Assembly (NCBI RefSeq): GCF_029017505.1
Contig: NZ_JAQGEI010000046.1
Coordinates: 1-36,148 of the forward strand
DNA length: 36,148 nt
Direction of reading: 5' to 3'
Source: Sedimenticola hydrogenitrophicus
GTDB lineage: Bacteria > Pseudomonadota > Gammaproteobacteria > Chromatiales > Chromatiaceae
Shown here piece by piece: positions 1-36,148 of this stretch. Below the pieces are notes generated by a model, which saw nothing but the letters and a program-made list of their open reading frames with translations, was not told the origin of the DNA and did no database searches. The first letter of the stretch is position 1. Each line of letters begins with the position of its first letter. A program made the translations under genes and the position numbers.

Positions 1-230
1 TGAGGGGAGACACTTAGAAAGAGAAACATGGGGTGGCGCGCAATGATGAGCGATACCGAGCAATAGTGAGCAGGGAATCAATGACTTGGGCGCGATTAGG
101 TGGCGTGGCGACGATTTCGCTTGAGTCTGCGAAAGTCGCGGCGATTTGTCCAGTATGGCCATTATCCCCGGTAGAATTGCGAAAGTGCGGCATCTGTTCA
201 CGTACCTTTTAAAGATCGTTTAAGGGCTGG
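1..230. repeat. Left attachment end with candidate transposase-binding repeats
   Basis: No gene is seen between the left terminus and the end of the repressor gene. Three short repeats at exact 10-bp steps start at 48, 58 and 68 (GAGCGATA, GAGCAATA, GAGCAGGG). Two longer related copies, TGCGAAAGTCGCGGC (128-142) and TGCGAAAGTGCGGC (178-191), face the same way. GCGACGAT (108-115) also occurs inverted at 36121-36128 near the right end. In Mu, several transposase sites lie in each end, so these are the best candidates for them. The assignment is inference, because MuA sites diverge too quickly to recognise directly. Confidence 0.55.
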
Positions 231-929
231 CTACATGCGGCGGCCGGTCCAGACGACGCGGCCGACGATCGCCAGGTCTTCACCTGGTGCTTCCAGGGAG
301 AGGTTGAACGGTTCGTAGGCAGGGTTGTCGCTGGTGACTTTGACCTGGCGGCCCGGGAGGCGCTGCAGGCGCTTGACCAGCAGGCTGCCATCCATCCTTA
401 GCACATAGATCCCATCCCGGGGCACGGCCTGGGCGCTGCGGCGATCCACTAGGATCACGTCACCTGGCCGGAGGGTGGGCTCCATCGATTCACCATCCAC
501 ATAGATCAGGTAGAGATCGCCCGGGCTGGCGTGCAGCTCCTGCTGGATCCACTGGCGCTTGAAGGCCAGGGAGTCGATGATCTGCTCCTCCTCCACTACG
601 GCGCCGTGGCCCGCGGCGGCCCGCACATCGTAGAGCGGCACCAGGGCGTACTCCTCGCTATGCTCCTTGATCTGGTTTCCGATCGACGCCTCCTTGGGTG
701 CCGCCAGATCTTCCAGTCGCATCCTTCCCTCACCGGTGACTAGCCAATGGGCATTAATGCCTACCTTGGTAATTGACTGGATCGCTTCACCGCCAGGGAC
801 GCGGTGGTCGCTCTCATATTTTTTCAGCGTACTGATAGGTATCCCCGTTTGGGTGCTGAATTCCTCGATAGCAAGCCCAATAGTGCGCCGCGCATGAGAT
901 AGCCGGTTCCCGATTGTATCCTGACGCAC
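231..929 (-). CDS. S24-family self-cleaving phage repressor (HTH plus LexA-like peptidase)
   Basis: This is the lysogeny repressor, read leftward away from the early operon. Residues about 16-40 form a helix-turn-helix (TGIPISTLKKYE). The C-terminal half is a LexA/CI peptidase with Ser148 in DGESMEPTL, Lys186 in LLVKRLQ, and an Ala106-Gly107 bond as the likely cleavage site. Family knowledge predicts RecA-stimulated self-cleavage after DNA damage. The frame is open to a GTG at 983, but that start has no ribosome site and would translate through the operator palindrome. The GTG at 929 follows GGGAG at 6-base spacing and places all the palindromic operators upstream, so I prefer it (232 residues). 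Mu itself uses an unrelated repressor; S24 repressors occur in several other transposable phages. Confidence 0.93.
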   Translation of the reverse strand: MRQDTIGNRLSHARRTIGLAIEEFSTQTGIPISTLKKYESDHRVPGGEAIQSITKVGINAHWLVTGEGRMRLEDLAAPKEASIGNQIKEHSEEYALVPLYDVRAAAGHGAVVEEEQIIDSLAFKRQWIQQELHASPGDLYLIYVDGESMEPTLRPGDVILVDRRSAQAVPRDGIYVLRMDGSLLVKRLQRLPGRQVKVTSDNPAYEPFNLSLEAPGEDLAIVGRVVWTGRRM

Positions 930-1068
930 TTCTAGCTCCCTAAGTGCGTCACCGGTGACGCACTTCCTTTCGTAGTGACGCACTTTCTTAAGTTATTGTT
1001 TTTAGTTACTTTCATTGACTTAAGCCTAAAATATTAGGAAACCCTAAAGCGCGTCACTTAACGTAAGT
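921..1068. promoter_or_regulatory. Operator array between repressor and early operon
   Basis: An 11-bp unit AAGTGCGTCAC, or its complement, occurs at 921-931 (one mismatch), 942-952, 955-965, 975-985 and 1047-1057 (one mismatch, AAGCGCGTCAC). The copies at 942-953 and 954-965 form a perfect 24-bp palindrome centred between 953 and 954. A second, shorter palindrome, ACTTA-ACG-TAAGT, lies at 1056-1068, and CCTAA-AATA-TTAGG lies at 1025-1038. The long palindrome is the expected operator type for a dimeric S24 repressor. The other two are candidates for Ner or a host factor. The sequence pattern is directly visible; which protein binds which site is inferred. Confidence 0.75.
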
Positions 1069-1080
1069 TCCCGAATGGGG

Positions 1081-1110
1081 TTGACGAAGGTTCCCTATTG
1101 GGTTTATTGT
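1081..1110 (+). promoter_or_regulatory. Putative early promoter (Pe)
   Basis: TTGACG (1081-1086) and TATTGT (1105-1110) are separated by 18 bp and point into Ner and the early operon. The upstream operator half-site at 1047-1057 and the ACTTA/TAAGT palindrome place it under repressor, and possibly Ner, control. The Ner start codon at 1118 lies only 7 bases beyond the -10, so the transcript would have almost no leader. No clear Shine-Dalgarno precedes that start. Confidence 0.55.
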
Positions 1111-1117
1111 TTGGACC

Positions 1118-1408
1118 ATGAACACAACACGCAAGCAAAAAAAACAGGACTGGCACCGGGCCGATATCGTCTGCGCGTTGCGCAAGGCCGGCTGGTCGCT
1201 GCGCAGCCTGTCCACCCATCACGGCTACGCCTCCCCAACCACCCTGACGAATGCCCTGGACCGGCCCTGGCCGAAGGGCGAGCGGTTGATCGCCGAGGCC
1301 ATTGGGATCGATCCCGCCGTCATCTGGCCGAGCCGATATCCGCAGGATACCGCAGGCGGCGCCGGTGCGTCACATGAATTGCGAAAAGTCAAAGGGAGAG
1401 CCGCGTGA
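1118..1408 (+). CDS. ner: Ner/Nlp-family DNA-binding regulator
   Basis: First gene of the early operon. Its 96 residues match the Ner family of Mu-like phages. It has a basic N-terminus, DWHRADIVCALRKAGWSLR at 11-29, then a helix-turn-helix with GYASPTTLTNALDRPWPKGE, ending in the typical IAEAIGIDPAVIWPSRY segment. In Mu, Ner is a small repressor that damps early and repressor-gene transcription once the lytic cycle has begun. Position beside the operator region and reading away from the repressor agree with that role. A stretch near its 3' end, GCGTCACATGA (1367-1377), also occurs inverted at the right terminus of the element. Confidence 0.92.
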   Translation: MNTTRKQKKQDWHRADIVCALRKAGWSLRSLSTHHGYASPTTLTNALDRPWPKGERLIAEAIGIDPAVIWPSRYPQDTAGGAGASHELRKVKGRAA

Positions 1409-1411
1409 CAA

Positions 1412-1870
1412 TTAGAACCGACTTACATCCAGCATCCCCACATAGGCGGGATAGAGAGACCCGCGAAACAGGGTCTCCCAGCGCAGATGCCATAGTGGCT
1501 GCACAGCCAGTACCTGGGTTGGATCGTAGTCCAGACCCTTCATGTGCTGCACCTGCCAAAGCGCCCGCTGGATCTGCTCCAGGCGCACGGCCAGCGCCCC
1601 GCTTTGCAACGGTGAAAGAGGCGCGAGACATCGCTGCAGAGTGTCGGCGTCTGGCGGATCTCCATAAGGGGCCAGCTGCACGAAACGATGGCCCAGGCGT
1701 ATCGCCTCTTCAAGGGTTGGCGCATCGGCCATATCGCCTGGCGGTACGGCTTTGGCAATGGCTTCGCGCTCGGCTTCCAGGTCGGCGGCAGGCATGAATA
1801 TGAATGTCTGCACCATGTTGTGTAGCACATCTTCAGGCATCGGATACAAGTGGCTGGTGTCTTTCGGCAT
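1412..1870 (-). CDS. Uncharacterised reverse-strand protein in the early region
   Basis: A 152-residue protein reads against the early operon, with its stop only 3 bp after the Ner stop. The frame continues upstream to 1981, but the ATG at 1870 has a purine-rich site (AGAGAGAA) just before it and begins a balanced protein (MPKDTSHLYPMPEDVLHNM). Acidic N-terminal stretches alternate with Leu/Ala-rich helices; no signal peptide, membrane segment or catalytic motif is visible, and I do not recognise the family. A gene in this position and orientation would be expressed independently of the lytic programme and could be a lysogeny-expressed accessory gene (moron). The opposite-strand frame at 1405-1797 looks like its shadow. 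Confidence 0.68.
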   Translation of the reverse strand: MPKDTSHLYPMPEDVLHNMVQTFIFMPAADLEAEREAIAKAVPPGDMADAPTLEEAIRLGHRFVQLAPYGDPPDADTLQRCLAPLSPLQSGALAVRLEQIQRALWQVQHMKGLDYDPTQVLAVQPLWHLRWETLFRGSLYPAYVGMLDVSRF

Positions 1871-1980
1871 GGTGTTCTCTCTGTTGTTTTTGTTCGACGG
1901 ACACAGCCTAGCCCAGGCCGGCAGCGGCTGCCAGGGCAATCCGGCACCGGTTTTGGAAGACGTTTTAAAGGGGGTTTCCA

Positions 1981-2466
1981 ATGCGTAAGCGTAATAGGAA
2001 GCGGGTGGCTCCGACCTCTTTGCGCCACGCTATCGAGCTGTGCCTGGAGTACGCCCGGGAGCGGCGGCGCCTGTCGGTTGACCGGGTGGCTGACCTGATG
2101 GGGATGCCGAGCAAGTGGGCGCTGTACAAGTGGCTGGAGAACGGCCGGTTGCCGGCGATCCTGATCCGCCCGTTCGAGCACGCCTGCGGCTGCACCTATG
2201 TGACCCAGTACCTGGCCACCAGCGCGCACAAGCTGCTGGTGGATATCCCCAGCGGGAAGCCGGCCCAGGATGAGGACGTGCTGCAGCTGCAGACGGGATT
2301 CAACGATGCGGTGAACCTACTGGCCCGGTTCTACCGGGGCGAGGGGTCCGCCGATGAGACGATGGCGGCGCTGAGCCAGGCCATGAGTGAGATCGCCGGG
2401 CACCGGGAGAATGTCAGCAAGGCGCTGACGCCGGAGCTGGAGCTGTTTGAGGAGGGAGTGGAATGA
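1981..2466 (+). CDS. Putative DNA-binding early protein
   Basis: 161 residues, preceded by AAAGGGGGTTTCC as ribosome site. The N-terminus is strongly basic (MRKRNRKR). Residues about 15-60 look like a helix-turn-helix, with RLSVDRVADLMGMPSKWALY resembling a recognition unit that reads a target with a following WLENGRLP turn. The rest is helical (LQTGFNDAVNLLARFYRG, then an acidic C-terminus). It resembles small phage regulators found just upstream of transposase A in Mu-like prophages, but I cannot name the family. It ends with an ATG overlapping its own stop (2463-2466), which suggests that a coupled gene once followed. Confidence 0.75.
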   Translation: MRKRNRKRVAPTSLRHAIELCLEYARERRRLSVDRVADLMGMPSKWALYKWLENGRLPAILIRPFEHACGCTYVTQYLATSAHKLLVDIPSGKPAQDEDVLQLQTGFNDAVNLLARFYRGEGSADETMAALSQAMSEIAGHRENVSKALTPELELFEEGVE

Positions 2467-2492
2467 ATCGTCAGCCAGCACCTGGGATATGG

Positions 2493-2762
2493 CTAATCAC
2501 CCTGCCGCATCGGTTTGAGCTGGTATTCCTTGTTTTTCAGTCGGCCCAGGTCTTCCACGACAACCTTAAAGTGCTTCACCGCCTTTGCCAGATCATCCAG
2601 GTTGACCTGGACGCATTCTTTGGACATCTGGTCCGGGGTGAGGTGAAAGCGATCTGCGATATTCGTATTGGGCGCTGCGCCGAGGATAGAGCGCAGGTTC
2701 TGATAATACTCATCGAGTTCACGCAGATGAGGTGTGATTGTTTCCTTCCTGTAGATAGGCAT
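2493..2762 (-). CDS. Small uncharacterised reverse-strand protein
   Basis: 89 residues from the ATG at 2762, which follows AGGAATGCTGTT. An upstream start at 2810 would overlap the next forward gene and has no better ribosome site. The protein is hydrophilic and probably helical (LRELDEYYQNLRSILGA, then VNLDDLAKAVKHFKVVVED). The G+C of this segment is visibly lower than that of its neighbours, a sign of separate origin. It is the second of three lone reverse genes inside the forward early operon. A forward frame at 2463-2798 has a good ribosome site but encodes an odd Cys/His/Leu-rich sequence and is more likely the shadow. Function unknown. Confidence 0.65.
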   Translation of the reverse strand: MPIYRKETITPHLRELDEYYQNLRSILGAAPNTNIADRFHLTPDQMSKECVQVNLDDLAKAVKHFKVVVEDLGRLKNKEYQLKPMRQGD

Positions 2763-2787
2763 AACAGCATTCCTGAAGAGGTGATAC

Positions 2788-2994
2788 ATGAGCAATGAAG
2801 AATTAATCATTTTTCGTGAGCGCGCAAGCCACCTGACGCCGATCCTGGAAAAACGCTATCAGCATTTGGTGGAGCTGCTGCTAGCGCTCTGCGAGGGTGA
2901 GCGTGACTGGGATGTGGACATCGAGCTGGCGCTGGAGGATGTCAAAAGCGCCGCTGAGCTGCTGATCCCGATCCGCGAGGAGGAGTCGTTTTGA
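2788..2994 (+). CDS. Small early protein upstream of transposase A
   Basis: 68 residues, ribosome site GAGGTGATAC before the ATG. It is acidic and helical (HLVELLLALCEGERDW, ELALEDVKSAAELLIP) with no recognisable motif. The stop overlaps the TTG start of the transposase, so the two are translationally coupled. Its fixed place directly ahead of A suggests a phage-encoded accessory protein rather than an inserted gene. Function unknown. Confidence 0.75.
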   Translation: MSNEELIIFRERASHLTPILEKRYQHLVELLLALCEGERDWDVDIELALEDVKSAAELLIPIREEESF

Positions 2995-5006
2995 CCAAGG
3001 AGTGGTTTACCGTCCGCGAGATCGCCGAGGCGATGGGAGAGCCAAAGCGCAAGATTGAGCGCACCGCCGTCCGCGAATCCTGGCCATTCGAGGAGTCCAC
3101 TGGCCGCGGCGGTACCCGGCGACTGTACCGGCTGGATGCCATGCCCCATGCCGCCCAGGTCGCCCTGCTCAAAACCCACGCCCCGGTCCCCGTGCTGACC
3201 GAGGCCGACCTGACCCCCTCCCCCAAACGCCAGCGTCCGGTGCACAGCGAGGAGGCGCTATCCTCGCGCTGGGAGCGGCTGCGGGACAGCCAGCGAGAGA
3301 AGGCGGAGGCGAAGTGCACCGCGATCCGCGCCGCCGTCACGGCGCACGAGCGCAGCGGCGTACCGCTGACCACGGCCCTGCAGACGGCCGCCACCGGCAC
3401 CCCCTGGAGCTACGCCACCCTGCGCGACGCTTACTACGGCAAGGGGGCCAAGGCCGGGCTGGTGGATTACCCGCGTCACCTGTGGGCGCTGGTGCTGGCC
3501 CCGGGGCACCTGGGGCGCACCGCCACCGCCGAGTGCGACCCCGCCGCCTGGGCCGCCTTCAAGGCAGACTACCTGCGCCAGGAGGAGCCGACGCTGGAGA
3601 TGTGCTATCGCACCCTGCAGCGGCTGGCCGCGGTGCACGACTGGACCATACCGGGCAGCAGCAAATCGCTGGCCCGGCGCCTGGAACGGGAGATGAGCTA
3701 CCGGGCTCAGGTGTTCCTGCGCAAGGGGCCGGAGGCGCTGGCGAGGATGTTCCCGGCCCAGCGGCGCGACCGGACCGCGCTGCACGCCCTGGAGCTGGTG
3801 AACGCCGACGGCCACAAGTTCGACAATTTCGTGGAGTGGCCGGATGGCGAGATCGGACGCCCCATTCTGGTGGGCTGGCAGGATATCCGCTCGGGGAAGA
3901 TGCTCTCCTGGCGCGTCGACAAGACAGAGAGTTCCGATGGTTATCGGCTCTCCTTCGCTGACCTGCTGCGCGAGCACGGCAAACCCGGCGGGGCGATCCT
4001 GGACAACGGCCGCGGCGCGGCCGCCAAGATCCTGACCGGCGGCATGTCCACGCGGTTCCGCTTCAAGGTCAAGGAGGAGGAGCCGCTGGGCCTGTTCACC
4101 CACCTGCTGGGCGAGGAGAACACCCACTTCGCCAAGCCGTACCACGGCCAATCAAAGCCCATTGAACGTGCCTTCCGCGACCTGGCGAGCGACGTATCCA
4201 AGGACGCCCGCCTGGCCGGCGCCTACACCGGCAAGAACCCCACCGCCAAGCCGGAGAACTACGGCAGCCGCGCCGTGCCGTTGGCTCGCTTCCTGGAAGT
4301 GCTGGAGGACGGCATCCGCCAGCACAACGCCCGGAAGGGTCGGCGCGGCATGGGCATGGACGGCCGCAGCTTCGATGAAGTGTTTGCCGAGAGCTACCAG
4401 GCCAACGCCCACCTGATCCAACGCCCGACCCAGGCGCAGCTCTCGCGCTGGCTGCTGGCAGCGGTGGACATCACCGCCAACAAGCTCACCGGTGCGGTAA
4501 AGGTCCACGGCAACGAGTACGTCTCCGATGCGCTGACCGAGGCCCTGGCGGGCCGCTCGGCGGCCGAGCGGCGGGTGGTGGTGCGGCTGGACCCCGACAA
4601 CCTGCTCCTGCCGGTGATGGTCGAGACCCTGGACGGGCGCCTGATCGGCGAGGCCAAGCTCAATGGCCCGGTGCGCTTCATCGACACCCAAGCCGGCCGC
4701 GATCGGGCGCGGGACGAGCAGCGCCTGGCACGGATCACCAAAGAGGAGGCGGCCATCCACCAACGGATGAGCCAGGCCGAACTGGACCGCCTGATCGATA
4801 CCGCCGCCCAGGCCGACCGCGAGCAGGAGGCAGAGACCCCTGCCCAGCAAAACCACAAGCTGGTGCGCGGTGCGTTCGGCAAGGCCAAGCGGGTGGCCGG
4901 AAGCGACATCGATCTGCCGGATGATGACCTGGTGCTGGGGGGAGACGAATTCATCCTGCGCCTGGCGGCCCAGAACACCGGCAGTGTGCTGGACCGGGAC
5001 GACTGA
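2991..5006 (+). CDS. A: Mu-type DDE transposase A
   Basis: 671 residues, close to the 663 of Mu A. It starts at TTG 2991, overlapping the previous stop and preceded by GAGGAG. Residues 1-65 are the winged-helix Mu DNA-binding domain (WFTVREIAEAMGEPKRKI, then GRGGTRRLYRLDAMP). The DDE catalytic triad is visible as Asp273 (LVNADGHKFD), Asp338 (AILDNGRGAA) and Glu392 (GQSKPIERAFRD), nearly the same numbering as Mu (269, 336, 392). The C-terminal 150 residues are charged and helical, as expected for the region that contacts MuB. It cleaves and joins the phage ends during integration and replicative transposition. All key residues are intact. Confidence 0.97.
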   Translation: MTKEWFTVREIAEAMGEPKRKIERTAVRESWPFEESTGRGGTRRLYRLDAMPHAAQVALLKTHAPVPVLTEADLTPSPKRQRPVHSEEALSSRWERLRDSQREKAEAKCTAIRAAVTAHERSGVPLTTALQTAATGTPWSYATLRDAYYGKGAKAGLVDYPRHLWALVLAPGHLGRTATAECDPAAWAAFKADYLRQEEPTLEMCYRTLQRLAAVHDWTIPGSSKSLARRLEREMSYRAQVFLRKGPEALARMFPAQRRDRTALHALELVNADGHKFDNFVEWPDGEIGRPILVGWQDIRSGKMLSWRVDKTESSDGYRLSFADLLREHGKPGGAILDNGRGAAAKILTGGMSTRFRFKVKEEEPLGLFTHLLGEENTHFAKPYHGQSKPIERAFRDLASDVSKDARLAGAYTGKNPTAKPENYGSRAVPLARFLEVLEDGIRQHNARKGRRGMGMDGRSFDEVFAESYQANAHLIQRPTQAQLSRWLLAAVDITANKLTGAVKVHGNEYVSDALTEALAGRSAAERRVVVRLDPDNLLLPVMVETLDGRLIGEAKLNGPVRFIDTQAGRDRARDEQRLARITKEEAAIHQRMSQAELDRLIDTAAQADREQEAETPAQQNHKLVRGAFGKAKRVAGSDIDLPDDDLVLGGDEFILRLAAQNTGSVLDRDD

Positions 5007-5093
5007 TTCAAGAACGCCCGGCGGGGTGGCATCCCCGCCGGACGGTGGCGGTGCTTGCCTTACAGCAAGAACAACAACAACAGGAGTATAGCA

Positions 5094-6050
5094 ATGAACG
5101 ATGCAGTAGCAATGGCCCGGACCGGGCTGGAAGACGAGCAGATCCTGCACGACCTGGTGCGGGTCGAAATGGCCAGCGCCGGCCTGTCCCAGGAGCGAGC
5201 CTCTACCGAGATCGGTATCTCCGGCTCGGCACTGTCGCAATGGCTGTCCGGCAAGTATCCGAGCGATCCAGCAGAGCTGGAACTCAAAATCCGCCGCTGG
5301 CTGGACGCCCGCACCGAGCGTGCCAGGATGACCGCGGCGCTCCCCACCGCCCCCGCCTGGGTGGAGACCACCACCGCCCGGCGCATCCTGGCCGGCCTCT
5401 CCTACGCCCAGATGGCCGGCGATATCGCCGTGGTCTACGGCGGCGCGGGGCTGGGCAAGACCAAGGCGGCGCGCCACTACGCCATCGGCCATCCCAACGT
5501 CTGGGTGGCCACCATGACCAGCAGCACCAACACCCTCGGCCCCTGCCTGGAGCGGGTGGCGCTGGCCTGCGGCCTGCGCCCCACCAACACCCGGGCCTGC
5601 CGCATCGAGGCCGACCTGGTGGAACGGCTGGAGGAGACCAACGGCCTGCTGATCATCGACGAGGCCCAGCACCTCAACACCCGCGCCATCGAGGCGCTGC
5701 GCGGCCTGCACGACGCCACCGGCGTCGGCCTGGCCATCATGGGCAATGAGATCATCTACACCCGCATCACCGGCGGGCGCCGCTCCGCCGAGTTCGCCCA
5801 GCTGTTCAGCCGCATCGGCAAACGGGTGCGCCTGACCCGACCCCGCAAGGATGACGTGGAGGCGCTGCTGGAAGCCTGGGGCATCACCGCCCGCGAAGAG
5901 CGCGAGGCGGTGCTGGAGATCGCCCGCAGCCAAGGCGCCCTGCGCATGGTCACCAAGTGCCTGCGCCTGGCCACCCTGTTCGCCAAGGGCGAGGGGGTCA
6001 ACCTGCGCCACATCCGCGCCGCCTGGCGCGACTTGGGGGGTGAGGGATGA
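5094..6050 (+). CDS. B: Mu B-type AAA+ ATPase, target-DNA activator
   Basis: 318 residues. The ATG at 5094 follows CAGGAG; the frame is open to 5055 but without a ribosome site. Residues 30-55 form a helix-turn-helix (ERASTEIGISGSALSQWLSG) as in MuB. The AAA+ core has Walker A GGAGLGKT (116-123), Walker B LLIIDEAQ (185-192) and a sensor Asn in AIMGNE (near 218), with RITGGRR near 225-230 supplying possible arginine fingers. MuB binds target DNA in an ATP-dependent way and stimulates A. It starts 88 bp after A, and its stop overlaps the next start. Intact. Confidence 0.95.
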   Translation: MNDAVAMARTGLEDEQILHDLVRVEMASAGLSQERASTEIGISGSALSQWLSGKYPSDPAELELKIRRWLDARTERARMTAALPTAPAWVETTTARRILAGLSYAQMAGDIAVVYGGAGLGKTKAARHYAIGHPNVWVATMTSSTNTLGPCLERVALACGLRPTNTRACRIEADLVERLEETNGLLIIDEAQHLNTRAIEALRGLHDATGVGLAIMGNEIIYTRITGGRRSAEFAQLFSRIGKRVRLTRPRKDDVEALLEAWGITAREEREAVLEIARSQGALRMVTKCLRLATLFAKGEGVNLRHIRAAWRDLGGEG

Positions 6051-6358
6051 ACGCCATCACCGAACTCCCCATCGTCCGGGGTCTGCACGCCCGCAACGCG
6101 CAGAACGCCCACATGCAGGCCAAGCTGGCCGATGCCGGCGCCTGCCTGGAGGCACTGATCCGCCACGGCTACACCGTGCTGCGCATCGAGCTGGAAGGGG
6201 CCAAGCCGGTGGTGTGGATCCAGGGCTGCGCCCAGTGCGACAAGCTGATCGGCGCCTGGTACCGCATCGAGGGCACACATCAGGGGCGGCGCTACACCTG
6301 GCAGGCCCCGGTGCTGGCATGCCGCGTCCAGTGGCAGACACAGGGGGAACACTCATGA
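6047..6358 (+). CDS. Uncharacterised early protein
   Basis: 103 residues; its ATG overlaps the stop of B, and its stop overlaps the next ATG. The N-terminal half is helical (HMQAKLADAGACLEALIRHG). The C-terminal half is a beta-rich segment with GCAQCDKLIGAWY and HQGRRYTWQAP, including one CxxC pair that is not obviously a full zinc site. Placement right after B in the replication block suggests a transposition or host take-over helper, but no family is recognised. Confidence 0.8.
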   Translation: MNAITELPIVRGLHARNAQNAHMQAKLADAGACLEALIRHGYTVLRIELEGAKPVVWIQGCAQCDKLIGAWYRIEGTHQGRRYTWQAPVLACRVQWQTQGEHS

Positions 6359-6726
6359 CCTGTCCACTTTGCGGTAAATCCGGGGACTGGGCGCCCCGCC
6401 ACACGGTCTGTCCCGACTGCGTCAACCGGCTCAAGCTGGATGACCCGCGCGAGGAGCTCGACACCCCGCCCTACACCGTGGTGCTGGCGGAGCAGATCCG
6501 CGGGGCCATCGGCGAGTTCGTTCCGCTGCCGAGCCAGGAGCACCTGGAGCACATCATCACGGAGGTGCTGTTCGAGGCCGCCAACGCCATCCGCGCCGGG
6601 CATGAGATTGAACTGGAGTACCTGGGCCGGTTCGGCGTGCGTTCGGTATGCCAACAGCCGTTCATCACCTACCAGGCCGCCGAGTACCTGCTGCCGCGGC
6701 CGGCCAACCTGGAGGAGTCAGCATGA
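6355..6726 (+). CDS. Zinc-ribbon protein with HU/IHF-like C-terminal segment
   Basis: 123 residues, ATG overlapping the preceding stop. The N-terminus carries a four-cysteine zinc ribbon: C3-x2-C6 and C19-x2-C22. Residues about 65-98 (VLFEAANAIRAGHEIELEYL followed by GRFGVRSV) follow the pattern of HU/IHF proteins, where a helix is followed by a G-E-x-(V/I)-x-L-x-x-(F/L)-G-x-F-x-V-R strand pair. The basic arm and its conserved proline are not evident, and a segment with FITYQAAEYLLPRP follows instead. Mu transposition depends on host HU and IHF, so a phage-encoded relative in the early block would make sense. The zinc site is clear; the HU relation is my inference. Confidence 0.72.
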   Translation: MTCPLCGKSGDWAPRHTVCPDCVNRLKLDDPREELDTPPYTVVLAEQIRGAIGEFVPLPSQEHLEHIITEVLFEAANAIRAGHEIELEYLGRFGVRSVCQQPFITYQAAEYLLPRPANLEESA

Positions 6727-7058
6727 ACAAAGGGGATGTGTTACAGGCGCTCGCCCGCCACATCGGCGCGCACCAGGGCATCACGGCGCGGGACCTGGTC
6801 ATCGAGATCAGCGGCCAGTCCGACCCGCACCGGGGCGACCAGCGCCGCCTGCGCCAGCTCATCACCGAGCTGCGCATGGAAGGCCACCACGTCTGTGCGC
6901 ACCCCTCCACCGGCTACTTCATCGCCCGCGATGAGGCCGAACTGAACCGCACCTGCGCATACCTTGAAGAGCGGGCGATGGCCTCGCTCGCCCAGGTCTC
7001 ACGCATGAAACGCACCTCGCTGCCCGACCTGCTCGGCCAGCTCAGACTACCGACCTAG
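6723..7058 (+). CDS. Small winged-helix-like early protein
   Basis: 111 residues with an ATGA overlap with the preceding gene. ALARHIGAHQGITARDLV at about 9-26 looks like the first helices of a winged helix. DQRRLRQLITELRMEGHHV is a plausible recognition helix, and CAHPSTGYFIARDEAEL a wing. The last third is helical and basic. Similar small proteins sit in early operons of Mu-like and other temperate phages. DNA binding is likely, but the target is unknown. Confidence 0.78.
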   Translation: MNKGDVLQALARHIGAHQGITARDLVIEISGQSDPHRGDQRRLRQLITELRMEGHHVCAHPSTGYFIARDEAELNRTCAYLEERAMASLAQVSRMKRTSLPDLLGQLRLPT

Positions 7059-7068
7059 GAGACTATCC

Positions 7069-7683
7069 ATGAACGAACCCATCCCAACCGGCTACATGCG
7101 CAACGCCGCCGGCCACCTGGTGCCCGAGGCCCAGGTGCGCGAGCAAGACAAACTGCGTGACGACCGGGTGCGCTACCTGGTCGATCTCGCCAAGTCCCTG
7201 AACCATGCGCTGACGACATTCAAACGCCAGGCCCTGGACGAGATCGAGGACCTGGTGCAGATCGCCGCCGAGCGCTACGACACCCGCATCGGCGGGCGCA
7301 AGGGGAACATCCAGCTCTCCAGCTACGACGGCCGCTACAAAGTCTGCAGGCACGTCGCCGACCGCATCGCCTTCACCGAAGAGTTGGAGGCGGCGAAATC
7401 CCTGATCAACGGCTGCATCACCCGCTGGAGCGAGGGGGCGAACAACAACATCCGCGCCCTGGTCGACCGGGCCTTCCGCACCGACACCCAGGGGCAGATC
7501 AAAACGGCCGCGGTGCTGGAGCTGCTGCGCCTGGAGATCGACGACGCCGAGTGGCTGCGGGCGATGGACGCCCTGCGCGATAGCATCCAGACCGTCGGTA
7601 CCGCGATCTATGTGCGGGTCTACGAGCGCATCGGCGACAGCGACCAGTACCGGGCGATCCCGCTCGACCTGGCGTCTGTGTAG
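7069..7683 (+). CDS. DUF3164 family protein
   Basis: 204 residues with an AGGAG ribosome site. It matches the DUF3164 proteins found in nearly all Mu-like phages between B and GemA. Recognisable features are the N-terminal TGYMRNAAGHLVPEAQV, the central IGGRKGNIQLSSYDGRYKV, and the C-terminal block with LRLEIDDAEWLRAMDAL. The body is helical and charged, with no catalytic motif. Some databases label it a sulfate transporter, which is an error since it has no membrane segment. Its role is unknown; its position suggests DNA replication or transposition. Confidence 0.92.
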   Translation: MNEPIPTGYMRNAAGHLVPEAQVREQDKLRDDRVRYLVDLAKSLNHALTTFKRQALDEIEDLVQIAAERYDTRIGGRKGNIQLSSYDGRYKVCRHVADRIAFTEELEAAKSLINGCITRWSEGANNNIRALVDRAFRTDTQGQIKTAAVLELLRLEIDDAEWLRAMDALRDSIQTVGTAIYVRVYERIGDSDQYRAIPLDLASV

Positions 7684-7692
7684 GGGGCGGCC

Positions 7693-7893
7693 ATGCAACT
7701 GCAGATCAACCAGAACGGCGCATGGCGCAACTGCCTCAGCTACCCCGCCGCGCGTGACGCCGAGGTGCGCTACCACGCCGTCAGATTGGCGCGAGCGGCA
7801 GACGTGAAGCTCCGTGTCCTGAACGACGACGGTCAAGTCGTCACCTGGTGGACGGCGGATGAAGGGTGGACAACGCCCAGGAGGCAATCGTGA
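7693..7893 (+). CDS. Small uncharacterised early protein
   Basis: 66 residues beginning after GGGGGCGGCC. The middle reads YHAVRLARAADVKLRVLNDD followed by GQVVTWWTADEG, resembling a short beta/alpha unit seen in many small phage proteins that sit beside DUF2786 and DUF551 genes. It overlaps the next gene by four bases (GTGA). No function can be inferred. Confidence 0.7.
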   Translation: MQLQINQNGAWRNCLSYPAARDAEVRYHAVRLARAADVKLRVLNDDGQVVTWWTADEGWTTPRRQS

Positions 7894-8078
7894 CCACACC
7901 ACAACAGCAGGGCACCATCCGCGCCAACGTGCGCCGGGCACGGATCAGGCGGCTGCGCGAGGACATTGCCCGGATCGAGAAGCACATGCCGCACCGCGGT
8001 CCGGACACCCAGCGCCGGGCCGAGGATACCCTGGCGCCCATGACGGCCGAACTCAAACAACTGGAGATGGAATCATGA
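7890..8078 (+). CDS. Small charged helical protein
   Basis: 62 residues from GTG 7890, which follows AGGAG at 6 bases and overlaps the preceding stop. An upstream GTG at 7866 in the same frame has a weaker site. The sequence is mostly a basic helix (RANVRRARIRRLREDIARIE) with a second helix near the end (LAPMTAELKQLEM). It could form a two-helix hairpin. The ATG of the next gene overlaps its stop. Function unknown. Confidence 0.72.
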   Translation: MTTPQQQGTIRANVRRARIRRLREDIARIEKHMPHRGPDTQRRAEDTLAPMTAELKQLEMES

Positions 8079-8731
8079 ACACGACCGAACTCCTGAGCCG
8101 CTTCTGCGGCAAGAACGACATCCGCGAGTATCTCAACACCCCCCTCCGTAAAGGGGGGTACCTCTACGCCTCCAACGGCCACATCGCCGTGCGGGTGGTG
8201 GATGAGCCGGCCGTGGAGGCATTTGCCGTGATCGCACTTGACGGCGGTACTGCTATCGACAAGGTTGTCAGCGGCATCGAGCAGATGCTGGCCGACACCT
8301 ACCAGCCGGACGCTCACCGCCTGGCGGATACCAATGCCGCCCAGATGTTGGCCGCGGCGGAGCCCTGCGAATACTGCAAGGGCACGGGCGTCACGCCAAA
8401 ATGTGAACGGTGTAATAACACCGGCCTCGTTACAAGTCTCAGCAGTCTGGACGAGTGCCCGGCCTGTGGGGGCAACACCGATGCACCAGGGACGCACTGC
8501 ATCGCTTGCGATGGCACCGGAAAGGACGTTATGGAACTGAGGGTGTCGCTCGGCCACGCCTACTACAACCCGCGCTACATCGCCCTGCTGGCCGAACTGC
8601 CCAATGCCACCCTGTACAACGCCGAGCCGATCGATGACCCCTATTACTACGTCCCCGGCCTGGTCCGCTTCGATGGCGGCCTGGCGCTGGTCATGCCGAT
8701 GATTCCGCCGCGTGGGGAGGTGGCGGCATGA
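8075..8731 (+). CDS. Early protein with DnaJ-type zinc cluster and clamp-like tail
   Basis: 218 residues, ATGA overlap with the previous gene. The centre has four cysteine pairs (C98/C101, C110/C113, C128/C131, C142/C145) in CxxCxGTG-type repeats, as in the DnaJ zinc domain, enough for two zinc ions. The flanks are not DnaJ: there is no J domain. The N-terminal GGYLYASNGHIAVRVV and the C-terminal YNPRYIALLAELPNATL followed by RFDGGLALVMPM look like pieces of a sliding-clamp fold, with the end matching the VMPM(R) ending of bacterial beta clamps. Proteins of this build occur in many phages without known function. The zinc cluster is certain; the clamp relation is inference. Confidence 0.8.
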   Translation: MNTTELLSRFCGKNDIREYLNTPLRKGGYLYASNGHIAVRVVDEPAVEAFAVIALDGGTAIDKVVSGIEQMLADTYQPDAHRLADTNAAQMLAAAEPCEYCKGTGVTPKCERCNNTGLVTSLSSLDECPACGGNTDAPGTHCIACDGTGKDVMELRVSLGHAYYNPRYIALLAELPNATLYNAEPIDDPYYYVPGLVRFDGGLALVMPMIPPRGEVAA

Positions 8732-8943
8732 GTGCGCAGAATTGGATACCCGCCACCCAGCGCAGTCCGGAGCCACTGCTCGACGTCCTGGTCACCTGGG
8801 TCTCCGACCTGCTGGACGGCCCGGCGGTCGATATGGCATTTGTCAATCCGGCCGGCCACTGGCTGCTGACCGGTTCGGTAACGCCTATCCAGGTCACCCA
8901 CTGGATGCCCCTGCCCGAGCCGGCAGAGGAGGCTGCCCGATGA
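8728..8943 (+). CDS. DUF551 family protein
   Basis: 71 residues. It has the two hallmarks of DUF551: WIPATQRSPEPLLDVLVTW at the start and VTHWMPLPEPAEE at the end. These small proteins are widespread in phages and their role is unknown. The start overlaps the preceding stop, and its stop overlaps the following start, placing it firmly in the early operon. Confidence 0.85.
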   Translation: MSAQNWIPATQRSPEPLLDVLVTWVSDLLDGPAVDMAFVNPAGHWLLTGSVTPIQVTHWMPLPEPAEEAAR

Positions 8944-9209
8944 TGATCTACGGATGGGATGACACCGGCACCGCACGGGGCGAGATCGTGGCGGGCCGGA
9001 TTCCCGCCAGTGACCTGGACTTCGGCCTGGACCATGTCGCCGCCGCGCTTGGCTGGGAGAAAGCCTTCAGCTCCTTCCAGAAGGCCAGCACCGAGCTGGT
9101 TATCCAGATGCGTAAGGAAGGTACCGGCACGGAACTGATCGACACCGTGCGCCAGATCAAGGCCAGCTATGTGCCGATCGTGGTGGATGAGGTGGGGGAT
9201 AAATCGTGA
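8940..9209 (+). CDS. Small uncharacterised early protein
   Basis: 89 residues. Two adjacent ATG codons (8940 and 8943) can serve as start; both overlap the previous stop. It begins with MMIYGWDDTGTARGEIV, a beta-rich segment, and continues with helices (FSSFQKASTELVIQMRKEG). It shows no recognised domain, and it ends in a GTGA overlap with the next gene. Confidence 0.75.
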   Translation: MMIYGWDDTGTARGEIVAGRIPASDLDFGLDHVAAALGWEKAFSSFQKASTELVIQMRKEGTGTELIDTVRQIKASYVPIVVDEVGDKS

Positions 9210-9910
9210 ACGATAACGACAAGATCATCGACAAGATCAAGAAATGCCTGGCCCTGTCAGCCAGCGCCAACGAGCACGAAGCCGAGGCTGCCCTGCGCCA
9301 GGCCCGGAAACTGATGGAGGCGCACAACGTCACCGAGATGGATGTGCACGCGGCTCAGGCAGAGGAGCGCCGGGCCAATGCCGGGGCAAAGAATAAGCCC
9401 GCCGACTGGGAGGCCGCACTGGCTTCGCGGATAGCGGTGGCCTTTGGCTGTCGCCTCATCTTTTCAGGGGGTTACTGGTCACAGCCTGGCGAGTGGGTAT
9501 TCATCGGCTGCGGAACGGCGCCGGAGATAGCGCACTACGCGTTTACCGTGCTGCATCGGCAGGCCAAGCGTGCCCGGAATGACCACATCAAGTCCAGGCT
9601 CAAGCGCTGCAAACCGGCCAACAAGACCCGCCGCGCCGACCTGTTCAGCACGGGCTGGGTGAGCGCCGTGGTCGGCAAGATAGTCAGCCTGGCCGGATCT
9701 GAACAGCAAACCACCGCCATCGATGCCTACTTGGCCAAGCGGTATGAAAGCCGGGAAACCCTGGCCGCCAGAAACCGCAACGAAGGGCGCCGGCTGCGCG
9801 ACCACGAGTGGGATGATCTGTCAGCCGGGCGGCAGTCCGGCCGGCAAGCTGAACTTAACCGAGGGGTGTCTGGAACCGAAGGGCGCGCCGCACTGGAGGG
9901 GGGCAAATGA
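9206..9910 (+). CDS. DUF2786 family protein
   Basis: 234 residues from GTG 9206, which overlaps the preceding stop. The N-terminal DUF2786 domain is clear (IIDKIKKCLALSASANEHEA, ALRQARKLMEAHNVTEMDV). The second domain (about 70-190) carries WVFIGCGTAPEIAHYAFTVL and LFSTGWVSAVVGKIVSLA, the usual partner of DUF2786 in phages. The last 45 residues are basic and low-complexity. Members occur in many temperate phages; activity is not established. The lack of conserved acidic clusters gives no hint of nuclease activity. Confidence 0.9.
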   Translation: MNDNDKIIDKIKKCLALSASANEHEAEAALRQARKLMEAHNVTEMDVHAAQAEERRANAGAKNKPADWEAALASRIAVAFGCRLIFSGGYWSQPGEWVFIGCGTAPEIAHYAFTVLHRQAKRARNDHIKSRLKRCKPANKTRRADLFSTGWVSAVVGKIVSLAGSEQQTTAIDAYLAKRYESRETLAARNRNEGRRLRDHEWDDLSAGRQSGRQAELNRGVSGTEGRAALEGGK

Positions 9911-10347
9911 GCCAGCCAAAGAACCCCGCGTCTGAAGTCCTGGACTGGCACGACGCCACCACCGAAAAGCCTGACGCCGATATGACGGTGCTCTGCTGGG
10001 ACACCGAAGGCTTCTTCTGCGGCTACTGGGATGACTCGGTCCCCGGGTGGATCGCCTGTGAAAGCGGTGGGGTGGTGGCTGGGGTGACGCACTGGTCAAG
10101 CCCGGAAGGGCCGAATTCTTCCGAGGCGCGAGCAGAGGACATGGTCCTGGCGGAACGTGAGGCGTGCGCACTGGCGTGCGAAACGCTGCCGCTTACCCTC
10201 GCAGACCACAAGTACCCGTCAACCAGCGGGCGAACGCTGATTCGCATAACGGAGGCCGGGTGCAGGGGAGCGTTTGCCGCCGCGATCCGTGCGCGCTCCG
10301 CGGTTCATGCCTGTAAGTGCATAGCGGAGGATGTAAGAGAAATATGA
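9907..10347 (+). CDS. DUF551-like protein fused to a second small phage domain
   Basis: 146 residues, overlapping the previous stop. Residues 10-75 follow the DUF551 plan (WHDATTEKPDADMTVLCWD, then VAGVTHWSSPEG). Residues 80-132 are a separate helical unit often found as its own small phage protein (AEREACALACETLPL, then GCRGAFAAAIRARS). The two units therefore seem fused. A full DUF551 gene lies 1 kb upstream, so this region carries two copies of that domain. Function unknown. Confidence 0.78.
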   Translation: MSQPKNPASEVLDWHDATTEKPDADMTVLCWDTEGFFCGYWDDSVPGWIACESGGVVAGVTHWSSPEGPNSSEARAEDMVLAEREACALACETLPLTLADHKYPSTSGRTLIRITEAGCRGAFAAAIRARSAVHACKCIAEDVREI

Positions 10348-10811
10348 ATCAACCAACCAAAGAACAGTGGGATGAAGTCGCCAAGGAGATGGACCGCCTG
10401 TTCGGATCTGTCTACCTGCGCTGTGATGGCTACCTGGTCAGCACGCACCTGGAGCGGGACAGCAAGACCAACCGGCTCTACATCATTGTGTACGTAGATG
10501 GCGGGTTTAAGGGCGAGTGGATAGAAGTCGTCGATGACCCGGAGGAATTCTCCGACATCCCAAAGCGGTTTTGCCGGCACGTTTCACGCCAGCGCAGGTC
10601 CGCCAAAGATCTGAAGCTATGCGAAAAGCTCTACGGCAAGCGGGAGTGCAGAAAACGGGGGTACTACGACCGCCGCTATCTTTCCCGGGCAGACTGGTTA
10701 AAACCCATGCCCCTGATCCGCCACCTGAAAAAGCACAACACCGATATCGAGGTGCTGACCTACGAAACGTACAAAGCAGCGCTCGATGCAAAACGAGAGG
10801 CCCAGGCATGA
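10344..10811 (+). CDS. Uncharacterised phage early protein
   Basis: 155 residues from ATG 10344 (stop/start overlap; GTAAGAG upstream). The N-terminal half has a compact beta-rich domain (VYLRCDGYLVSTHLERDS, LYIIVYVDGGFKGEW). The C-terminal half is very basic (RHVSRQRRSAKDLKLCEKLY, GKRECRKRGYYDRRYLSRAD), which suggests nucleic-acid contact. Related proteins of unknown role are common in phages of Proteobacteria. Its G+C is lower than that of the GemA gene that follows. Confidence 0.75.
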   Translation: MNQPTKEQWDEVAKEMDRLFGSVYLRCDGYLVSTHLERDSKTNRLYIIVYVDGGFKGEWIEVVDDPEEFSDIPKRFCRHVSRQRRSAKDLKLCEKLYGKRECRKRGYYDRRYLSRADWLKPMPLIRHLKKHNTDIEVLTYETYKAALDAKREAQA

Positions 10812-11434
10812 ACAACCCACGTCGCACCGACCTAGCCAAGATCCACATGGGCGCCAAGCAGCTCGGCATGGACCCGGCGGACAAGTCGCCGGACAGCGAT
10901 TACCGCCGCATGCTGTGGACCCAGGCGCGGGTGAACTCCTCCGCCGACCTGGACGCCCACGGGCGGGCGAAGGTGATCGCCCACCTGCGCCAGTGCGGGG
11001 CCCGGTTCAGCGCGCCGCGCAAGGCCGGCCGGCGGCCCCACAATTACGCCCAGCTGCCGCAGTACATCACCAAGGTGGAGGCATTGCTGGCGGACATGGG
11101 GCTCTCCTGGGCTTATGCCGACAGCATCGCCCGCAACATCACCGGCGGCAAGGGTGCGCCGGCGCAGGGTAAGGCCCCCGGCGTGGCGCGCCTGGCCTGG
11201 GTCGAGCGGCCCGAGCACTGGCGCGCCATTGTCGCCGCGCTGGTGGTGGAGCAGGAGAAGCGCGCCAAGCACGCCACCATCCAGGCGCTGCTGGGACGGC
11301 TGGGGCTGACCGAGGCCTACGTGGCGCCGTGGCTGAACGGCCAGGGCTATCAGGCCAAAAACTGGCACCGCCAGCGGCGGCTGATGAACCTGATCATCGA
11401 TCACCTGGCCGAGCGGGTGGACGCATGCAGCTGA
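10808..11434 (+). CDS. gemA: GemA/gp16-family regulatory protein (DUF1018)
   Basis: 208 residues, ATGA overlap. The DUF1018 pattern of Mu gp16/GemA is clear: N-terminal LAKIHMGAKQLGMD, then DYRRMLWTQARVNSSADLD, and the central GAPAQGKAPGVARLAWVERP segment. GemA of Mu was reported to alter host gene expression and DNA relaxation; the biochemistry is not settled. Placement near the end of the early operon matches Mu. It overlaps the next gene by 10 bases. Confidence 0.9.
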   Translation: MNNPRRTDLAKIHMGAKQLGMDPADKSPDSDYRRMLWTQARVNSSADLDAHGRAKVIAHLRQCGARFSAPRKAGRRPHNYAQLPQYITKVEALLADMGLSWAYADSIARNITGGKGAPAQGKAPGVARLAWVERPEHWRAIVAALVVEQEKRAKHATIQALLGRLGLTEAYVAPWLNGQGYQAKNWHRQRRLMNLIIDHLAERVDACS

Positions 11435-11910
11435 ACTGCCCCCGCTGCAGCGAACGTTTCTCCCTGGAGTCCGCCGTCGAGGATGAGAGCGGCCGGCGGT
11501 TCATGGCGCTGCTGGGCCGCTGCGGCGGGTTGTCCCGCGAGCTGGTGACCTACCTGGGGCTGTTCCGTCCGCGCACCCAGTCGCTGCGCTGGTCCCGCGC
11601 CCTGGCCCTGGCCGAGGAGGTGGAGGCCCTGAGCGGACAGCACGGCGAGGCGGTGATCGCCCAGGCGATCCGCGAGACGCTGGAGGCGATGCGCCCGCGG
11701 ATGGGCGCCGGCTGGAAGCCGCTGAAGAATCACAACTACCTGATGCGGGTGCTGGAGTCGGTAGCCGAGCGCGGTCAGGCGCTGGTTGAAATGCCGTCAA
11801 ACGGCCATCAACGCCCGGTTACAGGGGGTGTAAACGGGCGCAAGCTGACCGCCACCGAGACCGCCGTCCTAGCGATCCGCTCCGTCAACTTCGGCGACGA
11901 CGATGCGTAG
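11425..11910 (+). CDS. Uncharacterised phage protein with N-terminal zinc-binding motif
   Basis: 161 residues. The N-terminus LNCPRCSERFSLESAVED has one CxxC pair, and C33 could add a ligand. The body is helical (RALALAEEVEALSGQHGEAV, IRETLEAMRPRMGAG) and ends with a short acidic tail. The start lies inside the end of GemA. It belongs to the block between GemA and Mor that differs among Mu-like phages. No function is assigned. Confidence 0.75.
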   Translation: MQLNCPRCSERFSLESAVEDESGRRFMALLGRCGGLSRELVTYLGLFRPRTQSLRWSRALALAEEVEALSGQHGEAVIAQAIRETLEAMRPRMGAGWKPLKNHNYLMRVLESVAERGQALVEMPSNGHQRPVTGGVNGRKLTATETAVLAIRSVNFGDDDA

Positions 11911-12057
11911 CGTAACCCGGATCTTCTTGTTGTCTGACAGTTCTGCTATGGCGTTCGGGGCGGCAAACTCCAGCGCGGCTATGCATACTTCGTCCACGCC
12001 AAGCGCCTCGGCAATGTGCTGCTCAATCTCAGATAAGGGGGTGTCGTGAAAGCTCAT
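11869..12057 (-). CDS. Small uncharacterised reverse-strand protein
   Basis: 62 residues from the ATG at 12057; the frame continues to 12099, but that longer form would run further into the next forward gene. The protein is acidic and balanced (LSEIEQHIAEALGVDEV, then KKIRVTLRIVVAEVDG) and has ordinary coding third positions on this strand. It overlaps the 3' end of the forward gene before it by 42 bases and the 5' end of the next by 12. The ribosome site is weak (AGGT 10 bases away). It is the third lone reverse gene in the early region. Function unknown, existence fairly likely. Confidence 0.55.
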   Translation of the reverse strand: MSFHDTPLSEIEQHIAEALGVDEVCIAALEFAAPNAIAELSDNKKIRVTLRIVVAEVDGADR

Positions 12058-12432
12058 GTCAAAGTACCTGCTTGGTTGGGTGAAATCGTCAAGTATCACA
12101 TGGAACGGCTGCGCCTGCTGAATCTGGATGGCGCGCCGGCCGGAGTGGCGATGGGTGAGGTGACCCGCATCTGGGCCGAGACCTTGGCAGGTAGGAATAT
12201 CGTCTGGGACAAGGAGCTAGATACGCTGCGCCTACACCGGGGATTCATGGAGCTGGCGGCCAACTGCGACCGCTGGCCCTCCCCGAACATGCTGATGCAG
12301 AGATTGCCGTCCCGCCCACAACGTCAAGCCCTGCCCGCCCCCCAGATCACCGAGGAGCAGCGGCAGCGCAACCTGCGGGCGATCCGCTGCATGCTGCGCG
12401 ACGCCCTGAACCTGAAGGGGCGGCCGCAATGA
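12046..12432 (+). CDS. Uncharacterised phage protein upstream of Mor
   Basis: 128 residues from GTG 12046 after AAGGGGG. It is mostly helical (VPAWLGEIVKYHMERLRLL, VTRIWAETLAGRN, ELDTLRLHRGFMELAANC), with a proline-rich linker and a basic C-terminal helix (EEQRQRNLRAIRCMLRDA). The stop overlaps the start of the Mor gene. No family is recognised. The fixed place before Mor suggests an early phage protein rather than an insertion. Confidence 0.78.
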   Translation: MKAHVKVPAWLGEIVKYHMERLRLLNLDGAPAGVAMGEVTRIWAETLAGRNIVWDKELDTLRLHRGFMELAANCDRWPSPNMLMQRLPSRPQRQALPAPQITEEQRQRNLRAIRCMLRDALNLKGRPQ

Positions 12433-12860
12433 TGGGCGCCCCCGGCCAGATCCCCGCCCACTACCTGCCGGACTCCGTCCAGGAGTTGATCGAGGTGGTC
12501 GGCCTGGCGGCCACCCTGGTGATCGTCGAAGAACGAGGCGGTATCCGTCTGTGCGTGCCCGCCAGAGCGACGCCCGACCACTGGCTGGCGGACCGCATCG
12601 GTATGCCAGCGCTGACCGCCCTGGTGGAGCGCTATCAGAACGAGGAGATCGAGGTAGCCCGCTGCGTCGCCGCTCTGAGGGCGGTGCAGGAGCAGCAGAT
12701 CGTCCGTGAGGCCGAGGCCGGGGCCTCCAACGCCACCCTGGCGCGTCGCTACGGCTACACCGAGCGCGGCATCCGCAAGCTGCGCCGGCGGGTGGAGGGC
12801 GAGCTGGCCGACGCCACTGCCCAGGGCCAGCTGTTTGCGTTCGAGACAGCGGGCGGGTAA
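12429..12860 (+). CDS. mor: Mor/C-family transcription activator
   Basis: 143 residues, the last gene of the early operon. It matches the Mor family of Mu: an N-terminal dimerisation part (LPDSVQELIEVVGLAATLVI, then a strand containing GGIRLCVPARA), HWLADRIGMPALTALVERYQ, and a C-terminal helix-turn-helix at about 90-121 (NATLARRYGYTERGIRKLRR). Mor and C of Mu activate middle and late promoters by binding a dyad about 44 bp before the start site. Only one member of this family is visible here, so it may serve both steps. Matching dyads occur at 12898-12909 and 21022-21033. Confidence 0.93.
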   Translation: MMGAPGQIPAHYLPDSVQELIEVVGLAATLVIVEERGGIRLCVPARATPDHWLADRIGMPALTALVERYQNEEIEVARCVAALRAVQEQQIVREAEAGASNATLARRYGYTERGIRKLRRRVEGELADATAQGQLFAFETAGG

Positions 12861-12897
12861 TCTGTAAAAGCCCCACCTGATCTCTACTGCACTCCCC

Positions 12898-12941
12898 GGA
12901 ACCCGTTCCCCCGTCTATCCCCCGCGTCATCCGTCTAGCAT
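12898..12941 (+). promoter_or_regulatory. Putative Mor-activated middle/lysis promoter
   Basis: The dyad GGAACCCGTTCC (12898-12909) is followed by CCCCGTC and, further on, a -10-like TAGCAT (12936-12941). The dyad centre is 35 bp from the -10 centre, which puts it near -44, as in the Mor-dependent promoter of Mu. There is no good -35 hexamer, as expected for an activator-dependent promoter. The same dyad, flank and spacing recur upstream of the protease gene. Binding by the Mor protein encoded just upstream is inferred. Confidence 0.65.
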
Positions 12942-12947
12942 GACGGC

Positions 12948-13478
12948 ATGAGCCGCATACAGCTATCCGCAAACTTCTACCTGGACGAGTTCACCCGCTC
13001 GCAGACCGCTGCGCGCCGGGGCATCGATATGACCGTCAGCGAGTTTGGCGTGGTCTATTTCACCCTGCGCCGCCTCTGCCGGGGCGTATTGCAGCCGTTG
13101 CGTGACGCGCTCGGGCCCGTGCATATCACCTCCGGCTACCGCCCGCCCAAACTCAACCGCATGATCGGCGGAGCGCCTACCTCACAGCACCAGTACGGCC
13201 AGGCGGCCGACATCGTGGTCACCGGGCACACCCCTCTGGAGGTGGCGACCTGGCTGCGCGAGCACGTCACCGGCTACGACCAGCTGATCCACGAGTTCGG
13301 CCAGTGGGTGCATGTCTCCGTGCCCTCCGCCGCACTGCACGAGCCGGCACGCCTGGAGCGGCTGACCGCCATCAAGGTGCCGCGGCTGATCGGCAAACCC
13401 CGCACCGTCTATGTCCCCGGGCTGCGCACCCTCGAACAGGCGCGGCAACTCCATCTCAACCACAAGGAGGCCGCCTGA
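12948..13478 (+). CDS. M15-type peptidase, putative endolysin
   Basis: 176 residues. The zinc peptidase pattern of M15A is present: SGYR at 62-65, SQHQYGQAADIVV with His81 and Asp88, and WVHVSV with His122; Glu116 may be the catalytic base. Enzymes of this family cut peptide bonds in peptidoglycan. Followed by a membrane protein and a holin, it is the likely endolysin. There is no signal peptide, so it needs the holin to reach the wall. The ATG lies only 6 bases beyond the putative -10 and has no Shine-Dalgarno, so initiation may be leaderless; no later start would leave the domain intact. Confidence 0.9.
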   Translation: MSRIQLSANFYLDEFTRSQTAARRGIDMTVSEFGVVYFTLRRLCRGVLQPLRDALGPVHITSGYRPPKLNRMIGGAPTSQHQYGQAADIVVTGHTPLEVATWLREHVTGYDQLIHEFGQWVHVSVPSAALHEPARLERLTAIKVPRLIGKPRTVYVPGLRTLEQARQLHLNHKEAA

Positions 13479-14029
13479 TGGATTGGTCACTGTTTGTCCA
13501 GCAACTGCTGCTGGTTGTGTTACTCGGCGGTGCCGACCGTTTGCGCGGCGACCACTACCACCTGCTGGTCTCGGGCTACATCGACCGACTGATCTACGGC
13601 TGGCTGATGGCCGCCCTGTTCGGTCACCCCTGGGACGGGCTGACCATGCCGATAGTCGCGACCATGTACCTGGGCATGATCCCGGGCTGGGGCGAGGCCA
13701 TCGGCTGCGCCCTGACCGGCCGTCAACCCGATCCCGAGCGCGCGGCCTGGTGGCAGCGTGGGCCGCTACTGCATAACGCCTGGCTGGCCCTGTTCGCGAG
13801 GGGTGGACTTTGGGGGGGCGGGTTCGTGCCGCTGGCCCTGTTCGATCCGCGCCTGCTGCTGGCGCTGCCCGCCTATACGGTGGCCATGCCGCTGGCGGTG
13901 TGGATCACGGTGCGGGCGGAACGCCCAGCCCCGGGCAACTGGGAGCACCAGGAATACCTGCGCGGCTGGATAGCCGGCGCGCTGATCGTCGGCGGGCTCT
14001 GGTTGGAGGGTTGGTATGGATTGGTCTGA
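13478..14029 (+). CDS. Multi-spanning membrane protein in the lysis block
   Basis: 183 residues; strong ribosome site AAGGAGG and a TGATG overlap with the endolysin. At least four hydrophobic segments are visible: near 5-20, 38-58, 103-130 and 128-148, plus one at the C-terminus (GWIAGALIVGGLWLEGWYGL). Charged loops contain RQPDPERAAWWQRG. It is probably an inner-membrane lysis accessory or second holin, on position alone. It begins with the same four residues (MDWS) as the next gene, perhaps by chance. Confidence 0.78.
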   Translation: MDWSLFVQQLLLVVLLGGADRLRGDHYHLLVSGYIDRLIYGWLMAALFGHPWDGLTMPIVATMYLGMIPGWGEAIGCALTGRQPDPERAAWWQRGPLLHNAWLALFARGGLWGGGFVPLALFDPRLLLALPAYTVAMPLAVWITVRAERPAPGNWEHQEYLRGWIAGALIVGGLWLEGWYGLV

Positions 14030-14603
14030 TATAAGCGGCGTCGTCGCCAAGGCGGCGCCGCTGGTCGGCACCCTGCTGCTCGGCCCGGCCGGTGCCGGTG
14101 TCGGCGCCCTGGTGGCCTCGGCCCTGGGCACGGAGGCGGACCCCGCCGCCGTGGCCACCGCGCTGCAAGACCCGGCCTCGCTGGAGCGGATCCGCCAGAT
14201 GGAGCTGGACAACAAGGCGGATCTGACCCGCATGCACCTGGAGGCCGAGACCGCCCGCCTGGCGGAGGTCAACCAGACCATACGGGCCGAGGTGGCGAGC
14301 AATGACCCCTATGTGCGGCGCTGGCGGCCGACCTACGGGTATCTGACGGCGCTGGCATGGTTCGTACAGATGACCGGATTCACGCTCATCCTCGGCCTGG
14401 TCGCCTATAAACACCCCGGTGATCTGGCCGCCGTGGTCGGGGCGCTGGGTAGCGTACTGACCGCCCTACTCGGTCTGTGGGGTATCGCCCTGGCGGTGCT
14501 GGGCGTCAACGTGACCAGCCGCTCCAAAGACAAGCAGGTACAGGCCGGCCAGGAGCCGGCACCCGGCCTGATGGCCGCCCTGGCAAAGCGGCTGGCGGGG
14601 TAG
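14016..14603 (+). CDS. Holin of the three-transmembrane (GTA_holin_3TM) family
   Basis: 195 residues, starting inside the end of the preceding gene after GGAGGG. One hydrophobic segment lies at 12-40 (LVGTLLLGPAGAGVGALVAS), and two more at about 108-130 (LTALAWFVQMTGFTLILGLV) and 138-165. Between them is a charged helical stretch with the typical DPYVRRWRPTYGY motif of this family. Holins open the inner membrane to release the endolysin; the neighbouring M15 peptidase supports this. Confidence 0.88.
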   Translation: MDWSDISGVVAKAAPLVGTLLLGPAGAGVGALVASALGTEADPAAVATALQDPASLERIRQMELDNKADLTRMHLEAETARLAEVNQTIRAEVASNDPYVRRWRPTYGYLTALAWFVQMTGFTLILGLVAYKHPGDLAAVVGALGSVLTALLGLWGIALAVLGVNVTSRSKDKQVQAGQEPAPGLMAALAKRLAG

Positions 14604-14606
14604 ATC

Positions 14607-14834
14607 ATGGATGACGCAGACCGCGCCGACCGGCGCATCGAGCGCTTTGATGCCGACGCCCTGGCCGCGCAACAGGAGCGCGCCCGGCAGCAGGTGACCC
14701 CCTACCTCATCGATGGCGCACCCCACTGCCCCGACTGCCTGGAGCCGTTGCCGGCACACCGCCAGGCCGCCGGGATCTGTGTGGGGTGCCTGACGGACCG
14801 GGAACAGCAGCAGCGGAGAGTATATGGAAGTTGA
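14607..14834 (+). CDS. TraR/DksA-type C4 zinc-finger protein
   Basis: 75 residues. Cys41, Cys44, Cys58 and Cys61 form the C4 zinc finger of the DksA/TraR family (APHCPDCLEPLPAHRQAAG, ICVGCL), with a preceding coiled helix (DALAAQQERARQQV). Short members such as TraR bind RNA polymerase in the secondary channel and mimic ppGpp plus DksA. Mu-like phages usually carry one at this position. It overlaps the next gene by 11 bases. Confidence 0.9.
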   Translation: MDDADRADRRIERFDADALAAQQERARQQVTPYLIDGAPHCPDCLEPLPAHRQAAGICVGCLTDREQQQRRVYGS

Positions 14835-15162
14835 TTATGGCGCGGCGCGGTTCTGGTTTGACGTCGCGCACCTGGGTGGGCTGTTTGGGCTGGGGGTTTA
14901 TACCTGGATTGTGAATCGCACCAAGGCCAACCGCGGCGCGATCGACCGGGTTGATTCCCGGGTATCCGCCATTGACCTACGGCTGAGCCAGTTGGAGACC
15001 GACGTGCGTCACCTGCCAGACCATGACGATCTGGGCGAGATCCACGAAAAGGTCAACACCATCGCCGGCAGCATGAAGAAGATCGAAGGGCACCTGGACT
15101 CACTGAATGGCAATTTTGCCCTGCTGTTCCAGGACCGGCTAAATCAAGGGGGTAGTAAATGA
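14824..15162 (+). CDS. gp25-like DUF2730 protein
   Basis: 112 residues with one N-terminal membrane segment (HLGGLFGLGVYTWIVN) followed by a long coiled coil (DSRVSAIDLRLSQLETDV, EKVNTIAGSMKKIEGHLDSL). This matches the DUF2730 proteins equivalent to Mu gp25, located before the packaging genes. Topology suggests an inner-membrane anchored cytoplasmic or periplasmic rod. It may act in lysis or control of packaging; not established. ATGA overlap with the next gene. Confidence 0.88.
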   Translation: MEVDYGAARFWFDVAHLGGLFGLGVYTWIVNRTKANRGAIDRVDSRVSAIDLRLSQLETDVRHLPDHDDLGEIHEKVNTIAGSMKKIEGHLDSLNGNFALLFQDRLNQGGSK

Positions 15163-15455
15163 GTCTTGCGGAACTGGTCATCGAAAACCAACGTCTGGTG
15201 GTGCTGCAAGTGTTGGAAGAAGACGTCGATTACGCCCAGAACGAGATCGTGCTGCAGGGCGCGCTGTCGGCGGTGGGTCACGGCATCAGCAGCGATCGGC
15301 TGCGCACCGAGCTGGCGTGGCTGACCGAGCAGGGTCTGATCAGCGTCGAAAACGTGGCCGGTCTGCAGGTGGCCAAGCTGACCCGCCGAGGCGAAGACGT
15401 GGCCCTGGGGCGCAGCCGCGTGCCCGGCGTGGCGCGGCCGCGACCGGGGGTGTGA
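15159..15455 (+). CDS. gp26-like protein with winged-helix fold
   Basis: 98 residues. It matches the Mu gp26 family (VpaChn25_0724-type): IENQRLVVLQVLEEDVDYAQ at the start, GHGISSDRLRTELAWLTEQG as recognition part and LISVENVAGLQVAKLTRRGE as wing. These resemble ArsR-type winged helices and stand directly before the small terminase. DNA binding during packaging is a reasonable but unproved role. Confidence 0.9.
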   Translation: MSLAELVIENQRLVVLQVLEEDVDYAQNEIVLQGALSAVGHGISSDRLRTELAWLTEQGLISVENVAGLQVAKLTRRGEDVALGRSRVPGVARPRPGV

Positions 15456-15459
15456 CCTG

Positions 15460-16026
15460 ATGTCCCGCCCCAGCACCATCGACCTGCTCCCCACCGAGGT
15501 GCGCGACGCGCTCCACGCCTGGCTGCGCGATCCCGCCATCACCCAGACCGAGGCCACCGACCGGCTGAACGCCCTGCTGGGTGAGCTGGGTGCCGAGCAG
15601 CAGGTCAGCCGCCACGCGGTGAACCGTTACGACCTCAAGATGCGCGAGGTGGGCGAACGCCTGCGCCAGTCCCGCCAGGTGGCGGAGGCCTGGGTGGGCA
15701 AGCTGGGTGCCGCGCCCCAGGGGCAGCTGGGCCACTTGATTAACGAAACCCTGCGCACCCTCGCCTTCGAGCTGACCATGAAACTGGCCGAAGGTGAACT
15801 GACCGAAGAGAGCATGCCGGCGATCATCGACCAGCTGAAACACCTGTCGCTGTCCGTGGTGCGCCTGGAGCGGGCCTCGTCGGAGAACGTCAAGCGGGAG
15901 GAAGATATCCGTAAGCAGGAGCGGGCCAGGGCGGCCGAAGCGATGGCCTCCACCGCCAAGCAGTCCGGCGTCTCTGCTGAGACCATCGAGCGCATCCGCC
16001 GTGACGTGCTCGGGATGGCGGAATGA
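15460..16026 (+). CDS. gp27-like DUF3486 protein, probable small terminase
   Basis: 188 residues. It carries the DUF3486 pattern: IDLLPTEVRDALHAWLRD, then SRHAVNRYDLKMREVGERLR, and a long helical C-terminus. The N-terminal part looks like a helix-turn-helix; the family is taken as the small terminase of Mu-like phages on account of its place before gp28. It would recognise the packaging start at the left end of the phage DNA. Its stop overlaps the large terminase start. Confidence 0.9.
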   Translation: MSRPSTIDLLPTEVRDALHAWLRDPAITQTEATDRLNALLGELGAEQQVSRHAVNRYDLKMREVGERLRQSRQVAEAWVGKLGAAPQGQLGHLINETLRTLAFELTMKLAEGELTEESMPAIIDQLKHLSLSVVRLERASSENVKREEDIRKQERARAAEAMASTAKQSGVSAETIERIRRDVLGMAE

Positions 16027-17507
16027 CACGCCAGCACAAGGGCAACGCCAAGTGCATCCCGCCTAACCCGGAGGCCATTTTCCTACCGTACCAGGAGAAG
16101 TGGATCAAGGATCGTTCACGGCTGAAAGTGATGGAGAAGAGTCGTCAGATCGGCCTCTCCTGGAGTACCGCCTATCCGCTGGTGGAACGCACCGCGGCAA
16201 CCTCGGCCCGCTATGATCAGTGGGTTTCCTCCCGCGATGAGATCCAGGCGCGCCTGTTCCTGGAGGACTGCAAGATGTGGGCGCAGGCGTTCAACCTGGC
16301 CGCCGAGGATCTCGGCGAGGTGGTGATCGACCCGAAAGAGAAGCTGACCGCCCTGGTGCTGCGCTTCGCCTCCGGCCGGCAGATCTACTCCATGAGCTCC
16401 AACCCGGATGCCCAGGCGGGCAAGCGCGGCGGCCGCGTGCTGGACGAGTTCGCCCTGCACAAGGACCCGCGCAAGCTCTGGACCATCGCGTATCCCGGTC
16501 TGACCTGGGGCGGCCAGATGGAAGTGATCTCCACCCATCGCGGCAGCCGCAACTTCTTCAATACCGACCTGGTGGTCGAGGCGCGGGAGAAAGGCAACCC
16601 CAAGAAGATTAGCCTGCATCGGGTCACCCTTGAAGAGGCCTTAAACCAGGGTTTTCTGTTCAAGCTGCAGCAGGCCCTTCCGGCGGAGGCCGAGCAGCAG
16701 GCGATGGACGAGGCGGAGTACTTCGATTTCATCAAGTCCGGTACCGCCGATGAAGAGTCTTTCCTCCAGGAGTACATGTGCGTGCCGGGCGACGACGATG
16801 CGGCGTTCCTGGAATACGACCTGATCGCCTCCTGTGAATACATCAAGGGCATCCCCTGGGAGATCACCCTGGAGGAGGCGCAATCCGGCAAGCGTGAACT
16901 CTATGCCGGGCTCGATATCGGCCGCACCAAGGACCTGACCGTGCTCTGGATACTGGAGCGCCTGGGCGATGTGCTCTACACCCGCAAGATCATCGCGCTC
17001 AAGAACATGAGCAAGCCGGATCAGGAGAAGGTGCTCTGGCCGTGGATTGCCTGTATGCGCCGCACCTGCTTCGACTATACCGGGCTCGGTATCGGCTGGG
17101 GCGACGATGCCCAGGCGAAGTTCGGCACCTACCGCGTGGAGCTGGTCACCTTCTCCGCCCAGGTCAAGGAGCGCCTGGCCTACCCGGTACGCGGCGGCAT
17201 GGAAGACCAGCGCATCCGGATACCCTACGACCCGGTAGTCCGCGCCGATCTGCGGGCGGTGACCAAGACCACCAGCGCCGCCGGCAACATCCGGTTTACC
17301 GCCGAGCGCTCCGCGGCCGGCCACGCGGACCGCTTCTGGGCGTTGGGCCTGGGAGTGGAGGCAGCCTCCAGTCCGGCGGCGGAGATCGACTACCAATCCA
17401 CCGGACCCCGTGCCGCCTTCGCGGGCGACGGTGCCACCGCCCCGGCCATTCATGATGATATCGGCTTCGGCGTGGTGGGCGGCAGCAATGACTTCGGAGG
17501 TTTCTAA
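16023..17507 (+). CDS. Large terminase subunit (Mu gp28-like)
   Basis: 494 residues. The ATPase has a non-classical Walker A KSRQIGLSWS (39-48) and Walker B GGRVLDEF (Asp141, Glu142), then a coupling motif near VISTHRGSRN. The nuclease half starts with YAGLDIGRTKDLT (Asp298), and HADRFWALGLGV near 440 supplies another acidic ligand. It pumps DNA into the prohead and cuts it; in Mu, packaging is headful and takes some host DNA. All motifs look intact. Its stop (TAA) overlaps the portal start. Confidence 0.96.
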   Translation: MTRQHKGNAKCIPPNPEAIFLPYQEKWIKDRSRLKVMEKSRQIGLSWSTAYPLVERTAATSARYDQWVSSRDEIQARLFLEDCKMWAQAFNLAAEDLGEVVIDPKEKLTALVLRFASGRQIYSMSSNPDAQAGKRGGRVLDEFALHKDPRKLWTIAYPGLTWGGQMEVISTHRGSRNFFNTDLVVEAREKGNPKKISLHRVTLEEALNQGFLFKLQQALPAEAEQQAMDEAEYFDFIKSGTADEESFLQEYMCVPGDDDAAFLEYDLIASCEYIKGIPWEITLEEAQSGKRELYAGLDIGRTKDLTVLWILERLGDVLYTRKIIALKNMSKPDQEKVLWPWIACMRRTCFDYTGLGIGWGDDAQAKFGTYRVELVTFSAQVKERLAYPVRGGMEDQRIRIPYDPVVRADLRAVTKTTSAAGNIRFTAERSAAGHADRFWALGLGVEAASSPAAEIDYQSTGPRAAFAGDGATAPAIHDDIGFGVVGGSNDFGGF

Positions 17508-19039
17508 TGGCTGCTGACTATGTACAGCTCAATTCCGGCGTGGTGATCACCGAGGCGCAATTCGCCGAGATGGCCAGCGTGCGCCCGGAGCTGCGCGAGA
17601 TCGCCACCACCCTGGACGGCCGCGACATCACCCGCGGCTACGTCGATCCGCTGGCGCTGGCCCAGCCCCAGGACTCGGTGCTGATGACCCGTGCCGCCGG
17701 CGACTACAACGCCTACCGGGAGCTGCTGCGCGACGACCAGGTGGCGGCCACCTTCCACCAGCGCCGCCTGGCGGTGATCTCCCGCGAGTGGGAGGTACGC
17801 CCGGGCGGTGAGCGTCGCCAGGACAAGGCGGCGGCGGAGTTCCTGCGGGAGCAGCTGGACCACATCCGCTGGGACGCGGTGACCGACAAGATGCTGTATG
17901 GCGTGTTCTACGGCCACGCGGTGGCCGAGTGCCTATGGGCGCGGGACGGCCGCCAGGTGGTGCTGGATGCGGTGCGGGTGCGCGATCGCAAGCGCTTCGG
18001 CTTCGATGGGCGGGGTGATCTGAAACTGTTGACGATGGCCAAGCCCGACGGCGAGGTGTTGCCGGAGCGCAAGTTCTGGTTCTTCCAGACCGGCGCCGAC
18101 CATGACGATGACCCCTATGGGATGGGCCTGGCCCACTGGCTCTACTGGCCGGTGTTCTTCAAGCGCAACGGTATCAAGTTCTGGCTGATCTTCCTGGAGA
18201 AGTTCGGCCAGCCCACCAGCGTGGGCCGCTACGAGACCAATGCCACCCCGACCGAGCGGGCCAAGCTGCTGCAGGCGCTCCGCGCCATCACCACCGACTC
18301 CGGCATCAGCATTCCCCAGGGCATGGAGATCGAGCTGCTGGAAGCGGCGCGCTCCGGTACCGGGGACTATACCGCCCTGTACGATCACATGGACCGGGCG
18401 ATCGCCAAGGTGGTGCTGGGCCAGGTGGCCAGCACCGAGGGCACCCCGGGCAAGCTGGGCAACGAGGAGCTGCAGCAGGATGTCAGGCTGGACCTGGTCA
18501 AGGCCGACGCCGACCTGGTGTGTGACTCGTTCAATCGGTCCGTGGCGACCTGGCTCACCCAGTGGAACTACCCCAACGCCGCCACGCCCCGGGTCTGGCG
18601 CAAGACCGAGGATTCCGAAGACCTGAACAAGGTGGCCGAACGGGAGAAGCACGTCTTCGATATGGGCTACAAGCCCACCCTGCGCCACGTGCAGGACACC
18701 TATGGCGGCGAGTGGGAGACGATCCAGCCGCCTCCATCGGGTGGGCCGGAACCCGAGCCGGCGCCGGAATTCGCCGAGGCGGCGCGTGCTGCCGACATCC
18801 TGCCGCCCGCTGCCCAAATTGCCGGGCGCCTCGAACGGGAGGCCGAGCCCGCAATGGCCGAGTGGCTGGCGCGCATCGAGGCGATGTTGGAAGCGGCCGA
18901 CAGCCTCGAGGAGTTTCGGGAAATGCTGTTGACCGCTTACGCCGACCTGCCGGAGGCCCCGCTCGCTGGCGTGTTGGGGGATGCCCTGGAGGTCGCCGAG
19001 GCCGCGGGCCGCTTCGATGTGGAGCAGACCGGTGCCTGA
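17507..19039 (+). CDS. Portal protein (DUF935, Mu gp29-like)
   Basis: 510 residues, in line with Mu gp29 (512). The N-terminal ITRGYVDPLALAQPQDS and the core YNAYRELLRDDQVAATFHQR are typical, as is EKFGQPTSVGRYETNAT in the middle. The dodecameric portal is the DNA gate of the head and binds terminase. The last 70 residues are acidic and helical and seem less conserved. The minor head gene begins within its last codons. Confidence 0.95.
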   Translation: MAADYVQLNSGVVITEAQFAEMASVRPELREIATTLDGRDITRGYVDPLALAQPQDSVLMTRAAGDYNAYRELLRDDQVAATFHQRRLAVISREWEVRPGGERRQDKAAAEFLREQLDHIRWDAVTDKMLYGVFYGHAVAECLWARDGRQVVLDAVRVRDRKRFGFDGRGDLKLLTMAKPDGEVLPERKFWFFQTGADHDDDPYGMGLAHWLYWPVFFKRNGIKFWLIFLEKFGQPTSVGRYETNATPTERAKLLQALRAITTDSGISIPQGMEIELLEAARSGTGDYTALYDHMDRAIAKVVLGQVASTEGTPGKLGNEELQQDVRLDLVKADADLVCDSFNRSVATWLTQWNYPNAATPRVWRKTEDSEDLNKVAEREKHVFDMGYKPTLRHVQDTYGGEWETIQPPPSGGPEPEPAPEFAEAARAADILPPAAQIAGRLEREAEPAMAEWLARIEAMLEAADSLEEFREMLLTAYADLPEAPLAGVLGDALEVAEAAGRFDVEQTGA

Positions 19040-20288
19040 CCCCCAGCCATCCGTTACCAGTGGCGTATTCAAGCGGCCGTTTGCCGAACAGGTCAGCTTC
19101 TTTCGCGGCAAGCTCGGCAACCTGGTGCCCAGCGAGCGCTGGGATGATCTGCAGAAAGGCGCCCACGACAGCGGGTTCATGGTGGCCGGCGCCCAGAAGG
19201 CGGACTTGCTGAGTGACCTGGCCGGGTCGGCGGATCGCGCTGTCAGCGAGGGCAAGAGCCTGGACGCCTTCCGCCAGGACTTCCGCGCCCTGGTCGAGCG
19301 CAACGGCTGGACCGGTTGGACCGGCGAGGGCAGTAAAAAAGGCGTCGCCTGGCGCACCCGCATCATCTATCAGACCAATGCCAAGACCAGCTACAACGCC
19401 GGGCGCTATGCCCAGCTACACGAGGGCGGTTTCAAATACTGGGTGTATCACCACAACGACTCAGTCAAACAGCCGCGACCCAAACACCTGGCCTGGGATG
19501 GCCTGACCCTGCCGGTAACCCACGCGTTCTGGGATACCCACGCCCCTGCCAACGGCTGGGGTTGTCAGTGCTATGTCAGCGGCGCCCGCTCGGAGCGTGG
19601 TGCCCGGCGTCTGGGGGGTGACCCGGACAAGGCGCTGCCCAAGCACTGGAACACCACCGACCCCAAGACCGGCGCGCCGGTCGGCATCGACAAGGGCTGG
19701 GACTACCAACCCGGGTCCACCGTCAGCGATACCGTGCGCGCAATGGCGGCCAAGACCCAGCAGTGGGACTACACCCTGGCCAAGGCCTACATGCAGGGCG
19801 TGCCGGAATCGGTGCGCGACAGCCTGGCCACCTCTTACCGATCGCTGCCCTCGGTGGCGGCCGACACCCGCTTGTATGCCCAGCGCGTCCTGGAGGAGCG
19901 GACGCAACTGGATATTCCGCCGTACCGGACGCTGGGGTTGCTGACGGCTGACGATATCACGCGCATCGAGGTGCTGCTGGGCAAAGATGTGGCTGGGTTC
20001 GATTACGCGCTTGACGCGTTCGCGGTACGCCACATTGAGGGGCGGCACGGCAAGGAGGCAGAGACCCGCTCCGGTCAGCGCGGGGTGACTGCCAAGGATT
20101 ACGAGGTGTTGCCGCAACTCATCAACGAAGGGGGCCAGCTGGTGGCCGCCGGTAAAGCGACGAAGACGGGCAATCCGCTGGTAAAACGACGGCTAACCCT
20201 GGGCGGCGAAGGGTACGAGGCGGTGTTCGAGCTGCGAAACGGGCGCAAGATGCTCGCGTTGCAGTCATTCTATATTATAGAGAAGTGA
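19032..20288 (+). CDS. F: Minor head protein (Mu F-like) with C-terminal nuclease-like domain
   Basis: 418 residues from GTG 19032, preceded by GGAG at 8 bases; an ATG at 19017 is possible. Residues 20-190 are the SPP1 gp7/Mu F domain, with WVYHHNDSVKQPRPKH and a His/Cys cluster (WDTHAPANGWGCQCYVSG). The last 110 residues (305-418) form a separate unit containing AVRHIEGRHGKEAE, a central segment and FELRNGRKMLALQSFYIIE. This order of RH, GRHG and a closing basic strand pair fits the phage Barnase/EndoU/ColicinE5/RelE-like (PBECR) nucleases reported as fusions to minor head proteins. The head part is sure; the nuclease call is inference from pattern only. Confidence 0.9.
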   Translation: MPDPQPSVTSGVFKRPFAEQVSFFRGKLGNLVPSERWDDLQKGAHDSGFMVAGAQKADLLSDLAGSADRAVSEGKSLDAFRQDFRALVERNGWTGWTGEGSKKGVAWRTRIIYQTNAKTSYNAGRYAQLHEGGFKYWVYHHNDSVKQPRPKHLAWDGLTLPVTHAFWDTHAPANGWGCQCYVSGARSERGARRLGGDPDKALPKHWNTTDPKTGAPVGIDKGWDYQPGSTVSDTVRAMAAKTQQWDYTLAKAYMQGVPESVRDSLATSYRSLPSVAADTRLYAQRVLEERTQLDIPPYRTLGLLTADDITRIEVLLGKDVAGFDYALDAFAVRHIEGRHGKEAETRSGQRGVTAKDYEVLPQLINEGGQLVAAGKATKTGNPLVKRRLTLGGEGYEAVFELRNGRKMLALQSFYIIEK

Positions 20289-20362
20289 CTCGGTTCGTCC
20301 CCGGACCACAACGCCCGTGACGGTTCGTGGTATGAGCACGACGGTCCGATGTCCGAACCGAG
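20289..20362. repeat. Nested inverted repeat between minor head and morphogenesis genes
   Basis: The 74 bases right after the stop of the minor head gene open with CTCGGTTCG (20289-20297) and close with CGAACCGAG (20354-20362), a perfect 9-bp inverted repeat. Inside is a second pair, CGGACC (20302-20307) and GGTCCG (20343-20348), enclosing a 35-base loop with ACCAC (20306-20310) and GTGGT (20327-20331) near its edges. There is no T-run, so it is not a simple terminator. A tRNA was considered and excluded. It may be an RNA structure acting in processing or translation, or a scar of inserted DNA. Confidence 0.65.
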
Positions 20363-20380
20363 ATAGAGAGACTATAGCAC

Positions 20381-20842
20381 ATGATCACGATCGAATTCGA
20401 AGCCCAGCCGGTGCTGACCGCCCTCAGCCGGCTATTGCAGGCCGGGGCGGACCTGAAACCCGCCTATCAGGATATCGGCGAGTACCTGGTGCGTTCCACC
20501 AAGCAACGGGGGGCGGACGGCCTGGCCCCGGACGGTACGGCCTGGGCGCCCCTCTCCCCCGTCACCATCGAACGCAAGGGACACGACACACCCCTGGTCG
20601 GCGAGTCAAAGCGCCTGCTCTCGGAGATCCACTACCAAATAACGGCCGACGGTGTGGAAGTCGGCAGCGCGCTGGAGTATGCCGGCACGATGCATTTCGG
20701 TGCCGCGAAGCACAGCTTCGCCGGTGGCCAGACCCCCTGGGGCGATATCCCCGCCCGTGAGATCGTGGGGTTGTCCGAGGATGACGGCGCGGCCGTGCTC
20801 GACATTCTGCAGGAGCACCTGGAAGCGGCGGTGGGAGGGTAA
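20381..20842 (+). CDS. G: Phage virion morphogenesis protein (Mu G-like)
   Basis: 153 residues of the virion morphogenesis family. Marks are LQAGADLKPAYQDIGEYLV, the SPVTIERKG region, LLSEIHYQITADGVEVGS, and a late GDIPAREIVGLSEDDG motif. In Mu, gpG is a minor structural/tail-completion protein. The ribosome site before the ATG is weak (GAGAG at about 12 bases), so translation may depend on the stem-loop upstream. It is the last gene before the second Mor-type promoter. Confidence 0.92.
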   Translation: MITIEFEAQPVLTALSRLLQAGADLKPAYQDIGEYLVRSTKQRGADGLAPDGTAWAPLSPVTIERKGHDTPLVGESKRLLSEIHYQITADGVEVGSALEYAGTMHFGAAKHSFAGGQTPWGDIPAREIVGLSEDDGAAVLDILQEHLEAAVGG

Positions 20843-21072
20843 ATCAGCATTCGCCCGGAGAGGCCCGCAGAGGCCGCCAGGGGCGCGCACCGCTACCACG
20901 GCCTGGCGTCGAACCTCTTAAACGTTTTGAGGGGATTTTAAACGGGTCTCGCGAACCATTGCCCACCACCCCTGACCCTGATAGTCTGTTATCTACCGGT
21001 TCCAACCTGAATCACTCCCCCGGAACCGGTTCCCCCGTCACATCCCGATGCGCTCCCGGTACTGTAGGCCCC
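20843..21072. other. Non-coding gap between G and the protease gene
   Basis: No plausible gene lies in these 230 bases. They hold an A/T-rich near-palindrome (20914-20932, CCTC..AAACGTTT..GAGG), then the second Mor-type promoter. In related Mu-like Pseudomonas phages this same interval, between G and I, is where anti-CRISPR genes sit. Here that slot is empty of coding sequence. Confidence 0.6.
21022..21065 (+). promoter_or_regulatory. Putative Mor-activated head-gene promoter
   Basis: GGAACCGGTTCC (21022-21033) is a perfect 12-bp palindrome followed by CCCCGTC. Its centre lies exactly 35 bp before the centre of a -10-like TACTGT (21060-21065), the same geometry as at 12898-12941. A direct copy of its right part, ACCGGTTCC, lies 29 bp upstream (20996-21004). 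Mu has a C-activated promoter (PI) at the equivalent position. Control by the Mor-family protein is inferred. Confidence 0.68.
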
Positions 21073-21090
21073 ATGTATGGACATCCCCAC

Positions 21091-22231
21091 ATGAGGCCAC
21101 CCGTGCCCAAGCCGATCAGCATCTTCCGCCCTGGCCGCCATACCGCCATGAGCGGCGCGGTGCTCAATTTCTCCGAGGGCGACCTGGCGGCCTCCGCCAA
21201 CGCCTACGACCCGGCCCTGCACGAGGCGCCCCTGGTGGTCGGTCATCCGACCCACGACGCCCCGGCCTACGGCTGGGTATCCAAGCTACAGTACCGGGAG
21301 GGTGAGCTGGAAGCGGAGCCGCACCAGGTCGATTGCTGAAATGGTCGATAAAGGCCGCTTTAAGAAGGTTTCAGCCAGCTTTTACCCGCCCACCCACCCA
21401 GCCAACCCGGTGCCCGGCGTCTACTACCTGCGCCATGTGGGATTCCTCGGCGCCCAGCCGCCGGCCGTCAAGGGCTTGAAGGCGGTTGAGTTTGCCGACG
21501 AGGCGGACGGCATCGTCACCATCGAGTTCGGTGAGACGGAGCGCTGGGGCTGGCGCGCCGTGGCCAACCTGCTGCGCAACGTCCGCGACCGCTGGATCGA
21601 GAAGGACGGCCTGGAGTCGGCCGACCAGGTCCTGCCCAACTACCTGATCAACGATATCGACCGTGCCGGCGAGGCTGAAGAGTCCGCCGACGCATCCCTA
21701 TCCCCCGCCTATTCAGAAAACGAGGAGCCGATCATGCCCGACCCGATCCAGCCAACCGCCGAACAGACCGCCGCGTTTGCCGAGCGTGAAACGCAGCTCA
21801 GTGCCCGCGAGCAGGCCATTGCCGACCGTGAGGCCGCCCTGGGCGACCAGGAACGCCAGCGGACCGAGCGCGAGGCGGCCGACTTCGCCGAGCAGCTGGC
21901 GGCCGCCGGGCGCATCCTGCCGCGCCACCAGGCGGGCGTGGCGGCGCTGCTGACCCGCCTGCCGGACGAGGCGCTGGCGTTTGGCGAGGGCGACGACGCC
22001 TACAGCGGCACGGCGGGGGAGTTCCTGCGGGAGTTCCTCGGCGGCTTGCCGGAGCAGGTGGACTACGCCGAGCGCTCCGCTGCCGAGCCGGAGACGGCGA
22101 CCGTCGATTTCGCGGCCCCGGCCGGTTACACCGTGGACAAGGAACAACTGGCGCTGCACAACAAGATCCTGGCCTACCAGGAGAAGCACAGCGTCGACTA
22201 CGTCACTGCCGCACAGATCGTGGGCGGCTGA
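21091..22231 (+). pseudogene. I: Phage protease/scaffold (Mu I-like), frameshifted
   Basis: The N-terminal part (ATG 21091 or, better supported by GAGG, GTG 21103, giving PKPISIFRPGRHTAMSGAV) runs through GELEAEPHQVD and then meets TGC TGA at 21334-21339. The rest of the protease resumes in the +1 frame as IAEMVDKGRFKKVSASFYPP. Family members read QVD-P-A-(I/F)-AEM at this point, so the two residues PA and the frame are lost. A loss of 8 bases between two GAT copies would explain it exactly. In Mu this protein matures the prohead. Unless a +1 ribosomal shift occurs, for which no slippery site is seen, no protease is made. Confidence 0.85.
21734..22231 (+). CDS. Z: Capsid scaffold protein (Mu Z-like), internal start in the protease gene
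   Basis: An ATG at 21734 preceded by GAGGAG at ideal spacing opens the last 165 codons of the protease frame. The product begins MPDPIQPTAEQTAAFAERET and is a long charged coiled coil (SAREQAIADREAALGDQERQ), then a Gly/Ala/Phe-rich part and a helical C-terminus (NKILAYQEKHSVDYVTAAQI). Mu makes its scaffold Z the same way from the 3' part of gene I. It lies downstream of the frameshift, so scaffold synthesis should survive. Confidence 0.85.
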   Translation: MPDPIQPTAEQTAAFAERETQLSAREQAIADREAALGDQERQRTEREAADFAEQLAAAGRILPRHQAGVAALLTRLPDEALAFGEGDDAYSGTAGEFLREFLGGLPEQVDYAERSAAEPETATVDFAAPAGYTVDKEQLALHNKILAYQEKHSVDYVTAAQIVGG

Positions 22232-22261
22232 ACCCTTTCATATCGATAACAGGAGACTGCT

Positions 22262-22603
22262 ATGCCGCAATCGATCCCCCTGCTCACCCTGACGATCATC
22301 GCCACCGGCGCCCTGACCGCCAGCCGCTTTGTCGGCCATGACGGTGATGTCGCCGCCGCCGCCGGCAACACCCTGGGCGTGGCCCGGGCCGATGCCGCCA
22401 TCGGTGACGCGGCGGCCGTGGATACCCACGGCACCGCCATCGTGGAGGCCGGTGCCGCCATCGCCGCCGGTGCCGCCATCGAGGTGGACGCCACCGGGCG
22501 GGCCGTTACCAAGTCGGCGGGCGTGACCGTCGCGCGCCTGGCGCCTGGTGAAAGTGCCGGGGCCGCCGGTGACCTGGTGGAAGCGATCCTCTTCCCCAAC
22601 TGA
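22262..22603 (+). CDS. DUF2190 capsid decoration (cement) protein
   Basis: 113 residues, CAGGAG ribosome site. It has the DUF2190 signature: a short N-terminus, TASRFVGHDGDVAAAAGNTL, repeated Gly/Ala/Asp turns and the C-terminal block with SAGAAGDLVEAILFPN. Members are small beta-rich proteins that sit on the outside of HK97-type heads. Located between scaffold and major capsid as in many phages. It is strikingly rich in Ala, Gly and Val. Confidence 0.9.
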   Translation: MPQSIPLLTLTIIATGALTASRFVGHDGDVAAAAGNTLGVARADAAIGDAAAVDTHGTAIVEAGAAIAAGAAIEVDATGRAVTKSAGVTVARLAPGESAGAAGDLVEAILFPN

Positions 22604-22638
22604 TCCATCACCCACTAAGACCAACAGGAGCATAACCA

Positions 22639-23562
22639 ATGCCAATGAATAACAGCCAGGTCCGGGTGATCGACCCGATCCTCAGCAACGTCGTCCAGGG
22701 ATACCGCCACGTGGAGCTCGTGGGCCATGCCCTGTTCCCCCGCGTTCCTGTCCAGGTGTCCGGTGGCCAGGTACTGGAGTTCGACAAGAAAAGCTTTCAG
22801 CTTTTCAACGCTCGTCGCGCTCCCGGCGCCAACACCAAGCGGATCGAGTTCGGCCACCTGGGTAAGCCGTTTGCGCTGTTTCAGGACGCCCTGGAGGGCA
22901 AGGTGCCATTCGAGTTCCTGCGCGACGCCAGCCGGGTGCCGGGCATCAACCTGGGTACCCGCGCCGCCAACGGCACCATGCGCGCCCTGATGCTGGCGCT
23001 GGAGAACGAACAGGCGGGGATCGCCCGCGCCGCCGCCAACTACGACGCCGACCACAAGATCGACCTGGCGGCGGCCAAGTGGACCGACGACGCCAACAAC
23101 CCCAACAGCGACCTGGACACCGGCAAGACCGCCATCGCCGACACCACCGGCATGGAGCCCAACGTGCTGGTGCTCTCCCGCGCCGCATTCAAGGCCGCCA
23201 AGAACAACGCCAAGGTGGTCGAGCGCTTCAAGTACACCAGTAAAGAGTCCATCACCGCCGAGATGCTGGCCTCCCTGTTCGACCTGGAGCGCGTGGTGGT
23301 GGGCAAGGCAATCAGCTTTGATGAAGCCGGTGCATCCACCTCCATCTGGGGCACCGACGCGGTGCTGGCCTACGTACCCACCACCCCGTCGGGTCAGGAA
23401 GAGCCAAGCTACGGCTACACCTACACGATGGAGGGCCACCCGATCGTGGAGCAGGCCTACCAGGACCGCAACGCCAAGAGCTGGATCTACCCGGTCACCT
23501 ACGAGCGGGCCCCGGTGCTGGCCGGCATGACCGCCGGGTACCTGTTGCAGAACGTCGGTTAA
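22639..23562 (+). CDS. Major capsid protein
   Basis: 307 residues with a strong AGGAG site. Order and content place it as the HK97-fold major head protein: N-terminal VRVIDPILSNVVQGYRHVEL, LVGHALFPRVPVQ, a central helix block (MRALMLALENEQAGIARAAA), and a C-terminal EQAYQDRNAKSWIYPVTYER. It is not the Mu T type but the shorter form found with DUF2190 proteins and siphovirus tails. The preceding scaffold and decoration genes support this. Confidence 0.9.
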   Translation: MPMNNSQVRVIDPILSNVVQGYRHVELVGHALFPRVPVQVSGGQVLEFDKKSFQLFNARRAPGANTKRIEFGHLGKPFALFQDALEGKVPFEFLRDASRVPGINLGTRAANGTMRALMLALENEQAGIARAAANYDADHKIDLAAAKWTDDANNPNSDLDTGKTAIADTTGMEPNVLVLSRAAFKAAKNNAKVVERFKYTSKESITAEMLASLFDLERVVVGKAISFDEAGASTSIWGTDAVLAYVPTTPSGQEEPSYGYTYTMEGHPIVEQAYQDRNAKSWIYPVTYERAPVLAGMTAGYLLQNVG

Positions 23563-23590
23563 ACCGGCGCAACCCAGGGACGGCGATTCA

Positions 23591-23610
23591 GGGGAGCGGG
23601 AGCGCTCCCC
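23591..23610 (+). terminator. Stem-loop after the major capsid gene
   Basis: GGGGAGCG (23591-23598) and CGCTCCCC (23603-23610) form a perfect 8-bp stem with a 4-base loop, 28 bases after the capsid stop. The following bases are GCCCCTATATAG, not a T-run, so termination would be partial at best. A site like this could lower expression of downstream genes relative to capsid or stabilise the capsid message. Confidence 0.45.
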
Positions 23611-23637
23611 GCCCCTATATAGATAGAGGAGCACGTG

Positions 23638-23961
23638 ATGCCAGATTACAAGGTGAACCGCCCGGTGAAACTGGGCAGCAAGATCCACAAGCCTGGCGGC
23701 AAGCCGATCACCGCTGACGCGGAGACGGCGGCGCCGGCGGTTGCGTCCGGGGCGCTGACGGAGGTTGTCGCGAAGGCGCCGGCGGACCTCGATCCGGAGC
23801 GTCAGATCGAGCCGGAGATCGGCGATCGTCCGGATGATGCCGAGGGCGGCGATCAGATCGACGGGCAGGGACTCCCTCCTGGCGCTGAGGTCAAAGCCGA
23901 TCCAGTGCCGAAAAAGAAGACCGCGCCGAAGAAGGCTACGCCAGCGAAAAAGGCGCAGTAA
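23638..23961 (+). CDS. Small head-tail region protein with Lys-rich tail (DUF7210-like)
   Basis: 107 residues from ATG 23638 (AGAGGAG at 6 bases). The first 40 residues (YKVNRPVKLGSKIHKPGGKP) resemble small proteins that follow the capsid in Mu-like phages, in the place of Mu gp35. The rest is acidic and then strongly basic, closing with KKKTAPKKATPAKKAQ, a likely disordered tail. Structural or assembly role is inferred from the position. Confidence 0.75.
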   Translation: MPDYKVNRPVKLGSKIHKPGGKPITADAETAAPAVASGALTEVVAKAPADLDPERQIEPEIGDRPDDAEGGDQIDGQGLPPGAEVKADPVPKKKTAPKKATPAKKAQ

Positions 23962-23964
23962 CCG

Positions 23965-24384
23965 ATGCCCTACGCCACCACCCAGGACCTGATCGACCGG
24001 TTCGCCGAGGCGGAGCTGATCCAGCTCACCGACCGGACCGGCGCCGGCGTCATCGATACCGACGTGCTGGATCGCGCGCTGGTCGACGCCGACGGCGAGA
24101 TCGACGGTTACCTCTCCGGACGTTACGCGCTGCCGCTGGCCGCGGTGCCGCCGGTCCTGGTGCGGGTGGCCTGTGATATCACCCGCTACCACCTGTATGA
24201 CGACGCGGTCGTGGATCAGGTGCGCACCCGTTACGAGGATGCCCGGCGGTATCTGGAGAGCGTGGCCACCGGCAAGGTGCAGCTGGGCCTGCCGGCCAGT
24301 GCCGGCGCGGTAACCGTCAGCGGTAGCCCCGAGGTGGATGCGCCGGCGCGGATATTCACCGGCGACACGCTGGAGGGTTTCTAA
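23965..24384 (+). CDS. gp36-like DUF1320 head completion protein
   Basis: 139 residues of the DUF1320/gp436 family: YATTQDLIDRFAEAELIQLT, VDADGEIDGYLSGRYALPL and ACDITRYHLYDDAV are hallmark segments. These proteins form part of the neck, like the adaptor of other long-tailed phages. It starts 3 bases after the previous stop and is directly followed by the next gene. Confidence 0.92.
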   Translation: MPYATTQDLIDRFAEAELIQLTDRTGAGVIDTDVLDRALVDADGEIDGYLSGRYALPLAAVPPVLVRVACDITRYHLYDDAVVDQVRTRYEDARRYLESVATGKVQLGLPASAGAVTVSGSPEVDAPARIFTGDTLEGF

Positions 24385-24813
24385 TTGCTCCGCGCCGAAT
24401 CCCTCATCGTCGCCCGACTCAAAGCCAAGCTACCCGCCACGGTGCATGTGCTGACCGCGTCCGATCTGGCCGATGTCGCCGAGGGGAAGCAGCCGACCCC
24501 GGCGGTGCACGTGGTCTATGGCGGCCTGCGCATCAGCCAGGATCAAGCCGATGGTCAGCGGGTTGAGGTAGAGCTGATCTGGCACACGGTGGTGGCGGTG
24601 CGCAACGTGCGCGGCATCCGCACCGGCGAGGCGGCCCGCGAGGAGGCCGGCCCACTGCTGGGTGCCGTGTTCAGTGCACTCACCGGCCACAAACTGGCGC
24701 CCGACCTGCGCAACCTGCGGCCGACCGCGCCGCCCCGGCCGGGCTACCGCAAGGGCTACGGCTACTACCCATTAACCTGGACCCAACGAATGCAACATAG
24801 AGGAGAGCAATGA
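24385..24813 (+). CDS. gp37-like neck/tail terminator protein
   Basis: 142 residues from TTG 24385, one base after the previous stop and 7 bases after GGAGGG. It reads LRAESLIVARLKAKLP, then AVHVVYGGLRISQDQAD and a C-terminal part with KGYGYYPLTWTQRM, in line with the Mu gp37 family. In long-tailed phages the gene at this site encodes the protein joining tail and head. Stop overlaps the next start. Confidence 0.88.
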   Translation: MLRAESLIVARLKAKLPATVHVLTASDLADVAEGKQPTPAVHVVYGGLRISQDQADGQRVEVELIWHTVVAVRNVRGIRTGEAAREEAGPLLGAVFSALTGHKLAPDLRNLRPTAPPRPGYRKGYGYYPLTWTQRMQHRGEQ

Positions 24814-24992
24814 TGGCCCAGAAAACCCAACCCACGCCCACGCCCGTAGCGGTAACGCTGCTGCGTGATCACACCCACAAAGGCGAGCCGCATAAAAAGG
24901 ATGCGGTGATCCACGTCGCGCCCCTGGTGGCAAAGTGGCTGGTACAGCAAGGCGTCGGCCAGGCCGACCTCCCCAACGAAGAGGGCAAGTAA
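24813..24992 (+). CDS. gp38-like DUF2635 protein
   Basis: 59 residues from ATG 24813, 7 bases after AGGAG (the ATG at 24810 is too close). It has a DUF2635-like plan: a basic strand (VTLLRDHTHKGEPHKKDAV) and the end APLVAKWLVQQGVGQADL. Small proteins of this type lie just before the tube or sheath gene in Mu-like phages. Role unknown. Confidence 0.82.
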   Translation: MAQKTQPTPTPVAVTLLRDHTHKGEPHKKDAVIHVAPLVAKWLVQQGVGQADLPNEEGK

Positions 24993-25727
24993 ATGGAGAT
25001 CACGGATTACAGCTATATCGGCGTCGGCCCGATTTTCATGCGCGACCGCAACGGCTCGGGTGGCCTGGTGCCGGTGGGCGAGGTATCCAGCGCCAATTTC
25101 AGCGTGGAGGAAGAGGTCAAGGAGCTGCCGGACCACACCGCCGCCGGCGGCGGTACCCGCAACGAGGTGCGGCGCGTCAAGAGCGTCAACGTCAAGCTGA
25201 TGCTGCATGACCTGAGCCCGGCCAATTTGTCGATGGTGCTATACGGCAACACCACAACGCTGGAGGCCGGCAGCGTCACCGCCGAGACTGTGACCGTGGC
25301 CCTGGGCACCCTGGTACCGCTGGCCAACATCGCCGCCAGTTCCGTGGTGGTGACCGACGTCACCGATGTCACCACCTATACCGCCGGCACCGATTACGAG
25401 GTACGCGGGGCGGGCCTCTGGATCCCCGCCACCAGCACCATCCCCCCCGGCTCGGTGCACGTCGCCTACAGCCACCCGGGTCAGGACGTCATCGAGGCCT
25501 TCACCCAGGCCGCCAGCGAGTACGAGATGCTGCTCGACGGCCTGAACGAGGCGCGCAGCGGCAAGGCCAACGTGTTGCGGGCACACCGCATCCGCTTCGG
25601 CGCCGCCGCCAGCGTGGACTGGATCGGCGACGATTTCGCGGGGCTGGAGATCGCCGGCAAACTGCTGGCCGACACCACCCAGGGCGCCGGAAAGAGCCGC
25701 TTCTACAAGGCCACCATTGTGCAGTAA
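24993..25727 (+). CDS. Tail tube protein of siphovirus type
   Basis: 244 residues. The N-terminal half (ITDYSYIGVGPIFMRDRNGS, VSSANFSVEEEVKELPDHTA) and the C-terminal block (GLEIAGKLLADTTQGAGKS) match tube proteins of long non-contractile tails; the middle (SVVVTDVTDVTTYTAG to IPPGSVHVAYSHPG) is a beta insertion common in these. No sheath gene precedes it, which makes a contractile tail unlikely. It forms the hexameric rings through which DNA passes. Confidence 0.9.
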   Translation: MEITDYSYIGVGPIFMRDRNGSGGLVPVGEVSSANFSVEEEVKELPDHTAAGGGTRNEVRRVKSVNVKLMLHDLSPANLSMVLYGNTTTLEAGSVTAETVTVALGTLVPLANIAASSVVVTDVTDVTTYTAGTDYEVRGAGLWIPATSTIPPGSVHVAYSHPGQDVIEAFTQAASEYEMLLDGLNEARSGKANVLRAHRIRFGAAASVDWIGDDFAGLEIAGKLLADTTQGAGKSRFYKATIVQ

Positions 25728-25872
25728 TGGACGCGGCGCTCCCCGCCGATGGTCTGTTTTGGTAATAGCAATCGGGGGCTGTGAGGCCATCGATTTTTGG
25801 CCAGGGACGGCCTTATGCCGTGGAGGCCAGGGATGGCCGGGAGCGGCTTTGGATGTTCTTGAATAGTTAATT
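25728..25872. other. Gap between tail tube and tape measure genes
   Basis: This is where phages normally encode tail assembly chaperones, but no start codon with a ribosome site opens a usable frame. The -1 frame is open from the tube stop to TAG 25864-25866, which is just 6 bases before the tape measure ATG, and encodes only a short Gly/Ala/Trp-rich string. An imperfect 14-bp direct repeat is present: GGCCAGGGACGGCC (25799-25812) and GGCCAGGGATGGCC (25825-25838). The tape measure ATG has no Shine-Dalgarno. Confidence 0.5.
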
Positions 25873-28800
25873 ATGGCTGATCTCAATCTCGCGCTAAAAA
25901 TCGCCATTGCCCAGACCGGGCTGGATAACGTCAGCTCGCTGGTCGGTGAGCTGAAGAAGGCGGGCGTCGAGACCGATAAGTTCGAGCAGGAGGCGGCCGA
26001 CCTCGGGGCCGAGCTGAAAAAACTGGGTAGCGACAGCGGTATGATTTCCGCATTTCGCAAACTCAAGACCGAGACACAGGGTGCCGAGCAGGCGATGGCC
26101 GCCGCCAAGGACAAAACGGCGGCGCTGTCGCGCGAGCTGAAGGCAACGGAGGCCCCGACCAAAAAGCAGCAGGCCGCATTTGAGCGGTCACGCAAGGCGG
26201 CCCGGGCCGCCGCCCAGGCCTATGAGAATAACCGCCTGTCACTGCAGAACATGCGCTCGCAGATGCAGCAGGCCGGCATAGCCACCACCAACCTGGCAGA
26301 ACACCAGGTCCGGCTGCACCAGACGCAAGACGCGCTCACCCGGCGCGGTCAGGCCCTGGCAAAATCCCTGAAATCCACCGCCTGGGAAGCCCGCTCCAGT
26401 GCGTCGGCCATCGACACCAATGCCGCCGCCGCGGGGCGCGCTGCCAAATCATGGGGCACATTGCGCACCGCCGCTGCCGCCGCGGGCGGATTCCTGGTGG
26501 CAAAGGTCGGCATCAGCACCATCACCAGCCTGCTGCGCAATTTGCGCAACAGCATCCTGGCCGTTTCCGAGACCGGCGGCAAGTTCGAAGCGCTGCGCGT
26601 CCAGATGGATACGCTGTTCAGGTCGAACGAGAAAGGCGGCGCGGCCGTCGAGTGGATTAAGACCTTTACGGCAAAGACGCCGTATCAACTAGACCAGGTC
26701 ACGCAATCATTTATCAAGCTCAAGGCGATGGGGATGGACCCGATGGACGGGTCATTCCGCGCCATCGCCGATCAGGCATCGTCGCTGGGCGCCAAGGGTG
26801 AGACGCTAGAGGGCATCGTGCTGGCCCTGGGTCAGGCGTGGAGTAAGCAGAAGCTACAGGGTGAGGAGGCGCTGCAGCTGATCGAGCGCGGCGTACCAGT
26901 ATGGGATCTGCTGGCCAAGGCCACCGGACGCAACGCCGCTGAGCTGCAGGAGATGTCCGCCAAGGGGCTACTGGGCCGCGACGCCATCCGCGCCCTGATG
27001 GACGAGATGGGGCGGAACAATCTCGGCGCCTCCGAACGCGCCATGAGGACCCTCAACGGCCAGTTGTCCAACCTAAAGGACAACTGGACAAACTTCCTGA
27101 ATCTGATCGCCGACCAGGGCGCGCTGGCCTATTTCAAGGGCGAACTCGAATCGCTCAATCAGAAATTTGCCGAGTGGGCAAAAAACGGCGAACTCAAAAA
27201 ATGGGCGCGGGAAGCGGCGGAAACCATCATCAGCCTGGGCGGGTCCATCCGGTCGACGATTGAGACCGTCGCATCGATGTCAGGCGCGTTTAAATTCGCC
27301 GGCAACGCGATCGCGTTTTTCTGGAACTCGATACAGATCACGATCAAGGGCATCGGCTCGCTGTTCCTGGACACGGCGGCGCTGATCACCCTGGGCCTGT
27401 CGAAAATCACCTTCGGCGACCTCTCGAAACAGTATGAAGCCGAGGCCAAAAAACTCAGCGCCACCGCCGCCGGCCTGCGCGACGGCATCATCACCGACGC
27501 CCGCGAGGCCCGTGCCGCCCTATTGGGCATGGGCGAGGCCGCCGGCCTGGTCAGCGAAGAGGTGGTCAAGGGCCAGGAAGAGGTTGCGGCGTCTACAGAA
27601 AAAACCAAGGCCGCCCTCACCGAAACCGAACAAGCCGCCCAGGCCGCCGCCGAAAAGGCCCAGGCCCTGGCGGATGCCTACAAAGAGCTGGGCATCGAGA
27701 CCGAGGAGTCCCTCCGCCAAACCGGCCAAGCGACCGTGGATGCGTTCCGGCAGATCGTGGAGAGCGGCACCAGCGGTGTGAACATGCTCAACGCGTTTGA
27801 CGCCGCGCTGAAAAAGGCGGGTGATGCGCAGACCATCAACGCCCTGAAGATCGCCCTATACGATGCGTTCGATACCGGCAAGATCAGCCTCGATGCCTAC
27901 CTCAAGCGCATGGATGAGGTGGACAAGCGCCTGGGCGCCATCGGTGAGACGGTGCAGAACTCCGAGGAGGCATTCAATCATTTTGGCCTCACCAGCGTCG
28001 AGGCGCTGCAAAAGATCGCGGACAAGTCCCGCGAGATGTTCGACGCCCTGGAGCAGTCTGGGCAGGCCACGACCGAGCAGCTGGCGGCCGCGTTCCTGAA
28101 ATATGCTGAGGATGCTATCCGCGCCCAGGACGGGGTTATAGACAAGCAGCTGAAGGCCAAGGCCGCCGCCCTGGGCTTGACCACGGAGATCCGGGTCCTG
28201 GCAGAGCAGTACAAACAGACCGGTGCATTCGGCCGTGAGGCGTTTCGCATTGCAGCCCACGAGGCCCGAGCGCTACGCGATGCCATCAACGAGATCAACC
28301 AGGCCACCACCCGTTCCGAGCTGGCCGACCTGGCCAATGAGGCCGCTCGGCGCTGGCGCGAGGGCAAGATCAGCGCCAAGGAGTACGGCGAGATCATTGA
28401 TGAGATCAATCTACGCCGCCGTGAATTGATCAAGTTGACCGAGGAACAGGTGACCGCCGAACAGCAGGCGACCGAGGCCGCCGGCAAGACGGCGGAGCAG
28501 ATCGAGCGTCAGGCAAGCGGCAAGGCCCGCGCGGGCGGCGGCAAAAAGAAGTCAGCTGGCGGTGGTGGAGGGGAAACCTACACGCGGCAGGAAATCGCTT
28601 GGGTCGGCGGTGCAAAGGATCTGATCCGCCGCGACCTCGCCGCCGCCGGGATCGGCGGCGAGATAGTGGCGCAGACCCTGGCGCAGTTCGACAAGGAGAT
28701 CAAGGACCCTTCCAATCTGCGCGGCCTCAATGGCCTCGACGGCTATAAAAAATACTACGATTTTCTGCTCGATCGGGCCAACTCGGCCATCCGTAACGCG

Positions 28801-29001
28801 ACAGCCACCGCTCGCCGGGAGCAGCGACAAGAGCAGGCGAACCGCGCCGGATCTGCATCCGAGTCCACAGCCCAACCCGGCAAAACCATCACAATGGTCT
28901 TCAAGGCCGCCGGCGGCCGGGCGGTCGCCGGCACGTTTGCCGAGGGTGACGCCCAGGGCCTGCTGGACGTACTCGCACAATCCGGAGCAGTCACCGAATG
29001 A
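25873..29001 (+). CDS. Tape measure protein
   Basis: 1042 residues. Long coiled-coil stretches (KKAGVETDKFEQEAADLGAE; ELKATEAPTKKQQAAFERS), the tape measure N-terminal domain with SFIKLKAMGMDPMDGSFRAI and LALGQAWSKQKLQGEEALQL, and hydrophobic segments near 196-220 and 471-515 are all typical. The length of this protein sets tail length; by the usual 0.15 nm per residue this predicts about 150 nm. The C-terminus holds a Gly/Lys linker (KKKSAGGGGGE) followed by a small helical domain. The next gene overlaps by four bases. Confidence 0.95.
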   Translation: MADLNLALKIAIAQTGLDNVSSLVGELKKAGVETDKFEQEAADLGAELKKLGSDSGMISAFRKLKTETQGAEQAMAAAKDKTAALSRELKATEAPTKKQQAAFERSRKAARAAAQAYENNRLSLQNMRSQMQQAGIATTNLAEHQVRLHQTQDALTRRGQALAKSLKSTAWEARSSASAIDTNAAAAGRAAKSWGTLRTAAAAAGGFLVAKVGISTITSLLRNLRNSILAVSETGGKFEALRVQMDTLFRSNEKGGAAVEWIKTFTAKTPYQLDQVTQSFIKLKAMGMDPMDGSFRAIADQASSLGAKGETLEGIVLALGQAWSKQKLQGEEALQLIERGVPVWDLLAKATGRNAAELQEMSAKGLLGRDAIRALMDEMGRNNLGASERAMRTLNGQLSNLKDNWTNFLNLIADQGALAYFKGELESLNQKFAEWAKNGELKKWAREAAETIISLGGSIRSTIETVASMSGAFKFAGNAIAFFWNSIQITIKGIGSLFLDTAALITLGLSKITFGDLSKQYEAEAKKLSATAAGLRDGIITDAREARAALLGMGEAAGLVSEEVVKGQEEVAASTEKTKAALTETEQAAQAAAEKAQALADAYKELGIETEESLRQTGQATVDAFRQIVESGTSGVNMLNAFDAALKKAGDAQTINALKIALYDAFDTGKISLDAYLKRMDEVDKRLGAIGETVQNSEEAFNHFGLTSVEALQKIADKSREMFDALEQSGQATTEQLAAAFLKYAEDAIRAQDGVIDKQLKAKAAALGLTTEIRVLAEQYKQTGAFGREAFRIAAHEARALRDAINEINQATTRSELADLANEAARRWREGKISAKEYGEIIDEINLRRRELIKLTEEQVTAEQQATEAAGKTAEQIERQASGKARAGGGKKKSAGGGGGETYTRQEIAWVGGAKDLIRRDLAAAGIGGEIVAQTLAQFDKEIKDPSNLRGLNGLDGYKKYYDFLLDRANSAIRNATATARREQRQEQANRAGSASESTAQPGKTITMVFKAAGGRAVAGTFAEGDAQGLLDVLAQSGAVTE

Positions 29002-29390
29002 TCACCCTCTCTGACGGCACCACCACCCTGGAACTGCCCGGCGATTTCGACTGGCCGGACGAGTACACCTGGCAATCGGTGGTACAGGACGCCGGCTACA
29101 CCCTCACCGGTGCGCTTGTGGTGGAGACCGCCACCAAGCAGGCCGGCCGGCCGATCACCCTGGTAGGCGCGGATGATCGCGCCTGGGTGACCCGGGCGGA
29201 CTTGGAGCAACTGCGAACCTGGGCGGACATCCCCGGCCAGGAACTGACCCTGACGCTGCGCGGGACCAGCTACACCGTACTGTTCCGGCATCAAGACACC
29301 GCCATCGATGCCGTCGAGCAGATCCTGTTCGTCGAGGACCCGGCCGCCGGCACGTACTACAGCCTCACACTGCGTTTTATGGAGATTTAA
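28998..29390 (+). CDS. Tail tip-region protein
   Basis: 130 residues, beta-rich: it begins ITLSDGTTTLELPGDFDWPD and ends FVEDPAAGTYYSLTLRFMEI. It sits after the tape measure, where siphoviruses encode the first distal tail proteins, and overlaps the tape measure stop by ATGA. Related small proteins occur in Mu-like phages with siphovirus tails. I take it as a distal tail component. Confidence 0.8.
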   Translation: MITLSDGTTTLELPGDFDWPDEYTWQSVVQDAGYTLTGALVVETATKQAGRPITLVGADDRAWVTRADLEQLRTWADIPGQELTLTLRGTSYTVLFRHQDTAIDAVEQILFVEDPAAGTYYSLTLRFMEI

Positions 29391-30974
29391 ATGGCCATTA
29401 CGACCTCTGATATAATGACAAAAGCGAGCGAACGCCTCACCGACTTCGACGACGGCGGCGGTCGCATGACCGGCACCGAAGTGGTCGACGGCGTCATGAA
29501 CAACCTGTTCCCGGACCAGTCGCGGCTGGACCGGGTCTATGGCCGTGTCAACCTGCGCAAGTGCTTCGTGCACGTCGATGTGGCTAACGCCGACACATAC
29601 TACGGGGCGATGAGCGCAATCATGGACGCGCCGGATGACCCCAACGTCTCCGGCGTGCTCTTCTCCACCAAGTCCCACACCGACGAGCGCGCCGCCGCCC
29701 AGGATCGGGTCGAGTCCTACGTGACACGCGGCCCGCAGTCGAGGTGGTGGTTGTTCGATCGCCAGCTCTCCGGCCAGCGCTCCATCCGCCTGTTCGGGCC
29801 GGTCAGTGCGGCCTTGCCGGAGGTAGGCGACGTGGTGTACCTTGTGCAAAACGAGAGCGCCCAGGACGAATACAGCCAGTACGTGCGCATCATCTCGGTC
29901 AGCGCCGAGGTGCAGGAGTTCGACGGCGGCCAGGGCAGTATCTGCGGCGTGTTTAAGCGGATGGTGATCGACTGCGAGATATCGGCCGCCCTGGCCTACA
30001 CGTTCGACGGCCCCACCATCACCTGTCTGGACACCCTCACGCCTGCCGCGGTGATGCGCGACACCCTGGTCGCCGACGCCTCCAAATACTATGGCGTCAC
30101 CGCCCTGGCCCAGGCGGTGGCCAACGGCGACCTGACGGTCAACGCGTCATCCATCTACGCCCAGCTGGTCCCCTCCACCCGGGGCGAGTCACCGGTGGTT
30201 GACGTGCAGGCCGGCGGCCTGGCCGCGCAGCAGATCACCTCCGGCGGCGAGACGTTCGCCGTGATCGGCCCGGCGCACACCGGGGCGACGGCGGTCACCA
30301 TCAACAACCGCGCCTACACCTATGTATTCTCCTGCATCCCCATCCCGGCACCCGGCGCCCTGTCGGTGGATTTCCGCGCCCAGGGCCGCTGGTACCGGCT
30401 GCAGGATGACGGCACCGGCGCGCTGGAGGGCGAGGGCACCGGTACCATTAACTACGCTACCGGCTCGGTCCAGGTGACCCTCGCCGCGCTGCCGGACGTT
30501 GACACCAGTGTTCTCTATACCTGGACCACTCCGGTGCATTTCATCAACCGCGCCGGCACCACCGAGGTGGACCCGCTGACCGTCGAGCACACCCTGGCGG
30601 GTCCCTGTGTGCCCGGCAGCTTCTCGGCCACCTTTCTCAGTGGCGGGGTCGCCAAAACCATCACCGACAACGGCACCGGCGGCCTGATCGGCGACGGCTC
30701 CGGGCGCATCGTCTACGCCACCGGCCAGGTCTATATCGTGCTGTCCAGCGTGCTGCCGGACCCCAACAGCCAGCTCACCATCGACTACGACGAGCCGGCC
30801 CTGGTCACCGAGGTGCTGACCGGTGTCACCCTCTCCGGCGGCGTCGCCGACATCACGTTGGGGACAGTCCCCATCGAACCCGGCTCGGTCCGCGTATCCT
30901 GGGAAACACAGCAGCAGCAGATATCCAACAGCAGTCACTATGTGTGGGAGGTAGATCGTGCGTATTCGGTTTAA
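29391..30974 (+). CDS. Tail protein with beta repeats (first part)
   Basis: 527 residues. The N-terminal 270 residues form one block (VNLRKCFVHVDVANADTYYG, TRGPQSRWWLFDRQLSGQRS). The rest has repeated beta units marked by GTINYATGSVQVTL (about 350) and GRIVYATGQVYIVL (about 438), each following a (D/N)xGTGxLxG(D/E)G turn. The last visible unit starts IEPGSVRVSWET and is cut off by the stop TAA at 30972. The next gene lies in the same frame 24 bases on and opens with the missing second half of such a unit. It may therefore be the first part of one larger gene. Position suggests a tail-tip or fibre-like component. Confidence 0.82.
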   Translation: MAITTSDIMTKASERLTDFDDGGGRMTGTEVVDGVMNNLFPDQSRLDRVYGRVNLRKCFVHVDVANADTYYGAMSAIMDAPDDPNVSGVLFSTKSHTDERAAAQDRVESYVTRGPQSRWWLFDRQLSGQRSIRLFGPVSAALPEVGDVVYLVQNESAQDEYSQYVRIISVSAEVQEFDGGQGSICGVFKRMVIDCEISAALAYTFDGPTITCLDTLTPAAVMRDTLVADASKYYGVTALAQAVANGDLTVNASSIYAQLVPSTRGESPVVDVQAGGLAAQQITSGGETFAVIGPAHTGATAVTINNRAYTYVFSCIPIPAPGALSVDFRAQGRWYRLQDDGTGALEGEGTGTINYATGSVQVTLAALPDVDTSVLYTWTTPVHFINRAGTTEVDPLTVEHTLAGPCVPGSFSATFLSGGVAKTITDNGTGGLIGDGSGRIVYATGQVYIVLSSVLPDPNSQLTIDYDEPALVTEVLTGVTLSGGVADITLGTVPIEPGSVRVSWETQQQQISNSSHYVWEVDRAYSV

Positions 30975-30998
30975 CGGTCAACATCAGGGGGCAGGTCA

Positions 30999-32669
30999 AT
31001 GAGCGGCGGCGTCTGGCTCGGCCAAAGCGGCGCAGGTGGCGTACGCCGCCTCCAAGAGGTCACCAGCGGCGTGCTGCACACGCTGCAAAACTCGGCGGTG
31101 GACAACGGCGCCGGCGGCATCGTCGGCGGCAGTATCAACTACGCCACCGGCGCGTTGGCGATCAAGTTGACCGAGACCTATGCCGAGGCCGTCTACAACG
31201 CCAATGGCACCTGGACCAGTCAAAATAAATCCGAAACATGCGACGGCAACGTCACCGTCACCTACATGCAAGACAACCCCGCCGGCACCGCCCGGCAAGA
31301 GGTGATCAACATCCCCTCCCCAAAAATCACATTCATGCGGGGCATCACCGATGACCTGATCCCCGGTACAGTGCGCTTTACCCTCGGCGGCAAGGCCTAC
31401 AGCGACCGTAGCGGCCAGGGCACACTCTACTGGACTGACGGCACCGTCGCCGGCTCGATCGACTACATCAAGCGCGAGGCCACGATCACTGACTGGTCCG
31501 CCTCGGTCAACACCACCGTCAACATCACCTCGCTGCTCAGCACCTACGGCAATTGGTATCAGGACGCGTACCATTTCAGGACGAACGGCTCGCCCCTGCA
31601 GCCGGGTTCGATGCTGATCAACGCCACCGATACCGACGGCAACCTGATCACCGCCACGGCCGATTTCTCCGGCAACCTGACCGGGGGCGGCTCCACCGGC
31701 ACTATCGACCAGGTGACCGGCGTCTGTGAGATCACCTACCCAACCCCGGTGTTCCCGAATACGGTCCGCTATAACGCGGTGATCTACACCATCCTGCCCC
31801 TCGATGCCGAGATCCTGGGTCTGGACCCGGTGCGTCTGCCCAGCGATGGCCGCGTGCCCATCTTCCGCCCGGCCGACGTCGGCATCCTGGTGCAAAACGA
31901 CAGCTACACCCTGCCGTCTGGTCTGGTAGCCGACCAGGTGGTCGCGCTGCCGGACGATCAGCTGGCCGCCTGCACCCTGGAGGATCAGGCAGGCACGGCG
32001 GTGCCAACAAGCGAGTACAGCGTCAACCTCGCCACCGGCGCTGTGACCATGAACAACCCCTTGGACCTCACCGGCCTGAACGAGCCGCTGATCGCGGTCT
32101 ACCGGGTTGAGGACATGCGCCTGATCAGCGACGTGCAGATCAACGGCGCGGTGACATTCACCAGCGCCGTCTACCACGATTTCGACCCCGCTAAATCGGT
32201 GCTGGCCTCGGCCCTGATCCACGGCGATCTCCAGGCGCGCTATCACACACTGTTCGACCAGGCGACCTGGACCGGCACCTGGAGCGACGAGCGCATCGGC
32301 AGCGATCCCGTTGCCAGCTACAACGACTCGGCCTATCCGCTGGCCGTCGATAACCGCGGCGCCATCAAGGAGCGGTGGTTGATTAAATTCACGTCATCAT
32401 CTGTGTTCGAGGTAATCGGCGAGACGGTCGGCCTGATCGCCACCGGCAACATTGCCGTTGACCTGGCGCCGCTCAACCCGGAGAGCGGCACCCCCTATTT
32501 CACCATCTACGCGGGCGGTTGGGGCTCGGGCTGGGCCACTGGCAACTGTGTCCGGTTCAACACCGAGGCCGGGGCGGCGCCCATGTGGATCGCCCGCACC
32601 ACCCTGTCGGGTGATGCGACCGAGGAGGAGGATAGCCTGACCCTCTGGCACATGGGGGATGCGGACTGA
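30999..32669 (+). CDS. Tail protein with beta repeats (second part)
   Basis: 556 residues from ATG 30999, with AGGGGGCAGG as ribosome site. An early unit with AVDNGAGGIVGGSINYATGA (about 30-48) and ALAIKL matches the repeats of the previous gene; further weaker copies include AGSIDYIKREATITDW, GTIDQVTGVCEITYP and YSVNLATGAVTMN. The second half (about 300-556) is distinct, with PSDGRVPIFRPADVGILVQN and the end TLSGDATEEEDSLTLWHMGD. It is probably a tail-tip protein in contact with the hub. Confidence 0.85.
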   Translation: MSGGVWLGQSGAGGVRRLQEVTSGVLHTLQNSAVDNGAGGIVGGSINYATGALAIKLTETYAEAVYNANGTWTSQNKSETCDGNVTVTYMQDNPAGTARQEVINIPSPKITFMRGITDDLIPGTVRFTLGGKAYSDRSGQGTLYWTDGTVAGSIDYIKREATITDWSASVNTTVNITSLLSTYGNWYQDAYHFRTNGSPLQPGSMLINATDTDGNLITATADFSGNLTGGGSTGTIDQVTGVCEITYPTPVFPNTVRYNAVIYTILPLDAEILGLDPVRLPSDGRVPIFRPADVGILVQNDSYTLPSGLVADQVVALPDDQLAACTLEDQAGTAVPTSEYSVNLATGAVTMNNPLDLTGLNEPLIAVYRVEDMRLISDVQINGAVTFTSAVYHDFDPAKSVLASALIHGDLQARYHTLFDQATWTGTWSDERIGSDPVASYNDSAYPLAVDNRGAIKERWLIKFTSSSVFEVIGETVGLIATGNIAVDLAPLNPESGTPYFTIYAGGWGSGWATGNCVRFNTEAGAAPMWIARTTLSGDATEEEDSLTLWHMGDAD

Positions 32670-33334
32670 TGGGCTATAAATACTATCGCGTTGTCATCAG
32701 ATCGCCGCAAAATCCTGCGTCAGGTTACTGTTCCGTAGCCGAACTAGAACTGCTGGGTGACCCACAGGGTAGTGATCTAACCACTCCGACCGGCGGCGTG
32801 ATGACAGCGTCATCGTATGCTAACAGTGGCAATGCGCCGCACATGGCTTTTGACGGTGATCCGTACTACAAGTGGACTGCGGTGTTTTCTGGCTCACCGC
32901 AGTGGTTGCAGTACCAGCATCCGACCGAATTGGCCGTGTCCGCGATAGCGATCACAGCGACGACATGGACGGGTCAAGAAATATACCAGGCTCGTGATTT
33001 TGACTTGTTAGGGTCGAACGACGGCGTTACCTGGGATATGTTGCTACAGGTCACCAATACCCCTGCATGGACTATCGGTGAGCGGCGGGTATTCGTTCTG
33101 GACGGGGTATATGCAAGCGTGAGTGGTACCGTGCTCCTCGACGGATCGGCTTATCCCGCGACGGTGCGGGCCTATGATGCTGCCACCGGGGCGTTGAGGG
33201 GGCAGACAGTCGCGGATCCATCTGACGGTAGCTACACACTGTCTCAGCTGTTCGCTGGCCAGGATTATCACATTGTCGCTATTCCAGCGTCCGGTGTGCG
33301 ACCGTTGATACATGGTCCGGTGCAGGGGGTATAG
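32669..33334 (+). CDS. Discoidin-like plus beta-sandwich protein, putative receptor-binding
   Basis: 221 residues. Residues about 5-145 look like an F5/8 type C (discoidin) domain: YYRVVIRSPQNPASGYCSVA, HMAFDGDPYYKWTA, QWLQYQHPTELAVSAIAI and ARDFDLLGSNDGVTWDML. Residues 148-215 are a carboxypeptidase-regulatory-like beta sandwich (SVSGTVLLDGSAYPATVRAY, DGSYTLSQLFAGQDYHIVAI). Both usually bind sugars or proteins outside the cell, fitting a tail-tip adhesin. The G+C is lower than that of flanking tail genes, a sign of recent exchange. Confidence 0.83.
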   Translation: MGYKYYRVVIRSPQNPASGYCSVAELELLGDPQGSDLTTPTGGVMTASSYANSGNAPHMAFDGDPYYKWTAVFSGSPQWLQYQHPTELAVSAIAITATTWTGQEIYQARDFDLLGSNDGVTWDMLLQVTNTPAWTIGERRVFVLDGVYASVSGTVLLDGSAYPATVRAYDAATGALRGQTVADPSDGSYTLSQLFAGQDYHIVAIPASGVRPLIHGPVQGV

Positions 33335-35484
33335 TGGCATACACCCCCCCCACCGCTGATGCCGTAAATTTTAGCCTGTCCTCCGGTTACAGCGCCCCGC
33401 TGGGGGGCGAGGTGGATTTTGCCTTGGGCGACCCCGAAGGACTGGCCGGTGCCACTCCCTCACCCCTGCCCGGCATCATCGCCCCCTGCGGTATGCATTA
33501 CCGCAGCCGGCGGGACCGGCGCCTGGGCAGCGGCTCGGCCCTGCGATACATCGCACCGCCGCCACAGGACCGCATCGTCGCCACCCCCTGGGGCCGACAT
33601 GATCACCAGGACAACACCCTGACTGCCCGCTGGGGTATGCTCCTGGCGCGCAACACCCGCACGCTATCCCGCTGGACCCTGGGCACACGGACCGACCCAG
33701 GCGCTACACGCTCCACCTGGCGCATGGTGCCGGCAAAGGACCGCGGCACGCTCACCCCCTGGGGCCACGGCATCGCCCAGGACCAGGGCGGCGCCCAGCG
33801 CTGGCGCCATCTGACCAAACCCACCCGCCGCGACCAGGCCCACGATCAAGGCCGCGCGTTGCCCTGGCGCTCATCCGACATCTTTCGGCTCAAAGGCAGC
33901 AACGAGCTGGTGCCCTACAGCGTCCCAGCCACTGGCGAGCCGGTCAATTTCGCCCTGACCGCCACCGACTACACCCCGCCCGCCGTCGGTGAGCCGGTCA
34001 ATTTCAGCCTGTCCATTTGGGAGGCCGCACTCCAGGATCTGCCGATATCGCCCCGGGACCGAGGTGACCACACCCGGTACCGGCAACTATCAACCCTGGC
34101 CAACCGCCACCAGTCACGCGACCCCGACACCCTCATCCGCTGGGGCCCCGGCGGCCCCGGCTGGATCCGCGACTCGCTACCCATCATCACGCCCTGGCCG
34201 ACAGAGCCGAATCCACCACCCACCACCGTCATCCTACCCATTCGGAGTGTCTACATCGTGATCCACAACATCAGCCTGACCCGCCTCGATGACGGGTATG
34301 AAATCGACGCCGAGCGCCTCACCTGCAACTACAACGCGGATGCCTGGGGCTGGCAATTCAGCGCCACCCTGCGCGGCAAAAATGCCCTGGATGCGATCAT
34401 GCCGGACATCAACGGCCAGCCGGTGACCCTGGTGGCCACAATCAACGGCTACACCTGGCATCTGATCGTCGAGGACTGGACAGAGGATCGCGAGTTCGCC
34501 AAGCGGGGCGTCTCGGTAACCGGGCGGGGGCTGTCGGCTCAGCTCGACAGCCCCTACCAGCTGCCGGGCAGCGGGGTGACCGGTGCGGCGCTGACCATCC
34601 AGCAGCTCATGGCCGACCACCTGCCTCTGGGCTCCGGTTGGACGCTCGCGTTCGCCTCGGGTACCCCAGACTGGCTGGTCCCTGCCGGTGCCTGGAGCTG
34701 GTCGAACCAGACACCCATCGCCGCCATCCACGCGGCGGCCCAAGGCACCGGGCTGGTGGTGGTCCCGTCGATGGCCGCGCAGACGCTGACCGTTCAACCC
34801 CGCTACCCGGTGCTCCCCTGGGACTACGCCGGTGCCACCCCCGACCTGGTGGTACCCGAGGCGGCCATCATGCGCCTGCAGCGGCGCCAGGCCGTGGCCA
34901 CCCAGGCAAACGCCGTCTATGTGCACGGCGGCGAGGTCGGCGGAGTGCTCTGCAGGGTGCTCCGCAACCTCAGTGCCGGTGACCGGGTGGCACCCACTCA
35001 AACCAGCTCCCTGATCACCGACGCCGACGCGGGGCGCTTACTCGGAGGTCGCATCCTCTCCGGCCAGCATCAACAACCCGGCGTGCGCGGCATCACCCTG
35101 CCCTTGGGCGGGGAATTCCCCCTGGGTGCCGTCGGCAACCTGCTGCGCATCGATCTGCCTGGTGACACCCAGCATGGCATCATCAACGCCGTCAGCATCG
35201 AGGCCAGTCGCAGCGATCGCGGCGACACCGCCCGACAAACCCTACAGATCGGCGAGGAGACCCCCAACACCTGGGCAAAATTCAAGCGCCTACTCCCGGG
35301 CGACCCGCTGCTCAGCGGCACGGTCGACACGGCCCACGCCGACGGCACCGTCACCGTGCTACTCACCGCTGGTGGATATGTCCGAGTGCGAGGCGACGCC
35401 CAGCCGGGAGACAACGTCTACCTCCGCTCTGGCCGCATCGATGGCCCCGCGCCGGCTATGGCTCAATTGGAGATCACGGTTTAA
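33334..35484 (+). CDS. Large tail-tip/hub protein with Trp repeats
   Basis: 716 residues from GTG 33334, overlapping the previous stop, GGGGG site. Four short beta motifs of the type PPxxGEPVNFSLS occur near 4-16, 20-32, 195-208 and 212-226. Between them, Trp recurs at 86, 100, 114, 129, 143 and 157 (steps of 14 or 15) and again at 178, in units like WGxxxxxDxxTLxR. From 305 on a hub-like part follows (ISLTRLDDGYEIDAERLTCN, GWQFSATLRGKNALDAI, GVSVTGRGLSAQLDSPYQLP) and a C-terminal beta domain (LLSGTVDTAHADGTVTVLLT). It is probably the central tail-tip protein, holding fibres at the repeat region. Confidence 0.85.
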   Translation: MAYTPPTADAVNFSLSSGYSAPLGGEVDFALGDPEGLAGATPSPLPGIIAPCGMHYRSRRDRRLGSGSALRYIAPPPQDRIVATPWGRHDHQDNTLTARWGMLLARNTRTLSRWTLGTRTDPGATRSTWRMVPAKDRGTLTPWGHGIAQDQGGAQRWRHLTKPTRRDQAHDQGRALPWRSSDIFRLKGSNELVPYSVPATGEPVNFALTATDYTPPAVGEPVNFSLSIWEAALQDLPISPRDRGDHTRYRQLSTLANRHQSRDPDTLIRWGPGGPGWIRDSLPIITPWPTEPNPPPTTVILPIRSVYIVIHNISLTRLDDGYEIDAERLTCNYNADAWGWQFSATLRGKNALDAIMPDINGQPVTLVATINGYTWHLIVEDWTEDREFAKRGVSVTGRGLSAQLDSPYQLPGSGVTGAALTIQQLMADHLPLGSGWTLAFASGTPDWLVPAGAWSWSNQTPIAAIHAAAQGTGLVVVPSMAAQTLTVQPRYPVLPWDYAGATPDLVVPEAAIMRLQRRQAVATQANAVYVHGGEVGGVLCRVLRNLSAGDRVAPTQTSSLITDADAGRLLGGRILSGQHQQPGVRGITLPLGGEFPLGAVGNLLRIDLPGDTQHGIINAVSIEASRSDRGDTARQTLQIGEETPNTWAKFKRLLPGDPLLSGTVDTAHADGTVTVLLTAGGYVRVRGDAQPGDNVYLRSGRIDGPAPAMAQLEITV

Positions 35485-35495
35485 GCCGATATACT
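35467..35495 (+). promoter_or_regulatory. Sigma70-like promoter ahead of the terminal gene
   Basis: TTGGAG (35467-35472) and TATACT (35490-35495) are separated by exactly 17 bp. The -10 matches the consensus at five of six bases. The predicted start lies about 25 bases before the ATG at 35526, with AGGAG at 35514-35518 between. No Mor-type dyad is near, so expression should not need the lytic programme. Confidence 0.6.
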
Positions 35496-35525
35496 GCCAG
35501 GACTAGGAATTAACAGGAGATGACC

Positions 35526-36011
35526 ATGAAAGGACCATTGATGCTCGGTATGATCGCCGCCCTTTTTGCCAGCCAGGCTGGTGCGGCATACAAGTGTGTC
35601 GTGGATGGCAAAACCACCTTCTCACAAACACGCTGCGCACCAGAGGCCGAAAAGATGGAGCTGAAGGCCCGCCAGCCGAGTGAGACCGACATCCAAAACG
35701 CCGAAACGCGGGCTGAGGAAATAAAAGACCAGATCACCAAGAACAAGGTCCAGCGGGACACCCGGAAAATCAAGTACAGGATCTCCGAGCTTGAGAGAGA
35801 CGTCTCGCGGTACCAGCGCAGCATGGATGCCGAACTCGAAATCATCCGCCTGAAGAAAACCCAGGCGAATAACAACCTAGCCGGCGCTACTTACGAGCAG
35901 GCGCTGGCAACTGAAATGAAAGCGGTGATCGATAACTACAGCTCAAAGATTAGCGACGCCAGGGACCAAATAAAGGAGCTACGCGGGCAGCTGAGCGGTT
36001 TGACGCAATAG
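35526..36011 (+). CDS. Exported DUF4124-like coiled-coil protein, probable moron
   Basis: 161 residues from ATG 35526 (7 bases after AGGAG; the ATG at 35520 is too close). A signal peptide is clear: MKGPLMLGMIAALFASQAGA, cleavage before AYKC. Next comes a DUF4124-like segment with two cysteines, AYKCVVDGKTTFSQTRC. The rest is a long charged coiled coil (DIQNAETRAEEIKDQITKNK, YRISELERDVSRYQRSMDAE). Such proteins are typical of host envelopes, not virions. With its own promoter at the right end, where Mu carries mom, it is probably expressed in the lysogen and acts in the periplasm. Its exact function is unknown. Confidence 0.85.
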   Translation: MKGPLMLGMIAALFASQAGAAYKCVVDGKTTFSQTRCAPEAEKMELKARQPSETDIQNAETRAEEIKDQITKNKVQRDTRKIKYRISELERDVSRYQRSMDAELEIIRLKKTQANNNLAGATYEQALATEMKAVIDNYSSKISDARDQIKELRGQLSGLTQ

Positions 36012-36020
36012 AGCAAAAAG

Positions 36021-36049
36021 GCGCCCCCAAACCAGTGGTAAGAGGGCGC
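36021..36049 (+). terminator. Possible terminator after the last gene
   Basis: GCGCCC (36021-36026) pairs with GGGCGC (36044-36049) around a 17-base loop that itself contains ACCA/TGGT. There is no T-run on this strand; AAAAA before the stem would be a T-run for transcription coming from the right. Termination of incoming host transcription is therefore as likely as termination of the phage gene. Confidence 0.3.
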
Positions 36050-36148
36050 TGGGCGGTGGTTTCCATGCTCTGGTGCGGTGCCCATGAGCCTGTTTTAGCG
36101 TGTCGCCGTTCAAGTGTCGGATCGTCGCAAATCATGTGACGCGCTTCA
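36050..36148. repeat. Right attachment end
   Basis: The last 99 bases hold no gene and end in CA. ATCGTCGC (36121-36128) is the inverse of GCGACGAT at 108-115. GTGACGCGCTT (36136-36146) is the exact inverse of the operator half-site at 1047-1057. Read inward, the end contains GCGTCACATGA, identical to 1367-1377. These are candidate transposase or repressor sites at the terminus. Confidence 0.6.

Follow-up and report, generated by a model that had tools for sequence, protein, structure and literature searches.

A single Mor-type activator and a shared candidate operator at the two late promoters of a Mu-like prophage and its relatives

Phage Mu needs two steps to reach its late genes: Mor activates Pm, and C then activates the late promoters. 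The Mu-like prophage in the window (the whole 36,148-nt stretch of DNA analysed) raises the question of whether one activator could serve both late promoters, as an earlier note on this DNA had proposed from two matching dyads and a single visible Mor/C protein. Profile matches place the product of 12429-12860 in the Mor/C family (PF08765 / PHROG 532 and 836). It matches phrog_836, "late transcriptional activator", at E 1e-32, and scores 23.8 bits against Pfam Mor, just below the cut-off of 24.9 that is passed by 15/15 of the other records searched, Mu included. With hhalign, an alignment of the window activator matches Mu Mor at 95% and Mu C at 93% probability. Its AlphaFold2 monomer model (mean pLDDT 82.8) is helical in the C-terminal part; Foldseek with this model gave no significant match, the dimer folds with C-terminal HTH used for comparison, 1rr7 and 9l0x, ranking third and fourth at E 0.66-0.78, and a sequence profile search with the activator puts 9l0x, 9vw8 and 1rr7 first, at E 1-2e-4. 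The protein is the only PF08765 match in its genome, and a Mor protein search of 55 genomes of host relatives (its own included) matched the window genome alone. Each of 14 relatives likewise has a single Mor/C gene, where two matched stretches in one reading frame (G059, G061, YPCBV-1) are taken as one gene and nine IMG/VR records, possibly fragments, are included. Mu has two such genes, the pair that marks its two-step cascade, and the cascade is therefore probably one step here, as had been suspected.

The features of the window that bear on this question are the following:

12046-12432: small protein gene just upstream of the activator gene (phrog_8159)
12429-12860, + strand: the one Mor/C-family activator gene (143 aa), immediately ahead of the lysis operon
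12898-12909, + strand: putative activator dyad 1, GGAACCCGTTCC, conserved in relatives; its centre is at -44.5 relative to the predicted start
12936-12941, + strand: TAGCAT, -10-like hexamer of the lysis promoter, with conserved spacing and no recognised -35
12948-13478, + strand: endolysin gene, peptidase M15 type (phrog_894 endolysin, Pfam Peptidase_M15_3)
21022-21033, + strand: putative activator dyad 2, GGAACCGGTTCC, a perfect palindrome
21060-21065, + strand: TACTGT, -10-like hexamer of the head-gene (I) promoter, with conserved spacing
21073-21339, + strand: head maturation protease (I) gene, first part (phrog_976 profile positions 32-106, E 2e-31)
21302-22231, + strand: remainder of the head maturation protease gene, in a different frame (phrog_976 at E 5e-79, profile positions 109-392)

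Both dyads, of the form GGAACNNGTTCC, and both hexamers lie where the earlier note had placed them. Each dyad is followed by CCCGTC, and the distance from dyad centre to hexamer centre is indeed identical at the two sites, 35 bp, each dyad standing 27 bp before its hexamer. The pattern GGAACCSGTTCC occurs at 4 places in the 5,131,343-base genome, 2 of them on the 36-kb contig; a scan of the window that allowed 2 mismatches gave noise (8 matches, 6.8 expected) and was set aside. Between 12300 and 21400, a sigma-70 scan requiring both hexamers found no promoter, and a terminator scan found 3 terminator-like sites where 4.2 are expected. A LexA-type operator is GAAC-N4-GTTC; this reading of the dyads was dropped because their half-sites are spaced by 2, not 4. 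The dyad centre at -44.5 of the predicted start bears out the placement near -44, where Mor binds in Mu, its site being centred at -43.5 in the available part of the published description (PMC4390567). Given the predicted start, the sites have the layout of a Mor/C-dependent promoter -- a dyad near -43.5, a -10 and no -35 -- though with half-sites 2 bp apart (a 12-bp element), in the window and in relatives, and not, as at Mu Pm, 5-bp repeats 6 bp apart (a 16-bp element). The candidate operator is thus a variant and not the Mu Pm operator itself.

A search for the dyad in close relatives, which had been proposed as a check, gave a recognisable site in 35 of 41 records with a Mor-family relative: L005-L016 (12), L039-L059 (21), seven phage records (YPCBV-1, B23, KS10, MP38, EBPR siphovirus 4, D3112 and B3) and the window. 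Mor matches were listed in 122 phage records, five of which were examined, D3112 and B3 being added by accession; for the collection scan a 16-row Mor alignment was too diverse, and 11 closer rows were used instead. Four of the 35 (L009, L011, L056, L057) have a degenerate site only, with one good half-site each; under relaxed criteria the remainder of the L009 and L011 records yielded no second site. No such dyad was found in L008, L043 and L051, where 0.4, 2.8 and 0.7 kb of sequence after mor are covered, or in KS10, EBPR siphovirus 4 and B3; in B3 the protease is preceded by another dyad, TTCGG-N4-CCGAA.

The spacing is conserved together with the dyad. NANNNT lies 26-28 bp downstream of 24/24 exact phage dyads, as against 5/36 readings when 18 chance dyads in host DNA are read on each strand; the corresponding figures are 18/24 and 0/36 for TANNNT, and 14/24 and 4/36 for an ATG at the matching place (L021 is omitted, its shown stretch being identical to L018, and L073, about 13 kb upstream of the L058 phage mor on the same contig, is counted as host). 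Among 49 tabulated sites from 28 phages, the -10 has an offset of 26, 27 or 28 in 13, 33 and 3 and the dyad centre falls at -43.5 or -44.5 in 46, though here the -10 was picked as the best of four offsets and the unbiased count is that of the 24 dyads. Some of the sites came from scans requiring a -10 (L009, L013 site 1, L041, L056, L057, L058 site 2) and the D3112 pair was located through GGCGGCATG; their -10 and ATG are not independent evidence, because the selection used them. Near-duplicates (L011, L014, L044, L045, L047, L050) stand outside the table, as does MP38, a D3112 relative. The two sites of one phage also match each other: over 20 bp their identity is 0.83 against 0.65 when shuffled (21 pairs; 0/10000 shuffles reach 0.83), and for the 13 GGAAC pairs 0.83 against 0.76 (0/10000; 7/10000 for the 12-mer alone), though common descent among the phages raises every count, an effect that the shuffles leave in. 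With a DNA-only pattern of dyad, -10 and ATG, 17 of the 120 matches listed code Mu-like phage proteins (tblastn E 1e-5), against 0 of the 120 listed for a reversed-letter control; the pattern is too loose for a census, with at least 120 matches each for target and control, so that the share of Mu-like stretches alone is used. Of these stretches, L201 has the look of a chance match, and L136, at least, is from a contig already used.

The dyads had been said to match the positions of the Mu lysis and I promoters, and the relatives agree: a recognised lysis gene lies downstream of 17/28 first sites, and 19/21 second sites stand before a protease (16) or scaffold and major head genes (3), the downstream gene at the remaining sites being unrecognised, untested or cut off. 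These lysis genes span several families (phrog_894, 822, 315 and 7), and the head genes are of unrelated types, protease I or scaffold with a phrog_283 or phrog_212 major head protein; the putative operator persists while the lysis and head genes behind it are exchanged. GGAAC dyads pair with the recognition helix TERGIRK and, in another family, TDRTVRK, and TGAAG/TGAAC dyads with TERQVYT, TERRVWE and SDRWIWE. To judge from these sequences, dyad letters and activator recognition helix change together, in a few independent groups. The narrower rule that GGAAC means TERGIRK is weakened by L107, which has TDRTVRK with GGAAC; the pairing that survives joins RK to GGAAC, and YT or WE to TGAA.

It is very likely that the dyads are the operators of the only late activator, the 12429-12860 protein, which would fire both late promoters from a dyad about 44 bp upstream. 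This reading draws on the gene, the dyads, their spacing, conservation and within-phage matching and the single activator gene, all visible in the sequence, and from these it predicts binding, activation and the exact 5' ends. The activator would be expressed from the final gene ahead of the late region. As a dimer it would bind GGAAC-NN-GTTCC, whose centre lies about 44 bp before the start, and would replace the missing -35 contact for host RNA polymerase at the lysis/packaging promoter (start 12948) and the head-gene promoter (start about 21072), a single protein thereby covering both Mu steps. Comparison with relatives supports the regulon that had been proposed, with binding as a prediction.

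Another host or phage regulator, such as the 12046-12432 protein, might instead bind the dyads, repressing or activating the late operons, while Mor acts elsewhere; a dyad of this size suits many dimeric regulators, and that gene adjoins. This is very unlikely, however: the Mor layout is just this one, with the dyad at -43.5 to -44.5, a -10 present and no -35 recognised; the dyad letters follow the Mor recognition helix; and because the sites occur in phages of varied hosts, any factor supplied by the host would need to vary in step with the phage. It is hardly credible that the dyads act in RNA, as terminators or processing hairpins where operons end, and not as protein operators. In L010, L012, L015, L053 and L058 the dyad does sit in a strong hairpin followed by a T-run, and 5/6 such stretches folded with z -4.1 to -5.8 (L089, folded without a T-run, gave -1.5). 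Yet no unusual fold is seen at the two window sites (z +0.5 and +1.5), at L055 site 1 (+0.1) or at L005 site 2 (-0.2), all with the dyad intact, a consensus terminator scan of L012 found none, perhaps owing to a stem mismatch, and terminators leave the fixed distance to the -10 and the letter switch unexplained. If the dyads are activator operators, then in the one subgroup where the dyad lies inside a terminator-like hairpin a single palindrome may work as both DNA and RNA, because the operator would also be the terminator hairpin of the upstream operon.

The operator reading bears in turn on the late messages, which look leaderless because the start predicted from the position of the -10 coincides, at many sites, with the start codon. 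The endolysin ATG at 12948 is exactly the predicted +1, with no earlier start codon in the listed ORF, and the protease (I) ATG at 21073 lies one base past it, in a frame that closes at 21339; in the stretch L123, whose protease shares 63% identity with it in the aligned part, dyad, hexamer and ATG are arranged as they are before the window protease. The late mRNAs of the window are thus probably leaderless at both promoters, with the predicted +1 at the ATG or one base before. At 25 of the 49 tabulated sites, D3112 included, a long ORF opens with its start codon between -1 and +2 of the predicted +1; 24 are counted as not leaderless, including L005 site 2 and L015 site 2 (locus ends) and L042 site 1 (an ATG with a short ORF). 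It is rather unlikely that the regulon is real but its transcripts start upstream with ordinary leaders, TAnnnT, 6 nt and ATG being a by-product of compact genomes. The 24 sites would fit this, as would Mu lys and I, whose sequences suggest leaders in which a ribosome-binding-like stretch precedes the ATG. Against it, distant groups (window, D3112, B23, L055) repeatedly place an ATG at the predicted +1, and the common layout, TAnnnT-GGCGGC-ATG, is often without a recognisable Shine-Dalgarno. The MP38 protease also requires a start upstream of the annotated one: from an ATG at the predicted +1 or +2 the profile is covered from position 1, from the annotated start only from 18.

In the available part of its description, the Mor/Pm system of Mu is like the window in encoding a Mor/C protein at the end of the early region and in having two 5-bp repeats centred near -44 and a -10 without a -35 (PMC4390567); its target is the middle operon coding C, where those in the window are late operons. 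Mu C, with Plys, PI, PP and Pmom, is like the window, again from the accessible text, in that one activator, acting from upstream of the -10, serves the lysis as well as the head operon (PMC4461284). The window differs from Mu C in having no second activator gene, other operator letters and predicted leaderless starts, Mu lys and I appearing to carry leaders. D3112 and MP38 (Casadabanvirus) have, like the window, one phrog_836 activator, though with T as the outer base of the dyad and a different recognition helix; both late promoters of D3112 carry CGTTGAACCCCTTCC, with CAGGAT or CACCAT and then GGCGGC-ATG, while MP38 has a degenerate site 1. Promoter-prediction programs have already put proposed promoters at corresponding map positions in D3112-like phages (PMC4378225), in a paper whose accessible text does not use the words dyad, palindrome, inverted repeat or leaderless. 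A literature search covering few subscription papers found no description, in the text available, of a shared operator or of leaderless late mRNAs.

On balance, a broad branch of Mu-like phages including D3112 may well run all of its late programme with one Mor-type activator, with an operator that coevolves with its recognition helix and persists when lysis and head genes are exchanged, and with leaderless mRNAs for the first gene of each late operon, the operator doubling as a terminator hairpin in one subgroup. This reading, which laboratory phages would allow to be tested directly, would give single-activator Mu-like phages a predicted operator, predicted start sites and a predicted regulon, would offer a natural series for reading the DNA code of the Mor family, and would explain late gene starts missed by annotation, such as that of the MP38 protease. 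Chromohalobacter phage YPCBV-1 and Alteromonadaceae phage B23 are like the window in having two matched sites, before lysis and protease genes, though with TGAAG/TGAAC dyads. YPCBV-1 differs further in having a leader, of 20 nt at its protease, while both sites of B23 are leaderless-like. A third site is present in some relatives, and B23 has a further one at 28423, between two tail genes.

The window is one entire contig of a Mu-like phage, about as long as a single such phage, and codes for an S24-type repressor, a Mu-type transposase and a B protein. Its ends read TG on the left and CA on the right, as in transposing phages. The protein encoded at 12429-12860 matches phrog_836, "late transcriptional activator", with an E-value of 1e-32 and falls slightly below the Pfam Mor cut-off; its alignment matches both Mu Mor and Mu C in profile comparison, and the top solved structures in a profile search were Mu C (9l0x, 9vw8) and Mor (1rr7). 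The features discussed here are as follows.

12429-12860: Mor-family activator (profile matches)
12898-12909: dyad 1, GGAACCCGTTCC (sequence reading)
From 12948: endolysin, then terminase subunits, portal, F-like and G-like proteins
20937-20947: TTTAAA-containing motif
21022-21033: dyad 2, GGAACCGGTTCC (sequence reading)
Downstream of dyad 2: protease, major head protein, tape measure

The identical geometry claimed in the earlier note for the two dyads was found in place: both 12-mers are directly followed by CCCGTC, and at both the centre of the dyad lies 35 bp from that of the -10-like hexamer. The dyad pattern of that note occurs at four places in the 5.13-Mb genome, two of them within this 36-kb contig, making chance a poor explanation for the pair; at the other two places TANNNT is absent from the matching position on either strand. 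A dyad scan allowing two mismatches gave only noise. An extra half-dyad, ACCGGTTCC, lies at 20996-21004, about 25 bp upstream of dyad 2.

Relatives of the activator were gathered from IMG/VR, GTDB genomes and phage records, and the search for the dyad in related Mu-like phages, as earlier proposed, found a recognisable site in 35 of 41 records, though only a degenerate one in four of these (L009, L011, L056, L057). No such dyad was seen in KS10, EBPR siphovirus 4 and B3, nor in L008, L043 and L051, where little sequence is available beyond mor. In B3 the protease is preceded instead by TTCGG-N4-CCGAA; in full this reads TTTTCGG-N4-CCGAAAA, at 19837, ahead of a leaderless-like protease ATG at 19887, and a single copy was found. 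A further family (L107, L118, L126, L133, L134, L157, L173, L181) combines a GGAAC dyad with a GCGCGCGCG run abutting a TAACCT-like -10 hexamer.

At 26-28 bp downstream, all 24 exact phage dyads have NANNNT and 18 have TANNNT, and 14 also have an ATG in the corresponding position; for 18 chance host dyads, each read on both strands (36 readings), the respective counts are 5, 0 and 4. Among 49 sites tabulated from 28 phages, the -10 offset is 26 in 13, 27 in 33 and 28 in three, so the dyad centres lie at -43.5, -44.5 and -45.5, respectively. Published work on Mu (PMC4390567) centres the Mor site at -43.5, with no -35 element, in agreement with the predicted placement near -44.

In the relatives the second site lies some 7-14 kb past the first. 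A lysis gene was recognised after 17 of 28 first sites, 12 by comparison with known ones and another five from family matches (phrog_894 for L005 and L016, amidase phrog_822 for L010, endolysins phrog_7 for L015 and phrog_315 for L055); the remaining 11 were unrecognised or covered by the first comparison only. A protease relative follows 16 of 21 second sites, while in L012, L013 and L058 there are scaffold and major head proteins of unrelated families (phrog_283 or phrog_212), and those of L005 and L015 were cut off or covered by the first comparison only. The same operator thus precedes non-homologous lysis and head genes. In the window the head maturation protease, just 3' of the second promoter, lies in two frames (21073-21339 and 21302-22231), a split that may reflect sequencing error or decay. 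Short TTTAAA-containing motifs, as at 20937-20947 in the window, recur in several Mu-like phages in the interval from gene G to gene I (L034, 18514 and 18545; L035, 17718; L085, 17894 and 17915); the matching Mu stretch adjoins the annotated gyrase cut site.

Several observations connect the dyads with the activator. Phages with GGAAC dyads have the recognition helix TERGIRK, or TDRTVRK in L107, of another family; those with TGAAG/TGAAC have TERQVYT (YPCBV-1), TERRVWE (B23) or SDRWIWE (D3112, MP38). Operator letters and helix switch together, in few independent switches. The two sites of one phage share 0.83 identity over 20 bp, versus 0.65 for shuffled partners (21 pairs; 0/10000 shuffles), and within the GGAAC group 0.83 versus 0.76 (13 pairs; 0/10000, or 7/10000 for the 12-mer alone), in shuffles that ignore the phages' shared ancestry; L059, with the same off-consensus GTTCT half in both sites, is a plain case. 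A protein-blind search with the DNA pattern gave at least 120 matching stretches, of which 17 among those listed code for Mu-like phage proteins, at least one (L136) being from a contig already used and L201 looking fortuitous; the reversed-letter control gave none among the 120 listed of at least 120. Together these are strong circumstantial evidence that the dyads are sites, as predicted, of the phage's own Mor-type activator.

In Mu the operator half-sites are 6 bp apart, unlike the 2 bp here; the letters also differ, and the targets here are late operons, unlike those of the Mu operator compared. It is well supported by sequence comparison that this promoter would work like a Mor promoter, as a member of the Mor/C kind with a distinct operator. 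PF08765 has no match in the window genome other than the activator, and the 14 relatives searched carry a single Mor/C gene apiece, versus two in Mu, although IMG/VR records in this count may be fragments. The suggested collapse of the two-step Mu cascade into one fits such a lone activator gene ahead of the lysis operon, with sites at the lysis and head operons.

In L010, L012, L015, L053 and L058 the dyad is embedded in a more extended hairpin, behind which a T-run fills the space up to the -10; fold z values range from -4.1 to -5.8. For a sixth stretch of this sort, L089, folded with its T-run left off, z was -1.5, and scanning L012 for consensus terminators gave no match. Since no unusual fold was seen at the two window sites, L055 site 1 or L005 site 2 (z +0.5, +1.5, +0.1 and -0.2), the predicted terminator-like hairpin is something that one subgroup has added, and not the dyad's basic role.

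Counted from a fixed -10, the predicted +1 of site 1 falls exactly on the first base of the endolysin start codon (the A at 12948), and that of site 2 one base short of its ATG (21073). In 25 of the 49 sites a long ORF has its start codon within -1 to +2 of the predicted +1, often as TAnnnT-GGCGGC-ATG; this layout, which would give leaderless mRNAs, is present at both late promoters of D3112 and recurs at the protease of the relative L123, while the lysis gene of L154 has a 2-nt leader and the Mu lys and I genes appear to carry leaders. A literature search, in sources available in part, found no paper on leaderless mRNAs in Mu-like phages. In MP38 (NC_011611) the protease start appears to have been annotated some 42 codons late, at 19240: coverage of the Mu-like_Pro domain begins at position 1 if translation is taken from the ATG at 19114 (predicted +1 or +2), and only at position 18 if the annotated start is used.

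Some relatives carry further sites: one in the L005 record (L020), before a gene whose product by reading resembles the window's 23965-24384 protein; one in B23, at 28423, with a tail gene on either side and perhaps like Mu's PP; and others in L118 and L134, before genes whose product starts like a DNA-circulation protein.
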